Part shown: one piece after another, positions 1 to 64,000 of the stretch
Layout of the letters: each line of letters starts with the position of its first letter
Position numbering within the stretch: position 1 is the stretch's first letter
Source: Zhongshania aquatica
Lineage (GTDB): Bacteria > Pseudomonadota > Gammaproteobacteria > Pseudomonadales > Spongiibacteraceae
DNA: 64,000 nucleotides
Assembly (NCBI RefSeq): GCF_027257955.1
Contig: NZ_JANZNQ010000004.1
Span: 186,001-250,000 of the forward strand
Reading direction: 5' to 3'
Notes under the pieces: generated by a model
The model's input: only the letters and a program-made list of their open reading frames with translations
Databases searched by the model: none
What the model was told of the DNA's origin: nothing
Program-made: the position numbers and the translations under genes

Positions 1-305
1 AAGTTCTCGAAGCCTACAAAATTGAAAATGAGTACGGCCGTAAAATTGACAGCTACAAAGGCGTTGCTTCGGTTGGCGGTTCTGACCGTGAAGTTAACTT
101 CCTGCGTATTGGTCGTATCGGTTTGATGTATCAAACAACTGATGGTGAGCAATCAGGTGCTTGGGATCAAGATCAGCGCAAGTGGGTTGAGCTAGATTCT
201 GGTGACTACCGCGGTGCTATCCAAAAGGGTCTGCGGATTTCGAACAAGCAGGCTTCTATCGATATCATGAAACTCCCGATTCCGGCTCCGGAGGCTGCTA
301 AATAA
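1..305 (+). CDS. DUF3450 family protein, C-terminal part (gene cut by window start)
   Basis: The open frame enters from the left edge (first full codon at base 3) and ends with TAA at 303-305, so only about the last 100 residues are present. The tail contains the phrase FLRIGRIGLMYQT and then SGAWD, which I recognise as typical of the C-terminus of DUF3450 proteins. In vibrios this family is encoded first in TonB2 operons, directly before TtpC, and the same order is seen here. The stop codon overlaps the next start (TAATG), so translation is probably coupled. DUF3450 proteins are usually exported coiled-coil proteins. Their exact role in TonB energy transduction is not settled. Confidence 0.85.
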   Translation, partial: VLEAYKIENEYGRKIDSYKGVASVGGSDREVNFLRIGRIGLMYQTTDGEQSGAWDQDQRKWVELDSGDYRGAIQKGLRISNKQASIDIMKLPIPAPEAAK

Positions 306-1693
306 TGAAACGTAATCTATTAAAGGCCGCTGTGTTGGCATTCAGCGGTGCGATTGCCGTTGCATCCATGCCGGCGATGGCCGAAGACGCTAAGTCGCTT
401 GACGAACTATTGAAAATGGTTAAGCAGGGCTACGCAACTGATGCTCGCGAAAACAAAGAACGCGAGCAACGCTTTGCAGCCGCTCGTTATGATCAGCAAA
501 AAACCCTTGATGAAGCTAAGCGCACATTGGCTGCTGAAGAAAAGCGTTCGTCTGATCTAGAAAAAACATTTGAAGAAAACGAAACAGTTATCACTGAAAA
601 GCAACGTCAGTTGAAAGAGCGTCTAGGTACCCTGACAGAATTGTTTGGTCACCTAACATCTACAGCGGGCGACCTTCGTTCTAACTTTTTGTCTTCTATC
701 ATCAGTGTTCAGTTTCCTAAACGTGACCAATTCATCGATGACCTAATCGCTAAAATGTCTGGCGCAGAAGAGCTGCCAAGCATCGAAGAGATCGAGCGGG
801 TTTGGTTTGAACTTCAGCGTGAAATGACCGAATCTGGTCGCATCGTTAAGTTCAAAACTCCGGTGACAACTGCTGGCGGTGAGACAAACGAGCAAGAAGT
901 TGTTCGTGTTGGTACTTTCAACATGGTTAACACTGAAGGCGAATACTTGCAGTACATCCCTGAAACTGGTGCGCTTGCTATTTTGTCTCGTCAGCCAAGT
1001 GGTCCATACATGAGCTGGGCTGAAGACCTTGCGCAAAGCACGTCAGGCATGAGCCCGTTTGGTGTTGACCCTACAGGCCCTACTGGTGGTTCATATCTAG
1101 CTGCATTGATTGATAGCCCGACTCTTACCGAGCGCTGGCATCAAGGTGGTGTGGTTGGTTATGTGATTACCGCAGTTGGTGCCTTGGCGATGTTAATTGC
1201 TTTCTGGCGCTTAATTGTTCTTTCTATCGAAGATATGAAAGTGAACAGTCAGCTGAAAAGCAAAAAAGCAAACACCAACAACAGCCTTGGTCGTGTGTTG
1301 AAAGTGCATGAAGATAATCCAACCATGGATTCAGAGACTCTTGAGCTGAAACTTTCAGAAGCAATTTTGAAAGAAACACCACGCTTAGAGAATTCTCTAA
1401 ACCTTCTGAAAATTATTGCTGCAGTAGCGCCTCTACTAGGTCTACTCGGTACAGTAACCGGTATGATTATTACCTTCCAGGCGATTACTATCTTCGGTGC
1501 AGGCGATCCGAAAGCAATGGCTGGCGGTATCTCTGGTGCACTTGTAACGACTGTACTTGGTCTGGTGGTTGCGATCCCAACAGTTCTGCTGCACACCTTC
1601 GTTAGTGGTCGTGCCAAGAAGATTATCCATGTTCTTGATCAGCAAACTACGGGCATCATTGCCGAACACACGGAAGGTCACGCGGGGAATTAA
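305..1693 (+). CDS. ttpC: TtpC-like MotA/TolQ/ExbB family proton channel protein
   Basis: 462 residues. Residues 1-26 form a signal peptide ending AMA. Residues 30-115 are highly charged and predicted coiled coil. A membrane segment lies near 285-305, and the C-terminal third (about 360-445) is the MotA/TolQ/ExbB channel domain with the LLGLLGTVTGMI signature. The long periplasmic N-terminus separates it from ordinary ExbB (about 230 residues) and matches TtpC of Vibrio TonB2 systems. There TtpC is needed together with ExbB2, ExbD2 and TonB2 to power outer-membrane siderophore receptors. It lies in the same order here and is coupled to the upstream gene by a TAATG overlap. I infer an inner-membrane energy-transduction role. 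The substrate receptor is not visible in this window. Confidence 0.9.
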   Translation: MKRNLLKAAVLAFSGAIAVASMPAMAEDAKSLDELLKMVKQGYATDARENKEREQRFAAARYDQQKTLDEAKRTLAAEEKRSSDLEKTFEENETVITEKQRQLKERLGTLTELFGHLTSTAGDLRSNFLSSIISVQFPKRDQFIDDLIAKMSGAEELPSIEEIERVWFELQREMTESGRIVKFKTPVTTAGGETNEQEVVRVGTFNMVNTEGEYLQYIPETGALAILSRQPSGPYMSWAEDLAQSTSGMSPFGVDPTGPTGGSYLAALIDSPTLTERWHQGGVVGYVITAVGALAMLIAFWRLIVLSIEDMKVNSQLKSKKANTNNSLGRVLKVHEDNPTMDSETLELKLSEAILKETPRLENSLNLLKIIAAVAPLLGLLGTVTGMIITFQAITIFGAGDPKAMAGGISGALVTTVLGLVVAIPTVLLHTFVSGRAKKIIHVLDQQTTGIIAEHTEGHAGN

Positions 1694-1696
1694 GCG

Positions 1697-2224
1697 ATGT
1701 ACCTACTGAATGAATGGATCGAGATTATCCGAAGATTCATGGATTCGGGCGGCGACGTACTTTGGGCGATCGCCGGCCTAACTTTCCTGATGTGGACGCT
1801 CGCTCTAGAAAGACTTTGGTATTACAAATTTAGCCTGTCGAAAGACGTCAATGGTGCTATTGGTTCTTGGGAAAAGCGTGCGGAGCGCAAATCCTGGAAT
1901 GCCAAGCAGGTTCGCGAGAAGTTGATATCTGAGGTATCGCTTAAAATTAATGCGAGTTTGCCGATGATCCAGACTATGGTGGCGTTATGCCCACTGCTGG
2001 GATTGTTGGGCACGGTTACCGGTATGATTGAAGTGTTTAACATCATGGCGGTAACTGGTGGTGGCGATGCGAAATCGATGGCTGGCGGTGTTTCAAAAGC
2101 AACAATCCCGACTATGGCGGGTATGGTTGCCGCTTTGTCAGGTGTCTTTATCAATACTTATGTAAAGAGTATTGCAGACCGTGAAAGCGAGCTTTTGGAA
2201 GACCATCTGACAACAGATCACTAA
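1697..2224 (+). CDS. exbB2: ExbB-type biopolymer transporter (TonB2 system)
   Basis: 175 residues, short for ExbB as expected for ExbB2. A membrane segment at about 20-40 is followed by a cytoplasmic stretch and then the conserved pair of C-terminal helices with CPLLGLLGTVTGMIEVF near 95-112 and an AGMVAALSG segment. ExbB forms the pentameric proton channel around ExbD helices in the inner membrane and drives TonB. It starts 4 bases after the ttpC stop and is followed by exbD after 10 bases, so the genes are clearly in one transcript. Having two MotA/TolQ/ExbB proteins in tandem, one long and one short, is diagnostic of this TonB system class. Confidence 0.93.
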   Translation: MYLLNEWIEIIRRFMDSGGDVLWAIAGLTFLMWTLALERLWYYKFSLSKDVNGAIGSWEKRAERKSWNAKQVREKLISEVSLKINASLPMIQTMVALCPLLGLLGTVTGMIEVFNIMAVTGGGDAKSMAGGVSKATIPTMAGMVAALSGVFINTYVKSIADRESELLEDHLTTDH

Positions 2225-2234
2225 GAGAACGAAC

Positions 2235-2642
2235 ATGAGAAGGAATAAAAGAGCCGGAACAGAGGATAATCCCTCTGAAATAGACTTGACGCCGATGCTC
2301 GACGTTGTGTTTATCATGTTGATCTTCTTTATTGTAACGGCGTCCTTTATTAAGGAAGCTGGTGTCGAGGTGAATCGCCCTGACGCGTCAACATCAAGTA
2401 AGAAAGAGAATGTAAATATTCTGATTGCTGTAACAGCAACTAATGAAATATGGATTGATAAGCGCCGGGTTGATAAGCGTGCGGTTCGCTCTGTTGTTGA
2501 GCGGATGCATGCGGAAAATCCTAAAGGTGCCGTGGTTATTCAGGCTGATAAAGCTTCGAATACCGAAACGGTTACTGCGGTTATCGATGCCAGCCGTTCA
2601 GCGGGTGTATACGATGTTTCATTGGCCACTGAAGATAGCTGA
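2235..2642 (+). CDS. exbD2: ExbD-type biopolymer transport protein (TonB2 system)
   Basis: 135 residues. The N-terminus is short and cytoplasmic. A single membrane helix begins with the conserved phrase DLTPMLDVVFIMLIFFIVT, where the Asp of MLD is the proton-carrying residue of the ExbD/TolR family. The remaining 90 residues form the periplasmic domain (ILIAVTATNEIWID, VVIQADKAS). Length and motif are normal for ExbD. It sits between exbB2 and tonB2 with spacers of 10 and 5 bases. The partner roles are well established for the family: ExbB/ExbD convert proton flow into movement of TonB. Confidence 0.94.
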   Translation: MRRNKRAGTEDNPSEIDLTPMLDVVFIMLIFFIVTASFIKEAGVEVNRPDASTSSKKENVNILIAVTATNEIWIDKRRVDKRAVRSVVERMHAENPKGAVVIQADKASNTETVTAVIDASRSAGVYDVSLATEDS

Positions 2643-2647
2643 TCAAT

Positions 2648-3250
2648 ATGAATATTATTCGACTATTAATTGGTGCGGTATTGGCATTTGTGGTGACAGC
2701 ATCGCTGTTCATCCTGATGCCATATCTTATCGAGATGGCTGACAAAACGCTGGACGAAAAGCCGCGTACAAAGCTAGCTGATATACAGATGCCGGACACC
2801 AAAATTGAAACAATGAAGGACAGCAAGCCCGATAAGCCGAAGGAGCCAGATGAGCCACCGCCGGATATGGAGCAACCTGAGATGGAAGACATCAATCCAA
2901 ATTTGGATGTTGTCAATATGACCCCAGCTCAGAGTGTTGATTTGACAAATACCGCTGGCGGGCTTTCAGCCTCTGATGGCGAGTACTTGCCAATCGTTAA
3001 AGTTGCCCCTATATATCCGCGTCGTGCGCAGAGTCGTGGTGTAACTGGCTACTGTACGGTTGAGTACACGGTAACCAAGGCGGGTACCACTAGGGATATC
3101 GTTGCGGTAGATTGCGAGCCGTCGGGATATTTCGAGCGTGCTTCGATCAAGGCAGCTGAGAAATTTAAGTACAAACCGCGTGTGTCTGATGGCGAGCCTA
3201 TTGAGGTTCCGGGCATACAAAACCGGTTCACTTATGAGTTGGAAAAATGA
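2648..3250 (+). CDS. tonB2: Energy transducer TonB2
   Basis: 200 residues. An N-terminal membrane anchor occupies about residues 5-28. A proline/acid-rich linker follows (KPKEPDEPPPDME region, about 55-85). The C-terminal domain (about 120-200) carries the family hallmarks YPRRAQSRGVTGYC, the AEKFKYKP phrase and a final RFTYELEK. The linker is short compared with E. coli TonB (239 residues), as is usual for TonB2. It spans the periplasm and contacts TonB boxes of outer-membrane receptors. The stop codon overlaps the start of the TPR gene (ATGA), consistent with translational coupling. Confidence 0.93.
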   Translation: MNIIRLLIGAVLAFVVTASLFILMPYLIEMADKTLDEKPRTKLADIQMPDTKIETMKDSKPDKPKEPDEPPPDMEQPEMEDINPNLDVVNMTPAQSVDLTNTAGGLSASDGEYLPIVKVAPIYPRRAQSRGVTGYCTVEYTVTKAGTTRDIVAVDCEPSGYFERASIKAAEKFKYKPRVSDGEPIEVPGIQNRFTYELEK

Positions 3251-4632
3251 TGTCTGATTATCACTTGAGCACTAAATCGTTGCGTCCGGTGTTGGTCAAG
3301 CTGGGTTGTTCTATCGCTCTCGGTGTAGCTACAGTGTTTGCCATGCCAATTGTAAGTTCATCCTTACAGCCGGTGCTTGGTGAGCAGAGCGTGGGCATTG
3401 CCCACGCCGCTGAGAAGAAAGAGAAGCCCAAAAAGAGCACACGTAGAACGCCAGCTATCCGCGCTAAAATTTATGAAAAGCTAAATGCAGCGCAGGAAGC
3501 GGCGGACGCGAAAAAGTACAATGAAGCCATCAAGTTACTCAATGATCTCCGTGATACAGAGGGTCGGAACTCGCTGAATAGCTATGAGCTTGCCAATCTC
3601 TACAATATGTATGCGTTTATTTACTTTACTCAGGAAAAGTATGAGTTAGCGCTAGATGCATATCGTAACGTTGTAAAGCAGCCGGATATTCCGGAAGCCA
3701 TGGAGTTAAACACTAAATACACCATTGCCCAGCTTTACTTTGTAAAAGAAGATTACAAAGGCGGCGTAAGCACTCTGTTAGAGTGGTTCAAAGCCAAGCA
3801 AGCCTTAGGCGAAGATCCTGGTGCTGGCGCATATGCGCTTTTGTCGCAGGGTTACTACCAGCTTAAAGATCTTGACCGTGCGTTGAAGTATATTGAAGTT
3901 GCAATCAATGACTACACGAGCCGCGGGAAAGTCCCTAAAGAGCAGTGGTGGGGCTTGCAGCGTTATTTGTACTATGAAAAGAATGATATTAAGCGCGTAG
4001 CTGCGATTCTTGAAGAGACGCTAAAGTATTACCAGAAAAAAGCCTACTGGCTTCAGTTGTCAGCAATGTACAACGAACTCAAAATGGATGCTAAGTCTAC
4101 TGCAGCAATGGAGACGGCTTACACCGAAGGTGTTCTGGATAATGATAAAGAGCTAATCAATATGGCGTACCTCTTCCTGTCTCAGGAAGTGCCATACAAA
4201 GCAGCTAAAGTGCTTGATAAAGGTATTAAAAAGGGTGAAATCCCTGCGACATCTAAGAATCTTGAGTTGTTAGGCAACGCCTGGCGCCAGGCTCAGGAAT
4301 TGAAGAAGGCGATTCCAGAAATGGAAAAAGCAGCAGCGAAATCCGATAAGGGTGAACTGTGGTCGCGATTGGGGAACATCTATCTTGATAATGACGAGTT
4401 CGATAAGGCAGAAAAGGCCATAGAGAATGCGTTTAAGAAAGGTGATCTAAAGCGTCCTGATAGCGCGTATTTAGTGCTTGGTATGGCTCGTTTTAACCTT
4501 CAAGAGTATGACGGTGCTCGCAAAGCGTTTAAAGAAGCTGCGAAAAGCGAAAAGTCTGCCGACTATGCGAAGTCATGGATGGAGTTCATGACGAAAGAAA
4601 TTGAACGGCAAGAAGGATTGAAGGATGGCTAA
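3247..4632 (+). CDS. Tetratricopeptide-repeat protein of the TonB2 operon
   Basis: 461 residues. There is a long N-terminal export signal (hydrophobic segment about 18-36, Ala-rich end HAAE near 55), a basic stretch of about 20 residues, and then TPR-like helical repeats across the rest. Examples are AQEAADAKKYNEAIKLL, ALDAYRNVV, ALKYIEVAINDY and KAEKAIENAFKKGD. TPR domains mediate protein contacts, and this position (last gene after tonB2) matches the TPR gene of Vibrio TonB2 operons. Function beyond association with the transducer is unknown. Two start codons in tandem (3247 and 3250) are possible. Both overlap the tonB2 stop. A strong terminator follows. Confidence 0.87.
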   Translation: MMSDYHLSTKSLRPVLVKLGCSIALGVATVFAMPIVSSSLQPVLGEQSVGIAHAAEKKEKPKKSTRRTPAIRAKIYEKLNAAQEAADAKKYNEAIKLLNDLRDTEGRNSLNSYELANLYNMYAFIYFTQEKYELALDAYRNVVKQPDIPEAMELNTKYTIAQLYFVKEDYKGGVSTLLEWFKAKQALGEDPGAGAYALLSQGYYQLKDLDRALKYIEVAINDYTSRGKVPKEQWWGLQRYLYYEKNDIKRVAAILEETLKYYQKKAYWLQLSAMYNELKMDAKSTAAMETAYTEGVLDNDKELINMAYLFLSQEVPYKAAKVLDKGIKKGEIPATSKNLELLGNAWRQAQELKKAIPEMEKAAAKSDKGELWSRLGNIYLDNDEFDKAEKAIENAFKKGDLKRPDSAYLVLGMARFNLQEYDGARKAFKEAAKSEKSADYAKSWMEFMTKEIERQEGLKDG

Positions 4633-4655
4633 GTAAGCATCTTTGAAATTCTGCG

Positions 4656-4682
4656 AAAAGGCACCCTAGGGTGCCTTTTTTT
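4656..4682 (+). terminator. Rho-independent terminator of the TonB2 operon
   Basis: A self-complementary block AAAAGGCACCCTAGGGTGCC followed by seven T residues starts 24 bases after the TPR gene stop. The stem is perfect and GC-rich at its core. The A-run on the left makes it potentially bidirectional, but both flanking genes run in the plus direction. Confidence 0.93.
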
Positions 4683-4759
4683 GTATTTGAGTGATGGACG
4701 GATAGTGTTTCACTTCCTATAGTTCTATTGCGAGTTTTTAAATAAGAGTAGTTTTTTAC

Positions 4760-5749
4760 ATGCGCCCGCTGGTAATTAGTTTTAAACAGTTTTCGTTGCT
4801 AGCTTGTGCCTATCTATGGCTAGGTGCCGTGCATGCCGGCGATCAAGGAGAGCCGGATGATGAGGCGCGCGGGTTATTCAGTCGCACTCTTCATGGTGCA
4901 GAGTCTACTCGAGATACTTGGTCGGAGCGTTGGGTCGATTTTGCAGAGGGCGTTGACTACTTTTTTACGAAAGAAGATTCTCCACCGGACTACCAAAACG
5001 AGAGTTATGTTAAGTTGCAGCTAAAGCAGACCTGGGAAGAGCACGGTATTATTCAGACCGATGTTCGAGTGAAAGCGAAGTTTGATCTGCCAAATACTCA
5101 GCGAAATGCAAAGCTGTTCTTTAGTAGCGACGAATACACTGAAAACTCTCTGGAGGAGCGGGTTAGAAGTAATTCGACGGGAGAGCGTTTTCGCCGCAAA
5201 GAATCAGTGTCTGGTATCGAATTGACGCCAGAGGGCGAGTGGAATAAATGGAAGCGTTCGGCGAGGATCGGTATCAAGTTGCGCGCGCCATTAGTGACCT
5301 TCGGTAGATATCGCCTGACTCGTCCCATGGATAACTGGGGGGAGTGGCTACCGGAGTTTACTCAAGAAATTTGGTATTTCAGTGATCGTGGTTGGGGAGA
5401 GACTAGCGAGTTTGAAATGCACCGGCCCTTGGGTGAAAAAATGGGGCTTCGCTACTATACCGTTCTCGAGTTTGAGGACCAAAATGACTTTTTCGAAAAT
5501 GTGCATGTTTTTTCATTAGCGCAGGGGCTATCTCAGCGGTCAGCAATGGAATATCGTGTCGGCACGGTCTTCTCAACGGAAGACAGTGCACGAATGACCG
5601 CTTATTTTGTTGGCTCGAACTACAGTTATAAGCTGTATGAGGACTGGATTTTTCTTACCGCTGGACCGGAAGTGTTTTTCCCAAGAACCGAAGGTTGGAA
5701 TGCGGAAGCAAGTTTTACTATAAAGCTTGATGTCTATTTTTCAAAGTAA
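4760..5749 (+). CDS. Exported protein, predicted outer-membrane beta-barrel
   Basis: 329 residues with a signal peptide of about 26 residues ending VHAG. I do not recognise a named family. The mature part is rich in alternating aromatic/polar segments (for example QLKQTWEEHGI, VKAKFDL, RIGIKLRAP, QEIWYFSD, LRYYTVLEFE, YRVGTVFS) that look like beta-strands. It ends SFTIKLDVYFSK, with the phenylalanine two residues before the end. This is compatible with an outer-membrane barrel whose last strand ends in an aromatic residue. It is separated from the TonB operon by a terminator and stands alone. An outer-membrane location is an inference. No ligand can be suggested. Confidence 0.7.
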   Translation: MRPLVISFKQFSLLACAYLWLGAVHAGDQGEPDDEARGLFSRTLHGAESTRDTWSERWVDFAEGVDYFFTKEDSPPDYQNESYVKLQLKQTWEEHGIIQTDVRVKAKFDLPNTQRNAKLFFSSDEYTENSLEERVRSNSTGERFRRKESVSGIELTPEGEWNKWKRSARIGIKLRAPLVTFGRYRLTRPMDNWGEWLPEFTQEIWYFSDRGWGETSEFEMHRPLGEKMGLRYYTVLEFEDQNDFFENVHVFSLAQGLSQRSAMEYRVGTVFSTEDSARMTAYFVGSNYSYKLYEDWIFLTAGPEVFFPRTEGWNAEASFTIKLDVYFSK

Positions 5750-6084
5750 GCTTTACTGCATACCCCGTCTGAACTAGATTACCTTCTTCTTCGAGTGATA
5801 CGTCATCTTTGATCCGCCTTGACGTGGCGAGTGTTAGTTGGCGCGATGTGTGCTAGAACTAGAAGTAGCACTAAGTAGATTGTGTTCCACGGGTTTAAAT
5901 GTATCCCCCTTCAATCTTCGTGTTTCGCTATAAAGCCGTAGTTAATTTGTAAGGCACAAGGTCTATGCTTATAGGATATATGCATATTGGTCTATCAGAG
6001 TTGTTTAGCCAGGCCTTGTGTTTCGTAGATATATTCAATGTATAAACGGATGTTGACGTAAATGCGTTTTCCGCAGGAGAAGTA
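5750..6084 (+). other. Intergenic region, 335 bases, no gene seen
   Basis: I find no open frame with gene-like composition. It carries the presumed promoter of the transglutaminase-family gene (see 5947-5975) and an AGGAG ribosome-binding site at 6076-6080 ahead of the ATG at 6085. No terminator-like hairpin with a T-run is visible after the upstream gene. Confidence 0.6.
5947..5975 (+). promoter_or_regulatory. Possible sigma-70 promoter before the DUF2126 gene
   Basis: TTGTAA at 5947-5952 and TATAGG at 5970-5975 are separated by 17 bases, about 110 bases before the start codon. The match is moderate (four of six bases in each element), so this is a candidate only. Confidence 0.3.
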
Positions 6085-9000
6085 ATGACAATTCGCGTGG
6101 CTATTCATCACAAGACTTATTATAGTTTTGACCGCCTAGTTAACCTTTCGCCACACATTATACGCCTGCGGCCGGCGCCGCATAGCAGAACGCCAATTCA
6201 CAGTTACAGTATGAAGATTGTACCTGAAACGCATTTTTTGAACTGGCAGCAAGACGCGTTTGGCAATTACTTGGGCCGACTGGTTTTTCCAGAGAAAACC
6301 GATAAATTCTCGGTCGAAGTCGAAGTCCTGGCGGATATGACCGTTATCAACCCTTTTGACTTCTTCGTTGAGGAATACGCAGAGAAATTTCCTTTCTACT
6401 ATAAAAAGCAACTTAAGAAAGAGTTGGCACCTTATCTTGAGAAAGAAAAACAGGGTAAATTATTCAATAAATTAGTGAAGTCAATTTCCAATACGAAGCG
6501 CCCGGTGAATGATTTTCTGGTTGAGGTAAACCAAACCCTTGAAAAGAAAATTGAGTACTGCCTTCGTTTTGAGCCTGGCGTACAGGACCCCGAAGAAACA
6601 TTGCAATTGGCGAAAGGCTCCTGCCGTGATTCCGCGTGGTTAGCTGTGCAGTTGTTTCGTCACTTGGGTATAGCGGCGCGCTTCGCGTCCGGCTATTTGG
6701 TGCAGTTAACCTCTGACGAAAAGTCCTTGGATGGCCCGAGTGGTCCAGAAGAAGACTTTACTGATTTGCACGCTTGGTGTGAAGTATACATTCCGGGCGC
6801 CGGTTGGATCGGCCTTGATCCTACGTCAGGCTTGTTTGCTAGCGAAGGTCATATTCCGCTTGCGTGTACTCCCGATCCGGTGTCTGCGGCGCCCATAGAA
6901 GGTTATACCGATGAGTGTGAAGTGGAATTTGATTATTCCAATGTTGTTGAGCGTGTTCATGAAGATCCCCGCGTTACCAAGCCTTATAGTGACGATCAGT
7001 GGGCTGATATTTTATTGCTTGGCGAACAAGTTGACGACGATCTCATTAAAAATGATGTTCGACTTACGATGGGAGGTGAGCCTACATTTGTATCTGTTGA
7101 TGATATGGAATCCCCCCAGTGGAATATAGAGGCGCTTGGCGCCGAAAAGATAAGTTTAGCGAAAACACTGCTGTTGAAATTGCGTGATCATTTTGCGCCG
7201 CAGGGCTTATTGCATTATGGCCAGGGGAAATGGTACCCCGGTGAGGAAGTACCGCGCTGGGCGCTAGGTTTGTTTTGGCGAAAAGATAATGAGCCGCTGT
7301 GGGCTGATTCGGCGCTTTTGGCTCGAGTTGATAATGACTACGGCCACAATGTGGCGACCTCAGAAAAGTTCGCGTTAAGTCTGGCAGAAAAGCTAAGTTT
7401 AGCTAAAGACTATGTGCAACCCGCATACGAGGATGCCCTGTACTACTTATTACAGGAGCAAAAAATACCGAAGAATATCGATATTCTAGCGTCTAAAATC
7501 AGTGATGATCTTGGTCGTCGGCGTCTTGCGCGATTGCTAGAGCAAGGTTTTAAAGACCCTACTGGCTATGTCGTTCCGCTAGCGTGGGAGCCGGTGATAG
7601 GCGAGTGGATAAGCAGTGTTTGGAATGTAAAGCGCGAGCGTCTGATACTCACTCCCGGTGATTCTCCGATGGGGTTGCGCTTGCCTTTGGGGGACTTGCC
7701 TGAATTAGAAGAGCCTGAAATTCAGCCAGATCGCGATCCTTTTGAAGAGCGAGGCCCACTGCAGGCTCGTCAAGATATTCATTTTCCAATTGAGCCTACC
7801 GCGCCGACGCCACAGCGCTTGCAAAGTGCGTCTAAGGCGTTGGCTGACAAGCTCAAGTACGCCCAGAGCTTGGTAAGAACGGCAATGTGTCTCGAGGCGA
7901 GGGCAGGGAAAGTGCATATCTTTATGCCACCACTACACAGCCTTGAACATTATGTTGAACTAGTGGCGGCGATCGAAGAAACCGCTAAAGAGCTCAGTGT
8001 CCCGGTAATTTTAGAAGGCTATGAGCCGCCACGTGATCCTCGCTTACAAAAGCTCTTGGTGACGCCGGACCCAGGTGTTATCGAGGTGAACGTACACCCC
8101 ACATCGAGCTGGAAAGAATTGGTGGCGAACACCACTGAGTTGTATTCCGCGGCACGTGAATCGCGTCTCGCAGCAGAAAAATTTATGTTAGATGGCCGTC
8201 ATACCGGGACCGGCGGCGGTAATCACATTACTTTGGGCGGTGTAACGCCTAGTGACAGCCCCATATTACGACGTCCAGATCTGTTGCGCAGTTTGGTCAC
8301 GTTTTGGCAGCATCATCCAAGCTTGTCATATATTTTCTCAAGTGCATTTATTGGGCCGACGAGTCAGGCGCCGCGAGCTGATGAGGGTCGCGATGAAATG
8401 ATGTACGAGATGGAGATCGCGTTTCAGCAAATGCCTGACGGGCTGGCGGAGCAGCCTTGGTTGGTGGACAGGTTAATGCGTAACCTGCTCATCGATATTA
8501 CCGGTAATACCCATCGCGCTGAGTTTTGTATAGATAAGCTGTATGCGCCGGGCAGTGCAACCGGCCGATTGGGCATACTCGAATTTCGGGGCTTCGAAAT
8601 GCCGCCACATAGCCGGATGTCCTTGGTGCAGGCTTTGTTGATTCGAACTATGGTTGCACGATTCTGGAATGAGCCTTACAAGAAACCTTTGGTTCGTTGG
8701 GGTACAGCCCTGCACGATAAGTTCATGCTGCCGCATTATTTGTGGCAAGACATGAAAGATGTTGTGGCCGATTTGGAGCGCGCGGGCTATCCATTTAAAG
8801 CCGAATGGCTATTGCCTTTTGAAGAGTTTCGTTTCCCTCACTACGGTCGCGTCAAGCTTGATGAGATTGAAATCGAATTGCGCTGGGCTGTTGAGCCTTG
8901 GAATGTGCTCGGTGAAGAGGTAGGCAGCTTTGGTACGGCACGATATGTTGATTCGTCTGTTGAGCGGCTACAAGTTAAACTGACCGGGTTAACCGATAGT

Positions 9001-9447
9001 CGCTATGTTCTTGCGTGTAATGGTCGCCGAGTGCCGCTGGCAAATACTGGGCGTCATGGTGAATATGTCGCTGGTGTGCGCTATCGGGCTTGGGCACCGC
9101 CATCAGCGTTGCATCCTACTATCGGAGTGCATACGCCGCTGGTGTTTGACCTGATCGATACTTGGACGGGGCGTTCTGTCGGGGGCTGCAGTTATCATGT
9201 GTCTCATCCCGGTGGGCGTACCTACGAAACCTTCCCGGTGAACGCGTTTGAAGCAGAATCGCGACGTGGTAATCGCTTCAGTACGGTAGCGCACACACCT
9301 GGGCCATACACACCAAGGCCTGATTTGGACGCGGTGCGGGAGTTCTTTGCCGAGCCACCACGACCTATGGCGCCGCCGCCAGAAGAGTCACCTGGTGAGT
9401 ATCCACACACCCTCGACTTGCGTCGCAAGCCAAACTGGATCGGTTAG
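6085..9447 (+). CDS. Transglutaminase-like protein with DUF2126 domain
   Basis: 1120 residues. The N-terminal part (1-280) is a bacterial transglutaminase-like cysteine protease domain. The Cys180 (KGSCRDSAW), His229 (DLHAWCEVY) and Asp245 (GLDPTSG) triad is complete. From about residue 300 onward it matches the long DUF2126 architecture, including DVRLTMGGEPTFVS, GLFWRKD, DGRHTGTGGGNH and GFEMPPHSRMS segments. Proteins of this layout are commonly encoded beside alpha-E and circularly permuted ATP-grasp (DUF403/404) genes and have been proposed to form peptide-modifying systems. Neither partner is present here. No signal peptide is visible, so a cytoplasmic location is likely. The substrate is unknown. 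Confidence 0.9.
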   Translation: MTIRVAIHHKTYYSFDRLVNLSPHIIRLRPAPHSRTPIHSYSMKIVPETHFLNWQQDAFGNYLGRLVFPEKTDKFSVEVEVLADMTVINPFDFFVEEYAEKFPFYYKKQLKKELAPYLEKEKQGKLFNKLVKSISNTKRPVNDFLVEVNQTLEKKIEYCLRFEPGVQDPEETLQLAKGSCRDSAWLAVQLFRHLGIAARFASGYLVQLTSDEKSLDGPSGPEEDFTDLHAWCEVYIPGAGWIGLDPTSGLFASEGHIPLACTPDPVSAAPIEGYTDECEVEFDYSNVVERVHEDPRVTKPYSDDQWADILLLGEQVDDDLIKNDVRLTMGGEPTFVSVDDMESPQWNIEALGAEKISLAKTLLLKLRDHFAPQGLLHYGQGKWYPGEEVPRWALGLFWRKDNEPLWADSALLARVDNDYGHNVATSEKFALSLAEKLSLAKDYVQPAYEDALYYLLQEQKIPKNIDILASKISDDLGRRRLARLLEQGFKDPTGYVVPLAWEPVIGEWISSVWNVKRERLILTPGDSPMGLRLPLGDLPELEEPEIQPDRDPFEERGPLQARQDIHFPIEPTAPTPQRLQSASKALADKLKYAQSLVRTAMCLEARAGKVHIFMPPLHSLEHYVELVAAIEETAKELSVPVILEGYEPPRDPRLQKLLVTPDPGVIEVNVHPTSSWKELVANTTELYSAARESRLAAEKFMLDGRHTGTGGGNHITLGGVTPSDSPILRRPDLLRSLVTFWQHHPSLSYIFSSAFIGPTSQAPRADEGRDEMMYEMEIAFQQMPDGLAEQPWLVDRLMRNLLIDITGNTHRAEFCIDKLYAPGSATGRLGILEFRGFEMPPHSRMSLVQALLIRTMVARFWNEPYKKPLVRWGTALHDKFMLPHYLWQDMKDVVADLERAGYPFKAEWLLPFEEFRFPHYGRVKLDEIEIELRWAVEPWNVLGEEVGSFGTARYVDSSVERLQVKLTGLTDSRYVLACNGRRVPLANTGRHGEYVAGVRYRAWAPPSALHPTIGVHTPLVFDLIDTWTGRSVGGCSYHVSHPGGRTYETFPVNAFEAESRRGNRFSTVAHTPGPYTPRPDLDAVREFFAEPPRPMAPPPEESPGEYPHTLDLRRKPNWIG

Positions 9448-9465
9448 CCACGTTTGCTTAGTTAG

Positions 9466-9502
9466 GCTAGCGATAACTCGATCATTTTGAGTTGTCGCTA
9501 GC
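9466..9502. terminator. Strong hairpin after the DUF2126 gene, possible terminator
   Basis: GCTAGCGATAACTC at 9466-9479 pairs with GAGTTGTCGCTAGC at 9489-9502 (13 Watson-Crick pairs plus one T-G wobble, 9-base loop), 19 bases after the stop codon at 9447. The T-run after it is weak (CTGTTTCCCC), so it may be a transcript 3-prime end or a poor terminator. Confidence 0.45.
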
Positions 9503-9638
9503 TCTAGCTGTTTCCCCCTCCAGACGGACGACGTCTATACCTCATTGATGCCTATACAATATTGAGTCAGCCCTCACTTAGGGGAGTAGATGTGTTCGCT
9601 ACTTTCCGCTCTAGCTATAGCTCTACGAGAATAAAAAT

Positions 9639-10133
9639 ATGACGAAGAAGCTTGATTACGTGAAAACTCGTCGGGAGGATGTCGACGAGATTCCACTGAA
9701 GTGGCAGCGTTTGATTCAGCGAGTGATGAAACATTACACGCGATTCAATGTGTGGGTTTATAAGAAAAGTGGCGGACGGTTATTAAAAAATTTCCCCGGT
9801 GGTTTCCCCATTTGTATCGTTGGTATGACTGGCCGTAAGAGCGGTGAACGGCGCGAAATTGCCTTAATTCATCTGCCGTGGGGTGATAATAAATTATTGG
9901 TGGCATCTCAGGGTGGTATGGAAAAGCATCCGCAATGGTATTTCAATATCGCCGCTCAACCAGAGATCGATATCATGGTGCGCGGTGATAAAAAGTCCTA
10001 CCTTGCAATTCAGGCGGATGACGATCAAAAGAGAGATCTGTGGCCGCATTTACTGAGTTTGTACCCAGATTTTGACGAGTATCAGGCGCGAACTGATCGA
10101 GATATTCCCGTGTTTATCTGCAAGCCACAATAG
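9639..10133 (+). CDS. Nitroreductase family deazaflavin-dependent oxidoreductase (DDN-like)
   Basis: 164 residues, normal for the family. The signature GMTGRKSGERREIAL (about 66-80) followed by LLVASQGGMEKHPQWYFNI (about 87-105) is the split-barrel flavin/F420-binding core seen in Mycobacterium Ddn and its relatives. Actinobacterial members use cofactor F420. Proteobacterial members may use FMN or another deazaflavin, and the sequence alone does not decide. There is no export signal. The next gene, for a small membrane protein, follows after 36 bases in the same direction and may be co-transcribed. Substrate unknown. Confidence 0.82.
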   Translation: MTKKLDYVKTRREDVDEIPLKWQRLIQRVMKHYTRFNVWVYKKSGGRLLKNFPGGFPICIVGMTGRKSGERREIALIHLPWGDNKLLVASQGGMEKHPQWYFNIAAQPEIDIMVRGDKKSYLAIQADDDQKRDLWPHLLSLYPDFDEYQARTDRDIPVFICKPQ

Positions 10134-10169
10134 CGGACATCTGCGCAAAAAATAATAAAGGAATAGTGT

Positions 10170-10625
10170 ATGTCGGATTCTGTAGTTGCGGCTGAGCAAC
10201 AGCGTAGCTTGGCTTTGCATGGCGTTGTCATTTTGTTTCTCGGTCTGCTAGCGGGAATCGGGTTTTCATATGCTGCATCCACGATGGAGGTGGTTGATCC
10301 TGCTTACGGTGCGTGGCGCTTTGCACATATGGAAGGCATTCTAAATGGTGTTCTTGTGTTGGCTGTGGCCGGAGTGTGGCAGCGTGTAAATCACGCGGGA
10401 AAACTAATTACTCTTGCTCGGATAGCGTTAGTGCTGGGTTGTTATGCCAATATCGTCGGCCCACTGATTAATGCCTTGTTTATAGGGAAGCGGCTAATTA
10501 TTCCCGAAAGCGGTATTGAGGCATTGGTGGTCTACGGGTTTTATATTCCCGGCACTTTACCGCTATTTTCGTTTGCCGTGTTTGCGCTAAACCTCTTTCG
10601 CCAGCGTAGAAATACATTGGTTTAA
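10170..10625 (+). CDS. Four-helix membrane protein resembling styrene-oxide isomerase (StyC)
   Basis: 151 residues with four hydrophobic segments (about 15-37, 55-72, 80-103 and 119-142). From memory of Pseudomonas StyC (about 169 residues), the layout matches: a HG pair at the start of helix 1 (His17-Gly18), an acidic/Pro loop, then a WRFAHMEGILNG block where His53 and Asn59 are six residues apart, followed by an ANI/ANV block in helix 3. In styrene-oxide isomerase the equivalent His and Asn contact the haem b at the subunit interface. I infer a haem-binding membrane isomerase-like protein. An unrelated four-helix family cannot be excluded. No styrene pathway genes are nearby. Confidence 0.5.
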   Translation: MSDSVVAAEQQRSLALHGVVILFLGLLAGIGFSYAASTMEVVDPAYGAWRFAHMEGILNGVLVLAVAGVWQRVNHAGKLITLARIALVLGCYANIVGPLINALFIGKRLIIPESGIEALVVYGFYIPGTLPLFSFAVFALNLFRQRRNTLV

Positions 10626-11072
10626 AGAATAAAGCAGTTACCCGCACCCGCACCCGCATTACCGAGTGTGTAGCTTATAGGGGCTGCTTGATTTTGTTCA
10701 CGTTCAGTGCATGGTGCTGTCTACGACATCTAAAATGGTGCGGTTAAATATTTAAATAGGTGTGCTCATTATTCATGTGTGTCAGCGAAGCCCCCTAAAG
10801 CCAACTTCATGAGGCGGGTGAGAGTTTGTTTGGGTATTTAAACTCGCACTCTTTGTTGATTGTTTTTGGTGCTGAAGGATAGTGTGGCGCCTTTATTTGG
10901 TGCGATTTTTTTATTTGCTTGCTCAGTGTTTGAAAAATATTTGTGATGACTGTCCTTTGGGCTTTTATGGCGTGGCTATCGAACCGAAATAAACTCACGT
11001 GTGGCTACTTAGAAGATCATGCTAATCGAGTCCAGAGCTCGGGAGAATTCCCTTAGTAAGGTCTGATTTTTC
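10626..11072. other. Intergenic region, 447 bases, no convincing gene
   Basis: Lies between the plus-strand membrane gene and the minus-strand rsmD. It contains a short direct repeat (three tandem copies of a CCCGCA-type hexamer near 10639-10658) and otherwise AT-rich sequence. A 63-codon minus-strand frame at 10807-10998 has no recognisable product or ribosome site and was not accepted. Confidence 0.5.
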
Positions 11073-11657
11073 TTAAGAACTGACTGAGATCAGGCGGTAA
11101 TTGACCTGGCCCGCTTTCTTTTCTTTTTCAATATGCCAATTAGTCGGCAACGATGGCAGCGGCTCGTCAGTCGCTGTTTCAATATAAATAAGTGTGCCGA
11201 ATTTTAAGTGTTTACTCGCTAGTGCTGCTATCACCGGTGCCAGCAGCGCTTTGTGAAATGGTGGATCTAGAAAAATAATGTCGTGCGCTATTGTTCTGTT
11301 AGCCAGATATGTCTCGGCGCTTTGGCAGTGAACGAGTCCGGAGCTGCACTGCAATATGTTTAGGTGCTCGCGTATATCGCGGCAGGTATTGGCGTCGGTT
11401 TCGACAAAGTCACAGTGGTCGGCGTAACGTGACAGGGCTTCTAGTCCCAATGCTCCCGAACCGGCAAATAAGTCGAGGCAGTGTGCGCCGTGAATCGTCG
11501 GGCTGAGCCAGTTGAACAGGGTTTCTCGAATGCGGTCGCTGGTTGGGCGCAGTCCCTCGGCGGCCTGAAAGTGCAGCTTTCTGCTGCGCCACTGTCCGCC
11601 AATGATTCTCAAAATGCCTTGTGGTTCTTTATTGTGATGGCCTTGCGGTTTGCGCAT
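11073..11657 (-). CDS. rsmD: 16S rRNA (guanine966-N2)-methyltransferase RsmD
   Basis: 194 residues. The N-terminal RIIGGQWRSRKL block and RPTSDRIRETLFNWL are hallmark RsmD sequence. The SAM-binding motif is LDLFAGSGALGLEALSRY, and the catalytic DPPF appears in IIFLDPPFHKALL. The enzyme methylates G966 of 16S rRNA in assembled 30S subunits. It lies back to back with ftsY (88 bases between starts), the usual gammaproteobacterial arrangement. Length is typical. Confidence 0.95.
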   Translation of the reverse strand: MRKPQGHHNKEPQGILRIIGGQWRSRKLHFQAAEGLRPTSDRIRETLFNWLSPTIHGAHCLDLFAGSGALGLEALSRYADHCDFVETDANTCRDIREHLNILQCSSGLVHCQSAETYLANRTIAHDIIFLDPPFHKALLAPVIAALASKHLKFGTLIYIETATDEPLPSLPTNWHIEKEKKAGQVNYRLISVSS

Positions 11658-11745
11658 GGGTATTCCGGTGCCAGTTACTCAGAGAAATGGTAGGATAAGG
11701 CTTTTATTTTTGCTGTAAACCTTACCTCGGAATTTAAATACCCGC

Positions 11746-12861
11746 ATGACAGATAACGCAACACCGTCGGAACTTGAACCGGAAGTAAAAAAGAAGGGTT
11801 TATTTGCCCGTTTTAAAGAGTCTTTTGTCGGCTCAGAGGAAGACCAGGCGGCGCTAGCGGCGGCCGAAGGTTTTATCGATGATGCGGAAATAGCGCCTTG
11901 GCAACATCTTGAATTATCACCCGAAGAGCAGGCGTCACTGTTGGTTCGCTTTCGCGAAGGCTTGAGCAAGACCGGCGCGCAGCTCGGCGAGGGCATGGCT
12001 AATTTATTCCTCGGTCGCAAAGAAATTGATGACGAGTTACTTGAAGAGATCGAAACCCATTTATTGATGGCCGACGTTGGTGTTGATGCAACCCAAGAAA
12101 TCATCGGTAATCTGACCAGCCGGGTATCGCGCAAAGAGCTCAATGACCCTGAGACTTTGTATGTCGCCTTGCAGGAAGAACTCAGTACCATGCTCGCCGC
12201 AGCAGAAGAAGAATTGGTGATACCGGTCAGCGATAAGCCCTATGTGATTTTGATGGTGGGTGTAAACGGTGTTGGAAAAACCACCACCATTGGCAAACTG
12301 GCTAAACAGTTTCAAGCTGGGGGCCGTTCGGTGATGTTGGCAGCGGGGGATACCTTTCGTGCGGCGGCGGTGGAGCAGTTGCAGGTTTGGGGTGAGCGCA
12401 ATGAGGTTCCGGTGATCGCTCAGCATACCGGGGCTGATAGTGCATCGGTATTGTTCGATGCCTTGCAAGCGGCCAAATCCAGAAAAGTCGACATATTGAT
12501 CGCAGATACCGCAGGGCGCTTGCACAATAAAGACAATCTGATGGAAGAATTGAAAAAGGTGGTGAGAGTGCTCAAAAAGCTCGACCCTGAGGCCCCCCAC
12601 GAAGTGATGTTGGTGCTGGATGCTGGTACTGGTCAAAATGCCCTGTCGCAGGCCAAGCATTTTCAGCAGGCGGTTGGTGTCACGGGGCTTACTTTAACGA
12701 AGCTAGATGGCACGGCAAAGGGCGGTATTGTCTTCGCGATCAGTAAGCAGCTCGGTATTCCCATCCGTTTCATTGGTGTGGGTGAAAGTATTTTGGATTT
12801 ACGTCCTTTCCGAGCGAATGAGTTTGTCGGTGCCTTATTTGGGTGGCAGCAAAAGCAATGA
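11746..12861 (+). CDS. ftsY: Signal recognition particle receptor FtsY
   Basis: 371 residues. An acidic A-domain (1-75, many Glu/Asp) is followed by the helical N-domain and the GTPase G-domain. G1 is GVNGVGKTTTIGKLA, the DTFRAAAVEQLQVW loop follows, then DTAGRLHNK and TKLDGTAKGG. FtsY docks SRP-ribosome complexes at the inner membrane. The A-domain is shorter than in E. coli (497 residues total), which is common outside enterics. It overlaps ftsE by four bases (ATGA), so ftsY-ftsE-ftsX are translationally coupled. Confidence 0.97.
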   Translation: MTDNATPSELEPEVKKKGLFARFKESFVGSEEDQAALAAAEGFIDDAEIAPWQHLELSPEEQASLLVRFREGLSKTGAQLGEGMANLFLGRKEIDDELLEEIETHLLMADVGVDATQEIIGNLTSRVSRKELNDPETLYVALQEELSTMLAAAEEELVIPVSDKPYVILMVGVNGVGKTTTIGKLAKQFQAGGRSVMLAAGDTFRAAAVEQLQVWGERNEVPVIAQHTGADSASVLFDALQAAKSRKVDILIADTAGRLHNKDNLMEELKKVVRVLKKLDPEAPHEVMLVLDAGTGQNALSQAKHFQQAVGVTGLTLTKLDGTAKGGIVFAISKQLGIPIRFIGVGESILDLRPFRANEFVGALFGWQQKQ

Positions 12862-13538
12862 TTGAATTTGATCAGGTTTGCAAGCGTTACGAAGGTGGTT
12901 ATGAAGCGCTCACCAATCTGAGTTTTCATATTCCCCGCGGCGAAATGCGCTTTTTAACTGGCCACAGTGGCGCCGGAAAAAGTACCTTGCTAAAGCTGAT
13001 CATGGTGATGGAGCGGGCCAGCTCTGGACAAGTTATTGTCGGCGGGCGAAATCTATCGCGCCTGCCTGCCCGCCGCATTCCAGAAGTGCGCCGCGAGGTT
13101 GGCGTGGTGTTTCAAAATCATCAGCTATTGTTTGATCGTACGGTATACGACAACGTGGCGTTACCGCTGATTATTGCGGGCTATGGTCATCGCGATATTG
13201 GTCGCCGTGTGCGAGCGGCGCTCGACAAGGTGGGCCTGCTGGACAAAGAGCGTAAAAACCCGGTGACGTTATCCGGTGGTGAGCAGCAGCGTGTGGGTAT
13301 TGCCCGTGCGGTGGTGAATAAGCCTGCTTTATTACTGGCGGATGAGCCTACTGGTAACCTCGATCCGCAATTGTCTGCGGAAATTATGCATTTGTTTGAG
13401 CAGTTCAAACAGGTCGGTGTCACCGTATTAATCGCGACCCATGACTTAGGTTTGATTGCGCGCATGCCATATCGGCTGCTGACCTTGCGTAATGGTCAGC
13501 TAGTGACTGCGGGGTTGGATAATCATGGCCCCGAATAA
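12858..13538 (+). CDS. ftsE: Cell division ATP-binding protein FtsE
   Basis: 226 residues from the ATG at 12858 (ATGA overlap with the ftsY stop). An earlier in-frame codon at 12843 would only add residues inside ftsY. The protein starts with the canonical MIEFDQVCKRY. Walker A is GHSGAGKST, the ABC signature LSGGEQQRVGIARA, and Walker B LLLADEPTGNLD. FtsE with FtsX forms the divisome ABC complex that controls murein hydrolases via EnvC-type partners. Confidence 0.97.
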   Translation: MIEFDQVCKRYEGGYEALTNLSFHIPRGEMRFLTGHSGAGKSTLLKLIMVMERASSGQVIVGGRNLSRLPARRIPEVRREVGVVFQNHQLLFDRTVYDNVALPLIIAGYGHRDIGRRVRAALDKVGLLDKERKNPVTLSGGEQQRVGIARAVVNKPALLLADEPTGNLDPQLSAEIMHLFEQFKQVGVTVLIATHDLGLIARMPYRLLTLRNGQLVTAGLDNHGPE

Positions 13539-14556
13539 ACAAAATAAAATGAACAAACGCCGCTTGGGTCAGTTGCAGGCGCCGCCGGGAAGAAAAGACG
13601 TTAAGGGCGCGCGTAAGCACAAGACCAGTTTTAGTGACCGACTGGCGGGGTATCGCAGTCACCATCAGCAGGTAGCAATAGATAGTTTGCGCCGCTTGGT
13701 GAGACGTCCGGCAACAAGCTTAATGACCACGCTGGTGATTGCTATCGCCTTAGCACTGCCTGTGGGGTTATATGTTGGCTTGAATAATTTAGATGAAGTG
13801 AGTGACGGTTGGGAAGGCGCCGCGCGCATCTCACTTTTCTTAAAGCCGTCGGTGAGTGCGGGTCAGGCAGATGCCCTGCGGAGCAAAATAGCGGCGCGTG
13901 ATGGTGTGGTTGCCGCTGAATATATATCGCCGGCCAGCGCCTTAGAAGAATTTCGCGCCAGTTCAGGCTTTGGTGATGTACTTGACGAACTGGAATCAAA
14001 CCCCTTGCCAGGTTTGATTGTTGTGACGCCGCGGGAGGCCAGCGTGTCGGCAGCGACCGTCATGGATCTGCAAAGAGACCTTGGTCTGCTTCCCGAGGTG
14101 GATTTAGCGAAATTAGATATGGAGTGGCTGCAGCGGCTTAATCGCATTACCGAATTGGGTAGACGCTTAACCCTAGGGTTGGCGGCAATGTTGGCTGTGG
14201 GTGTACTGCTTATTATTGGTAATACCATTAAATTAGCGATCGAGAGCCGTCGAGATGAAATTCTGGTGGTGAAATTGGTCGGCGGCACCAATGCCTTTGT
14301 GCGTCGGCCATTTTTGTATACCGGATTCTGGTATGGTTTAGGGGGTGGCCTTTTGGCGTGGCTGCTTGTTCAGGGTGGCCTGTGGTGGTTGCGCGGCCCA
14401 ATTGCTGAATTGTCACTGTCTTACCAGAGTGGTTTCCACCTATTGGGCCTCGGTTTTGTGGATACTATAGTATTGTGGCTTTTTGCTGGCGCACTCGGCC
14501 TATTGGGAGCCTGGTTAGTAGTAGGCCGCGAATTACGGGCCATAGAGCCGCGTTAA
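13525..14556 (+). CDS. ftsX: Cell division permease-like protein FtsX
   Basis: 343 residues. A basic cytoplasmic N-terminus of about 60 residues is followed by TM1 (about 70-92), a periplasmic domain of about 110 residues, and three further TM segments near 215-240, 270-292 and 310-333. This is the standard FtsX topology. RLTLGLAAMLAVGVLLIIGNTIKLAI is typical of TM2 and its flank. It overlaps the ftsE end by 14 bases. FtsX transmits the ATPase state of FtsE to periplasmic amidase activators at the septum. Confidence 0.95.
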   Translation: MAPNKQNKMNKRRLGQLQAPPGRKDVKGARKHKTSFSDRLAGYRSHHQQVAIDSLRRLVRRPATSLMTTLVIAIALALPVGLYVGLNNLDEVSDGWEGAARISLFLKPSVSAGQADALRSKIAARDGVVAAEYISPASALEEFRASSGFGDVLDELESNPLPGLIVVTPREASVSAATVMDLQRDLGLLPEVDLAKLDMEWLQRLNRITELGRRLTLGLAAMLAVGVLLIIGNTIKLAIESRRDEILVVKLVGGTNAFVRRPFLYTGFWYGLGGGLLAWLLVQGGLWWLRGPIAELSLSYQSGFHLLGLGFVDTIVLWLFAGALGLLGAWLVVGRELRAIEPR

Positions 14557-14598
14557 AACCTCGCAAAATCCCGGGTAATAAGGGTTTTGGCTTGGTAC

Positions 14599-14627
14599 TT
14601 GAACTTTGCGGCGTTTGGTACTCTAAT
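14599..14627 (+). promoter_or_regulatory. Candidate sigma-70 promoter of rpoH
   Basis: TTGAAC at 14599-14604 and TCTAAT at 14622-14627 with an exact 17-base spacer, about 50 bases before the rpoH start. In enterics rpoH has several promoters. Only this one stands out here. Confidence 0.5.
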
Positions 14628-14677
14628 AAGCATCGGTGTTTCACTTGGTTTCATCAACGAATTTAGGAGGATGTGCA

Positions 14678-15526
14678 ATGAGTAGTCATTTACAGCCGTT
14701 ACAGCAGCTTGTACCGGGTGGTGATCTCTCTGCATATATTCAGTCGGTTGGCAGCATCCCTGTGCTTAGCCCAGAGCGTGAGCGTGAGCTAGCCGAAGAT
14801 CTGTTTTATCACGGCAATGTAGAGGCGGCCCGTCAGTTGGTTATGTCGCACCTCCGTTTTGTTGTGCACATCGCCAAGAGCTACAAAGGTTACGGCCTAG
14901 CTCAGGCAGACCTGATCCAAGAAGGCAATGTTGGTTTAATGAAGGCGGTTAAGCGTTTTGATCCTGAAAAAGGTGTTCGCTTGGTGTCCTTTGCTGTCCA
15001 CTGGATTAAGGCTGAGATCCACGAATACGTGTTGCGTAATTGGCGCATAGTTAAAATTGCTACCACAAAGGCCCAACGTAAATTGTTCTTTAATTTGCGT
15101 AGCGCGAAAAAAGAACTGTCTTGGTTAAGCAATGATGAAGTTCATGCAGTTGCCGCCGATTTAGGTGTTGATGTCGCTGAAGTTCGCAGAATGGAAGGAC
15201 GTTTAAGCTCGGTAGATGTTGGCTTTGACGCCGACACTGATGACGAACGGGGCCCTGTGGCACCGGTCCATTATCTTGAAGATCACAGTGCGGATCCGGC
15301 CCTATTGCTTGAATCTGACAATCTGGAAGAGAGTAATCACCAGAATTTGTCTATGGCATTGTCAGGTCTAGACGAGCGTAGCCGCGATATTCTGCAGAGC
15401 CGCTGGTTAAACGATAACAAAGCTACCCTGCATGACTTGGCTGACCGCTACAGTGTGTCTGCTGAGCGTATACGTCAGCTCGAGCAGGCCGCCATGAAAA
15501 AACTACGGGTGGCGATGGAGGCCTAA
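14678..15526 (+). CDS. rpoH: RNA polymerase heat-shock sigma factor RpoH (sigma-32)
   Basis: 282 residues from the ATG at 14678, chosen because AGGAGG lies at 14665-14670. An upstream in-frame start at 14636 has no ribosome site. Region 2 includes [20 protein letters not shown] and [41 protein letters not shown], the last part being the RpoH-box. Region 4 is [28 protein letters not shown]. It directs transcription of chaperone and protease genes. The position right after ftsX is conserved in gammaproteobacteria. A terminator follows. Confidence 0.96.
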
Positions 15527-15558
15527 GGCTTTCTACTGTCCCTGCATATATTTAACTG

Positions 15559-15584
15559 AAAGCCTCGCGTCGCGGGGCTTTTTT
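15559..15584 (+). terminator. Rho-independent terminator of rpoH
   Basis: AAGCCTCGC pairs with GCGGGGCTT (nine pairs including one T-G wobble, three-base loop), followed directly by a T-run, 33 bases after the rpoH stop. Confidence 0.9.
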
Positions 15585-15700
15585 ATTCGTGTCTATCACT
15601 ACTCTGTTCCCGTAAAACTGACTCGCCATAGAAAGACTGACTTTTTTAAGCCCACAGAGATACGTACAATAGCGCCACTTATTACTTTCAGGGCAAACAC

Positions 15701-16075
15701 ATGGCATCCCTAACGCTTTTTGCGGCGGCGATTCTCGGCTTTTTTGCGGTTGGCTTGGGTGCCTTTGGCGCGCATGGCTTAAAGGCAAGCTTGTCGGCAG
15801 AGATGATGGCGGTATATCAAACCGCTGTTCAGTACCACTTCTATCATTGTTTCGCCCTATTGATTGTCGGCGTGCTTATGCACAGTGGCGTTCAGCATGT
15901 ATCGCTGCGTATATCAGCAGTATTGTTTTTTGTCGGTGTGCTGGTATTTAGTGGCAGCCTATATGCCTTGGCGTTAACCGGCACGCGGTGGTTGGGGGCG
16001 ATTACACCTATTGGTGGGCTTATGTTTCTTTTGGCTTGGGCTTGTTTGGCATATTCAGCATGGAAGGCGATGTAA
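15701..16075 (+). CDS. DUF423 family inner-membrane protein
   Basis: 124 residues with four predicted membrane helices. The family signature is present: GAFGAHGLK near residue 20-28, then [16 protein letters not shown] and [12 protein letters not shown] with [11 protein letters not shown]. This corresponds to E. coli YgdD. Function is not established. The stop codon overlaps the trmB start (TAATG), so the two are coupled. Confidence 0.9.
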
Positions 16076-16770
16076 TGACTGAGAACGCAGCGCCGATTCG
16101 TCGTCGAATTAAAAGCTTTGTCCTTCGCACGGGGCGTATGACCGATGGCCAGCGACGAGCTTACGGCATTAATATGGCTGAGTTAGGTTTGCAGCGCGGC
16201 GACGGCATGCAAAATTTTGAGGCCACCTTTGGGCGTGTTGCGCCGGTGGTGCTAGAGATTGGCTTTGGTATGGGTGACTCCCTCGCAGAGATGGCGGCCG
16301 CGGCGCCAGAAAATGACTTTATCGGTGTAGAGGTTCACACGCCGGGCGTGGGACGTTTGCTCTATTTGGCGCAGGAAGCTGGCCTTAAGAATCTTCGTAC
16401 CTATTGCGACGATGCGGTGGAAGTATTGGCGCAATGTATCCCCGACAACAGTCTTAGCCGTGTTCAGATCTACTTTCCAGATCCTTGGCATAAAGCGCGG
16501 CATCACAAGCGCCGTCTTATACAGCCACTATTTGTTCAAACCCTGCGAAGCAAACTTAAGCTGGGTGGTATTTTGCACTTGGCGACTGACTGGGAAAATT
16601 ACGCTGAGCATATGATGGACGTCATGAGTGATGCCGAGGGCTATAGCAATATGGCTGATGGTCGCGAATATTCTCCCAGACCGGATTATCGGCCAGTGAC
16701 TAAATTTGAAAAGCGCGGCGAAAGTTTAGGTCATGGCGTGTGGGATTTACTGTTTACTAAAACGGCTTAG
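16075..16770 (+). CDS. trmB: tRNA (guanosine(46)-N7)-methyltransferase TrmB
   Basis: 231 residues from the ATG at 16075. The longer frame starting at 15988 would run inside the DUF423 gene and is not believable. [20 protein letters not shown] opens the protein, [16 protein letters not shown] is the SAM-binding loop, and the catalytic/tRNA-binding block is [21 protein letters not shown]-terminal [19 protein letters not shown] is also family-typical. The enzyme makes m7G46 in the tRNA variable loop. Confidence 0.96.
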
Positions 16771-16837
16771 CTGATAGCTGTATATTGAAGATGTAGCACC
16801 ATTTTGAATATTGCGGTAGTCCCCGGTGTTCTGAATT

Positions 16838-17566
16838 TTAAAGACGTTTGTTTCTGTGCCGAGCGCTGTGCACTGCCCGCTCAAATAAGTCATTTAAATC
16901 GCCGGGCGTCACATCGATAAACGAATTCATTTGCTGCAGCGCCGCAGCGAAATCCTCTTGAGAAATAGCAGTCGCGATATCGCTACTATTGAGTTTCGCT
17001 GTGGTGTATTCCTTGGCGTATTGATGATGAAACCAGTAGCTAGGGTAGCGGCGCCATCGAAATAAGGCGTTAAATAGCACGCCGCAAAACACAAGGCTAA
17101 GTACATTTAGCATGACCGGGAAGGCGGCATAGCGATAAGCTAATGAAAAGATACTGCTGCCGCCGACGACAGCGAAAAGTGCGGTGGCGCCTCCGGGAGG
17201 ATGTAGGCAGCGCAGATAATACATAGCCATTATCGACAGTCCGACAGCGGAAGCAGCGGCTATATGGGTGTTAGGTATATGCTGTTGGCAGAACACGCCG
17301 ATACAGGCCGAGATAAGGTGGCCGCCAATAACTGGCCACGGTTGTGACAGGGCGCCATGAGGTACGGCGAAAATAAGTACCGCTGATGCGCCTGTCGAGG
17401 TAACGAGGAGCAGCGCTGCGCTGTCTTTCACAAATAAGTGCGAAACAAAGTAACAAAGGTAGATACTGGCGAAACCACCGAGCCCGGATAGCCACTTTTC
17501 CAGATGGCCTGTGACGTTTTGTTCGATACCGATGATTAGGCCGAGTTCATTAATAAATTTGCGCAT
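16838..17566 (-). CDS. HPP family membrane protein
   Basis: 242 residues from the ATG at 17566. The open frame extends upstream to 17767, but that part would overlap the divergent LysR gene and looks non-coding. The HPP domain includes GASAVLIFAVPHGALSQPWPVIGGH and the eponymous CLHPPGGATAL near residue 125. Four to five membrane helices occupy about 25-170, followed by a soluble tail of 60 residues. Some HPP proteins in cyanobacteria and plants transport nitrite across chloroplast or cell membranes. Whether this applies here is not known. It is divergent from a LysR regulator, which may control it. Confidence 0.85.
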   Translation of the reverse strand: MRKFINELGLIIGIEQNVTGHLEKWLSGLGGFASIYLCYFVSHLFVKDSAALLLVTSTGASAVLIFAVPHGALSQPWPVIGGHLISACIGVFCQQHIPNTHIAAASAVGLSIMAMYYLRCLHPPGGATALFAVVGGSSIFSLAYRYAAFPVMLNVLSLVFCGVLFNALFRWRRYPSYWFHHQYAKEYTTAKLNSSDIATAISQEDFAAALQQMNSFIDVTPGDLNDLFERAVHSARHRNKRL

Positions 17567-17744
17567 TGGCGATATGTTCTTACTTTGAGTGGTTTTGGGG
17601 CGCCTTGAACAATTGGTGCCACATATTGGGGCGGCGATAGTAAAGACTTCTTTTATATCTGTATAATGAATATATGTGATAGTTTGCTTCGTATTTTCGG
17701 AAGTAAGTTGTGGTGTAAGTGCGCTGCAATGTTGAGGGTCGCAA

Positions 17745-18590
17745 ATGGATATTGAGTTAGCGCGCACATTCCTAGAGGTGATGAGTGCAGGGAGCTTTTG
17801 CGGCGCGGCAGAGCGGTTGCATGTCAGCCAGACGACTGTTACCGCCAGAGTTCAGTCCTTAGAGGAAACAGTGTCCTGCCAATTATTCGTTCGCAATCGT
17901 AGCGGCGCTAAACTGACGGCAGAAGGCGAGCGATTCGTCGCCTACGCAACAACACTCGTTCAGACTTGGGAATGCGCTAAGGCGGAAATGAAGCTACCGC
18001 GAGGGCGAGAGTCACGTTTGCGTGTGGGGGCGGAAACCAGCTTGTGGAATCCAGTTTTGACAAGCTGGGTAGCTTGGTTGCAACAGTACTGTCCTAGTGT
18101 GGCGGTTAATGCAGATGTGTCCGATGCGAAAACTTTACTCAGGAAACTCGAAAAGGGGCTCCTTGATGCAGCAATTGTTCATCAACCTAATTATTTCTCA
18201 GGTTTTATGGTGGAGCAGCTGCTGGAAGAAAAACTGATACACGTGCAGGTGCCAGATAAGCCCACACCGAACTTGTTTGTCGATTGGGGGCCCGAGTTTA
18301 AAGCGCAGTATGATGCCGCATTGCCGCAGCCTAGGCAGGCGGCATTCTCATTTAACCTCGGGCCATTGGCACTGCGTGTTATGTTGAGTGGTGGCGGAAA
18401 TGGCTATTTTAGAACGCGGGTGGTTGAGTCTCATCTACGAAGTGGTGAGTTGGAGCGTGTTATCGGTTCTCCTGAATTTACGCATCCCGTGTTTTTAGTT
18501 TATCGCTCGCCTTGTTCAGACTCGACATTATCTATGGGGCTAGAAGGCTTGCGGTCAATCGTTCGCGACCATGCTGAATGGCAGGTCTAG
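17745..18590 (+). CDS. LysR family transcriptional regulator
   Basis: 281 residues. The N-terminal winged helix-turn-helix (1-60) has FLEVMSAGSFCGAAERLHVSQTTVTARVQSLE and then LFVRNRSGAKLTAEG. Residues 90-280 form the effector-binding fold. It stands 178 bases from the divergent HPP gene and 77 bases before an Old Yellow Enzyme gene. LysR proteins usually control adjacent divergent genes, so HPP or the oxidoreductase are the likely targets. The ligand cannot be predicted. Confidence 0.9.
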   Translation: MDIELARTFLEVMSAGSFCGAAERLHVSQTTVTARVQSLEETVSCQLFVRNRSGAKLTAEGERFVAYATTLVQTWECAKAEMKLPRGRESRLRVGAETSLWNPVLTSWVAWLQQYCPSVAVNADVSDAKTLLRKLEKGLLDAAIVHQPNYFSGFMVEQLLEEKLIHVQVPDKPTPNLFVDWGPEFKAQYDAALPQPRQAAFSFNLGPLALRVMLSGGGNGYFRTRVVESHLRSGELERVIGSPEFTHPVFLVYRSPCSDSTLSMGLEGLRSIVRDHAEWQV

Positions 18591-18667
18591 TGCAACCCCG
18601 TTCTTGGGTGAAAATCTAAAATTTACTGGTATACGTATTTTGCCGGCAACGGCATAGCGAGGTCGCA

Positions 18668-19747
18668 ATGACAATGATATTTGAGCCACTGGTATTTCCA
18701 TGTGGAAAGAAAATGCCAAACAGGCTGTCTTTGGCGCCGTTAACAAATACCCAAAGTTTTGCGGATGGCTGCCTGTCTGACGATGAAATTAAGTGGTTAA
18801 CAATGCGGGCCGAGGGGGGCTTTGGTCTAACGATGACTGCTGCGGCGCATATTCATGCTAATGGGCAGGGCTTTCCTGGGCAGCTTGGTATTTTTAGTGA
18901 TAGCCAATTGCCGGGTTTGCGGAAAATGGCTAAAAAGATTAAGGCTGAGAACAGTCTTGCGGTGGTGCAGTTGCATCATGCAGGATTGCGCTCTCCTCGT
19001 GAGCTTACCGGCGAAGTGCCGGTGGCGCCCTCACCATCGGAAAAGTTTGCGGCGAGGGGCTTAAGTCATGGTGAAGTTAAAAGCTTAATTGAGGACTTCA
19101 TTCAAGGGGCTGAGCGAGCCAAAGCAGCAGGGTTTGACGGTGTTGAATTGCACGCCGCGCACAACTACATTATTTGTCAGTTTTTGAGTTCCGAATTTAA
19201 TCGACGAACAGACGAATACGGTGGATCACTGGAGAATCGCTCGCGGGTATTATTCGACATTATCAGTGGCATTCGTAAACGTTGCGGTGCTGATTTCCTG
19301 CTTGGCGTGCGCTTGACGCCGGAGCGCCACGGTATTGAACTTGGCGAGGCCGTAGCGACAGCTAAGGTCTTATTTGCTAAGCAGGAAATAGACTTTCTCG
19401 ATATCTCGGCGTGGAATATTTATAAAGAGCCAGTTGACGAAACCCTGCAGGGGCGGAGTTTATTGTCGTATTTTACTGAGCTTGAACGCGGTGCTGTGCG
19501 CTTGGCGGCGGCGGGAAAAGTCTACACGCCAGAGGATATTCAGTTTGGCTTGGATGCGGGGTTAGATTTTGTGCTCATGGGGCGTGCAGCGATGTTGCAT
19601 CATAATTATCCGATGCTATTGAATGCCAATGCTGATTTTGTACCAAACAGAACGCCGGTTAGTCGAGCGTATCTTTTATCCGAAGGGCTGAGTGAAACGT
19701 TTATAGATTATGTGGGCGGTCAGTGGCCCGATTTTATTGCCCAGTAA
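18668..19747 (+). CDS. NADH:flavin oxidoreductase, Old Yellow Enzyme family
   Basis: 359 residues, a TIM-barrel FMN enzyme. Family motifs are NRLSLAPLTN near the start, VVQLHHAGLRSP, FDGVELHAAHNYIICQFLS (substrate-binding His and Asn-type residues), RRTDEYGGSLENRSRVLFDI and DFVLMGRAAMLHH at the phosphate-binding end. GAGG precedes the start with normal spacing. OYE enzymes reduce activated C=C bonds with NAD(P)H. The physiological substrate is unknown. It follows a LysR regulator in the same direction, which may regulate it. Confidence 0.88.
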   Translation: MTMIFEPLVFPCGKKMPNRLSLAPLTNTQSFADGCLSDDEIKWLTMRAEGGFGLTMTAAAHIHANGQGFPGQLGIFSDSQLPGLRKMAKKIKAENSLAVVQLHHAGLRSPRELTGEVPVAPSPSEKFAARGLSHGEVKSLIEDFIQGAERAKAAGFDGVELHAAHNYIICQFLSSEFNRRTDEYGGSLENRSRVLFDIISGIRKRCGADFLLGVRLTPERHGIELGEAVATAKVLFAKQEIDFLDISAWNIYKEPVDETLQGRSLLSYFTELERGAVRLAAAGKVYTPEDIQFGLDAGLDFVLMGRAAMLHHNYPMLLNANADFVPNRTPVSRAYLLSEGLSETFIDYVGGQWPDFIAQ

Positions 19748-19783
19748 TTTATTTGCCTTTATTTGTTTTTTTAGATTAAATAA

Positions 19784-20692
19784 TTAATTATGTAAATATT
19801 TAAGCGCGATAACCGCCGCCGCGGTGCGGTTCTCAACGTTTAGTTTGCGGAAAATTTGTTCTAAATGTTTGTTCGCGGTGCGTGGGCTCATACTCAAAAT
19901 TGTGCCAATTTCACGATTGGTTTTACCATGGGCTATCCACAGTAAGACTTCCGCTTCGCGTTCGGTAATTGGTAATGCTGAGCGTAGTAGATCCACGTCT
20001 GATGGGCGCTCCAGATCAATTAATTGTAGCAAGTATTCGTCGTTACCAGTCTGGCTAATGTAGCGAATCTCCAGCGGCTTTTCTGCGGCTTTTATTAGCA
20101 AGCCTTTTTCTTTGTTAAAGTGGGGTGCGAGTAATTGTCGCAGTTGAGCGGGCAAGTTCTCGTTTAGCCACTTACTGTCTAGTCCTGCCTCTTCGAGTAA
20201 ATGATAAGCCTGTGGTGTTGCCCATAATAGACTGCCATCCGCCGCTGCAGAAAACAAAAATTGTCCCGCACTATCTAATGCAACTCTGGCGCTCAAAGTC
20301 AGGCGAGCGTTTGCTAGATGTGCTTTCATTCTAGCGATGAGTTCGTCGCCTTTTACCGGTTTGGTTATATAGTCTACGCCGCCGGCAGCGAAACCTTTCA
20401 CAATACTTTCTGTGTCGCTAAGGCCCGTCATAAAAATAACCGGAATATGGGCAAGGTCGCGATTTTCTTTAAGTCTACGGCAGGCTTCGAATCCGTCCAT
20501 ATTTGGCATCAGTGCGTCCATCAAAATCACGTCTGGGGTGATATTGGCCGCAATAGTAAGTGCTTGGGCACCTTCGAGAGCGACTAGCACTGTAATGCCA
20601 GCTTGGTCCAAGGTATCGTTCAGCATACTGAGTGTGTCGGGTGAGTCGTCGACAATCAGTACGACGTCTTTTTTGCCGCGGTTTGTATTCAT
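19784..20692 (-). CDS. Response regulator with REC and LuxR/NarL-type DNA-binding domain
   Basis: 302 residues. The receiver domain (9-125) has the acidic pair Asp15-Asp16, phospho-acceptor Asp59 (VILMDALMPNMDG), Thr near 90 (FMTGLSD) and Lys in TKPVKG. A middle segment of about 100 residues looks PAS-like. The C-terminal LuxR helix-turn-helix (about 238-300) has LPITEREAEVLLWIAHGKTNREIG and ANKHLEQIFRKL. The start overlaps the stop of the hybrid kinase gene by four bases (ATGA), so the two are a cognate pair. NarL/FixJ regulators bind 7-2-7 inverted heptamers, and such sites occur upstream of urtA and fmdA in this window, making them probable targets. Confidence 0.93.
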   Translation of the reverse strand: MNTNRGKKDVVLIVDDSPDTLSMLNDTLDQAGITVLVALEGAQALTIAANITPDVILMDALMPNMDGFEACRRLKENRDLAHIPVIFMTGLSDTESIVKGFAAGGVDYITKPVKGDELIARMKAHLANARLTLSARVALDSAGQFLFSAAADGSLLWATPQAYHLLEEAGLDSKWLNENLPAQLRQLLAPHFNKEKGLLIKAAEKPLEIRYISQTGNDEYLLQLIDLERPSDVDLLRSALPITEREAEVLLWIAHGKTNREIGTILSMSPRTANKHLEQIFRKLNVENRTAAAVIALKYLHN

Positions 20693-23600
20693 GACTTGCT
20701 ATCTTCCAATGCGTTGATGAGAGCGGCAAACTGAAATCCAGCGGCAAGCTCTTGTAATGTGTTTAGCGTTGCGGGGTCGGCATTCCCCTTTTCAGATATT
20801 TTTTCTAGACAATGTTTAATGCCTTTGGCGTAACCGATTTTTGCTAATTGGATAAGTTCGCGACGGTTTTCCTCGGTGAGAGGTGAGCCTAAATTAGGAT
20901 GGTTTGGCCTGGCCGAAAGAGACGCGGCTCGGTGTTCTTCTGATTCGTAGCGCCAGACAATGTCAGCATGCTTGCTGAGGTAATCGAGTGCTTGAGAAAG
21001 CCGGATGGGCTTAAACAAATAGGCGTCGTGCGGTGGCACGCCGCTGCTTGCCGGAGTGACTTCGGCGGCATTCGCCGAGATCATAATAATGGTCGCATTG
21101 TGTATTCGCTCACGGATTGCGGCGGCGAGCTCCCAGCCGCTCATCCCGGGCATCGAAATGTCTAATAAGAAAACCTGCGGCTGTGGTTCACAGTAACGTA
21201 ACATATCTAAGCAGGTATTCCCGTCCGGCGCAGTAATGACATTAAAACCAAGTGGGTTGAGCATGTCACTGAGCAGGCTGCGGTGAGTGGGCTCGTCGTC
21301 TACAACGAAGATCGTTCTCTCGTCGCCTTCGTAGCCAATAATTTTGCGTTCAAGCGGCGTCGAGGTGGCGAGCTTGTCTGTGCTGCTTAGCATGAGCGAT
21401 ACTTTCACTTCGCTGCCTACGCCTACTTGGCTGTGTATGGCAATGTCGCCACCCATGATGTCGGTTAGCAAGCGAGTAATAGTGAGACCTAATCCGGTGC
21501 CGGCAACGTGTGGCGAGCCTGGTTTACGGACTCGTTCAAAGGGTTTAAATACCCGCTCGATATCCTCAGCTGCAATGCCGACCCCTGTGTCGTTAATACG
21601 AAACTCTGCGACTTGATTCCGGTAACTTACGGTGAAATTAACTCGCCCTTCGGGCGTGTATTTTATCGCATTTGAAATAAGGTTGATCAGGATTTGGCGC
21701 AGTCGTTTTTCATCGGTTTTAACTGTCTCCGGTAACGGTGTGAGTCGGTCAAAGCTAAAGCCTATGCCCTTAGCCTGCGCTTGAACTTGGAACATACTAA
21801 TAATTTGATCAAGCAAATTGCCGAGATTCACATCAGAGGGAGAAAGCTCGAGTCGGCCCGCTTCTATTCGGGAAATATCTAGCAGTCCCTCTATTAAATC
21901 GGCCAAGTGCTCGCTACTACGTCTAATCACGCGAAGCGCGTCTAGGCGGCTTGCTGGAATGCTGGGGTCTTTTTCGAGGAGTTGTGCGTAGCCCAAGATA
22001 GCATTAAGTGGTGAGCGCAACTCATGGCTAATGCCGGTCAGATAACGGGTTTTGGCTTGGTTGGCAGATTCCGCTATTTCTTTGGCTTGCTGCAATTGCA
22101 TATCGGTTTGTTTGTGTGCAGCGATCTCAGTCATCAGCAACTCTGTTTGCCGTTGCGATTCTTCCTGTGCAACGCGGCGGCTGTCGTGCACCAAGGCAAA
22201 CATCCACGCCAAAATGCCAGATACAATGAGCAGTATGAAGAAGACATTGCTGAGTGCGCTGGCCGCGAGGCTACGCTCCATGCCTTCGTCAATGGTGATT
22301 TGTATATAGACCAGCGCAAGTACACTGGCGATCATAAAGCTGATTAAGGTAAACAATCCGATAAAGTGGCCGGTTCGCGTATTTAGCGAACGAATCCATG
22401 TGTCGGGTAATAAAAAGCTTAATGCGCTGGTTAGTTGCTCCGCCATACGAGAGTTGGTCTTGCACATATCGTGGCAGCGACTATCTAATGAGCAGCATAG
22501 CGAGCATATCGGCCCGGAGTAGGCCGGGCAGTGGCTCATGTCTTCGCTTTCAAATTGATGGTAGCAAATGCAGCAGCGTAAGGATATTTCAGTGCTGGCT
22601 AATACAGGTTCTCGGGCGATATAGAATCTACCCTTGGTTATCCAGCAAATCAGTGGTGCGAAAATGAAAGTGCTGCCAAGTGCGATAAACGAAGCGAGTG
22701 CCTGCGCGGTTTCACCTAGTTGACCGAGGTGGGCGAGAAAGCCAAGCACTGACGCGATCAGCATAGAGCCGACGCCAACAGGATTGATGTCATAGAGGTG
22801 GGCGCGTTTAAATTCCATCGTCGCCGGGCGCAGACCAAGTGGTCTATTGATGACAAGATCTGCGACCAGCGAGCCGACCCACGCTAAGGCAATGATGGAG
22901 TAGGCAGTGAGAATTTCTTCAAGAATTCGATAAATGCCTAACTCCATCAACATTAGCGCTATGGCGACATTGAATACTAACCAGACCACGCGACCGGGAT
23001 GGTTGTGGGTTAGGCGAGAGAAAAAATTAGACCAGGCAATAGAGCCTGCGTAGGCGTTGGTCACATTAATTTTAAGCTGGGATAAAATAACAAAGCTACC
23101 CGTTAAAAATAGCGTTAACTGAGGTGAATTGGTGAGATAGCTAAAGGCGGTTAGGTACATTCGATTGGGGTCGGATGCTTCTGTAAATGGTATGCCGTGG
23201 CTGAGTGCCAAGACGGCTAAAAATGAACCAATGAGAATTTTGACCGAGCCGCTAATTATCCAGCCGGGGCCGGCCGCAATTAATGCCAGCCACCAGCGTT
23301 TATTTGGTTTTTCTTGGTGGGGTAAAAACCGCAGAAAATCGACCTGTTCACCGATTTGTGCGATAAGCGAAAAAATCACTGCGGAGGCTGCACCAAAGGC
23401 AAGGATATTTAAATTTCCATTTCCTTCTGTTGGTGTAAAGGCAACCCAGTTGTCAAAGGCATCGTCAGACTGAAAGACGATGCAGACCAAGGGAAGAAGT
23501 TGCAGTACAACCCACAGCGGTTGTGTCCAAACCTGGAAGCGACTGATCAGGGTAATTCCGTGGGTCACCAATGGAATAACGACAACGGCGCTAATTAAGT

Positions 23601-24057
23601 AGCCATATTTAAGCGGGATATCCATCGTTAACTCTAAGGCTAAAGCCATAATGGCTGCTTCTAGCGCAAAGAAAATAAACGTGAACGACGCGTAAATAAG
23701 TGACGTAATGGTTGAGCCGATATAGCCAAAGCCCGCACCGCGGGTCAGTAAGTCTATGTCTACGCCGCGCCGCGCCGCGTGGTAGCAGATAGGCAGGCCG
23801 GTAAGAAAAATAATAATACCGACGACAATAACCGCGGCGACGGTGTTGCTAAAACCGTAGCTAAGGGTAATTGCGCCGCCAATGGCTTCAAGCGCAAGAA
23901 ATGAAATTGCCCCCAAGGCGGTATTCGACACTCGCCCAACAGACCAGCGACGCGCACCTTTGGCGGTAAATCGAAGTGCGTAGTCTTCCAGCGTTTCGTT
24001 CGCTACCCAGCGATTGTATTTACGGCGAACGCGGAATACCCGTTGTTGGGGGTTCAT
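20689..24057 (-). CDS. Hybrid histidine kinase with NCS1 permease-like sensor domain
   Basis: 1122 residues. Residues about 25-475 form a many-helix region with the look of an NCS1 purine/cytosine permease (LEAIGGAITLSYGFSN, TRGAGFGYIGS, NVTNAYAGSIAWSNFFSR). A cysteine cluster follows at 495-532 with nine Cys, then two helices near 565-630. The kinase core has phospho-acceptor His678 (ISHELRSPLNAILGYAQ), the N and G boxes of HATPase (NLISNAIKYTPEG, NDTGVGIA, GTGLGLTI), and a receiver domain with Asp966 (LLDISMPGMSG). About 60 helical residues end the protein. It is divergent from an amide/urea-type ABC transporter and coupled to a LuxR-type regulator. I infer that the transporter-like domain senses an amide, urea or related small nitrogen compound. 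Confidence 0.93.
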   Translation of the reverse strand: MNPQQRVFRVRRKYNRWVANETLEDYALRFTAKGARRWSVGRVSNTALGAISFLALEAIGGAITLSYGFSNTVAAVIVVGIIIFLTGLPICYHAARRGVDIDLLTRGAGFGYIGSTITSLIYASFTFIFFALEAAIMALALELTMDIPLKYGYLISAVVVIPLVTHGITLISRFQVWTQPLWVVLQLLPLVCIVFQSDDAFDNWVAFTPTEGNGNLNILAFGAASAVIFSLIAQIGEQVDFLRFLPHQEKPNKRWWLALIAAGPGWIISGSVKILIGSFLAVLALSHGIPFTEASDPNRMYLTAFSYLTNSPQLTLFLTGSFVILSQLKINVTNAYAGSIAWSNFFSRLTHNHPGRVVWLVFNVAIALMLMELGIYRILEEILTAYSIIALAWVGSLVADLVINRPLGLRPATMEFKRAHLYDINPVGVGSMLIASVLGFLAHLGQLGETAQALASFIALGSTFIFAPLICWITKGRFYIAREPVLASTEISLRCCICYHQFESEDMSHCPAYSGPICSLCCSLDSRCHDMCKTNSRMAEQLTSALSFLLPDTWIRSLNTRTGHFIGLFTLISFMIASVLALVYIQITIDEGMERSLAASALSNVFFILLIVSGILAWMFALVHDSRRVAQEESQRQTELLMTEIAAHKQTDMQLQQAKEIAESANQAKTRYLTGISHELRSPLNAILGYAQLLEKDPSIPASRLDALRVIRRSSEHLADLIEGLLDISRIEAGRLELSPSDVNLGNLLDQIISMFQVQAQAKGIGFSFDRLTPLPETVKTDEKRLRQILINLISNAIKYTPEGRVNFTVSYRNQVAEFRINDTGVGIAAEDIERVFKPFERVRKPGSPHVAGTGLGLTITRLLTDIMGGDIAIHSQVGVGSEVKVSLMLSSTDKLATSTPLERKIIGYEGDERTIFVVDDEPTHRSLLSDMLNPLGFNVITAPDGNTCLDMLRYCEPQPQVFLLDISMPGMSGWELAAAIRERIHNATIIMISANAAEVTPASSGVPPHDAYLFKPIRLSQALDYLSKHADIVWRYESEEHRAASLSARPNHPNLGSPLTEENRRELIQLAKIGYAKGIKHCLEKISEKGNADPATLNTLQELAAGFQFAALINALEDSKS

Positions 24058-24407
24058 GACTGTAAGTTCATAACAATAAATTCATAGCTAGGCATTCATC
24101 CGGTCAACGTAATTTTAGCAATCGTACATTGGCTAATAAATGCAGGTGAGTGGCAGCGAATACAAAGTAGACGGCAGCTATGTGGAAGTAAGCAGGAACA
24201 GTGCCACTATAGATAATGCCCTCGTTCAAGGTCTTTCGGTCTGCTGGAATCTATTTTATCAGTGTCTAACGCTATCGCGCGGGAATTTTCGGCTATATAC
24301 GTCATTTGACTTATTAGGGGGGAGCATTCACCTCATGGTGGGGAAAGGAACTTCTGCGGACACTGTTACCTGTCGAATCAAGTAACCGTAGCGTAGGAGA
24401 AGTAACG
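24058..24407. other. Divergent control region between hybrid kinase and urtA, 350 bases
   Basis: No gene seen. It carries the 7-2-7 repeat at 24298-24313 and an AGGAG ribosome site at 24394-24398 ahead of the urtA ATG. No confident -10/-35 pair was found for either direction, consistent with an activator-dependent promoter. Confidence 0.6.
24298..24313. promoter_or_regulatory. 7-2-7 inverted repeat, probable response-regulator operator (urtA side)
   Basis: TACGTCA, TT, TGACTTA: two inverted heptamers with a two-base spacer, 15 of 16 bases the same as the perfect site upstream of fmdA (32357-32372). The centre is about 103 bases before the urtA start. NarL/FixJ-family regulators bind this geometry with TAC-beginning heptamers. 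Confidence 0.6.
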
Positions 24408-25655
24408 ATGAGTGACAAATCCGATAGTCGGCGTTTATGGGGCCGCCGTAAGGTGGTTCGAGCTATAAGCGCTCTGCCGCTAGGGATCATCCTAGCATCG
24501 CAGTTGAGCTTGGCAGCGCCAGCCACCACCACTGGGCAAGCGGTAACAGATGATACCGTGACCGTGGGTATTTTACATTCACTGACTGGCACCATGGCAA
24601 TCAGTGAGACCGGTGCGCAAGAGGCTGAGAAATTAGCGATCAAGCAAATCAATGAAATGGGCGGTATTTTAGGTCGTCAAATCAAAGTCATTCAGGAAGA
24701 TGGCGCCAGTGATTGGCCGACCTTTGCTGAAAAAAGCCGCAAATTGTTGGTAAATGACAAGGTTGCTGCGGTCTTTGGTTGCTGGACTTCAGCATCACGG
24801 AAGGCGGCATTACCCGTGTTTGAAAAAGAAAATGGTCTGCTTTACTACCCGACTTTTTATGAGGGGTTGGAGCAGTCTAAGAACGTTATTTACACCGGTC
24901 AGGAAGCAACCCAGCAGATTCTAGATGGTTTGAACTGGGTAGCTAAAGAGAAAGGGGCTAAAACCTTTTACTTGATTGGATCTGACTATATCTGGCCACG
25001 TACGTCGATGAAAATTGCCCGTAAACACATAGAGAACGTGTTAGGTGGCAAGGTTGTCGGTGAAGAATACAAGCCGCTGGGCGATACCCAGTTTGGTTCG
25101 GTCATCAACAAAATCCGCCTGAAAAAGCCTGATGTTATTTACGCCGCAGTTGTGGGTGGTAGTAACGTTGCATGGTTTAAACAGTTGAAAGCTGCGGGTA
25201 TCACATCCAAGAAACAAACTCTGCTGACTATCTCGGTAACGGAGGATGAAGTATTGGGCATTGGTGGTGAAAACCTCGAGGGCTTCTACTCGATCATGAA
25301 GTACTTCCAGAGTCAGGATAACCCCAACAACGTGGCCTTCGTAAAAGCGTTTAAAGAAATGTGGGGCGACGACAGTGTAATTGGTGATGTTACTCAGGCT
25401 GCTTATCTAGGACCTTGGTTGTGGAAAGCGGCTGTAGAAAAAGCTGGCACCTTCGATGTTGACGCGGTTGTGGCGGCATCTGAAGAAGGCGACATCGAGC
25501 TGACTACGGCACCTGAAGGCTATGTGAAGCTTCATCCTAACCACCACTTGTGGAGTAAAGCGCGAGTAGGTATGTGGAAGAAAGATGGTCAAGCTGAAGT
25601 GGTATATACCTCTGAGCTTATCGAGCCAGATCCATTCCCAGAAGGTTACCAATAA
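24408..25655 (+). CDS. urtA: Urea/short-chain amide ABC transporter substrate-binding protein
   Basis: 415 residues. A signal peptide (about 1-36, ending LAA) has a basic start RRLWGRRK suggestive of Tat or long Sec export. The mature part is a type-I periplasmic binding fold with UrtA-typical motifs: VGILHSLTGTMAISE, FGCWTSASRKAALPVFE, LLYYPTFYEGLEQS and LIGSDYIWPRTS. UrtA, FmdD and the Pseudomonas amide sensor AmiC are relatives, so sequence alone does not separate urea from formamide/acetamide. The presence of amiE and fmdA and the absence of urease in the window favour amides. First gene of the urtABCDE-amiE-amiB run. Confidence 0.92.
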   Translation: MSDKSDSRRLWGRRKVVRAISALPLGIILASQLSLAAPATTTGQAVTDDTVTVGILHSLTGTMAISETGAQEAEKLAIKQINEMGGILGRQIKVIQEDGASDWPTFAEKSRKLLVNDKVAAVFGCWTSASRKAALPVFEKENGLLYYPTFYEGLEQSKNVIYTGQEATQQILDGLNWVAKEKGAKTFYLIGSDYIWPRTSMKIARKHIENVLGGKVVGEEYKPLGDTQFGSVINKIRLKKPDVIYAAVVGGSNVAWFKQLKAAGITSKKQTLLTISVTEDEVLGIGGENLEGFYSIMKYFQSQDNPNNVAFVKAFKEMWGDDSVIGDVTQAAYLGPWLWKAAVEKAGTFDVDAVVAASEEGDIELTTAPEGYVKLHPNHHLWSKARVGMWKKDGQAEVVYTSELIEPDPFPEGYQ

Positions 25656-25690
25656 GCCCGAGGGCTTGTACTGAAAATATCAGAAATACC

Positions 25691-25710
25691 GGCGAACAGG
25701 GATGTTCGCC
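25691..25710 (+). repeat. Intercistronic stem-loop between urtA and urtB
   Basis: GGCGAACA and TGTTCGCC form a perfect eight-pair stem with loop GGGA, 36 bases after the urtA stop. No T-run follows. Such hairpins after binding-protein genes commonly stabilise the upstream message and lower expression of the membrane components. Confidence 0.6.
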
Positions 25711-25774
25711 AATCCTTTCCAAGTAATTAAATAGTGCAAAGAATGTTGACGTATATATTAGCGGAGGCTAAGTA

Positions 25775-26698
25775 ATGGGCGGTTATAGCTACGATGAGTT
25801 AGGCGCGATATTCGCAATGCAGGGCTTCGCCGGCATCAGCTTGTTTAGCGTACTGTTGCTGATGGCCTTGGGGCTCGCAATTATTTTTGGACAGATGGGT
25901 GTTATAAATATGGCTCACGGCGAATTCATGGCCGCGGGTGCGTACACAACCTATTTAATCTCTTCTTTAACAGAAACCTATATACCCGGCTTTATGCCGT
26001 ACTATTTTGTATTCTCGATAGTGGCTGCATTTCTGGTTGCGGGAGTACTGGGCTATCTCGCCGAGTTTATTTTGATAAGGCATCTCTACAAACGTCCTTT
26101 AGATACCTTACTGGCAACTTGGGGTTTGAGCTTAATCATGCAGCAGTCTTTCCGCTCCATTTTTGGCGCGCGTGAAGTAAGCCCAACTCTGCCAGACTGG
26201 CTGATGGGATCAGTGCAACCCACAGACATGATCGATATTCCCATCAACGGCATGTTCGTGCTCGGTTTGACTGTTTTCACGACCTTGGCGGTGTTCTATT
26301 TAATGTTCAAATCTAGCTGGGGTCTGCGCGTACGCGCCACCACGCAAAATCGGGTTATGAGTGGCGCAGTGGGTATCAATACCAAGAAAATTGACCGTTA
26401 TACCTTCGCCCTAGGCTGCGGTATTGCGGGCATGGCTGGCGCGGCGTTTACGACTATTGCGTCAACCGGGCCAACTACTGGAACACTGTATATCGTAGAT
26501 ACGTTCATGGTTGTGGTCTTCGGTGGTGCTGCCAGTCTGTTCGGCACAATTGCCTCGGCGTTTTCAATTGCCCAGGCGCAATCAATCCTCGAGTTTTTTA
26601 TCAGCGGATCAATGGCCAAAGTCTTTACCTTGCTCACCTTGGTAATAATTTTGATGTTCAAACCAGAAGGCCTGTTTGCCAGCAAGGTTCGTCGTTAA
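25775..26698 (+). CDS. urtB: Urea/amide ABC transporter permease UrtB, short form
   Basis: 307 residues with about eight membrane helices. It is a LivH-type branched-chain permease with ALGLAIIFGQMGVINMAHGEFMAAGAYTTYL at about 30-60, LLATWGLSLIMQQSFRSIFGA and a C-terminal LFKPEGLFASKVRR-type end. UrtB proteins of many proteobacteria carry an extra N-terminal exported domain of about 200 residues. This one lacks it and is the length of plain LivH/FmdE. It pairs with UrtC to form the channel. A 13-pair hairpin spans its stop codon. Confidence 0.9.
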   Translation: MGGYSYDELGAIFAMQGFAGISLFSVLLLMALGLAIIFGQMGVINMAHGEFMAAGAYTTYLISSLTETYIPGFMPYYFVFSIVAAFLVAGVLGYLAEFILIRHLYKRPLDTLLATWGLSLIMQQSFRSIFGAREVSPTLPDWLMGSVQPTDMIDIPINGMFVLGLTVFTTLAVFYLMFKSSWGLRVRATTQNRVMSGAVGINTKKIDRYTFALGCGIAGMAGAAFTTIASTGPTTGTLYIVDTFMVVVFGGAASLFGTIASAFSIAQAQSILEFFISGSMAKVFTLLTLVIILMFKPEGLFASKVRR

Positions 26699-26711
26699 GA
26701 CGAGCCTTGCT
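26681..26711 (+). repeat. Stem-loop over the urtB stop codon
   Basis: AGCAAGGTTCGTC at 26681-26693 pairs with GACGAGCCTTGCT at 26699-26711 (12 Watson-Crick pairs and one T-G). The five-base loop contains the TAA stop. No T-run follows, so it is more likely an RNA stability or processing element than a terminator. Confidence 0.55.
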
Positions 26712-26749
26712 CACTAGTAACAAGTCTGGTTGTAAATTATTGGGAGTTA

Positions 26750-27937
26750 ATGATGAGCTTTGTTTACGAAAAATTATTTGGCGATAAAAAGGGGATGATA
26801 GGGTTTTGCCTACTCGCAATACTCATTCTTGTTGTCTTCCCCCTTATGCTTGATTCCTTTCGCTTAAACCTTGTTGGTAAATACCTGACCTATGCGTTTG
26901 CGGCGGTTAGCTTGGTATTGCTCTGGGGATACGGTGGCACCTTAAGTTTGGGGCAGGGCATATTTTTCGGGATTGGCGGTTATGCCATGGCAATGTTTTT
27001 AAAATTAGAAGCATCGTCACCGGAAAACACGGCGATCCAATCTACTCCTGGTATTCCCGACTTTATGGACTGGAACCAAATAACGGAACTACCGTTTTTC
27101 TGGATGCCCTTCCACAGTTTCACCTTTACCTTAATAGCTATTTTAGTCGTGCCAACATTCTTCGCATATATCATCGGTGCGGCTATGTTTAAACGACGCG
27201 TTGGTGGTGTGTACTTCGCGATCATCACTCAGGTTATCTCCGTAATTTTAACGGTACTGATTGTTGGTCAGCAGGGTTTAACCGGCGGCATCAACGGTAT
27301 TACCGATCTACGTACACTCAATGGTTGGGATATCACCTCTGACAGCGCTAAAAATCTGTTTTACTTTATTAACTGTTTCTTACTTTTAGCAGTCATCATC
27401 GCCTCGCGTTTTGTGCTTACCAGCAAGTTTGGTCGTCTACTTTTAGCGATGCGAGACAAAGAGGATCGAGTTCGATTCTCAGGCTATGACGTCGCTAACT
27501 TTAAAATATTTGTGTTCTGCTTTGCGGCGTTGATTTCTGCCGTTGGTGGCGCGATGTTTACCCTGCAAGTTGGCTTTATGTCACCGTCCTTTGTCGGCAT
27601 CGTACCGTCCATAGAAATGGTCATCTTTGCTGCAGTAGGTGGGCGGATGTCACTGATTGGTGCGGTATACGGCACCTTACTTATTAATTTTGGTAAGACG
27701 GCATTCTCAGAATCTTTCCCTGAGTTGTGGCTGTTCTTAATGGGCGGTCTGTTCATTGCGGTTGTAATGTTCTTTCCAAACGGCTTGGCAGGTTTGTGGG
27801 AGGACTACGGTCACCACATTACTAAGCACTTCCGTTTTCTAAACCGCTTTTACGACAAGCTTGTGCCGGCGTCCAGCAAGGAAGTTAATGCCAGCAACTC
27901 TGTTGATAGTGCCGAGCTAGAGGGGTCAAAATCATGA
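26750..27937 (+). CDS. urtC: Urea/amide ABC transporter permease UrtC
   Basis: 395 residues with about ten hydrophobic segments, LivM-type. UrtC-like phrases are YLTYAFAAVSLVLLWGYGGTLSLGQGIFFGIGGYAMAM, GGVYFAIITQVISVILT, LTGGINGITDL and LLAMRDKEDRVRFSGYDVANFK, with GGRMSLIGAVYGTLLINF near the end. Tandem ATG codons at 26750 and 26753 share a GGGAG site. The second is better spaced. The stop overlaps the urtD start by four bases (ATGA). Confidence 0.92.
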   Translation: MMSFVYEKLFGDKKGMIGFCLLAILILVVFPLMLDSFRLNLVGKYLTYAFAAVSLVLLWGYGGTLSLGQGIFFGIGGYAMAMFLKLEASSPENTAIQSTPGIPDFMDWNQITELPFFWMPFHSFTFTLIAILVVPTFFAYIIGAAMFKRRVGGVYFAIITQVISVILTVLIVGQQGLTGGINGITDLRTLNGWDITSDSAKNLFYFINCFLLLAVIIASRFVLTSKFGRLLLAMRDKEDRVRFSGYDVANFKIFVFCFAALISAVGGAMFTLQVGFMSPSFVGIVPSIEMVIFAAVGGRMSLIGAVYGTLLINFGKTAFSESFPELWLFLMGGLFIAVVMFFPNGLAGLWEDYGHHITKHFRFLNRFYDKLVPASSKEVNASNSVDSAELEGSKS

Positions 27938-28686
27938 ACATGTCCACGAATACCGATTTCACCCTCGCAATAGAAGATCTAACGGTATCGTTTGATGGTT
28001 TTAAAGCCGTAGATTCCTTGAACTTCTATCTGGATAGAAACGAACTGCATGTGGTTATTGGGCCGAATGGTGCAGGTAAAACCACCGTACTTGACTTGAT
28101 CTGCGGCAAAACAAAATCAACCTCGGGTAGCATAAAGTTTTTGAATAAAGAATTAACTAACCTGTCCGAGCACGAGATTGTTCGCGCAGGGGTAGGACGA
28201 AAATTCCAAACACCGTCCATCTACGAAAATCTGAGCGTGATGGAGAACTTAGAAGTTTCTTATCCCCGTGGTCGCGGTGTATTTGGTTCATTGCTGTTCA
28301 AGCACGATGCAGAAGTGCATAGCAAAATTATCGAAGTGGCTCAGCAGATTATGCTGGAATCCTTTTTGGATACCGAGGCAGGTCTGCTAAGTCACGGCCA
28401 AAAACAGTGGCTAGAAATTGGCATGCTGCTCATTCAAGACCCTCAGCTCTTGATGCTAGATGAGCCTGTTGCCGGTATGAGCGTAAAAGAGCGAGAACAA
28501 ACCGCAGAGTTGTTGAACAAGATTAGTAAAGGTCGGTCAGTGCTGGTTATTGAGCACGACATGGAATTCGTCGCTCGAATTGCTCATAAAGTAACGGTGC
28601 TGCACCAAGGTAAAATTCTTGCCGCTGGCGAAATGGAAGAAGTGCAGAAAGACCCTAAAGTTATCGAAGTGTATTTGGGTCACTAG
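27934..28686 (+). CDS. urtD: Urea/amide ABC transporter ATPase UrtD
   Basis: 250 residues, LivG-type ATPase. Walker A is GPNGAGKTTVLDLI, the Q-loop region GRKFQTPSIYENLSVMENLE, the signature variant LSHGQKQWLEIGMLL (diagnostic of UrtD), and Walker B LLMLDEPVAGMS with VLVIEHDMEFV. It hydrolyses ATP on the cytoplasmic face together with UrtE. Coupled to urtC by overlap. Confidence 0.94.
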   Translation: MNMSTNTDFTLAIEDLTVSFDGFKAVDSLNFYLDRNELHVVIGPNGAGKTTVLDLICGKTKSTSGSIKFLNKELTNLSEHEIVRAGVGRKFQTPSIYENLSVMENLEVSYPRGRGVFGSLLFKHDAEVHSKIIEVAQQIMLESFLDTEAGLLSHGQKQWLEIGMLLIQDPQLLMLDEPVAGMSVKEREQTAELLNKISKGRSVLVIEHDMEFVARIAHKVTVLHQGKILAAGEMEEVQKDPKVIEVYLGH

Positions 28687-28740
28687 TGAAATTCTGAAAT
28701 CGTTTGCGTTACAGCGGCTACGGTGAGGTGAAATAATTTT

Positions 28741-29430
28741 ATGTTGAATGTCTCTAATTTAAAAGTGTGCTACGGCCAAAGTGAAGTTATTCATGGCCTA
28801 GATTTTAGCGTCCCTAAAAATGAAACTCTTGCGATAATGGGGCGCAATGGTATGGGTAAAACCACCTTGTTTAAATCGCTTATTGGCATATTGCCTAGTT
28901 CAGAGGGCAGTATTTCTATCGACGGTGTCGATGTGACGAATAAGGAAAGCTTTCAGCGGGTGGCAAGTGGCATCGCCTATGTTCCACAGGGCCGTATGAT
29001 TTTTCCATCCTTAACCGTTCAAGAAAACATTGAGACCGGTATGGAAGTGTCTAAACTTAAAAAAATTCCCGATGATATTTACGCCCTGTTTCCTGTGCTT
29101 GCGGAGATGCGTAAACGTAAAGGTGGCAATTTATCTGGTGGTCAGCAGCAACAGCTTGCCATCGCTAGAGCATTAGTCACAAATCCGAAAGTACTGTTGC
29201 TCGACGAGCCTACCGAAGGCATTCAGCCCTCGATCATTAAGGATATTGCCAATGTCCTGAATGAAATTAAAAAATTACGCGACATTACAATTATTGTGTC
29301 GGAGCAGGTACTGAGTTTTACCATGACAGTTGCAGACCGCATTATCGTTATCGACAAGGGTAATTTTATTCACGAGAACCTGCGTGAAGAAGTTGATACC
29401 AACAAGATTAAAGCTTATTTGTCAGTGTAA
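28741..29430 (+). CDS. urtE: Urea/amide ABC transporter ATPase UrtE
   Basis: 229 residues, LivF-type. Walker A is GRNGMGKTTLFKSLIG, with IAYVPQGRMIFPSLTVQENIETG, the signature LSGGQQQQLAIARALVTNP and Walker B LLLDEPTEGIQPSII, which is the UrtE/LivF subtype. It begins 54 bases after urtD with GAGG upstream. With UrtABCD it completes a full importer. Confidence 0.94.
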   Translation: MLNVSNLKVCYGQSEVIHGLDFSVPKNETLAIMGRNGMGKTTLFKSLIGILPSSEGSISIDGVDVTNKESFQRVASGIAYVPQGRMIFPSLTVQENIETGMEVSKLKKIPDDIYALFPVLAEMRKRKGGNLSGGQQQQLAIARALVTNPKVLLLDEPTEGIQPSIIKDIANVLNEIKKLRDITIIVSEQVLSFTMTVADRIIVIDKGNFIHENLREEVDTNKIKAYLSV

Positions 29431-29479
29431 TAGATTGCAATGAGAGCGTTGAGGAATTGATAAAAATTCGGAGGTAGAA

Positions 29480-30520
29480 ATGAGACACGGTGATATTTCC
29501 AGTAGCCCAGACACCGTTGGTGTGGCGGTGGTTAATTATAAAATGCCGCGCTTACATACCCGTGAGCAGGTTTTGGATAATGCTCGTAATATCGCCGAGA
29601 TGATTAAGGGCATGAAAATCGGCTTACCCGGTATGGATCTGGTGGTGTTTCCCGAATACAGCACCATGGGCATCATGTACGACAACGAAGAAATGATGGC
29701 CACCGCAGCGACGGTGCCCGGCGATGAAACCGCCATTTTCAGTGCGGCATGCCGTGAAGCCAAAACCTGGGGAATATTCTCCCTAACCGGTGAACGTCAC
29801 GAAGACCATCCCCATAAAGCACCGTATAACACCCTTGTACTCATCAATGACCAAGGCGACATTGTTCAGAAATACCGTAAATGTATTCCCTGGTGTCCGA
29901 TCGAAGGTTGGTATCCCGGCGACAGAACCTACGTCAGCGAAGGTCCTAAGGGCATGAAGATCAGCCTGATTATTTGTGACGATGGCAACTATCCAGAAAT
30001 TTGGCGCGATTGTGCAATGAAGGGCGCAGAATTAATTGTTCGCTGCCAAGGTTATATGTATCCCGCAAAAGAACAGCAGATAATGATGGCAAAAAGCATG
30101 GCGTGGGCCAATAACTGCTATGTTGCTGTTGCCAACGCCAGCGGCTTTGACGGTGTGTATTCCTACTTCGGCCACTCCGCAATTATCGGTTTTGATGGCC
30201 GTACCCTTGGTGAGTGTGGCGAAGAGGATATGGGTGTTCAGTACGCCCAGTTATCCGTGAGTCAAATTCGAGACGCGCGGGCCAATGACCAGTCCCAAAA
30301 CCATTTATTTAAATTACTGCATCGCGGTTATACCGGTGTATTTAACTCCGGTGATGGCGACAAAGGCGTGGCGGATTGCCCCTTTGATTTCTATCGCAGC
30401 TGGGTCTTAGACGCAGAGAAAACCCGCGAAGACGTTGAGAAAATAACCCGTTCTACTATTGGCGTAGCCGATTGTCCGGTTGGCGAGCTGCCCTACGAAG
30501 GTAAAGAGCGGGAGGCCTGA
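29480..30520 (+). CDS. amiE: Aliphatic amidase AmiE
   Basis: 346 residues, exactly the length of Pseudomonas aeruginosa AmiE, which I recall as nearly collinear over the full length (MRHGDISSS start, [33 protein letters not shown]). The catalytic residues Glu59, Lys134 and Cys166 are all in place. It hydrolyses short aliphatic amides such as acetamide and propionamide to the acid and ammonia in the cytoplasm. A good ribosome site (GGAGG) is at 29470-29474, 49 bases after urtE, so the enzyme is probably made together with its importer. AmiC, AmiR and AmiS of the Pseudomonas operon are absent. Confidence 0.97.
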
Positions 30521-30547
30521 TTTTCGGGTTTATAGAAGCAGAGGTAT

Positions 30548-31570
30548 ATGCCCTACATCAATGATCGTTTAACTGCTGAGCGGGATGTGGCTGATCGGCA
30601 GCGCTACACGCAAACGCTTAGTAGGCAGTCTCGATTCCTGTTTGAGCCAGCGCAGGTAATGGCATTGCTGTGTAAGCGGATTATCGGCCAAAACGGCGTA
30701 TTAGATGCCATTGACGATATGCTGCACGTGGTGAAAGCTGATATTGGCAATAAGCAGCGCCCGCTTTCGGTGATGATGTTTCTTGGCCCCACCGGGGTAG
30801 GTAAAACGGAAACCGCGAGGCTGATTGCGGAAGCGATTCAAGGCAGCTGCGATGCCTTAGTTCGTATCGATATGAATACCCTTGCACAAGAGCATTACAG
30901 TGCCGCGCTTACTGGCGCGCCACCGGGTTATGTGGGCAGCAAAGAAGGGCATAGTTTACTCAGTGTTGATGCCATCGCTGGCAGTTTCAGTGCGCCAAGT
31001 GTTGTGTTGTTTGACGAAATTGAAAAGGCGAGCGATGAGGTAATCCGAGCGCTTATGAATGTGCTCGATACCGGTAAGTTAACATTAGCCTCGGGTGTAA
31101 AAGAATTAGATTTCCGCAATAGCCTGATCTTTATGAGCAGTAATATTGGCGCGAGTGAAGTAGAGAACTCCCGTTCTAAGCGATACCGGTTCTGGCGGCG
31201 TCATCATCAGGAAAAACAGTTAATTGACCTTGCTCTGCGTAAGAAATTTGATCCTGAATTCATTAATCGCATCGACGCTGTACTCTCCTTTGGCCATCTG
31301 GAGCGTGCGCACTTATCGCATGTGCTAGATATAGAATTAGCGAAGTTTCAGCAGCGCCTCGGCAAGCGCCAAGTTGAACTTCAGCTGGATGCTGAGTGCC
31401 GAAGCTACCTAGTGGAAAAATACGACGAACGTTACGGCGCTAGGCATATCGCAAGACGCTTGCGCCGTGATTTAGAACCCGCCGTTGCTCGTGCCATGTT
31501 GGCAAACCCTGAGCATGGCGAGTTTATCGCTTTTCTGCAAAACGAAAGGATTTCGGTTGAGTCGATATAG
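30548..31570 (+). CDS. amiB: AmiB-like AAA+ ATPase (ClpB/ClpA-related, single ring)
   Basis: 340 residues. It is a single AAA_2 module like the second ring of ClpA/ClpB. Walker A is FLGPTGVGKTETARLIAEA, there is a pore-like GYVGSKEG, Walker B is VVLFDEIEKASDEV, sensor-1 ending SSNIGASE, and the arginine-finger region FDPEFINRIDAVLSF, followed by a Clp D2-small domain with YGARHIARRLRRDLE. It lies 27 bases after amiE, as amiB does in P. aeruginosa. AmiB there is an ATPase of uncertain role in amidase production or assembly. The name is by position and type, not proven orthology. Confidence 0.8.
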   Translation: MPYINDRLTAERDVADRQRYTQTLSRQSRFLFEPAQVMALLCKRIIGQNGVLDAIDDMLHVVKADIGNKQRPLSVMMFLGPTGVGKTETARLIAEAIQGSCDALVRIDMNTLAQEHYSAALTGAPPGYVGSKEGHSLLSVDAIAGSFSAPSVVLFDEIEKASDEVIRALMNVLDTGKLTLASGVKELDFRNSLIFMSSNIGASEVENSRSKRYRFWRRHHQEKQLIDLALRKKFDPEFINRIDAVLSFGHLERAHLSHVLDIELAKFQQRLGKRQVELQLDAECRSYLVEKYDERYGARHIARRLRRDLEPAVARAMLANPEHGEFIAFLQNERISVESI

Positions 31571-31590
31571 TAATCAGCAGCTGGTGATAT

Positions 31591-32106
31591 TTATTTTTGT
31601 TTGGGAAAAATAAGCTTTTCGGTATCAAAACCCCGCGCCTTGGACATGCTAATAAAATTTTCAATAACCTCAGGTTTTACTGTCGGGGTTCTTGATAATA
31701 GCCAGAGATACTCCAGATCTGGTCCCGATATAAATGCATATTGATAGTTTTGATGATCGAGTTCAAAAATCACATACGAGCCGTAAAATGGCCCAAAGAA
31801 TGAGACTTTTAAATAGCCATCGGTTTCTGAATTGACAAAATACGCCTTGCCCTCAGCTTCTTTCCATTCCTTGTCTGCCTCAGAATATCCGCGATTGATT
31901 ACCGACACACCGCCATCTTTTTTCATGCTGTATTCGGCAGTTACTTGGCTGAGCCCTTTTTCAAAAGAGTGATCCAGCCTAGCAATCTCATGCCATTTTC
32001 CAAGGTACTTGTTCAGTTCAAAATTGGATACCGGACTTACTTTTTCCGGCATGCCTAAACATGCGCTAAGCAATAGCGCGCTCAAAACCAAGACTAACTT
32101 TCTCAT
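31591..32106 (-). CDS. blc: Bacterial lipocalin Blc, lipoprotein
   Basis: 171 residues from the ATG at 32106. The longer frame to 32172 adds residues before the obvious signal peptide. The lipobox LSAC (Cys about 17) predicts an outer-membrane lipoprotein. The lipocalin start block LNKYLGKWHEIARLDHSFEKG has the GxW signature. DLEYLWLLSRTPTV and a tail resembling Blc (SKARGFDTEKLIF) follow. The family binds lysophospholipids or fatty acids. It is convergent with amiB and divergent from fmdA, and no link to amide metabolism is evident. Confidence 0.92.
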   Translation of the reverse strand: MRKLVLVLSALLLSACLGMPEKVSPVSNFELNKYLGKWHEIARLDHSFEKGLSQVTAEYSMKKDGGVSVINRGYSEADKEWKEAEGKAYFVNSETDGYLKVSFFGPFYGSYVIFELDHQNYQYAFISGPDLEYLWLLSRTPTVKPEVIENFISMSKARGFDTEKLIFPKQK

Positions 32107-32531
32107 ATGAAGCTCCCAGTGACTGCGTTTATCCAGGCAGTGTTGTTGGTATGTGGGAATGATATACGCCAAATTCTTATATCAAGACGACCACTGCCAA
32201 AAGTGGGTAAGGCCAGAATAGGGCATTTGGCTTTAGGAGCACAGCTTCGTCTTGGCTCTAGAAATATCATGTGCTGTTCTGCGGCGCTTATATTCCAATA
32301 GCGCGTAGTAAATACCAGCCGGAAACAATGGCCCTAAAGCGGTACGGAAACATGGCTACGTCATTTGACGTAGCCATAAGGGCAATTAACTAATACCCGT
32401 TTTGACGGTGATTACCGATAGTAAGGTCATGGCGACGGTGTTGTTTAGGCGTATCAGGCCCCTGGCAAGATATAAAAATAAACAGCTCGTGGTGTTATCT
32501 CGAATTTCTATGACTGATCCGGAGAAGAACG
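32107..32531. other. Divergent control region between blc and fmdA, 425 bases
   Basis: No gene accepted. It holds a perfect 26-base palindrome at 32352-32377, which contains the 7-2-7 site, and a GGAG ribosome site at 32520-32523 before fmdA. A short plus-strand frame at 32107-32301 has no gene-like features. Confidence 0.6.
32352..32377. promoter_or_regulatory. Perfect palindrome with 7-2-7 core, probable operator (fmdA side)
   Basis: ATGGCTACGTCA at 32352-32363 and TGACGTAGCCAT at 32366-32377 flank TT. The inner 16 bases (TACGTCA, TT, TGACGTA) match the site upstream of urtA at all but one position. No T-run follows on either strand, so a terminator is unlikely. The centre is about 167 bases before the fmdA start. 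Confidence 0.7.
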
Positions 32532-33761
32532 ATGGCAGAAACAATCATCAAAGTTGATTTGAGTAAATCGGCATACGACAACGATATGATACACAACCGC
32601 TGGCATCCAGACATACCAATGGTACAGATGGTTAAACCCGGTGATGATTTTAAAATTGAGTGTGTCGATTGGACCGGAGGTCAAATTAACAACAACGACT
32701 CAGCAGATGATGTGCGTGATGTTGATCTCAGTAAAGTTCATTTTCTATCTGGCCCAGTAGGTGTAGAGGGTGCAGAGCCCGGTGATTTGTTGGTGGTCGA
32801 TATTTTGGATATCGGCACTTTTGAAGAAAGTCAGTGGGGTTTCAACGGTTTCTTTTCTAAGCAAAATGGTGGTGGATTTTTAACAGAGCATTTCCCCGAA
32901 GCGCAGAAATCGATCTGGGACTTTAATGGAATGTTCACCAAGTCTCGCCACGTTCCTAATGTTGAGTTCGCAGGTTTGATCCATCCCGGTTTGATTGGCT
33001 GTCTGCCATCAAGAGAGATGCTGGATGAATGGAACACGCGTGAGAAAGCGCTGGTCGATACTGATCCCCATCGTATTCCTGAATTAGCGACTTTGCCTTA
33101 TGCCGATACCGCGCACATGGGACGTATGACCGGCGACGCAGCTAAAGCGGCCGCGGCTGAAGGCGCACGTACAGTGCCGCCGCGCGAGCACGGTGGTAAC
33201 TGCGACATTAAAGATTTGTCGCGGGGCGCTAAAGTTTATTTCCCAGTTTATGTTAAAGATGCCGGGCTCAGTGTGGGTGACCTTCACTTTAGTCAGGGCG
33301 ACGGTGAAATTACATTCTGCGGCGCTATCGAAATGGCGGGTTGGATTCACCTCCGTGTGAATTTGATTAAAGATGGTATGAAAAAATACGGCATTAAAAA
33401 CCCCATTTTCAAACCAAGCCCGATCACGCCTAAGTATGACGATTACCTTATATTTGAAGGTATTTCTGTTGACGAGGGTGGCAAACAGCATTACTTAGAC
33501 GTGCATATTGCTTATCGCCAAGCCTGTTTGAATGCCATCGAATATATGACTAAGTTTGGCTATAGCCGAGCCCAGGCCTACACCATTCTCGGGGTCGCAC
33601 CGGTACAGGGACATATAAGTGGGGTGGTCGATATACCCAATGCCTGCGCTACGCTGTGGTTGCCGACTGATATCTTTGACTTTGATATGCAGCCCAATGC
33701 CGACGGTCCGACCAAGGCGGTTGATGGCAGTGTTGATGTGCCTTTGTCGCCGGATTTGTAA
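32532..33761 (+). CDS. fmdA: Formamidase / acetamidase-formamidase family FmdA
   Basis: 409 residues, matching the roughly 407-residue FmdA of Methylophilus. Family blocks are IKVDLSKSAYDNDMIHNRWHPDIP at the start, FHFLSGPVGVEGAEPGDLL-like sequence near 75-95, GLIHPGLIGCLPSREMLDEWN, HGGNCDIKDLSRGAKVYFPV and FSQGDGEITFCGAIEMAG. The conserved His/Asp/Glu residues of the metal-dependent acetamidase/formamidase fold are in these blocks. It converts formamide to formate and ammonia. It is preceded by the same operator motif as urtA and followed by fmdB. Confidence 0.95.
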   Translation: MAETIIKVDLSKSAYDNDMIHNRWHPDIPMVQMVKPGDDFKIECVDWTGGQINNNDSADDVRDVDLSKVHFLSGPVGVEGAEPGDLLVVDILDIGTFEESQWGFNGFFSKQNGGGFLTEHFPEAQKSIWDFNGMFTKSRHVPNVEFAGLIHPGLIGCLPSREMLDEWNTREKALVDTDPHRIPELATLPYADTAHMGRMTGDAAKAAAAEGARTVPPREHGGNCDIKDLSRGAKVYFPVYVKDAGLSVGDLHFSQGDGEITFCGAIEMAGWIHLRVNLIKDGMKKYGIKNPIFKPSPITPKYDDYLIFEGISVDEGGKQHYLDVHIAYRQACLNAIEYMTKFGYSRAQAYTILGVAPVQGHISGVVDIPNACATLWLPTDIFDFDMQPNADGPTKAVDGSVDVPLSPDL

Positions 33762-33848
33762 ATCTAGCGCAAACGGTGGCGGCTTATTTGCCCGTGACGC
33801 TTTTAGCGAGCGGGCAAGTATTTAAAGAATTAAGTTTGGAGGCAGGCA

Positions 33849-34235
33849 ATGCCAGTATACGACTACAAATGCAATGAACACGGTTTGTTCCATGATCTTG
33901 CGAGCATGGAGCAAGCTGCTCATCCATGCGCTTGTCCGCAGTGCGGAAAACTCAGTGCGCGGGTCATTATGATTCCACCAGAGGTGTTGGCCATGTCGCC
34001 GGCGAGACGACAGGCAATGGCAAAAAACGAAAAGGCGATACATCAACCGATTTTTTCTACAGTGGATTCCAGGGAGGAGTCAGCGCAGCGGCGCGCTCAT
34101 GCAGTTGCGAAAAAGGGCTGCGGTTGCAGTGGCGACGCACATCCTGATCGCAGCAGTTTGCGTCAGAAGGCGATTTACATGGCTGACGGTAGTAAGGTTT
34201 TCCCCTCTCAACGACCCTGGATGATTAGTCACTGA
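33849..34235 (+). CDS. fmdB: FmdB-type zinc ribbon protein
   Basis: 128 residues. The N-terminal 45 residues form the FmdB zinc ribbon: MPVYDYKCNEHGLF with the pair CPQC about 25 residues later. In the first knuckle the usual second Cys is replaced by His (CNEH). A charged middle and a small C-terminal Cys cluster KKGCGCSGD follow. FmdB lies next to FmdA in Methylophilus and was proposed to regulate the formamidase genes. That role is not proven. The gene begins 87 bases after fmdA with GGAGG upstream. Confidence 0.88.
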   Translation: MPVYDYKCNEHGLFHDLASMEQAAHPCACPQCGKLSARVIMIPPEVLAMSPARRQAMAKNEKAIHQPIFSTVDSREESAQRRAHAVAKKGCGCSGDAHPDRSSLRQKAIYMADGSKVFPSQRPWMISH

Positions 34236-34269
34236 TGTGATTCTGAAATTCTCCGTGGAAAGGGGCATT

Positions 34270-34303
34270 GAAGGGGCCGCTTATGCGTTGCTCCTTCTTT
34301 TTT
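34270..34303 (+). terminator. Rho-independent terminator after fmdB
   Basis: GAAGGGGCCGC pairs with GCG..GCTCCTTC around a TTAT loop, with one T-G pair and a two-base bulge, followed by six T residues. It lies 35 bases after the fmdB stop. Confidence 0.8.
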
Positions 34304-34421
34304 CATTTTATCGCAGTGAGTTTGACTGATAGCCGATATTACTTTGCTCGTCCCCGCGCGTGTTAAGCTAGGAGCGTAACTAATTGCTTCTACTCTTATT
34401 GGGTGTCAACGAGCGCTTTTC

Positions 34422-35372
34422 ATGCACGCCTTTCTGCAGTCACTGTCATTCTCCTTTTCTATCACCGGCCCAATCTTTGCCGTACTAGGCTTGGGCGTTT
34501 ATCTGTATCGCATTGGCCTAATTAACGATAATTTTGTCGACGTTGGCTCGAAGTTAGTCTTTAACGTCACCTTGCCGGCTTTATTGTTTTTGAGTATTAG
34601 TCAAACGCATATCGCGGATTCTGCTAATTTAGAGTTGGTCGCGTTTGGTTTAATTGCTACCTTGTTGGCCTATTTGATGTTGGAGCTATTAGCCGCGTTG
34701 CTAGTGCCGAAGCGGGAGGATCGCGGGGTAGTCGTGCAGGGTGGTTTTCGATCCAATATGGGTATTATTGGACTGGCCTACTGCGTTAATGCCTATGGTG
34801 ATGCGGGCTTGGTGGCGGCGTCTTTGTATTTGGCGCTAGTGACTATTTTATATAATATCCTTGCGGTGATAACACTCAACCGCTCCTTGAATCATCGCGG
34901 TGGCTTGTCTGCGACCTTCAAGGGCATTGTCCGAAATCCCTTAATAATTAGTATTGTTGCCGCCTTGGTTGTTGCTGGGCTAGAGCTAGAGCTTCCGGCT
35001 TTATTAACTCACAGCGGCGGGTATTTTTCTCAGATGACCCTGCCCTTAGCCCTACTATGCACTGGCGCGAGTTTAGACTTTAGAGCCTTAAGAGCGGATT
35101 TGAGTAGCGCGATGATGAGTGCGCTGTGTAAATTACTTTTCGTGCCGTTATTGTTAGTGGGCGCTGGTATTGCGCTGGGATTTCGCGGATTAGAATTGGG
35201 TGTGCTGGCGCTAATGTCTTCAGCGCCATCGGCGGCAGCGAGTTATATTATGGTCAGGGCAATGGGAGGGAATTCTGCTCTGGCCGCAAATATTATCGTG
35301 CTTACCACGATAGGTTCTTTATTCACGACCAGTTGCTTAATGATGGTACTACGAAGTTTTGCTTTGCTGTGA
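34422..35372 (+). CDS. AEC family (auxin efflux carrier-like) transporter
   Basis: 316 residues with about ten membrane helices in two five-helix repeats. AEC-type phrases are PIFAVLGLGVYLYRIGLI, KLVFNVTLPALLFLSIS, GGFRSNMGIIGLAYC and LPLALLCTGASLDFRAL, with the C-terminal APSAAASYIMVRAMGGN. Bacterial members move malonate, malate or other organic acids, or are uncharacterised. It stands alone between the fmdB terminator and the convergent pur genes. Confidence 0.88.
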   Translation: MHAFLQSLSFSFSITGPIFAVLGLGVYLYRIGLINDNFVDVGSKLVFNVTLPALLFLSISQTHIADSANLELVAFGLIATLLAYLMLELLAALLVPKREDRGVVVQGGFRSNMGIIGLAYCVNAYGDAGLVAASLYLALVTILYNILAVITLNRSLNHRGGLSATFKGIVRNPLIISIVAALVVAGLELELPALLTHSGGYFSQMTLPLALLCTGASLDFRALRADLSSAMMSALCKLLFVPLLLVGAGIALGFRGLELGVLALMSSAPSAAASYIMVRAMGGNSALAANIIVLTTIGSLFTTSCLMMVLRSFALL

Positions 35373-35431
35373 TGTGATGGTATTTCTGCTGCGCACAGGC
35401 TCTCGCGATTAGCCGCGGAGCCTAGTACAAA

Positions 35432-36505
35432 TCAGAGGCGGCTTAGTTCGCGCTCTACCCAATCAAAGACGTCAGCGTAATTGTCTGGAAAGAGACCACG
35501 CAGTTCATCAAGTGCAGTTTGCACAAACTTCTTCTTGGGATGGTTGATGTTGATATGGCCAAGTTTGCGGCCGGGTCGAACGTCTTTGCCATACCAGTAG
35601 CACTGGGTAGACGGAATTTTCATCCAGTCGATTTCGCGCTCAACGCCAATGACATTAATCATCACGCTTTGGCCGCGTTCTTCAGGCGATTTAATTGGCA
35701 GGCCGCTCACCGCACGTAAGTGCATTTCAAATTGACTGACGCAAGCACCCGCCTGTGTCCAATGGCCGCTGTTGTGAACCCGAGGAGCAAGTTCATTTAC
35801 GATAAGCTGCTCTCCTACGCGGAAGCACTCCATCGCCATCACGCCAACGTAGTTGGCAGAGTCCATGATCTTACCCAGCATAGATTCAGCCATAGGCTGT
35901 AAATGCGCCACTCTGGCAAGCGGCGCAATCGATGCCATTAAAATACCATTGCTATGTAAATTCAGCGTAAGTGGGTAGAAGACTTTTTTGCCGTTTTTGT
36001 CTCGCGCGCCTACCAGTGACAATTCTTCGTTAAACGGAATTTTCTTTTCGGCAATGCCCGTACCTAGCCAGTCGGTAGGGACTTCATCGCCCTGATCTTC
36101 ATAGAGCCAGTATTGGCCTTTACCGTCGTAGCCGCCTTCGCGGCGTTTGAGTAATACGTCGCGACCAAGCTCTGCATGCAGCGATTCTGCTTTGGTATCA
36201 ACTTCCACAGAGCGCCACGGCGCAGTAGTAATGCCGAGTGTATCCAGCATGGTTTTTTGATGAAAGCGGTCGGCGATTTTGCCAAAGATATCGGCATTCA
36301 TGAAGCCAGATTGCTGGCTCATATAGCGGGTCACCGGGGTGTCTGGCCACTGTTCACGTTCAACGGTGACAATGTCACCGTCGTTGATGCTGGGAATCTG
36401 ATCGCTTTCAGGTTCCACCGGTTCCACGTGCAGCGCAAGTGGGTAAGCTGCCTGTTTTAGCATGGCGCCTAGTTGTCCGGCGCCGAGAACCCAAACCGTT
36501 GGCAT
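35432..36505 (-). CDS. purK: N5-carboxyaminoimidazole ribonucleotide synthase PurK
   Basis: 357 residues, ATP-grasp enzyme. WVLGAGQLGAMLKQAAYPL opens the protein. The ATP-grasp core has DVLLKRREGGYDGKGQYWL and the late signature FRVGEQLIVNELAPRVHNSGHWTQAG, with TQFEMHLRA-type sequence (here SQFEMHLRAVSGLP) after it. It makes N5-CAIR from AIR, ATP and bicarbonate in purine synthesis. The start overlaps the purE stop by one base (TAATG on the minus strand). Confidence 0.96.
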   Translation of the reverse strand: MPTVWVLGAGQLGAMLKQAAYPLALHVEPVEPESDQIPSINDGDIVTVEREQWPDTPVTRYMSQQSGFMNADIFGKIADRFHQKTMLDTLGITTAPWRSVEVDTKAESLHAELGRDVLLKRREGGYDGKGQYWLYEDQGDEVPTDWLGTGIAEKKIPFNEELSLVGARDKNGKKVFYPLTLNLHSNGILMASIAPLARVAHLQPMAESMLGKIMDSANYVGVMAMECFRVGEQLIVNELAPRVHNSGHWTQAGACVSQFEMHLRAVSGLPIKSPEERGQSVMINVIGVEREIDWMKIPSTQCYWYGKDVRPGRKLGHININHPKKKFVQTALDELRGLFPDNYADVFDWVERELSRL

Positions 36506-36996
36506 TACGCGTTCCTCGGGTCCGGGTTATCTAATACGTCCTGAGTCTGTTTGGCGCGAAACGCCTCCAAGCGTGCTGCTAGGTCAGCATCAGTCAGGGC
36601 CAAAATTTGGCACGCCATCAAACCGGCATTAAATGCGCCTGCACTGCCAATTGCTAAGGTGCCCACGGCGATTCCCTTCGGCATTTGCGCAATAGAGAGC
36701 AAGCTGTCTACGCCATTCAGTGCCTTGCTTTGTACCGGCACACCCAGAACAGGCAAGCGGGTTTTTGCCGCAACCATACCGGGTAAGTGCGCTGCGCCGC
36801 CCGCGCCCGCAATAATAACGTCAAAGCCACGGCTGACAGCCTGACTGGCAAATTCCATTAATTTGTCCGGAGTGCGATGGGCCGAGACCACTTCTACGTG
36901 GTGCTCTACGCCAAGTTCGCTCATGATCTCGGTGGCTGGGCGCATGGTTTCCCAGTCACTTTTTGAGCCCATGATCAGGGCAACTTTTGCGGTCAT
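36505..36996 (-). CDS. purE: N5-CAIR mutase PurE
   Basis: 163 residues from the ATG at 36996, which gives the canonical start before [14 protein letters not shown]. An upstream in-frame codon at 37047 adds 17 atypical residues. The active-site loop [11 protein letters not shown] and [24 protein letters not shown] are intact. It converts N5-CAIR to CAIR and works with PurK encoded next to it. Confidence 0.96.
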
Positions 36997-37340
36997 TGCA
37001 TTGGTCTCTTCGCGTGAAAGCGGCGTATTATACGGGAATTCCTGCAATTAGGCCGAATCTCGGGATAAATCTCGCCAAAAGTCTAATTTCAGCACGTCAT
37101 TTTTATTGCAGCAAGAATTATCAGCTGCGGTAAGGTATTGTAATTATAAGAAAAAAATCGCGATGATAGGCATTATCCGCGCTGTATTATTTTTGATCAA
37201 AAACGTGGTTTTTAGACGAAAAAAGGCGCTGCGCGATGGTCTGTTAGTAAAACAGCGTCGTAGTATCTCGTTAGGTATGAGTTGTAACAATGTTGAACAC
37301 GACGAGTCAGTGTTCAGCATGACTAAAAATAGGGGTGAAA

Positions 37341-38294
37341 ATGCACGATACCATGGCGTTACTGGAGGTCACTGATTTTCCAGCAATAAGCAGAAAATCG
37401 CTAGATACCCTGCAGGTAAATCTTGGCTATAAATGCAATCAGCGCTGCCTGCACTGCCATGTGAATGCCGGTCCTACTCGTACAGAAATGATGCCTGCCG
37501 ACCTTATCGCACTTATCCCTGAGGTATTGGCCGCGAGAAACATCAAGACCCTCGATCTAACCGGCGGCGCGCCGGAACTGCATGAGCAATTTCGGGAATT
37601 GGTCAGTACCGTGACTGATATGGGTGTTAAGGTTATCGATCGCTGTAATTTAACCATTCTGTTTGAGCCCGGTCAGGAAGGCTTGGCGGAGTTTTTGGCC
37701 GCGAATAAGGTAGAGATCGTCGCCTCCTTGCCCTGCTACTCCTTAGAAAATGTCGATGCCCAGCGTGGCGAAGGTGTGTTTGATAAGAGTATTGCGGGGC
37801 TCCAACTATTAAATTCCTTAGGTTATGGTATGCCGGGCTCAGACTTGGTGTTGAATTTAGTTTACAACCCGCAGGGGCCGTCTTTACCGCCAAATCAGCA
37901 GGCGTTAGAAGCTGATTATCGCCGCGAATTGCGCGCCCATTTCGATGTCGAATTTAATAATTTATTTGCGCTGGCAAATATGCCGATAAAACGCTTTGGC
38001 TCTACGCTCGTGTCTAAGGGGCAATTTAAACCTTACATGGATTTGCTGAAAAATAATTTCAGCGAAGCAAACTTAGAATCTCTCATGTGCCGTAATTTAG
38101 TCAGTGTGGATTGGCTGGGTAATCTTTACGACTGCGATTTTAATCAGCAGCTAGAACTTCATACGCCAAGTACCAGCACGCGTCATCTGCGCGATCTATT
38201 GAAAAATGACATTGTTGGACAAGGTATCTCGATTGCTGACCACTGTTTTGCTTGCACCGCAGGTCAAGGTAGTAGCTGCGGCGGAGCTTTGTAA
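37341..38294 (+). CDS. arsS: Arsenosugar biosynthesis radical SAM protein ArsS
   Basis: 317 residues from the ATG at 37341 with AGGGG five bases before it. An in-frame GTG at 37335 would lie in the ribosome site. The radical SAM cluster is Cys32, Cys36, Cys39 (CNQRCLHCH), with LDLTGGAPELH as the SAM-binding GGE-like motif. The C-terminal SPASM-like cysteines include LYDCDFNQQ and CFACTAGQGSSCGG. ArsS transfers a deoxyadenosyl group to dimethylarsenic, the first dedicated step toward arsenosugars, and acts after ArsM. An arsM gene lies two genes downstream. Confidence 0.93.
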   Translation: MHDTMALLEVTDFPAISRKSLDTLQVNLGYKCNQRCLHCHVNAGPTRTEMMPADLIALIPEVLAARNIKTLDLTGGAPELHEQFRELVSTVTDMGVKVIDRCNLTILFEPGQEGLAEFLAANKVEIVASLPCYSLENVDAQRGEGVFDKSIAGLQLLNSLGYGMPGSDLVLNLVYNPQGPSLPPNQQALEADYRRELRAHFDVEFNNLFALANMPIKRFGSTLVSKGQFKPYMDLLKNNFSEANLESLMCRNLVSVDWLGNLYDCDFNQQLELHTPSTSTRHLRDLLKNDIVGQGISIADHCFACTAGQGSSCGGAL

Positions 38295-38340
38295 TTTACG
38301 CCACATAAATAATTTAAAAATAATAAAAAAGGAGACGTTA

Positions 38341-38781
38341 ATGGAATTAAAAACGAAGGCATTAGTTGGTCTGTATTTGCTTACAGCACTGCTAGCATTG
38401 ATATTTACGTGGCTACATGTACCGGCGTATTTTGGTAATGGCTTCCTAGATGCAAATATTCAGTTTTGGAATGATGCCCTTTTTAATGCGAACCCCGCTG
38501 GAAATTTTCTAACAGTCGATATTCTATTTCTCGCCTTTGCCTGCAATGTGTGGATGTTTATTGAAGCCAGACGCTTGGGCATTAAGCATGTGTATCTTTA
38601 TGTCATCGGTGGAGTCGTCATCGCCATTAGCGTGGCCTTTCCTCTATTTATGGCGGCAAGGGAATTGCGTATAGCCGCTACCGATCCGAACTTTACTTCT
38701 TACAAAATAAAAGCGGGCGATGTGGTCGCTTTGATAATTTTGTTCTTAGTAGGATTACTGGCGGCGATTGTCGTTATGTGA
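38341..38781 (+). CDS. DUF2834 membrane protein within the arsS-arsM group
   Basis: 146 residues from the ATG at 38341, preceded by AAAGGAG. An earlier frame start at 38206 lies inside arsS and was rejected. There are four membrane helices near 8-27, 58-76, 84-104 and 122-144. The DUF2834 signature is seen in FLTVDILFLAFACNVWMFIEARRLG and the ISVAFPLFMAARE phrase. Function unknown. Its placement between arsS and arsM, about 50 bases from each, suggests co-transcription and perhaps a role in organoarsenical handling, which is only an inference. Confidence 0.82.
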   Translation: MELKTKALVGLYLLTALLALIFTWLHVPAYFGNGFLDANIQFWNDALFNANPAGNFLTVDILFLAFACNVWMFIEARRLGIKHVYLYVIGGVVIAISVAFPLFMAARELRIAATDPNFTSYKIKAGDVVALIILFLVGLLAAIVVM

Positions 38782-38831
38782 TTTGTTATTTAGTTGGCTA
38801 GTTGTTATTGCCAGTCAAATTGGGAGACTTC

Positions 38832-39869
38832 ATGCACGACCTTGTACAAGATTATTACGGCAAGCAATTACAAAGTTCCGCCGATTTAAAAACCAGCGCA
38901 TGTTGCGATATTAGCCTGATGCCTGAGTGGCTTAAACCTATATTGGCCAATATTCATCCTGAAGTACTGTCGCGCTATTACGGCTGCGGCCTCGTTTGTC
39001 CGCCATTGCTTGACGGCTGCCGAGTTCTGGATTTGGGCAGCGGCAGTGGCCGCGATGTTTATGCCTTGGCGCAGATGGTTGGATCGACAGGTGAGGTTGT
39101 TGGCGTTGATATGACCGATGAACAGCTGGCTATAGCAATAGAATATCAAGCTTATCACGCTGAAAAATTCGGGTTTGATAATGTGCGATTTATCAAGGGC
39201 TATATCGAAAAACTGGATGAGCTTGGCTTAGAGCCTGCGAGTTTCGACGTAGTAGTGTCGAATTGTGTTATTAATTTATCGCCAGATAAAGACGCCGTTA
39301 TTCGCAGCATAAAGCGTCTATTAAAACCGGGTGGAGAATTTTATTTTTCAGACGTGTATGCGGATCGCCGCGTACCAGATGAGGTGAAAAACGATCCGGT
39401 GTTATATGGCGAGTGTTTGGGCGGCGCACTGTATTGGAATGACTTTATTCAGCTGGCCAAACGCCACGGTTTTATCGATTCTCGATTGGTGGAAGATCGT
39501 CCATTAGAGATTACTGATCCTGTATTAGCGGCGCGTTGCGGAAATATCCGTTTCTACTCCGCCACCTATCGACTGTTTAATCTCGATGCCATCGAAAGTG
39601 ACTGCGAAGACTACGGTCAAGCAGTTGTGTATCGCGGCAGCATTGCCGACAGCCCGCACCGCTTTGTGCTAGATAAGCATCACGATATTCAAACCGGGAA
39701 AGTGTTCCCGGTTTGCGGCAATACCTGGCGCATGCTGCACGACACTAGATTCGCTGCGCACTTTGATTTTATCGGTGACTTTAGTCGTCACTACGGAATT
39801 TTTGAAGGCTGTGGTGTTGGGTTACCGTTTGATAGTGTTGTTTTTGGCGAAGGGGCGCCATGTTGTTAG
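38832..39869 (+). CDS. arsM: Arsenite S-adenosylmethionine methyltransferase ArsM
   Basis: 345 residues from the ATG at 38832 with GGGAG upstream. SAM motif I is VLDLGSGSGRDVYALAQ. The catalytic cysteines are recognisable: Cys145 in VVSNCVINLS and Cys195 in YGECLGGAL are 50 apart, as in characterised ArsM, and Cys52 in YYGCG is the likely third. The enzyme methylates As(III) to mono-, di- and trimethyl forms. The C-terminal 100 residues are the usual ArsM extension. Last gene of the plus-strand arsenic group, convergent with arsH. Confidence 0.93.
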   Translation: MHDLVQDYYGKQLQSSADLKTSACCDISLMPEWLKPILANIHPEVLSRYYGCGLVCPPLLDGCRVLDLGSGSGRDVYALAQMVGSTGEVVGVDMTDEQLAIAIEYQAYHAEKFGFDNVRFIKGYIEKLDELGLEPASFDVVVSNCVINLSPDKDAVIRSIKRLLKPGGEFYFSDVYADRRVPDEVKNDPVLYGECLGGALYWNDFIQLAKRHGFIDSRLVEDRPLEITDPVLAARCGNIRFYSATYRLFNLDAIESDCEDYGQAVVYRGSIADSPHRFVLDKHHDIQTGKVFPVCGNTWRMLHDTRFAAHFDFIGDFSRHYGIFEGCGVGLPFDSVVFGEGAPCC

Positions 39870-39993
39870 TAAGGACGAGGGTTCTTTACTACTCCATCAT
39901 ACCCGGCCCCGATCGAGTATCCATATGAGCGAGGCGAATGTCTTAGGGTCTAACGAAGTACCCAGCAGCATAACGTATGCGGCCCATGGATAC

Positions 39994-40701
39994 TCAGCCT
40001 CCAGACCGCTCGGCAATACGTTTTTTAAACGTTGCTAGGTCTTCTTTGCGCTCAGAATAGCGATCAACAAAATAGTCCGCACTACCTCTAGTGAGTAGGG
40101 TGAATTTCACCAGTTCTTCCATCACGTCAACGATACGGTCGTAGTATGACGAGGGTTTCATGCGATCGTTTTCGTCAAACTCCAGCCATGCTTTAGCAAC
40201 GGATGATTGATTGGGAATGGTCAGCATCCGCATCCAGCGGCCTAATACGCGCAATTGATTTACTGCGTTAAAACTTTGTGAGCCGCCGCACACCTGCATG
40301 ACGGCGAGGGTTTTGCCTTGGGTGGGCCTCACGGCGCCGATGGCGAGTGGAATCCAATCTATTTGCGCCTTCATAATTCCCGTCATTGCGCCGTGGCGTT
40401 CCGGTGAGCACCACACCATGCCTTCGCACCAGTTGGCTAGCTCCCGTAACTCATTCACTTTAGGGTGGCTGTCTTCGGCGTCGTCAGGAAGCGGCAATCC
40501 AGAGGGATTGAAAATGCGGGTTTCTGCACCAAAGAATTCTAGTAAGCGGGCGGCCTCTTGGGTGGCGAGACGACTAAAAGATCGTTCGCGCACTGATCCA
40601 TACAGCAATAGAATCTTAGGCGGATGATCGAGTTTCTTAAATAATTTCTCGCTATCGATTGGTTGGAGTAAGTCTTGATCGATATTGATAAGTTCTTTCA
40701 T
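39994..40701 (-). CDS. arsH: ArsH NADPH-dependent FMN reductase / organoarsenical oxidase
   Basis: 235 residues from the ATG at 40701, where GGAAAA is well placed. An ATG four codons earlier (40713) lacks a site. The flavodoxin-like fold starts [17 protein letters not shown], with [22 protein letters not shown] and [17 protein letters not shown], all typical of ArsH. ArsH oxidises trivalent methylated or aromatic arsenicals to less toxic pentavalent forms. It is the last gene of the arsR-arsC-acr3-arsH operon. Confidence 0.94.
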
Positions 40702-40734
40702 GATGTTTTCCATATTAATAATCGCTATATGACT

Positions 40735-41754
40735 TTAGCCCGGAAACCAGTGGCGACTTCGGTTTATTAGTGCCACTAGAGATAGCATTACCGGTACCTC
40801 GACTAATACGCCGACGACGGTTGCTAGCGCGGCGCCCGACTGTAAGCCAAAGAGGGAGATGGCGACGGCAACCGCCAGTTCAAAAAAGTTAGATGTGCCG
40901 ATTAAGCAGGCGGGGCCGGCAATGTTGTGGGGCAGTTTTAGCGCTTTTGCACCGAGATAGGCGATGGCGAATATACCGTAGGTTTGAATGAGCAGCGGTA
41001 TCGCAATGAGTACAATGGCGAGAGGCTGTTGCAAAATCACCTCTGCTTGAAAGCCAAAAAGCAATATAACGGTGGCGAGTAAACCGCTTATTGAAATTGG
41101 CTTTATGGCCTGCAGAAAACTTTGTAGACGTTGGTGATTGTTTGGCTTGTCTAAGGCCCGGCGAGTTAATACACCGGCAAGCAGCGGGATCACCACATAG
41201 AGTACGACCGATAGTATTAACGTATCCCATGGTACGCTCACGTCACTTACGCCAAGTAAAAACGCGGCGATGGGTGCAAAGGCGAATACCATGATCAGGT
41301 CGTTAATTGAGACTTGGGCCAAGGTGTAATTGGCGTCGCCCTTGGTGAGTTGGCTCCATACAAATACCATTGCTGTGCAGGGCGCGACGCCTAATAGAAT
41401 CATACCTGCGATGTATTCTGTTGCGGTTTGCGGATCGACTAAATCGACAAATATCACTTTAAAAAAAAGCCAGCCTAGCGCGGCCATAGTGAAGGGCTTG
41501 ATCAGCCAATTGACCACAAGGGTTAAGGCTAAGCCCTTTGGTTTTTTGCCGACATCTTTTATGGCAGAAAAATCGACCTGTACCATCATTGGAAAAATCA
41601 TCACCCAAATAAAAACCGCAACGGGCAGATTGACGTGGGCTATCTCAAGTTCTGCGATGGCGCTAAATAGCCCGGGGAATAAATTTCCTAGTAGTAGTCC
41701 GGCGAGGATGCAAAGACCTACCCAGAGACTTAAAAAACGTTCAAACAGGCCCAT
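40735..41754 (-). CDS. acr3: Arsenite efflux permease, ACR3 family
   Basis: 339 residues with ten predicted helices. ACR3 hallmarks are [29 protein letters not shown], the [19 protein letters not shown] block carrying the essential Cys, and the [21 protein letters not shown] block. It expels As(III) across the inner membrane. It is coupled to arsC by a one-base overlap and lies upstream of arsH. Confidence 0.95.
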
Positions 41755-42245
41755 TAGTATTTGCTTCCTTTGTCGGCGTCACTATGTATTTTATTTAAGG
41801 CAGTAATTAAGTCCGTCTTATTTAATGATTCAAAATCCAGCGCCAGTAGTGCGCTAATTCGGCTCTCGATGGCCGTTATGCAATCGTTGAATGCCTGTTC
41901 AATGTCAGCTTCGCTACCACTTAGCTTGGATGGATCTGTTAATCCCCAATGCACTTTACTTGCCTTGCCAAGCCACAGTGGGCAGCTCTCTCCGGCGGCA
42001 CTGTCGCAGACGGTTATCGCGAGGTCGATATCGACATTGGCAAAGTCATCCCAGGATTGGCTGTGTAGATTGTTGGTGGGTATGCCCCGCGCGGCGAGGT
42101 ATTTAAGCGATAGTGGATGAACCTCTCCCGCCGGCTGGCTGCCGGCGCTATAAGCGTGTAGGCGAGGGTCGTTAATGTGATTAGTGATGGCTTCGCATAG
42201 AATACTGCGGCAGCGATTGTGGGTGCAGATAAATAATAGTTTCAT
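41754..42245 (-). CDS. arsC: Arsenate reductase ArsC, thioredoxin-linked type
   Basis: 163 residues, low-molecular-weight phosphatase fold. The P-loop is Cys7-THNRC-Arg13-Ser. The two later redox cysteines are Cys80 and Cys88, near the positions known from Staphylococcus and Bacillus ArsC (82 and 89). The DPS-type acid is in LTDPSKLSG. It reduces arsenate to arsenite with thioredoxin as electron donor and feeds ACR3. It starts 14 bases after arsR. Confidence 0.94.
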
Positions 42246-42259
42246 GATGGCTCGTTAGA

Positions 42260-42595
42260 TTAGGCGCAGGTTTCGGGGCGGCACTGCATGGCTTTTAGTT
42301 TTTGCAGGCAGAGTCCTAGTCGGTCGTTTTGGGCGGTGGCTGTTGAGTCTAAAATTTCTTGTATCCACGTGGGCAGTTGCGGATGAAGGCGGTAATACAC
42401 CCATTGTCGGTCGCGACGGTCGGTGAGAATTCCCGCGCTGCGTAATTGAGCCAAATGTCTAGAGATCTTAGGTTGGCTGTCATCTAGCGCTTCCATCAGC
42501 TCACACACGCAAAGTTCGCCTTCGCGATGAATGAGTAGGGTCGAGAGTAGCCGGGTGTCATCAGAGAGGCATTTGAACAGCTGCGTAGGATTCAT
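42260..42595 (-). CDS. arsR: Arsenic-responsive repressor ArsR
   Basis: 111 residues, winged-helix ArsR/SmtB fold. The As(III)-binding motif ELCVCEL has Cys29 and Cys31, and Cys9 could be a third ligand. The recognition helix region is DSQPKISRHLAQLRSAGIL. It leaves DNA when arsenite binds. The palindrome at 42644-42663 inside its own promoter is the probable operator. Confidence 0.95.
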   Translation of the reverse strand: MNPTQLFKCLSDDTRLLSTLLIHREGELCVCELMEALDDSQPKISRHLAQLRSAGILTDRRDRQWVYYRLHPQLPTWIQEILDSTATAQNDRLGLCLQKLKAMQCRPETCA

Positions 42596-42640
42596 GTTGT
42601 CGTTTTGAATAAGTGTATTTGGCCCATCCTAATCCATATT

Positions 42641-42667
42641 AGTATATATGTATATCCATATATGCAA
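42641..42667 (-). promoter_or_regulatory. arsR promoter with ArsR-type operator palindrome
   Basis: On the minus strand TTGCAT (42667-42662) and TATACT (42646-42641, 15-base spacer) or TACTAA (17-base spacer) are the candidate promoter elements. The inverted repeat ATATATG, six bases, CATATAT at 42644-42663 lies in the spacer, where a bound ArsR would block RNA polymerase. Confidence 0.6.
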
Positions 42668-42783
42668 GGGGCGTTATGATTTTGCTGTTATGGCCCTTGG
42701 TCATCTATGCCGAAATTGCCGTACACTAAGATCATAATTATTGTTGCATATAATGTGATACAGAATGGAAAAGAGGGATTTAA

Positions 42784-43815
42784 ATGAGAATGCGTGAACT
42801 GGGAAGAACCGGCATCAGCGTCAGCGAAATTTGCCTAGGCACCATGACGTGGGGGCAGCAAAATACTCAGGACGAGGCATTTGAACAAATGGATTACGCG
42901 CTGTCGCGAGGTATTAATTTTTTCGACACCGCAGAAATGTATCCGGTGCCGCCAATTCCTGAAACCCAGGGTAAGACCGAAGAGTATATCGGCGAGTGGT
43001 TTCGGCAGAGCGGCAAGCGTAAAGATATTGTGCTTGCCAGTAAGGCGACGGGACCGGGTCATGTCCATGTCCGTGACGGCAAACCCCTTGGTCGTAGCGC
43101 TATTTTGAACGCGATAGAAGGCAGTTTAGCGCGCCTGCAAACAGATTATTTAGACCTTTATCAAATTCATTGGCCCAATCGTTCGACTAACTTCTTTGGC
43201 AAACTGGGTTACCAGCATTCGCCAGACAACGCCGAGCATGAGCTGCACGAGATTTTAGAAACCCTGTCTGAATTAGTTGATAGGGGCGTGGTTAAATCCA
43301 TTGGCATTAGTAATGAAACGCCCTGGGGTGTAATGAGTTACTTAAATCTTGCAGAGCAATACGGTTTGCCTCGCATTGCGACTATCCAGAACCCCTATAG
43401 TTTATTGAACCGCACCTTTGAGATTGGCTTGTCAGAAATGGCGATTCGCGAAGACGTCGGTTTGCTCGCCTACTCGCCAATGGCGTTTGGCATGTTAAGC
43501 GGAAAATACCGTAATGGCGCACGTCCGGTTGACGGACGAATTACCCTGTTCGAACGTTTTCAGCGCTACAGTAATCCGCAGGCGGTTGCCGCAAGCGAAG
43601 CCTATGTGGCGCTTGCAGAGAGGCATGGCTTAGGACCTGCGCAAATGGCATTGGCGTTTGTGACTAGGCAAGCCTTTTTGACCAGCAACATTATTGGTGC
43701 AACCACCATGGCGCAGTTAAAAGAAAATATTGATAGCGCTGAATTGCAGCTTACTGAAGACGTGTTGAAAGAGATCGAGACTATTCATCAGCGCATTCCT
43801 AATCCGTCGCCTTAG
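42784..43815 (+). CDS. Aldo/keto reductase, Tas-like
   Basis: 343 residues. The catalytic tetrad is complete: Asp48 and Tyr53 (FFDTAEMYPVPP), Lys87 (VLASKATG) and His129 (YQIHWPN). MRMRELGRTGISVSEICLGTMTWGQQN is the start typical of the Tas/YajO subfamily, and GLLAYSPMAFGMLSGKY is the distal motif. It uses NADPH to reduce aldehydes or ketones. It is divergent from arsR but has no other link to arsenic genes. Confidence 0.9.
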   Translation: MRMRELGRTGISVSEICLGTMTWGQQNTQDEAFEQMDYALSRGINFFDTAEMYPVPPIPETQGKTEEYIGEWFRQSGKRKDIVLASKATGPGHVHVRDGKPLGRSAILNAIEGSLARLQTDYLDLYQIHWPNRSTNFFGKLGYQHSPDNAEHELHEILETLSELVDRGVVKSIGISNETPWGVMSYLNLAEQYGLPRIATIQNPYSLLNRTFEIGLSEMAIREDVGLLAYSPMAFGMLSGKYRNGARPVDGRITLFERFQRYSNPQAVAASEAYVALAERHGLGPAQMALAFVTRQAFLTSNIIGATTMAQLKENIDSAELQLTEDVLKEIETIHQRIPNPSP

Positions 43816-43818
43816 TAA

Positions 43819-44553
43819 CTACTCTCGATGACGAGCTAAAATATCGTGTCGGTGTTTGGTGGCGATAATGGTCAGCAGCACCGGCATTAATTTATTCCAG
43901 TCGGTGCCAGTTACTTTAAAGAATCCGTAGGTGGCGAGCGCGAGCCATCCTGGTGGGCCTATGAGTTGTGCAATGGTTGCGGATAAGCCGGTGTAGGCCG
44001 CGTAAGGCAGGGTAATGCCGACAGCATGGGTTGCGAAGCCGAGTGCTGTGGTGGCGGCAGCATACACTGCATAACCTGACGCATTGGCTATCGCTAATAC
44101 ACTTGCTGCTGTTCGTATACCGATAATCTCTCGGCTTTTAATCCCCGCTGCGTCCCACATGGGGGTTGCATTAAATTCTTCGGTAAAAAACCGGTCTCTT
44201 TGTGCAGGATTCATTTTTGCCAGCGCTGCAACAATAACGGCTTGGGGTATATAGCGTTCGTACTCGTCGATTGAGCTGCAATGTTTGTGAATGCGAAGCT
44301 TCTTCGCTGCGCCTTCAAGCAAGGCTTCGTAAGTTGGGCAGGGCATATCATTGCTGTGGTTTTGTCGTATCACGCGCTTGAAGTTGCGTTTGATGCTGTG
44401 CCTTGCGCGGGAGTTGTACATCCACCGTATTTGTTCGACGATTGCGTCAGTAGTAGCGTTGCGTTCATCTAGATCGCAAAGAATTGCCATGATGATGTTG
44501 TCGCGCTCATCCCATCCGGCGAGCAATGTCGAAAGTTCAGTCTGGCTTTGCAC
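43819..44553 (-). CDS. Uncharacterised protein with YaaW/UPF0174-like C-terminus
   Basis: 244 residues from a GTG at 44553, which overlaps the end of the upstream gene by 17 bases. A longer ATG start at 44625 would overlap it by 89 bases and adds unlikely sequence. The N-terminal half is charged and helical, with many Arg/His. Residues about 145-225 are hydrophobic and Gly/Ala-rich. The end GPPGWLALATYGFFKV followed by MPVLLTIIATKHR resembles the GPxGW...IPxxxxIAxxR ending of YaaW-type proteins. Last of three co-directional genes. Function unknown. Confidence 0.6.
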   Translation of the reverse strand: MQSQTELSTLLAGWDERDNIIMAILCDLDERNATTDAIVEQIRWMYNSRARHSIKRNFKRVIRQNHSNDMPCPTYEALLEGAAKKLRIHKHCSSIDEYERYIPQAVIVAALAKMNPAQRDRFFTEEFNATPMWDAAGIKSREIIGIRTAASVLAIANASGYAVYAAATTALGFATHAVGITLPYAAYTGLSATIAQLIGPPGWLALATYGFFKVTGTDWNKLMPVLLTIIATKHRHDILARHRE

Positions 44554-44971
44554 GTTTTTTTTGTTCCAGCATAATCTCTGCCCTAGAGCGCAGGGGCGTA
44601 TTGTGGCGCAGGGAGTCAAAACCATCGTGTTTTTCGATAGGTTCTTCTATCACTACTTTAGCTCGCGAGTGCGGTGATTTACCGGAATCCTTATTTTCAG
44701 CTCGGGCGGATTTAGCAGCCTTGGAAATTTTACGTTCAACAAACCACAGATAGCCCACACCGGCCAGTATCCAGCCGAGCCAGCGAAAATAAAACGCCAG
44801 TGGCGCTAAATTAGATTTCTCCGTTGCGGAGAAGAATGCCAACGCTTCGGAGTGGATTAAATTCACTGCCAAAATAAGAAGTGCAGTAACGACCATGCCC
44901 AGCGCACGCTGCCGAATATGGCGCCGCCAAATCATATACAGCACGCCGCTGCGTAATAAGGGGATCAACAT
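44537..44971 (-). CDS. Small membrane protein of a three-gene operon
   Basis: 144 residues. Helices lie at about 22-44 and 60-82, followed by a basic cytoplasmic tail of 60 residues rich in Lys, Ser and Glu (KISKAAKSARAENKD). I do not recognise a family. Its start shares one base with the stop of the gene upstream (44971) and its end overlaps the next gene, so the three are translationally linked. Confidence 0.65.
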   Translation of the reverse strand: MLIPLLRSGVLYMIWRRHIRQRALGMVVTALLILAVNLIHSEALAFFSATEKSNLAPLAFYFRWLGWILAGVGYLWFVERKISKAAKSARAENKDSGKSPHSRAKVVIEEPIEKHDGFDSLRHNTPLRSRAEIMLEQKKRAKPD

Positions 44972-45201
44972 TAAAAATGGCCCAACGTTAACGCGGTAAT
45001 CAGAGCGGCAAGGCTGTAATTCTTTAGCTTGCCTCGCAATTTAACTTCTTCATCGTGTACCAGAATCTCTAGCTCGTCGGGGCCTAGCTCGCCCGGCGTG
45101 ATTCCTCTCTGTGCCAGCTGTTTTTTGGCGTTGGTGATGGCTCCCTCGCGGATACGCATTCGGTATTTAGAGAGTAGCTTGTCTTTGGTTTTTGTAATCA
45201 T
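44971..45201 (-). CDS. Small charged protein with a C-terminal membrane segment
   Basis: 76 residues. The first 60 are charged and helical (KDKLLSKYRMRIREGAITNAKKQL, then DELEILVHDEEVKL), and the last 16 are hydrophobic (YSLAALITALTLGHF), like a tail anchor. No family recognised. First of the three-gene group, with overlapping junctions to the next gene. Confidence 0.62.
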   Translation of the reverse strand: MITKTKDKLLSKYRMRIREGAITNAKKQLAQRGITPGELGPDELEILVHDEEVKLRGKLKNYSLAALITALTLGHF

Positions 45202-45328
45202 GGGCTCTAAGTGGTTGCTCGTTGATAGCTTGCGCTGTATTGCATAAAGCTGCGATGGTTGCGCATTGATAATAAGTTCTACGCGTCAGTAGTTTGATGA
45301 CATACTTGAATAGTTATAGTAAGGGATT

Positions 45329-46300
45329 ATGACGGGCATGTTTGGGAAAATACAGGGCTTTATCAGCAATGCAAAAATGGCTGAGGTGACATGCTTGCAG
45401 GGTCGTCATTTTGTTGTGACCGGCTGTGCCGAAGGTTCCTTGGGTTTTGCAACGGCATTGCAATTACTGGCGCAGGGCGCAGTGGTGTCTGTAACGGTGC
45501 GTAAAAGTAGTGAGGCTATTGCCGAGGCGTTATGTCAGCAATTGGACTCTCGTTTTCATCAAAATATTCATGCCTTCGATGTGGATTTATCACTGTACGT
45601 CTCGGTTGAAGAATTTGTGCGAGCATATAGCGAAAAAGGCTTAGCGCTAGATGTGCTCATTAATAACGCCGGTATACATCTCGATCTGCTGTCGCGGTGG
45701 ACATCTCCGCAATTAAGTGCAGACGGCTTTGAAATTCAATGGCGCGTTAATTATTTAGGTACTGCGCATTTAACCTATCGATTATTGCCGTTGCTTCAAG
45801 CGTCGGCAGAAGCTTCGGGTGATGGTCGAGTCGTAAATGTTGTTTCTCAACTGCATAGCAGGGGGCTAAATAGTGAATTTTTTAATCCGCAAAGGCCTTA
45901 CAATTCCTGGAATGCCTATGGGCAGTCTAAGTTAGCTTTGATGCATTTAACCCGAAGCATAGATGTGCATTTTTCTAAGTATGGCGTCACTAGTTATTGC
46001 CTGCATCCCGGCGCTGTGTACACCAATGTGGCTGACAAAGGTCTGGCTGATACGGGCATGATACAAAAAGTACGAAACGCACTGGCGCCTGTCGAAAAGT
46101 TGTTTATGAAAACGCCAAAGCAAGGCGCTCAGACTCAGATTCACTGCGCAACCGCCGCTAAAGAAAAATTAGTCTCGGGGGCTTATTACTGCAATATGCG
46201 TGTAGCAGCTGCCAGCGCCGAGGTTGTTGATCCTGATATAAGCGAGCGCCTATGGGATGATTTTCAGCGTAATTTACTGGGTAAGATGTCGGCTTTGTAA
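45329..46300 (+). CDS. Short-chain dehydrogenase/reductase
   Basis: 323 residues. The cofactor motif is VVTGCAEGSLGFATA (a TGxxxGxxG variant), with INNAGIH and the catalytic Tyr197-xxx-Lys201 in NAYGQSKLAL. A Ser is present upstream in VVNVVSQLHS. HPGAVYTNVADKG matches retinol dehydrogenase/WWOX-like SDRs. The substrate is probably a lipid or alcohol but cannot be assigned. AAGGGA lies upstream of the ATG. Confidence 0.88.
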   Translation: MTGMFGKIQGFISNAKMAEVTCLQGRHFVVTGCAEGSLGFATALQLLAQGAVVSVTVRKSSEAIAEALCQQLDSRFHQNIHAFDVDLSLYVSVEEFVRAYSEKGLALDVLINNAGIHLDLLSRWTSPQLSADGFEIQWRVNYLGTAHLTYRLLPLLQASAEASGDGRVVNVVSQLHSRGLNSEFFNPQRPYNSWNAYGQSKLALMHLTRSIDVHFSKYGVTSYCLHPGAVYTNVADKGLADTGMIQKVRNALAPVEKLFMKTPKQGAQTQIHCATAAKEKLVSGAYYCNMRVAAASAEVVDPDISERLWDDFQRNLLGKMSAL

Positions 46301-46374
46301 CAGACAAAGTACGTGTTTAGCCCGTAAACTACGGCAGCGTAAAAATTTAATTACAACAATAAAGAAGTAACACC

Positions 46375-47247
46375 ATGGAACACAGTGCGTTCATTAGTAT
46401 TGGTTTACCCGTTTCTCTTTTTATCATTATGATAGGCATGGGGCTTGGTTTAACTGCCGGTGATTTTGCAAAAGAAGCTCGTCATCCGCGAGCCGCCATC
46501 GTGGGTAGCCTTGGCCAGTTAGTAGTGATACCGGCTCTTGGTTTTCTGCTGATTTGGAGCTTAGATTTATCTCCCGCGATTGCTGTTGGTCTGGTGATAT
46601 TGGCGGCCTGTCCCGGTGGCGCGACGTCGAATGTTATTACTTATTTGGCCAAAGGAAACGTCGCGCTATCTATTGTCGTTACGGCCATTGCCAGCATCGC
46701 CACCATTATGACATTGCCACTGCTTGTGAATCTGGCCTTGGGGTGGCAGTTAGGTCAGTCAGCGAATGTCACCATGCCCGTGGTCGACACTATCGCCATG
46801 TTGGTGATTATCGTTTTACTACCCACAGGTATTGGCATGCTTATTCGGGCCAAGGCGCCAGAACTCGCCAGCCGGGCTGAAAAACCAATTAATGGATTTG
46901 GCGCAATAGTGCTGGTGGTTTTAGTGGTGATCATTTCTTACGGTTTACGCGATCACCTTGTGAGTCTTTTGATTCAAGCTGGGCCAGCGTGCTTACTTCT
47001 TAACACCTTGGGGCTTGCCGCCGGTTTATACCTTGGTCGTCTTACCGGTTTGGCAAAAGAAGATCAATTGGCTATTGCGGTGGAGCTGGGTATAAAAAAT
47101 AGCACCATCGGTATCCTTGTTGCCACAACCATTCTTGGCTCTCAGGAAATGGCGATTCCGTCCATGGTGTATGGGTTATCTATGTATTTGTTTGGCGGGG
47201 CCTTGGTTGCTTTTGGCCGCTCAGCTATTCCAGCAAAAGCGATTTAG
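46375..47247 (+). CDS. Bile acid:sodium symporter family protein
   Basis: 290 residues with nine to ten helices. Family motifs are MIGMGLGLTAGDF near the start, LVILAACPGGATSNVITYLAKGNVALSIVVTAI at about 78-110, and the late VELGIKNSTIGILVATTIL block, which together build the sodium and substrate sites of ASBT/NTCP-type proteins. In bacteria the substrates include bile acids, pantoate or steroids. None is indicated here. It lies 74 bases after the SDR gene and may be co-transcribed with it. Confidence 0.88.
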   Translation: MEHSAFISIGLPVSLFIIMIGMGLGLTAGDFAKEARHPRAAIVGSLGQLVVIPALGFLLIWSLDLSPAIAVGLVILAACPGGATSNVITYLAKGNVALSIVVTAIASIATIMTLPLLVNLALGWQLGQSANVTMPVVDTIAMLVIIVLLPTGIGMLIRAKAPELASRAEKPINGFGAIVLVVLVVIISYGLRDHLVSLLIQAGPACLLLNTLGLAAGLYLGRLTGLAKEDQLAIAVELGIKNSTIGILVATTILGSQEMAIPSMVYGLSMYLFGGALVAFGRSAIPAKAI

Positions 47248-47608
47248 TTATCGGCTTATTTGGCGTTTGGCTAAGAATTTAGTGAATGCGCAGCCAATGG
47301 CCTGACGATGGGCGGCTGGGGTGGGCTGTTAAGTTTGCCAGCAAGCAGATGAGTTCAAGACGGATCACCTAGTTCACTCACAATATCTTATCAATCAGCT
47401 TAGTTTGTTATACCAGATATAACTCAGGTAGTAGCGCACGCTATTGAAACTATGACACTCTATGCTAATAGTGTGTGTTTGTGCCGCGTTTGGCGCCCGC
47501 AATTTAGTAAAACTAGTGCTAGGCTATAGCATAGTAATGCCCTGAGAACCGCTGTGGTCAGTATTGACCCGTCGCCGCAGTGATAAAATAATTATGGGAG
47601 CACCACCG
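47248..47608. other. Intergenic region, 361 bases, no gene seen
   Basis: Nothing recognisable apart from a GGGAG ribosome site at 47596-47600 before the lipoprotein gene. Several short frames cross it without gene-like features. Confidence 0.5.
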
Positions 47609-50600
47609 ATGTTGTATATATCCAGAGCCTTAGTTGCGCTCAGTATCACGTTCTTATTGGCGGCCTGTGGCGGTGATTCCGTCTCTACCACCCCGAGGTC
47701 TAACCCGACGGTTGCGGCCTGTTCTGACAACCGCGATAACGACGGTGACAATTTGGTCGACTTTCCCGCCGACCCCGGTTGCAGTAGCGCCAGCGACACT
47801 GACGAAACGGATCCTGCTCCATTGGCGCAATGTGCTGATGGTATCGACAATGACCTAGACGGCAAAATCGATTTGGCTGACCCCGGTTGCACAAGCGCCA
47901 CTGATAATGACGAAACCGACCCAGTCGTCGCAAGCCAATGTTCAGACGGCATAGACAATGACCTAGATGGCAAGGTTGATTTAGCCGATTCGGGCTGCGC
48001 CAGCCCCAGTGACAACGACGAAACCGATCCGGTGACACAGCCGCAATGCTCCGATGGGGTGGACAATGATTTAGACGGCAAAATAGATTCGGACGATCCC
48101 GGCTGCGATAGCGTTGGTGACAATGACGAAACCGATCCGGTGGCGACCCCGCAATGTGCTGATGGGGTGGACAATGACCTAGACGGCAAGGTCGACTTAG
48201 CTGATCCCGGCTGTGATAGCGTTGCTGATAATGACGAAACTGATCCAGTCGCCACAACACAATGTGCCGACGGTATCGACAATGACTCAGATGGTAAAAT
48301 TGACTTAGCCGACCCCGGTTGCGACAGCGCCACTGATAACGATGAAACCGATCCAGTCGCCACAACACAATGTGCTGATGGTATAGACAATGACTTAGAC
48401 GGCAAGGTCGACTTAGCTGATCCCGGCTGTGATAGCGTTGCTGATAATGACGAAACTGATCCAGTCGCCACAACGCAATGTTCTGATGGTATAGACAATG
48501 ACTTAGATGGCAAAGTTGACTTGGCAGATGACGGTTGTGTCGATGCAGCGGATGACAGTGAAGACACGCGCATTACCCGTTACGATTTGAGCAATGCCTG
48601 CTGGGCAATTAAAAACAATGCCAGCGGTCAGTATCTCGTGGCGGATGGTGCCGGTTATCGCGCCTCGGCGGCAGACGTAGCCGGGGCTGAGCCGTTTTAT
48701 TTAAAGCCAACGGCATTGGGTAAATACATGATTTACAGTGCCAGCAGAGAGCTAGTGGCCGCCGCTGGCAATGGCAATCTGGCGAATGTCGCTATCGCAG
48801 CGGCAACAGATAATGTTGAGTGGACGATATTGGCAGTGGGGGATACCACGGAATACCCTGCAACGCCGGCTATCAATGTGGAACCCAGCGCTGAACAAGT
48901 GACCCTGTGGCACGACTTTCAGGACCCACTTGTTCGTTCAGACAGCTTTACGATTGGCTCGGATGTTACCGCTCGTGAATTAGTAGTCGATGGCAGCGGT
49001 GCGGCGAAAACCGCCGCCAATGCCGACGGCAACCTTGATAGCTTTAGTTTTGAAACAGCGAGTGGCTGCGCTAACTTTCCTGAGGCGCAGAGTAATTTTA
49101 CCGGCGAACCCTTCAAAGGCACACAGCCCGATGGCAGCGTACTGGGCCACGCCGACGCCCATGTTCATATCAGCGCAACTGAATTTTTAGGCGGTGGTCA
49201 CTGGGGCCACCCCTTCCATAAATTTGGCGTAGAGCACGCCTTGGGCAACTGCAGTGGTGCTCACGGCGAGACCGGTCATTTAGATGTCATTGGCGGTCTG
49301 TTCACTCAGGACGTTGATGGTCATGCCACTGACGGCTATCCGAGCTTTACTGATTGGCCATCGCGGGACAATCTTACCCACGAAGCCATTTACTGGAAGT
49401 GGATAGAACGCGCCTGGGCGGGTGGCTTGCGAGTGATGGTTAACGACTTGGTCGACAATGAAACCCTCTGTGAGCTGCAGCGCAATGTCAGCTCCGATCC
49501 GCTGCGCGACTGTAACTCAATGAACAATGCGGGGCGTCAGGCCGGCACCATGTACGCGATGGCAAACTACATCGACGCGCAATATGGTGGCCCCGGCAAA
49601 GGCTTTTTCCAAATAGTGCATACGCCGGGCGAAGCGCGCAACGTCATCGAAGATGGCAAAATTGCCGTGGTGTTGGGCATAGAAATTTCCAATTTGTTTG
49701 ATTGCAAGGTCAAGTACAACCCCCTGCGTCAGCTGGGTCCCGAAGAGGAGCCTTCGGATAACAGCGGCTTCTTGGAAAACAAGTACAACTGCACAACGGA
49801 AGAGGGCAAGCCCAACTCTATTCTCACTCAAATGCAGCGCATCAAAGACTGGGGTGTGCGGCAGATTATTTCCATTCACGAATTTGATAACGCCTTTGGT
49901 GGTAACGGTATTTTCGACGGCTTAATTCTTAACCTAGGTAATCGCGAAAATAGCGGCGGCATTCCTTCGGGTGATATCGCCGGATTGCTAGACCTATTTT
50001 CGGGTCAGCCTAATCAAGCCCAGTTTGAGTCATTGATTGCCAATCTGCCTAACACGGAGCTTCCTACCGGTGAATGGTGGACAACCTATAACTGTCCGAT
50101 CGAGGGTGTAACGCCGGGCTTTAGTGGCTATCTGTGGGGTAACTCCGGCGGCGCCATTCAAAGCTACTTGCCTCAGCCGCCGTGTATTCCAACAGGTCAG
50201 GGTGGTCGCTCCGGTGGCTCTACGCCATGCTACCCCGCAGACGTAAATCAGTGTAATGCGCGCTGGATGACCCCGGCGGGTCTGTATACCTACAGTAAAA
50301 TGATGGAAATGGGATTCTTGTTTGACTGGGATCACATGGAAATGGGCATGAAAACCCAGGCCCTGGAATTAGCCGAGGCGCAGACGCCGGCCTACCCCTT
50401 TGTCTCGACTCACGGCACCTTTGGTGGCACCACCATAAATCAAGCGACGCGGATGTTGGCTAACGGCGGCTTTCTATACCCCAGCAACGGTTCAAGTCGC
50501 GGCTTTCGTGAAGATATGGATGAAACCCTTGGCATATACAACGCGGCAATGTCGTTGCGTGCTGCCAAAGGCATGGAGCCGCTGCTGTTTGGTTTTGGCT

Positions 50601-51031
50601 ACGGCACCGACACCAATGGTCTGTCGGCGCAGAGTGGCCCGCGCAACAATCCAGCGAACCCCATCACCTATCCGTTCACCCTGTTTGCTGGCGAGCCGTT
50701 CACTAGTTTGACAGGGTTTGCCAATGTGCAGCCGGTTATCTTTTCGCAACCCGCCAGTGCTAATGCCAACGGTGAAGTAGTGCGTACCTGGCATGAAGAT
50801 GTCGACGGCAATGCGCACTACGGCATGCTCGCCGATTTTGTTGAAGAGGTGGTCATTGATAGTGATAAACCCGCGCAACAGACTCGTTATTTATTTAACT
50901 CTGCCGAGGCTTATCTGCGGACTTGGGAACTCACCGAAGCATCAAGTGCCGCAATACAGGGGCGCGGCGGTGTGATAAATCCTGGCGGTATATTACGGCC
51001 GGCGCCACCGGAGGGTGATTTCGCGCCTTAA
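47609..51031 (+). CDS. Large lipoprotein with Asp-rich repeats and metal-dependent hydrolase domain
   Basis: 1140 residues from the ATG at 47609 (GGGAG eight bases before). The lipobox LLAACGG (Cys about 19) predicts lipid anchoring. Residues 37-320 hold eight 36-residue units of the form QCADGIDNDLDGKIDLADPGC plus DNDETDP, resembling calcium-binding type-3 or MopE-like motifs. A beta-rich linker region of about 170 residues follows. From residue 510 on there is a TIM-barrel metallohydrolase look: HADAHVH at 514-520, VVLGIEISN, IISIHEFDNA, FDWDHMEMG, STHGTFGG and Asp1001 in GYGTDTNG, similar to membrane-dipeptidase/amidohydrolase metal sites. I infer a surface-exposed hydrolase. The substrate is unknown. 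A terminator follows. Confidence 0.8.
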   Translation: MLYISRALVALSITFLLAACGGDSVSTTPRSNPTVAACSDNRDNDGDNLVDFPADPGCSSASDTDETDPAPLAQCADGIDNDLDGKIDLADPGCTSATDNDETDPVVASQCSDGIDNDLDGKVDLADSGCASPSDNDETDPVTQPQCSDGVDNDLDGKIDSDDPGCDSVGDNDETDPVATPQCADGVDNDLDGKVDLADPGCDSVADNDETDPVATTQCADGIDNDSDGKIDLADPGCDSATDNDETDPVATTQCADGIDNDLDGKVDLADPGCDSVADNDETDPVATTQCSDGIDNDLDGKVDLADDGCVDAADDSEDTRITRYDLSNACWAIKNNASGQYLVADGAGYRASAADVAGAEPFYLKPTALGKYMIYSASRELVAAAGNGNLANVAIAAATDNVEWTILAVGDTTEYPATPAINVEPSAEQVTLWHDFQDPLVRSDSFTIGSDVTARELVVDGSGAAKTAANADGNLDSFSFETASGCANFPEAQSNFTGEPFKGTQPDGSVLGHADAHVHISATEFLGGGHWGHPFHKFGVEHALGNCSGAHGETGHLDVIGGLFTQDVDGHATDGYPSFTDWPSRDNLTHEAIYWKWIERAWAGGLRVMVNDLVDNETLCELQRNVSSDPLRDCNSMNNAGRQAGTMYAMANYIDAQYGGPGKGFFQIVHTPGEARNVIEDGKIAVVLGIEISNLFDCKVKYNPLRQLGPEEEPSDNSGFLENKYNCTTEEGKPNSILTQMQRIKDWGVRQIISIHEFDNAFGGNGIFDGLILNLGNRENSGGIPSGDIAGLLDLFSGQPNQAQFESLIANLPNTELPTGEWWTTYNCPIEGVTPGFSGYLWGNSGGAIQSYLPQPPCIPTGQGGRSGGSTPCYPADVNQCNARWMTPAGLYTYSKMMEMGFLFDWDHMEMGMKTQALELAEAQTPAYPFVSTHGTFGGTTINQATRMLANGGFLYPSNGSSRGFREDMDETLGIYNAAMSLRAAKGMEPLLFGFGYGTDTNGLSAQSGPRNNPANPITYPFTLFAGEPFTSLTGFANVQPVIFSQPASANANGEVVRTWHEDVDGNAHYGMLADFVEEVVIDSDKPAQQTRYLFNSAEAYLRTWELTEASSAAIQGRGGVINPGGILRPAPPEGDFAP
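47717..48569 (+). repeat. Tandem repeat, eight units of 108 bases, inside the lipoprotein gene
   Basis: Unit starts (CAA of the Gln-Cys pair) lie at 47828, 47936, 48044, 48152, 48260, 48368 and 48476, exactly 108 bases apart, with a degenerate unit before the first and a shortened last unit. Units at 48152 and 48368 encode protein differing by one residue (Val/Ile), apart from their last residue, pointing to recent duplication. Confidence 0.95.
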
Positions 51032-51044
51032 ATTAACAGTTCTT

Positions 51045-51077
51045 TTAAAAGCCCAGAAACGTCTGGGCTTTTTTTAT
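51045..51077 (+). terminator. Rho-independent terminator of the lipoprotein gene
   Basis: AAAAGCCCAGA and TCTGGGCTTTT around AACG, followed by T residues. A near-symmetrical A-run/T-run could serve both convergent genes. It lies between the lipoprotein stop (51031) and the end of the minus-strand membrane gene (51106). Confidence 0.92.
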
Positions 51078-51105
51078 GTCGCTACGTTTTCAGCTTTGAC
51101 TAGCA

Positions 51106-52593
51106 TCAGTGGGGCAGCGATAGAATCCACAAGCCGCTGGTGGTCAGGCCAACCATTAGTGCCAACATTGGTAACTGACTCAGAATGACTTTCCGCTCAC
51201 TCTCAAACAAACGCTGCGCGAGGCGGTGGGCCACCAGTGCACCGAGAACGTGGCCGAGTAAAATACTGCCTAATTGAATATGCCAAACCGTATTCGCGTC
51301 GGGAATAAACTGGCGCTGCAGCCAGTTGGCGGTGCCAAAAATATTGTCGCCCCGACCTAGGGGATCCGAAATCAAACTAATAATTTTAATGCCCTGAGTT
51401 TGAATTAGCGTGTAGTAATGCGCTACGTGGTAGGCCAGTGCAATGGGTAGCAGCGACGGCGCAAAACCCAGTGCCAGCTCGGTGATACTGCGGGGACTGT
51501 TGGCCAGCCATTTGCCAAGCTGCAGGCTTAATAAGTAGGCCAGCAGATACAGCGTCACCGATGCAAACAACCAGAAGCCTTGCCAGTAAATAAACCACTG
51601 GCGCATTTGTGGAAACGCCGCCAAGGGGTTATTGCTGCTGAAATCGCGGAGTAGATTTTGATACAGGTCTAGCCAGAACCATTGCTTCCATAGTGTGGTT
51701 TCATGCAGGCCGTCGAAGGCGGTAGACGACAGCATAAACAAAATAAAGACCAGCAAACTCCAATGACTTACTCGCAAGTCAGTTAGATGCGCGAGTGGCC
51801 AACGCAATTGTAACCGGCTGCAGTCTGTGCGATTTGCAGCTTGCCCGCGCTCTTTTGCAACATAGTCCAGCGGCGAAAGCCACGATAAAAGAGTAAATAA
51901 GACGCTGAAAATTTCACCGTAGCGAAACCAATTATGGCTGCCAAATATAGCAATCGCTGCTAGGTTTAACAGGCTATAACTCAGCAGTGCAACAGATAGC
52001 GCATAGGGCGTACTGGCGCCGAGCAGCTCCAGCCAAATGAGCGCGCCATACAGCAACAGTGCGGGCCAATAGCCCAGCCATGTCGGCCATTTGATGCGGG
52101 TGCGATCAAAGGCCCTGCAGAAGCGGTTGATGGCGGCGCTTATGCAATACCAGGGATTGATCACTGAATAAATATTGCCAAACAGCGCACTGCCGTAACT
52201 CGCGCCGAGTAAAAAAACAATCCAAAAAAAAGTCATATTGAAATTGCCATAGGGGCTGCGAACGCCCCATAGACCACTAACAATACAGAGTAACAGCGCG
52301 CCAACACTCAGTGATTGCGCTAGAACTTTTAGGTGTAGCTTGCGGATCAATCTGACCGAGCGATGTTGGCTTAGATCGCGGCTTGCTGTCGTGGCGGCTA
52401 ATGACTTGCCAGTGCTAAGGGCAATAAGTAAAAAAGACAGAATAAGTGCAGCGGCGCTGCCCCAAGCATAGAGCCAGAAGGGCATCGGCAGGGTGAAGAC
52501 CTCACCGAAGCTGTGCGCTAGCGCAGGGCTGGGAATCAATGCAATACCAAGCGCCGCTCCAAAGGCTAAGTGCCGGCGTTTAGCTGATTGCAT
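51106..52593 (-). CDS. Polytopic membrane protein resembling the fenitrothion-hydrolase family
   Basis: 495 residues from the ATG at 52593. An ATG six codons earlier (52611) is possible, and neither has a clear ribosome site. The first 26 residues look like a signal peptide ending PALA, and the mature start HSFGEVFTLPMPFWLYAWGSA resembles the LPxPxWLFAWGAA start of proteins annotated as fenitrothion hydrolase. About eleven more helices follow. A late HIQLGSILLGHVLGALVAHRLA is also reminiscent of that family. The biochemical role of the family is poorly defined. Convergent with the repeat lipoprotein. Confidence 0.55.
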   Translation of the reverse strand: MQSAKRRHLAFGAALGIALIPSPALAHSFGEVFTLPMPFWLYAWGSAAALILSFLLIALSTGKSLAATTASRDLSQHRSVRLIRKLHLKVLAQSLSVGALLLCIVSGLWGVRSPYGNFNMTFFWIVFLLGASYGSALFGNIYSVINPWYCISAAINRFCRAFDRTRIKWPTWLGYWPALLLYGALIWLELLGASTPYALSVALLSYSLLNLAAIAIFGSHNWFRYGEIFSVLFTLLSWLSPLDYVAKERGQAANRTDCSRLQLRWPLAHLTDLRVSHWSLLVFILFMLSSTAFDGLHETTLWKQWFWLDLYQNLLRDFSSNNPLAAFPQMRQWFIYWQGFWLFASVTLYLLAYLLSLQLGKWLANSPRSITELALGFAPSLLPIALAYHVAHYYTLIQTQGIKIISLISDPLGRGDNIFGTANWLQRQFIPDANTVWHIQLGSILLGHVLGALVAHRLAQRLFESERKVILSQLPMLALMVGLTTSGLWILSLPH

Positions 52594-52809
52594 GATAGAA
52601 CATATCGGCATAGTAAATACTGAGTTCGCTGCGAGGGCCTTATTCTAATATTTATTGGCGTCGCCAACATCGTCGCCCGAGGCGTAAGTTGAACGACGAG
52701 TGAGGCAGATATCCAACCCAGATAGTCGGGTAACGGAGAGGCTATTGCAAGCGCGTTTCACGTCTTGGATATTGGTGTAGCGAAAGCGCTGGGACGCTGA
52801 GCGTATGTC

Positions 52810-53313
52810 TCAGCCTATAACGCCATCCACGCCGGTGATAATTAAGCCAAGCCCCACTGCCCAAATAGCACAGGCAAGAATATCAAAGATCAAGTACCGC
52901 CACGCAGAGAAACCGCTGATGCCAGTTAATAGCGGAACAATGCTGCGGATGGCCGTTAATAAGCGACCAATAAGTATTGCTCCCCAGCCGTAGCGCTGTA
53001 TTAGATTCTCGGCTTTGTGCAATTTAGAAGCGTAACGCAGCGCAAAGTTTGATTCGTGAAATTTGGGGCCGGCGAGCTTTCCCAAGTGATAACCGGCGTT
53101 GTCCGCAAGCAAGGCGCCCATAAACGCGGCGGACATAATCTCTGGAATCGTCGCAATGCCCTGTGAGTAGATAAACGTGGTGACGACCACAAGTACCGCG
53201 CCGGGAATAAACAGCCCCACTAAGACAGTGGCCTCGCAGAGCGCATTTAGGAGCACAATCGCGAGGGCGTACTGCGGATTGTTTAATAGCGCCGAGGTGA
53301 GGGTGTCGGTCAT
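52810..53313 (-). CDS. DedA family membrane protein
   Basis: 167 residues, slightly shorter than typical DedA (about 200). The family core is seen in ENALCE-type sequence (LLNALCEATVLVGLFIPGAVLVV), GALLADNAGYHLGKLAGPKF, and KAENLIQRYGWGAILIGRLLTAIRSIVPLLTGISG with the conserved Arg and Pro residues. DedA proteins act in lipid flipping and envelope homeostasis. The C-terminal helix ends without the usual basic tail. Confidence 0.9.
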   Translation of the reverse strand: MTDTLTSALLNNPQYALAIVLLNALCEATVLVGLFIPGAVLVVVTTFIYSQGIATIPEIMSAAFMGALLADNAGYHLGKLAGPKFHESNFALRYASKLHKAENLIQRYGWGAILIGRLLTAIRSIVPLLTGISGFSAWRYLIFDILACAIWAVGLGLIITGVDGVIG

Positions 53314-53597
53314 AGTTTTAGCAATGCACTCATTTTTATAGATCCCTTAGTCGGCGGGGCAATACTGAATAAATTTTACGGTATGCGATTTCAGTACATT
53401 AGCAGAGAATCGCGCCGCGACCTTATTCTTGGCTGTATCGGCCTACGGCGACAATTCCTTGAATAGCCATTCTTTACGTAAATATTGGGAGAATAGGTTT
53501 TTATTGTTTTTAAAAATAAATTTCCCCCTCGACTCCTGAATGGGAATGAGAGGGAAAATCACCTGCGAAACTATAAACCGATGCTGGAGTAAAGAGG

Positions 53598-54827
53598 CTA
53601 GTCAGCCGCGCGAATATTATTCAGTGCTGGGTCATTGGGTGTGTTTAACACACAGTAGGTTCCCGCTTCATTGTAGATCTGCGGAATACAGGCATTGCAG
53701 TTTGTGCAGCCTGACGCGGTCACTTCACCATTTTTTAATTTGTTTACTAGTGCGGCGTCGTGCAGCAGTACTCTCGCCATGACCACTGCATCAAAACCAT
53801 CTGCCATGGCCTGTTCTATGTTTTCCATAGATTTAATCCCTCCCAGATAGGCGAGGGGCATGTTTACCGCCGCTCTGACTTTTTGCGAGTAATCTCGAAA
53901 ATACATCTCTTTGAATTTCAGGTCTTTGGGTGTTCCCATTGCGGCGGCTTTCATTAACAACCTTTGCAAAGGTTTGTATTTAAATACCTCTGCAAAGGCT
54001 TCTTGATTCATGGGGCTACCAAACATAAACCACGTGGATTCCACATTGCGGCCGCCAGAAAGCACTAGCAAATCCGCGCCCGCCTCCTCCAGTACCTTCG
54101 CTGTAACCGCTGCGTCTTCAGCGTTAGAGCCTCGTCTTACTCCGTCGGCGACATTGATTTTGGCGATAACCGCGAGTTTCTCACCTACAGCTTGTTTAAC
54201 AGCGCTAAGCACGCGGGCAGGAAAGCGCGCGCGATTCTCGGCATTGCCGCCGTACTCGTCACTGCGCTTATTACTTAGCGGTGAAATAAACTGGTTGAGC
54301 AGATAGCCGTGTCCCATGTGAATTTCCACCGCATCAAAGCCAGCACGCTCGGCGAACTTTGCACCCTCTGCAAATTCATTGATCACTCGGCTCATATCGT
54401 CTTCGTTCATGGCCCGCTGCCAGATATTACCGTGGAATAGGCCTGCGACATTTAATCCGCTAGACGCGCTGATAGTGGGCCGAGGAATCCAGATACTGGT
54501 AACAAACGAGCCGCCGTGGGTGATTTGCAAAGACGCTTTACCGCCCTCCGCGTGTATGGCATTAGTGATCGCCTTTAGGTCAGGTATCACCTCGTCACGC
54601 AGCCAAAGTTGGTCAGGGAGTGTGCGGCCAATCTTGGCTACTGCAGCGTAGGCTAAGGTCGTTAAGCCCACGCCACCCGCTGCCAGTTCGCGATGGTGTT
54701 TGAGCAAGGCTTTGGTGGGGAAGCCCTTGCGGTACATATTTTCATTGGCGCCAGATTTGATAAAGCGGTTCGCTAACGTTATCGGCCCGATAGTAAGAGG
54801 GCTAAACGCAGATGGAGAAGTTGGCAT
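53598..54827 (-). CDS. NADH:flavin oxidoreductase with C-terminal Fe-S cysteines
   Basis: 409 residues. The OYE-like barrel has LTIGPITLANRFIKSGANENM, ASLQITHGGSF, GFDAVEIHMGHGYLLNQFISPLSNKRSDEYGGNAENRARF and DAVVMARVLLHD. After the barrel, CTNCNACIP and a later YC (GTYCVLN) supply the cysteines expected for a [4Fe-4S] cluster, as in 2,4-dienoyl-CoA reductase and trimethylamine dehydrogenase, but the second flavin/NADPH domain of those enzymes is missing. It is therefore a single-barrel Fe-S flavoprotein. Substrate unknown. It stands alone. Confidence 0.87.
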   Translation of the reverse strand: MPTSPSAFSPLTIGPITLANRFIKSGANENMYRKGFPTKALLKHHRELAAGGVGLTTLAYAAVAKIGRTLPDQLWLRDEVIPDLKAITNAIHAEGGKASLQITHGGSFVTSIWIPRPTISASSGLNVAGLFHGNIWQRAMNEDDMSRVINEFAEGAKFAERAGFDAVEIHMGHGYLLNQFISPLSNKRSDEYGGNAENRARFPARVLSAVKQAVGEKLAVIAKINVADGVRRGSNAEDAAVTAKVLEEAGADLLVLSGGRNVESTWFMFGSPMNQEAFAEVFKYKPLQRLLMKAAAMGTPKDLKFKEMYFRDYSQKVRAAVNMPLAYLGGIKSMENIEQAMADGFDAVVMARVLLHDAALVNKLKNGEVTASGCTNCNACIPQIYNEAGTYCVLNTPNDPALNNIRAAD

Positions 54828-55169
54828 AGTGACGCTCGTTGGTGTTGTTATGTTTTGTAGTGATTGACATTAGCATTGTGCTAAACAGCGCCAAGGTTTT
54901 AATGGCCTGCAATTTAAAATTAACTACGTGCAGGATAGTCGCAATGACTACGTTAGTGATCATCTATATGGAGGAGGGGGGAGGAATAAAAAAGGAACTT
55001 AGATCTTAGGCTTCTTAGATATTACTAGGCTATATGATCTAAAATTTGGGAACAATCGATCAAATCCCATTGCGATCGAATAAGATATAAAGAGTTATTC
55101 ATCACGTCGCTGGCTCAATTGTATTACTCTATATTTTAAAAGACCTTTAAGTATCTGTGAGGCTCATAC
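54828..55169. other. Intergenic region, 342 bases, no gene seen
   Basis: Divergent spacer between the flavin oxidoreductase and the cupin gene. It contains a purine run (about 54968-55000) and AT-rich sequence. I see no clear operator or hairpin. Confidence 0.5.
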
Positions 55170-55838
55170 ATGACCACCTACATTCATGCTGATTTTAGTC
55201 AGCGCGTCGTCATCCGGCCAGACGACTATATCTGGGTCGATTCCCCGATGCCAGGAGTTGAACGCATGATGCTCGACAGAATCGGGGATGAAGTCGCTAG
55301 AGCCACGTCAATTGTGAGGTATGCGCCAAATAGCGAATTCTCACCACACCTACATTCGGGAGGCGAAGAGTTTTTTGTCCTAGACGGCGTGTTTTCAGAT
55401 GAGCATCAGGACTATCCCAAAGGCAGCTATGTGCGTAACCCTATCGGTACGTCACACAAACCCCGCATTGGAAATGATGGCGCAACTATTTTCGTCAAAC
55501 TACACCAGTTCAGTAAAGCCGATACCGAGCAGAAAGTGATTGATACGCATGCAGAACCGTGGCGGCAAGGCCTCGTTGATGGGCTAACCGTTATGTCGCT
55601 GCATGAGTTTGAAGGCGAGCATGTGGCCCTAGTGAAGTGGGCGCCCAATACTCAATTCAGCACTCATCAACATTGGGGTGGCGAAGAGATATTTGTTTTA
55701 GAGGGCACCTTTCATGACGAGCACGGCGCTTACCCAAAAGGTACTTGGTTACGCAGCCCGCACCTGAGTCGGCATACACCATTTACAAAAGAAGACGGCG
55801 CACTTATTTATGTCAAGGTCGGGCATTTGAATCCTTAG
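55170..55838 (+). CDS. Double-cupin protein, ChrR-like cupin domain
   Basis: 222 residues. Two cupin units are visible: FSPHLHSGGEEFFVLDG at about 50-66 with its partner YPKGSYVRNP, and FSTHQHWGGEEIFVLEG at about 158-175 with YPKGTWLRSP. The His/Glu metal ligands (HxH...E) are kept in both. The sequence resembles the cupin half of ChrR anti-sigma proteins, but the zinc-binding N-terminal anti-sigma domain is absent, so an enzyme or metal-sensing role is more likely than sigma control. It stands alone. Confidence 0.85.
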   Translation: MTTYIHADFSQRVVIRPDDYIWVDSPMPGVERMMLDRIGDEVARATSIVRYAPNSEFSPHLHSGGEEFFVLDGVFSDEHQDYPKGSYVRNPIGTSHKPRIGNDGATIFVKLHQFSKADTEQKVIDTHAEPWRQGLVDGLTVMSLHEFEGEHVALVKWAPNTQFSTHQHWGGEEIFVLEGTFHDEHGAYPKGTWLRSPHLSRHTPFTKEDGALIYVKVGHLNP

Positions 55839-55972
55839 CAATATTAAGCCGATGCTGATATCAACTGCAATGGATGGGGTTGGCGTAGTGTTTGTGCCGC
55901 GTCTAGATGTAGGCTTTATACTCGGGCACGGCTCGCCTAGTTTTGAGCAGGCAGCAATGGCGTGATATGGAG

Positions 55973-56402
55973 TTAAACACCCGCTAAATTGACGGTGCTA
56001 GGCTGTGGCTTAATCAGTTGCGCACGGAAGTCATCGGGTATAGCAATTTTCTGATGATCATTCGCCGTCACCATTACATACACGATTTTTGCGCTGGCGA
56101 TTTCTAGTTGTGTTTCAGCATCGCAAAACCGCAAGTGAATTGTATATGATGTCCTTCCCAAGCTGATGTTTGTAATGCAGATGGCTACCACGTCGTCGAA
56201 GGAGCAACCACTCTATTAATAAAGACACGACCTGACTATCAAGACCCATATCAAGCATATTTTGGTAGCTGCCAAATGCTTGCCGATAAAACTCAGTTAC
56301 CGCAACGTCGACGTATTCGCCGTAGCGAGCATTAAACATAACGCCTTGGGTATCACAGTCGGAATAGCGAATTCTAACCAGTACTTTAAATGGATCTAGC
56401 AA
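55973..56402 (-). pseudogene. Acyl-CoA thioesterase (4-hydroxybenzoyl-CoA type), frameshifted
   Basis: Two minus-strand frames together give one hot-dog thioesterase of about 140 residues. The first (from 56402) has VRIRYSDCDTQGVMFNARYGEYVDVAVTEFYRQ, the catalytic Asp region of the YbgC/4HBT family, to LLIEW. The second continues with SFDDVVAICITNISLGRTSYTIHL to 55973. The join lies near 56197-56212 and needs a one-base shift. Either the gene is decayed or there is an assembly error. If intact it would hydrolyse acyl-CoA thioesters. Confidence 0.8.
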
Positions 56403-56476
56403 GGGAACCTCTTGGGGAATTCAATTCATTTTTTATCTTAAGCTATTATTACAGGCGTCTTCTGTCGCCACTAGAT

Positions 56477-56540
56477 TGGCTTATCTGGTCTAAGCCACGC
56501 ATAGTACTTGCGGGCCAGATCAAAAATAAAAGATCTGGCC
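56477..56540 (-). terminator. Two adjacent hairpins downstream of the BlaI-M56-TonB genes
   Basis: GGCCAGATC (56513-56521) and GATCTGGCC (56532-56540) form a perfect nine-pair stem with an A/T-only loop. Next to it TGGCTTA and TAAGCCA (56477-56497) form a seven-pair stem. The loop of the second holds TCTGGTC, which with the preceding A could pair with GGCCAGAT of the first, giving alternative folds. They lie 60-120 bases after tonB on the minus strand. No T-run, so the terminator role is uncertain. Confidence 0.45.
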
Positions 56541-56599
56541 TTAGTAGTTCATATTAAGTGTTGCCATATTAATCGCAGCTTACTTAGCTGCGTAGCCAT

Positions 56600-57247
56600 T
56601 TAGTTACTAAGATCAAATCGAATTCGAGTCTGTTGATTGAATTGTGTCACAGGATAGCCATCGATTTGTTTGGGACGATACTTCCATCTCGCTAGTGCGC
56701 GCATAGCCGCTTTGTCAAAGGCACCCTCTGGTTCTGATTCGGTTACTCGTATATTCGTGGGTGATCCTGTGGGGGCAATATCAAACATTAAATCCACATA
56801 ACCCTCAACGCCTCGTACTGCCATTCTGTTTGGGTAGTCTGGTGCTATCCTGACTATAGGAATCGCGGTGGAATCCGTCGGTCCTGAATGGTCGATGTTT
56901 ATTTTATCGCTCATTCTCGGCGGTGTTAGATCTATTTTTAAGTTGGCGTTATTCGCAATAGATTGAGTCATCGGCGGCATTTCTGGTGGTGGCTCAACGG
57001 GCTCGGGACGCACAAACGGCGGAGGTAGTACTTCCGGTGGCCTAGGCGGGTCCATAACAACCGTGCTTATTTTATGATTGCCGGACTCGGGTGGCGCGAT
57101 TAAATCGGTATGTATTAGTTGCTCCATCAACATCAGTATTAAGAGCGTAACTGTTAGCGCACCAAGTAAAAGGCAGGGTATGCGATATAACTGGTGGGCT
57201 GGCGAAAACGGTTTATTGCTTACTTCATTTGTGATTAATGTGCTCAT
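56600..57247 (-). CDS. TonB family energy transducer linked to a BlaR1-like sensor
   Basis: 215 residues. There is a membrane anchor at about 25-45, a proline-rich linker (PPRPPEVLPPPFVRPEPVEPPPE region) and a C-terminal TonB domain with APDYPNRMAVRGVEGYVDLMF and ALARWKYRPKQIDGYPV. No ExbB/ExbD gene is adjacent, so it either borrows the TonB2 motor encoded at 305-2642 or does something else. The upstream genes encode an M56 peptidase and a BlaI repressor in the same direction. M56-TonB pairs are common in gammaproteobacteria, though their job is not known. Confidence 0.9.
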   Translation of the reverse strand: MSTLITNEVSNKPFSPAHQLYRIPCLLLGALTVTLLILMLMEQLIHTDLIAPPESGNHKISTVVMDPPRPPEVLPPPFVRPEPVEPPPEMPPMTQSIANNANLKIDLTPPRMSDKINIDHSGPTDSTAIPIVRIAPDYPNRMAVRGVEGYVDLMFDIAPTGSPTNIRVTESEPEGAFDKAAMRALARWKYRPKQIDGYPVTQFNQQTRIRFDLSN

Positions 57248-57357
57248 GATTCGACTCCAATAGTGTTTTTAACACGCAGATGCATGCCTCAGCGTCCTGT
57301 TTTGGAAACCGATAGGAATTTAAGAAATGTGAGTGCTTTGACTTATTTCAGAGCTGA

Positions 57358-58473
57358 TTAAGGCGGTGCAGTGGCAGGTGGATATCGTGGTGCGCGGTCG
57401 ACTTTAGGCGGGGCGGTTGGACGTTCAATGGTTTTTTCTTCTAAAGGCGCAGCAAGTTTCTTTAATAGTGCCGCTCCGGGTTCAGCGATCTCGACGGTTC
57501 GAGAGTGTCGCCATGCGGCGTCACCAAACTGAGGTGTATGTGTGATTTGTAAGGTGGTGAATTGAATCGTCGCCAGCGGCAACGATATTACAAGCGCAAG
57601 TAAAACCCACATTAAAAATGTCGGTTTCGGCTTATCTGATTCTCCTTGTCGTGGGTTAAGAATATTTCGTAAACGATATTCGAGACTAGATGTCGGAGCT
57701 AAGGCAACCCCGGCAGTGCTGCGAGCGCCTCTTGCCTGACAGAGCAACCATGCCGCGTATTCGGCTGGTGCTGCACCTGCTTGCAAGGCGCGTTGATCTG
57801 CGGCAACTTCTGCTTCTTGGCACATGCTTCTATAAAGTTGCCAGACCACGGGGATGGGCCAGAAAAACAGACAGCTCAAGCGACCTAGCTGTTGGGTAAG
57901 CCAATCGTGATTTTCAATGTGACTTATCTCATGTTGTAGCGCCCAGCGAATATGCGCGTCAGACCAATTAAGGGCTTTTTGCGGCAAGGCGATGACCGGC
58001 CAAACGCTCCCCCATGTCATTGGCCCTGTGATGTGACTATGACAGCGCAGGCGAATACGCCGCTGAGTCAACTCGTGTAAGTGACTATGCCAGCGGGCGC
58101 TGGTTACCGATGTTGCGTGGTAATGGCTGTAAAGCAATTTGAAAAGACTGATCAGCCAGTAGCTAAGCAATATGCATACGCCGACGAGGTATCCTTTCAT
58201 TAGCAGAGAAATTAAGGGGCTTACGGCCTGCTGCCCTGAGCGAGGTGAAAGCGTAATCGGGTCGAGAATAATGGTCTGTGGAAGTACCGGTAAAAACAGT
58301 GGGTCTAGCCAAGGGCTTATTAATAGACTGAGCAGCGCTGCAGTAAGTAACGCGAAACTCAAGCGCTGAAGTATTCTTGATGGGCGGTAGCGCCACAGCT
58401 CAAGTAGCTCTCGGCCTAGCAATAACAGCAACGTTGTTTCAAATAACGAAGATATTAACTGGCCGCTGAGCAT
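57358..58473 (-). CDS. M56 family (BlaR1-like) membrane metallopeptidase
   Basis: 371 residues. Four membrane helices are expected (about 10-25, 38-55, 90-110 and 280-300). The zinc site His181-Glu182-Ile-Ser-His185 lies in LQHEISHIENHDWL, with a downstream Glu in CQEAEVAADQRAL. There is no penicillin-binding sensor domain after the last helix, only a Pro-rich tail of about 60 residues, so it is not a beta-lactam sensor of the BlaR1 type. The likely role is to cleave or inactivate the BlaI-type repressor encoded 10 bases upstream. Confidence 0.9.
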   Translation of the reverse strand: MLSGQLISSLFETTLLLLLGRELLELWRYRPSRILQRLSFALLTAALLSLLISPWLDPLFLPVLPQTIILDPITLSPRSGQQAVSPLISLLMKGYLVGVCILLSYWLISLFKLLYSHYHATSVTSARWHSHLHELTQRRIRLRCHSHITGPMTWGSVWPVIALPQKALNWSDAHIRWALQHEISHIENHDWLTQQLGRLSCLFFWPIPVVWQLYRSMCQEAEVAADQRALQAGAAPAEYAAWLLCQARGARSTAGVALAPTSSLEYRLRNILNPRQGESDKPKPTFLMWVLLALVISLPLATIQFTTLQITHTPQFGDAAWRHSRTVEIAEPGAALLKKLAAPLEEKTIERPTAPPKVDRAPRYPPATAPP

Positions 58474-58483
58474 GGCTGCTCTC

Positions 58484-58852
58484 CTAATCCCGTTTACGTG
58501 CTTGATCGATCAGGCGCTGGAGCTTTTCGAGCTCATCCGGTTTAAGCTCTTCTTGTTCCAGCAAGGCGGTAGCCGCATTAAAACCTGAGCCGCCAAAAAA
58601 GGTGCTAACCAGACGTTTTAAGGCTGAACCCCGCGCTTGTTGCAGGGGCTTGGCAGGATGGTAGAGCAGGCGCTGCCCTTCTTGAATAGATATTACCTCA
58701 CCCTTTTCCACGAGGCGTGCCAGCAGGGCGCGCACGGCAGAATATCCCGGTGCCTCTGGTAGCGCGTCCTGAACATCTCGTGCACTGATCCTGCCTTGCT
58801 CATAAAGCGCATCCATAATCTGGCGTTCGCGGCGACTTAGTTTCTCTGCCAT
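58484..58852 (-). CDS. BlaI/MecI family transcriptional repressor
   Basis: 122 residues. The winged helix has LSRRERQIMDALYEQGRISARDVQDALP and YSAVRALLARLVEKGEV, followed by the C-terminal dimerisation helices where BlaI proteins are cleaved. GGAG lies before the ATG. The gene is the first of a three-gene operon with the M56 peptidase and tonB, and palindromes over its promoter are probable binding sites. Confidence 0.92.
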   Translation of the reverse strand: MAEKLSRRERQIMDALYEQGRISARDVQDALPEAPGYSAVRALLARLVEKGEVISIQEGQRLLYHPAKPLQQARGSALKRLVSTFFGGSGFNAATALLEQEELKPDELEKLQRLIDQARKRD

Positions 58853-58869
58853 ATTGTTACTCCGTGAGA

Positions 58870-58922
58870 TGCTAAAAATGCAGCATGTGCTAAAAATTTA
58901 GCATTAACTGAAAATAAGTCAA
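58870..58922 (-). promoter_or_regulatory. blaI promoter with two operator-like palindromes
   Basis: On the minus strand TTGACT (58922-58917) and TAAATT (58900-58895) are 16 bases apart. TGCTAAA-AA-TTTAGCA (58888-58903) covers the -10 box. A second weaker copy, with TGCT and AGCA ends, lies at 58870-58885 between promoter and start codon. The two centres are 18 bases apart. This fits autorepression by the BlaI protein. Confidence 0.7.
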
Positions 58923-59256
58923 GCAGAAGTATTTAATTGCTAGGTCGGTGGCGAGGCTGCTTAGGCAAACGCAGATACTCTGCACCGTATTTGCTACTTA
59001 GCTAGCAAGAGGGTATTGGTGGATAGCGAGGCCTTGTGAATCATATATCAAAGGCTTGATCCAAATGGCCCCAGAAGACCCTTAGCACATCGAGGAATCG
59101 CTCCGTAGTAGGTGTAATTACTGGTGCGCATTGTGCAGATAAATGAGACGTAGTTCCTAAGATGGTGAATTCAAAGAGATTATGATTTCTAGCGCCAATA
59201 ATTCATTACGTTAGATTTTTTTCGCTAAACCGCGACACACTCTTTGAAGCCAGTAT
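58904..59256. other. Divergent spacer upstream of the metalloprotease gene
   Basis: Apart from the blaI promoter on the left edge I see no gene and no clear promoter for the plus-strand gene. The ATG at 59257 has only a weak GAAG upstream. Confidence 0.45.
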
Positions 59257-62238
59257 ATGACGAATGTTACCCGCGCTTACCTGTTTATGATTTTGCTCAC
59301 CCTTGTTGCCTGCGGAGGGGGCGGCTCCGGCGGCAGTACCGATGATCAAGGCGCACCGCCGGATCGTGACAATGATGGTATTTATGACTCGGTGGATAAC
59401 TGTCCTGATGTCATCAACCCCTCGCAACAGGACGGTAATGCCAATGGAATAGGCGATGCTTGCGAGGGCGAAGCTCCGTTGGAAACCGTATTACGGACAG
59501 GGGACGTTTTTGCCGTCGCGGGCTACGATCCCAAGGCCGATTTGATCAATACCGCCATTGCTGAAAATAGTGCGCTTGAGGAACGTGCGGCAGATCTGGT
59601 CTCTGGCGTGTTTGGTAGTGGCGCCATTTCTTATCAGATTCCAAACCGCACAAGCTATGTGTCAGCGCCGAGCTACCGTCGCAAGGCGAATGGTCAGATT
59701 CCCCTGCTCTTGCAGAATGGAGGGCGCATACAGGCAATGGCGGGCGTCTATAAGCAACAGCATGCGCGCTATAGCTTGTTTGGTAGCAATCCCCCCTTAC
59801 TGTTCAGTCAGGGTCTCAACCAGAGTTTTGAATCAGCATTTCGTCGGCTAGTTGCTTGGCTATTGGGTGATACCGCGGGTGACGAATCGTCCTTGCAGTC
59901 ATCGCTTACCGTGTTGGTAGCGCGAACTCAAAATACGGCTGTGATTCAAGCCTGGTTCCAGGCTGCCTTGCCCAATTCTAGTGTCAACACGTGCAGTAAA
60001 ACCGCGGAGCTTAATACCTGTACCAGTGGTGTTGATTTGATTGTGTTGGGTAAGAATGGCGCGGAAGAAACGCTAGACAGCGATGTGTTGGCGTTAAAGC
60101 AGCAGCTGCAAGCGGGAGTGCCTGTGTTGTATTTGCATACCGGACAGGAACATGCGACTTCTGCTTCTAAAGCTTATTCAGCCATTTTTGGGGCTGACTT
60201 GCCGGGCCCTGGAAATTATTTTCTCAGCGAAGCGAACCGGAATAGCGAGTGGAATAATGCGGGGGAGTTAATCGCGGCACTTCAGGCCGATAGCGTGGGG
60301 ATCAACGCCGTACTTGCCCATGTGTTAAATGGAGACTTCTCCTTTGATCTGGCGGCAGGATTGTCGGGCGATACGGTAGATACGTCATCCGTCTCTGGCT
60401 TTGAGGATAACTTTGATCGGGGTGCATCGGCCCTGCGCACACTGATGCGGGCGATGGACAGTGATAAAGTCCGCATTTTTGATGAGGCCTTGGCGGATTA
60501 CCGCCGGGAGCGTGCTTACGCCCTGTTGGGTGATCGTTTGCGTCAAGATGTTGTGTTTCCAATGGATATCCTCGAAGCCGACCAGAATGATTTTTTCAGC
60601 AGTTACCTGGCCGATCATCTGGTTTATAACGAGCGTGATATTTCGGCTAGGCAACCGGACAGGGGATTTCAGGGCTCCAGCGATTACCTACAAGTGACGC
60701 CCAAGAATTATAGCGTCAGCATTCCAACGCGGTTTTACGGCCGCAAACCAACCGGGGCCTACGTGTTACCTGGGCAGGCGTTTTCGGTCACGCGCACAGA
60801 TAATAACAGTGATATTTCGGTGACGCTGTTCTGGAATATACAGTTTCCTGGCGCGGTATATGCGTTCCGCACCAGCGATTCGCGGGATCATTACAATATG
60901 CCCAAATACCTGCAGTCGGTATTCTATGAGCTGTCGCCAGGAGAAACATTGAATTTGAGTTCCTCCTACGGTGGGGTGGTTCACATCACTCACTCGAAAG
61001 TGGACCCAGCCGATCGCACTATTGACCTGAGCTTTGCCAATATCGGAACCCATCCCTTCTATAACGGCCCGGACACCGCCACGGATTTTTACGCGGGGAT
61101 GGCCTCGGGTGATTATGAATGGGCAGAGATAGTGACCCCGGAGACTTATGTGACATCGCCCTTGGCGCCATTACAAGACAGCCTCGATCAACTGACTGAT
61201 CGCATGGGCTGGGATGTCGATGACGTGGCGAGAGTCGCAAGCGACTATTACTACAATGAGATGTTTCGCCTGAGTGGCTATATCGGATTTGATATACCCC
61301 AGCGCTCTACCGCGATCGCGAATTTCTGCGCCAGCAAAGGTTGGGAGTGTGGTAATAGTGATATTCACGGTGTGGCGGGCAGTGTAGAAGGGAATATTCG
61401 GCAATACATTACCAACTGTGGCAGCTTTGGTGGGTGTAGTAATCAGCCCGTGACCTATACCTGGTCCTGGGATCCCCTGGGAGCAGGCCCAGTACATGAG
61501 CGCGGACATCACCTAGAGGGGAATAGTGGGGCGGACTATCACCGCTTTTCGCCACTGGATAATCACCAGCTCACCAATACTTGGCGGGCAGCGCTACCGT
61601 ATTTTTACTACCGCGATACCGGCGGCGCCTCGGGTGGGAATATCGGCGCATGTGGTGTAGAGCGCAACGAGCATAGGACTAACGGGCGACGCTATGACTT
61701 CCTGCAGGCGGCCCAAAACTCGGGTGATCCTGTCACCTATATGAATGACAATGTCTGGTCGACCGGCGAGGCCAGCGCGATGAACCGCGCTATCATTACC
61801 CAGCTTGCAGCGCACGCAGCGGATCAGGGTGGCTTCGCCGAAGGTTGGGATTACTTCCCGCTGGTGTTAACAATGGCTAGGGAGTTCAAAACCAAACTCG
61901 ATGAAGGCGAAGCCGCCTTTAACGCGGTGAAAGCAAAATACGGTTTTGGCCTCTACAGTCACGCAGAAGCCCAAGACCTTGTCAGTAGCCGCGATGGGAG
62001 GCGTTCCTGGTTTCTGATTGCCTATTCCCTGATTACCGGAAAAGATCAGCGCAATTACTTCACAATGTTGGGCTGGGACTATACCGCCAAGGCGGCGTCA
62101 CAAGTACAGGCGTTGCTGCTGTTGCCCGCCGCGAAGCAGTTCTATGCCTTTGACGATGTCTGCAGTATTGCCAATGCAGTCGCGGTGCCGGTAGACGGTG
62201 TCAGTACCTGGCCAGTGACGCGACCTACTGTATATTAA
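59257..62238 (+). CDS. ImpA/M60-like lipoprotein metalloprotease
   Basis: 993 residues. The lipobox LVAC (Cys about 19) predicts a lipoprotein. A single thrombospondin type-3 motif follows at about 36-69 (DRDNDGIYDSVDNCPDV and GNANGIGDACE). The long middle is unassigned, with Cys-containing loops. The zinc site His747-Glu-Arg-Gly-His751 (GPVHERGHHLEGN) agrees with the HExxH motif of the M60/ImpA group, which in Pseudomonas (IMPa) cleaves O-glycosylated mucin-like proteins. VVHITHSKVDP-like beta strands and the FAEGWDYFPLVLTMAREFKTKL region after the active site are also consistent. The natural target here is unknown. Confidence 0.82.
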   Translation: MTNVTRAYLFMILLTLVACGGGGSGGSTDDQGAPPDRDNDGIYDSVDNCPDVINPSQQDGNANGIGDACEGEAPLETVLRTGDVFAVAGYDPKADLINTAIAENSALEERAADLVSGVFGSGAISYQIPNRTSYVSAPSYRRKANGQIPLLLQNGGRIQAMAGVYKQQHARYSLFGSNPPLLFSQGLNQSFESAFRRLVAWLLGDTAGDESSLQSSLTVLVARTQNTAVIQAWFQAALPNSSVNTCSKTAELNTCTSGVDLIVLGKNGAEETLDSDVLALKQQLQAGVPVLYLHTGQEHATSASKAYSAIFGADLPGPGNYFLSEANRNSEWNNAGELIAALQADSVGINAVLAHVLNGDFSFDLAAGLSGDTVDTSSVSGFEDNFDRGASALRTLMRAMDSDKVRIFDEALADYRRERAYALLGDRLRQDVVFPMDILEADQNDFFSSYLADHLVYNERDISARQPDRGFQGSSDYLQVTPKNYSVSIPTRFYGRKPTGAYVLPGQAFSVTRTDNNSDISVTLFWNIQFPGAVYAFRTSDSRDHYNMPKYLQSVFYELSPGETLNLSSSYGGVVHITHSKVDPADRTIDLSFANIGTHPFYNGPDTATDFYAGMASGDYEWAEIVTPETYVTSPLAPLQDSLDQLTDRMGWDVDDVARVASDYYYNEMFRLSGYIGFDIPQRSTAIANFCASKGWECGNSDIHGVAGSVEGNIRQYITNCGSFGGCSNQPVTYTWSWDPLGAGPVHERGHHLEGNSGADYHRFSPLDNHQLTNTWRAALPYFYYRDTGGASGGNIGACGVERNEHRTNGRRYDFLQAAQNSGDPVTYMNDNVWSTGEASAMNRAIITQLAAHAADQGGFAEGWDYFPLVLTMAREFKTKLDEGEAAFNAVKAKYGFGLYSHAEAQDLVSSRDGRRSWFLIAYSLITGKDQRNYFTMLGWDYTAKAASQVQALLLLPAAKQFYAFDDVCSIANAVAVPVDGVSTWPVTRPTVY

Positions 62239-62468
62239 GATTTGTGGCGTGGTCGCGGGTGAGGGCGAGCAGTGGTCTTTTGCGGTGTAGATTTACATCC
62301 CATTGGTTTGACTCCATTAGTTGTTACTTGCTAACTGCGACTATCATATATTTTGCGCCTCCTCGATTTGGCGTTGCTATGAGTGTTATAGCTAAATATT
62401 GCAGCCTGAAATGAGGCTGAAAGCCTAATTCTCTGTATAAAATCCAATTGAAGATTTTTGGTCGTTTG

Positions 62469-63536
62469 ATGAATAAATTAAGAATTCTTGCAGGGCAAAC
62501 CGCATTTGATCATATCCGGCAGCACGGCCTTCAACAGTCAGATGTCAGCGCCATTTTCGGTGCATCGGGCGCAGCTAAGTGGTTGGCGATATACGGATTA
62601 GATCGGGCGATATTTTCTGAATGGCTGACCGATATTGATCACCCCATTGATCTTTTTGGCACCTCTATCGGTGCCTTTAAACTCGCGGCGGCCTGTCGCC
62701 GTGATTCGGCGGCAGCCTTGGACATACTGGCCAATGCCTATATAGAGCAATCTTATCCACACGGTATTACGGCTGACTACATCGACAAGGAAACAAAAAA
62801 GATACTCGACCTTGTGCTGGGCGGAGGCGGTAGTGAAGAGATACTCTCCCACCCTCAATTTCGATATCACTGCGGCACGGTATTGGCGCGTGGTTTACTG
62901 GGTAGGGATGCTGTTTCTAGCCAGAAAATCGCGATGGTAAAGGCCTTCTTGCTAAGCGGTTTGGGCCGCAATGCCAATGTTAGAGCGATGGAGCGCGTCA
63001 TTTTTTCCGATGTCAGGGCCAACGGCGCAGTGCGAGCGTCGGACCGGTATGTGACGCACTATGCCCAGCTGTCACCACAAAACCTGCACAGAGCGGTACA
63101 GGCATCGGGGTCGATTCCGGTGATTATGTCCGGTGTTAGCGACATAGCCGGTGGCCCTTCGGGGACTCATCGAGATGGTGGTTTGTTGGACTACCACCCG
63201 CTGCCGGGAAGTTTATGGCAGGGCGGGGGCATTGTGCTGTATCCGCATTTTTACACCGAAGCGATAGCGGGCTGGTTTGATAAATACTTCTCGTGGCGAA
63301 AAACGCCCGCTTCACAGTTAGATAAGGCTGTATTGCTAGCACCTTCAGAGGAATTCCTGGCATCCACTGAGTTGGGGCGCATTCCGGATCGTAGAGATTT
63401 TTTGCGCATGCAACATGATGATGCCAAGCGTAAACGGCTTTGGCAGGATTCAGCGACGCGCAGCCTGGAGTTGGGTGAGGAATTTTTACAGCTGGTTCAA
63501 TCTGGCGATATTGCAGAGAGGGTAGAATTAATCTAA
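62469..63536 (+). CDS. Patatin-like phospholipase family protein
   Basis: 355 residues from the ATG at 62469. A TTG seven codons earlier is also in frame and neither has a strong ribosome site. The oxyanion region is FGASGAAKWLAIYG, the nucleophile elbow GTSIGAF has Ser66, and the catalytic Asp is Asp236 in HRDGGLLDY, so the Ser-Asp dyad is complete. Unlike classic patatins the first glycine loop reads GASGAAKW. No signal peptide, so probably cytoplasmic or membrane-associated lipid hydrolase. Substrate unknown. Confidence 0.85.
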   Translation: MNKLRILAGQTAFDHIRQHGLQQSDVSAIFGASGAAKWLAIYGLDRAIFSEWLTDIDHPIDLFGTSIGAFKLAAACRRDSAAALDILANAYIEQSYPHGITADYIDKETKKILDLVLGGGGSEEILSHPQFRYHCGTVLARGLLGRDAVSSQKIAMVKAFLLSGLGRNANVRAMERVIFSDVRANGAVRASDRYVTHYAQLSPQNLHRAVQASGSIPVIMSGVSDIAGGPSGTHRDGGLLDYHPLPGSLWQGGGIVLYPHFYTEAIAGWFDKYFSWRKTPASQLDKAVLLAPSEEFLASTELGRIPDRRDFLRMQHDDAKRKRLWQDSATRSLELGEEFLQLVQSGDIAERVELI

Positions 63537-63583
63537 GCATGCCAAGACTTAGCGTTGCCGCTAAGCATTGACCGCCGTCGAGG

Positions 63584-63988
63584 CTATTTCGCTAACATTT
63601 TTAGTGTAGCGGTTGCGCAGAGCACCGTTCTATCCTCTACCGTTAGTGTGGCCCGGACAAAGGCCAGTTTGCGAGTGCGGTGAATGAGTTCACCGTGGCC
63701 GGTGAGTAACTCGCCAGCGTTTGCGGGGCCAATAAACTGATTGTCACAGGTCACGGTTACGCAGCCTTCCTCTGTCGATTCCAAGCCCGCCAGGCACAGA
63801 GTGTAATCGACGAACGCCATCAATACCCCGCCATGAACAATGCCGAACATATTGCAGTGCTTTTCCTGCAATTGCAGGGCGGTTTCTGACTTTGGCGCCA
63901 TCGACTTGTAGAAAAAAGGACCGATATTGTCTTCGGCAGGATCTCCCGCCCAATGTTTGTAGCCTTCAGGGATCGAAGTCCATTGCAT
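63584..63988 (-). CDS. PaaI family hot-dog thioesterase
   Basis: 134 residues. The hot-dog core is NMFGIVHGGVLMAFVDYTLCLAGL at about 46-69, with HGG and the acidic FVDYTL that position the catalytic residue, then VTVTCDNQFIGPANAGELLTGHGE and RTRKLAFVRATLTVED. The family hydrolyses aryl- or acyl-CoA. It is convergent with the patatin gene (47 bases between stops). Start is the ATG at 63988. Confidence 0.9.
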   Translation of the reverse strand: MQWTSIPEGYKHWAGDPAEDNIGPFFYKSMAPKSETALQLQEKHCNMFGIVHGGVLMAFVDYTLCLAGLESTEEGCVTVTCDNQFIGPANAGELLTGHGELIHRTRKLAFVRATLTVEDRTVLCATATLKMLAK

Positions 63989-64000
63989 TTGTCATGCTCC

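Follow-up and report, generated by a model that had tools for sequence, protein, structure and literature searches.

A predicted urea and amide regulon beside a two-component system with a transporter-like kinase in Zhongshania and other Alpha- and Gammaproteobacteria

Introduction

Marine and soil bacteria draw on urea and small amides as important sources of nitrogen and, to our knowledge, how cells switch on the uptake and hydrolysis of these compounds is little understood beyond a few models. In CrbS/CrbR (MxtR/ErdR) of Pseudomonas and Vibrio, a hybrid kinase fused to a transporter domain (SLC5/SSS, with STAC) and a LuxR-type regulator serve acetate genes, and a short inverted repeat, conserved across Gammaproteobacteria, stands before the genes for uptake and utilisation, spanning -52 to -36 relative to the start site in the case of acs (PMC5715377; this and the other sources given by PMC number are drawn on in part). 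NarL recognises inverted heptamers beginning TAC with a two-base spacer (7-2-7), as in the engineered narG site TACCCCT-AA-AGGGGTA (PMC4549865), and mycobacterial DevR/DosR binds closely packed strong and weak boxes cooperatively, the proximal one lying over the -35 element (PMC3029386). As for the genes themselves, AmiC/AmiR antitermination controls an aliphatic amidase operon (PMC13209695), FmdB of the fmdCABDEF cluster of Methylophilus methylotrophus is described as a putative positive regulator, with no two-component system named in the part of that source used here (PMC10781810), and Ectopseudomonas guguanensis has, by annotation only, a second urtABCDE set with a LuxR-type two-component pair (PMC13296017).

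Here we describe a locus in the window, by which we mean the whole 64,000-nucleotide stretch of Zhongshania aquatica DNA that was analysed, where one sensor-regulator pair very probably turns on amide import and breakdown through two predicted sites. A literature search of open PMC found no publication on the function of this two-component system.

The locus and its two-component system

The genes concerned are the following.

19784..20692, minus strand: LuxR/NarL-type regulator, 302 aa, with receiver at residues 11-122 and GerE helix-turn-helix (HTH) at 242-296 (Pfam, orthologs)
20689..24057, minus strand: hybrid sensor kinase, 1122 aa, with Pfam HisKA, HATPase_c and Response_reg
24408..25655, plus strand: urtA, substrate-binding protein (type 1), domain-library match
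25775..26698, plus strand: urtB permease, domain-library match
26750..27937, plus strand: urtC permease, domain-library match
27934..28686, plus strand: urtD ATPase, domain-library match
28741..29430, plus strand: urtE ATPase, named by its place and its ABC-ATPase translation, with no family-library search
29480..30520, plus strand: amiE, aliphatic amidase, PRK13286
30548..31570, plus strand: amiB, ClpB-like AAA+ protein, domain-library match
32532..33761, plus strand: fmdA, formamidase, domain-library match
33849..34235, plus strand: fmdB, FmdB-family zinc-ribbon protein, domain-library match

The kinase and regulator genes, which overlap by 4 bases, diverge across the urtA promoter from urtABCDE-amiE-amiB, and a lipocalin-like gene on the minus strand lies between amiB and fmdA-fmdB. 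With a receiver (Response_reg, 97.3 bits) and a C-terminal GerE HTH (62.1 bits), both over the Pfam cut-off, the regulator is a NarL/FixJ (LuxR-type) response regulator, the region between these domains being without assignment; its counterpart in Zhongshania antarctica (L095) is 88% identical.

The kinase is laid out as an NCS1-transporter-like membrane domain, a Cys-rich segment, HisKA, HATPase_c and a receiver. An AlphaFold model of residues 1-630, built from an alignment with 27 relatives, reached a mean pLDDT of 81.6 and a pTM of 0.82, and its five best fold matches in the PDB are Mhp1 (2jln, E 1.9e-9) and CodB entries, both NCS1, with a TM-score of 0.77 by target length for CodB; other LeuT-fold transporters come next, an SSS sialic acid symporter being sixth. 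Profile searches were silent on this point: residues 1-630 gave no Pfam hit at E up to 10 save one that is meaningless, no NCS1 family appeared in Pfam at that threshold, and a sequence profile run against the PDB returned no NCS1 chain. In the model, then, the sensor domain folds like the NCS1 transporters Mhp1 and CodB. An SLC5/SSS membrane domain was considered and rejected, there being no Pfam hit and the five best folds being NCS1, and the region between membrane part and kinase core, where STAC would lie, also had no Pfam hit; judged by its modelled sensor domain, the kinase is not of the SLC5/STAC type represented by CrbS, CbrA and RpuS. Eight cysteines (495, 498, 510, 518, 521, 522, 528 and 532) are invariant in 28/28 aligned kinases. 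Urea or a short-chain amide as the sensed molecule is a guess, based on the gene content of the regulon and on the modelled fold.

Pseudomonas AmiR is the RNA-binding ANTAR antiterminator of AmiC/AmiR amide control. The first-pass annotation had claimed a regulon distinct from that system and, in line with this, no AmiR-type antiterminator lies at the locus. AmiR-type control was rejected, the genome's single ANTAR match being on contig C74 and not on C52; this protein is encoded beside a gene resembling an NrtA/NasS-type binding protein and, because of that neighbour, is probably NasT.

A shared site and its conservation

Two sites of NarL-type operator shape, with inverted heptamers beginning TAC and a two-base spacer, precede urtA and fmdA.

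24298..24313, plus strand: box A of the urtA promoter, TACGTCA-TT-TGACTTA (7-2-7), kept in 10/10 family genomes with urtA
32357..32372, plus strand: box A of the fmdA promoter, TACGTCA-TT-TGACGTA (7-2-7), kept in 10/10 family genomes with fmdA

The first-pass annotation had placed both sites at these positions, with 13 identical bases in common and no third copy, and all of this stood: the common run is TACGTCATTTGAC, and the two are the only zero-mismatch copies in the whole 4.49 Mb genome. It had also set the fmdA site within a perfect 26-base palindrome, of which the inverted repeat (12-2-12, 32352-32377) is real but the perfection is not, since the central TT breaks the symmetry and leaves 24/26 bases matching the reverse complement. 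An alignment with 9 other genomes shows that the arms flanking the 16-mer are not conserved, for which reason the palindrome was rejected as the functional unit. At up to 3 mismatches the window holds 4 matches, which are the two sites read on both strands, against 0.65 expected, a count reached in 0/100 shuffles. At up to 2 mismatches the genome adds two two-mismatch strays (contigs C10 and C38); the reversed-pattern control gave 5 matches there, and these strays are therefore background.

Within the family, 21 genomes were searched with the pattern TACGTCAWWTRACKTA at up to 1 mismatch. The regulator ortholog (at least 76% identical), urtA and fmdA occur in the same 10/21 genomes, always together, and two others (G003 and G020) lack both urtA and fmdA and have a regulator of about 54% identity. 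The first-pass annotation had proposed a motif scan of this and related genomes, with loss of the site from relatives keeping the kinase/regulator pair as the outcome that would speak against it; what was found is that the site recurs before urt and fmd, standing before urtA and before fmdA in all ten genomes (20/20 promoters). Alignments of the ten show the 16-mer as a conserved island amid diverged upstream DNA. Ten strays with at most 1 mismatch fell half in these ten genomes and half in the other eleven, and 23 matches to the reversed pattern turned up across all 21. Lone one-mismatch hits therefore carry no weight, and position is the evidence.

Beyond the family, 80 named loci found via the regulator, together with the family loci, yielded 41 in which kinase and urtA are divergent and close, the window's own gap being counted among them. 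A site with at most 2 mismatches is present in 31/41 gaps, against 0.03 expected from shuffles; the best site per gap had 0 mismatches in 6, 1 in 19, 2 in 6, 3 in 4, 4 in 4 and 5 in 2, and shuffled gaps gave 0.03 per set at 2 mismatches and none lower. By record titles 18/41 gaps are alphaproteobacterial, 13 of them within 2 mismatches, a sorting that is approximate as one locus (L048) has no taxon in its title. As to a separate site for kinase autoregulation, the best site of each of the 41 gaps, the only one scored, lies nearer urtA in most. Three loci (L240, L242 and L254) retain urtA along with the pair and have no convincing site in the gap, that of L246 is doubtful, and no site was found in the fetched regulator loci of Marinomonas, Oceanospirillum and several Sphingomonas-type bacteria. 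Some sphingomonad and acetic-acid-bacterium-type loci have variants ending TGCCCCA.

An order-wide set of 390 genomes, drawn independently of site or regulator, contained the regulator (E up to 1e-70) in 109 and the exact site in 86: both in 72, regulator only in 37, site only in 14 and neither in 267 (Fisher p 2.5e-36, not corrected for shared descent). The reversed control, counted on its own, matched in 13/390. Five of the 14 site-only genomes (G078 and the Pseudomonas-like G110, G215, G362 and G395) have a kinase and a diverged regulator beside urtA, the regulators of G110 and G362 having the HTH and no middle region; one (G246) has fmdAB and an exact site with no regulator found at E up to 1e-25, and the other 8 had no urt, ami, fmd, ure or kinase match in the fetched stretch. 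Among the 57 genomes of this set with fmdA and regulator, 38 have the exact site. Four of the remaining 19 belong to the window's genus and have near sites; when the other 15 were fetched, 5 proved to have a site with at most 2 mismatches and 7 to have a degenerate distal half beside a preserved proximal one, the rest being the doubtful L246 and the siteless L240 and L242 (L254, fetched additionally, had none either).

Breadth of the regulon

The genes behind the site were surveyed in two further collections. Twenty-six genomes were hand-picked, mostly for a site already seen at the locus, and 22 of them carry the exact pattern TRCGTCANNTGACGTA, in 28 places (reversed control in 1); at all 23 loci delivered from these genomes the site is at a urtA-type gene or fmdA, the second site again preceding fmdA in Alcanivorax, a Pseudomonas and others. 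From the order set, 30 loci were delivered, with the site directly at a type-1 urtA in 9, fmdA in 4, urtA2 in 7 and ureD in 4 (24/30 in all); 3 more have urtA2 about 1.3 kb off, and 3, all in regulator-free genomes, have none of these. The site stands before ureD in L068 and L092 and before a urtA2 operon followed by ureD in L030, and L021 and L046 also run into ureD. The link between amide import and formamide hydrolysis in the first-pass reading is supported, but its restriction to amides is not: elsewhere this site also stands before operons for urea transport and urease, which makes for a broader regulon family, and the common denominator of the site contexts is, by predicted gene content, urea or a small amide.

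FmdA is present in 14/18 genomes searched, and the site before its gene varies with gene order. Where fmdA comes after amiB it has its own site with at most 2 mismatches in 9/10 (the exception being L171); where it lies within about 100 bases of urtE (L168, L172 and L173) it has one in 0/3, as expected if transcription of fmdA there starts at the urtA promoter. In a Cellvibrio (L161), with fmdA about 720 bases after urtE, the site is half-degenerate, TGGGGTGAATGACGTA.

Promoter architecture

Box A was rightly described in the first-pass annotation, which missed a weaker second 7-2-7 box downstream. The candidate elements of the two promoters are as follows.

24320..24335, plus strand: candidate box B of the urtA promoter, GGGAGCA-TT-CACCTCA, its centre 22 bp from that of box A
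32378..32393, plus strand: candidate box B of the fmdA promoter, AAGGGCA-AT-TAACTAA, its centre 21 bp from that of box A
24359..24364, plus strand: -10-like hexamer GACACT of the urtA promoter, at a conserved position
32417..32422, plus strand: -10-like hexamer GATAGT of the fmdA promoter

When gammaproteobacterial promoters are aligned on box A, a second conserved block starts 5-7 bases after it, readable as a 7-2-7 box 21-22 bp away centre to centre (for example TGGGGTA-TT-TGTCGAA), and in some species the left half of this block reappears as the distal arm of box A (TGGGGTA-AA-TGACGTA in L065 and L243). In a scan of 39 promoters with box A profiles built from the other promoter groups, offset 5-7 ranked first in 27, against about 2.6 expected, and 35 have a hexamer [CGT]ANANT beginning 44-46 bases downstream of box A, against 1.7 expected, counts to be read with the fact that related promoters among the 39 are not independent. 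By group, box B ranked first in 14/19 other urtA, 3/10 family urtA and 10/10 family fmdA promoters; the window's own urtA box B ranks second.

With the hexamer taken as the -10 element, the centres of the two boxes would lie near -65 (A) and -43 (B) relative to the predicted start, box B ending about 23 bases before the hexamer. The gammaproteobacterial promoters have poor -10-like hexamers and no good conserved -35, a combination that fits activator dependence. In several alphaproteobacterial promoters box A is followed, two bases on, by TTGCNN or a like sequence some 17 bases ahead of a candidate -10, which suggests, as a weaker impression, a single box at about -45. A sigma-54 promoter was rejected, no strict match occurring in the 39 kinase/urtA gaps scanned.

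Proposed mechanism and alternatives

Comparative genomics strongly supports a shared amide regulon of the regulator, with predicted binding at both promoters. In the model that we favour, the NCS1-transporter-like membrane domain of the kinase would sense urea, short-chain amides or the state of their transport, and the kinase would phosphorylate the LuxR/NarL-type regulator. Each promoter would then be occupied by a tandem pair of regulator dimers, with one dimer on the strong palindromic box A (about -65) and the other on the weaker box B (about -43), which would adjoin or cover the -35 element. Lying 21-22 bp apart, the boxes would present the same DNA face, and the promoter-proximal dimer would aid sigma-70 RNA polymerase at the poor -10, the outcome being joint induction of urtABCDE (amide import), amiE/amiB (amide hydrolysis) and fmdAB (formamide hydrolysis). 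We put the probability that the pair encoded at 19784-24057 controls both operons by such tandem-box activation at roughly 0.8. A bolder proposal, that a new class of NCS1-fold kinases directly senses urea and short-chain amides and governs their transport and hydrolysis through one conserved tandem operator across Alpha- and Gammaproteobacteria, as a module that switches between urease and amidase/formamidase from lineage to lineage, is offered tentatively, and we think it rather more apt to fail than to hold.

Two alternatives keep some standing, each of them improbable. The sites might be bound by a different NarL/FixJ-type regulator, the adjacent pair being a merely co-inherited neighbour: the 7-2-7 shape is common to many response regulators, a first look with the regulator as query gives dozens of candidates in the genome (64), and G246 has the site before fmdAB with no regulator found. 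The exact site nevertheless tracks this regulator family across the 390 genomes, and in pair-bearing genomes it also precedes urease or urtA2 genes, some of them kilobases from the pair, which makes such a bystander role unlikely. The recognition helix, too, is almost invariant in site-bearing regulators, including the short Pseudomonas form that lacks the middle region, but as relatives with no site in the locus have the same helix this argument is weak.

The regulator might instead repress, box B blocking polymerase until a signal brings release; the distance of box B from the -10-like hexamer means that a bound dimer would cover the -35, which suits repression. The poor promoter elements fit an activator better, however, and like geometry is reported for activators, in the DevR proximal box over the -35 (PMC3029386) and in the motif of CrbR, which occupies -52 to -36 of acs (PMC5715377), so that repression, too, seems to us improbable. 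A functionless pair of copies, left by recent duplication or coincidence, might be read from there being just two in the genome with 13 bases in common, but is scarcely credible given that both promoters' sites are kept independently in ten genomes with diverged surroundings, that alphaproteobacteria have the same site before other genes, and that the 31/41 gaps, the island conservation and the 390-genome association all contradict chance or descent.

Comparison with known systems

New in this analysis are the weaker second box, the site before urtA2 and ureD elsewhere and the NCS1-like fold of the sensor. The analysis as a whole yields a concrete regulon for which operator, promoter layout, regulator and type of sensor are all predicted, and whose DNA signature could be used across many genomes to assign substrates to urt-type transporters that lack a label. 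It also points to a class of kinases fused to an NCS1-like fold beside the known SLC5-fused ones.

Set against the systems outlined at the start, the locus shares the 7-2-7 shape with NarL, and dimer binding of the GerE type is predicted for it, whereas its heptamer, TACGTCA, departs from that of the narG site and its signal and targets differ. The pairing of a strong with a weak box over the -35 resembles DevR/DosR, with cooperativity at the window's boxes a putative parallel, but the kinase is unrelated and both signal and box sequence are different. Unlike the fmdCABDEF cluster as described, the window has a two-component pair beside its urt and fmd genes. The nearest likeness is to CrbS/CrbR, with its transporter-fused hybrid kinase, LuxR-type regulator and short inverted repeat before uptake and utilisation genes, immediately upstream of the -35; here the kinase would have an NCS1-like domain with a Cys-rich segment, CrbS having SLC5/SSS plus STAC, the site sequence differs, two tandem boxes are predicted, and the targets are urea and amide genes in place of acetate genes. 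By this analogy, the best reading of the locus is an uncharacterised urea/amide two-component system that would work like CrbS/R.

Persistence and Variation of the Predicted Operator Site

The predicted operator, a 7-2-7 inverted repeat, is kept upstream of urtA in two loci whose Pseudomonas-like regulators are shorter, both being devoid of the middle region present in the window's regulator:
L233, 5086-6117, Pseudomonas-like regulator
L234, 4716-5657, minus strand, Pseudomonas-like regulator

Sphingomonad and other alphaproteobacterial loci carry a site variant with a TGCCCCA-like end, which lies upstream of a TonB-dependent receptor gene in one of them and upstream of ureD in another:
L050, 6277, TGCCCCA-type variant
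L054, 9407, TGCCCCA-type variant
L069, 13492, TGCCCCA-type variant, upstream of the receptor gene
L087, 1266, TGCCCCA-type variant, upstream of ureD
L089, TGCCCCA-type variant

Genome G246 has fmdAB and the exact site, and searches there for urt, ami and the regulator found none; this arrangement may be a remnant or be under the control of another regulator:
L225, 2888, exact site
L225, 2989, fmdA

Genome G330 carries TACGTCAAATGACGTA twice, with a spacing of 234 bases, at about 9553 of locus L230; no close regulator was found in this genome, nor any of urt, ami, fmd, ure or the kinase near the pair.

Neighbouring Genes and Signaling Proteins

Between amiB and fmdA, in the window as in genome G008 (locus L102), lies a lipocalin-like gene, named in the window from its translation rather than from a library match:
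31591-32172, minus strand, lipocalin-like gene

Although the literature (PMC10781810) describes FmdB (33849-34235) as a putative regulator, the matches of this protein are to an FmdB-family zinc ribbon and to a model of the RPWMISH domain.

In the hybrid sensor kinase (gene 20689-24057), residues 495-532, which follow the NCS1-like part and precede the kinase part, contain eight cysteines, invariant in the alignment of kinase relatives, and possibly constitute a metal or Fe-S site.

The genome's sole ANTAR-domain protein adjoins an NrtA/NasS-like gene and is probably NasT:
L259, 1480-2049, ANTAR-domain protein
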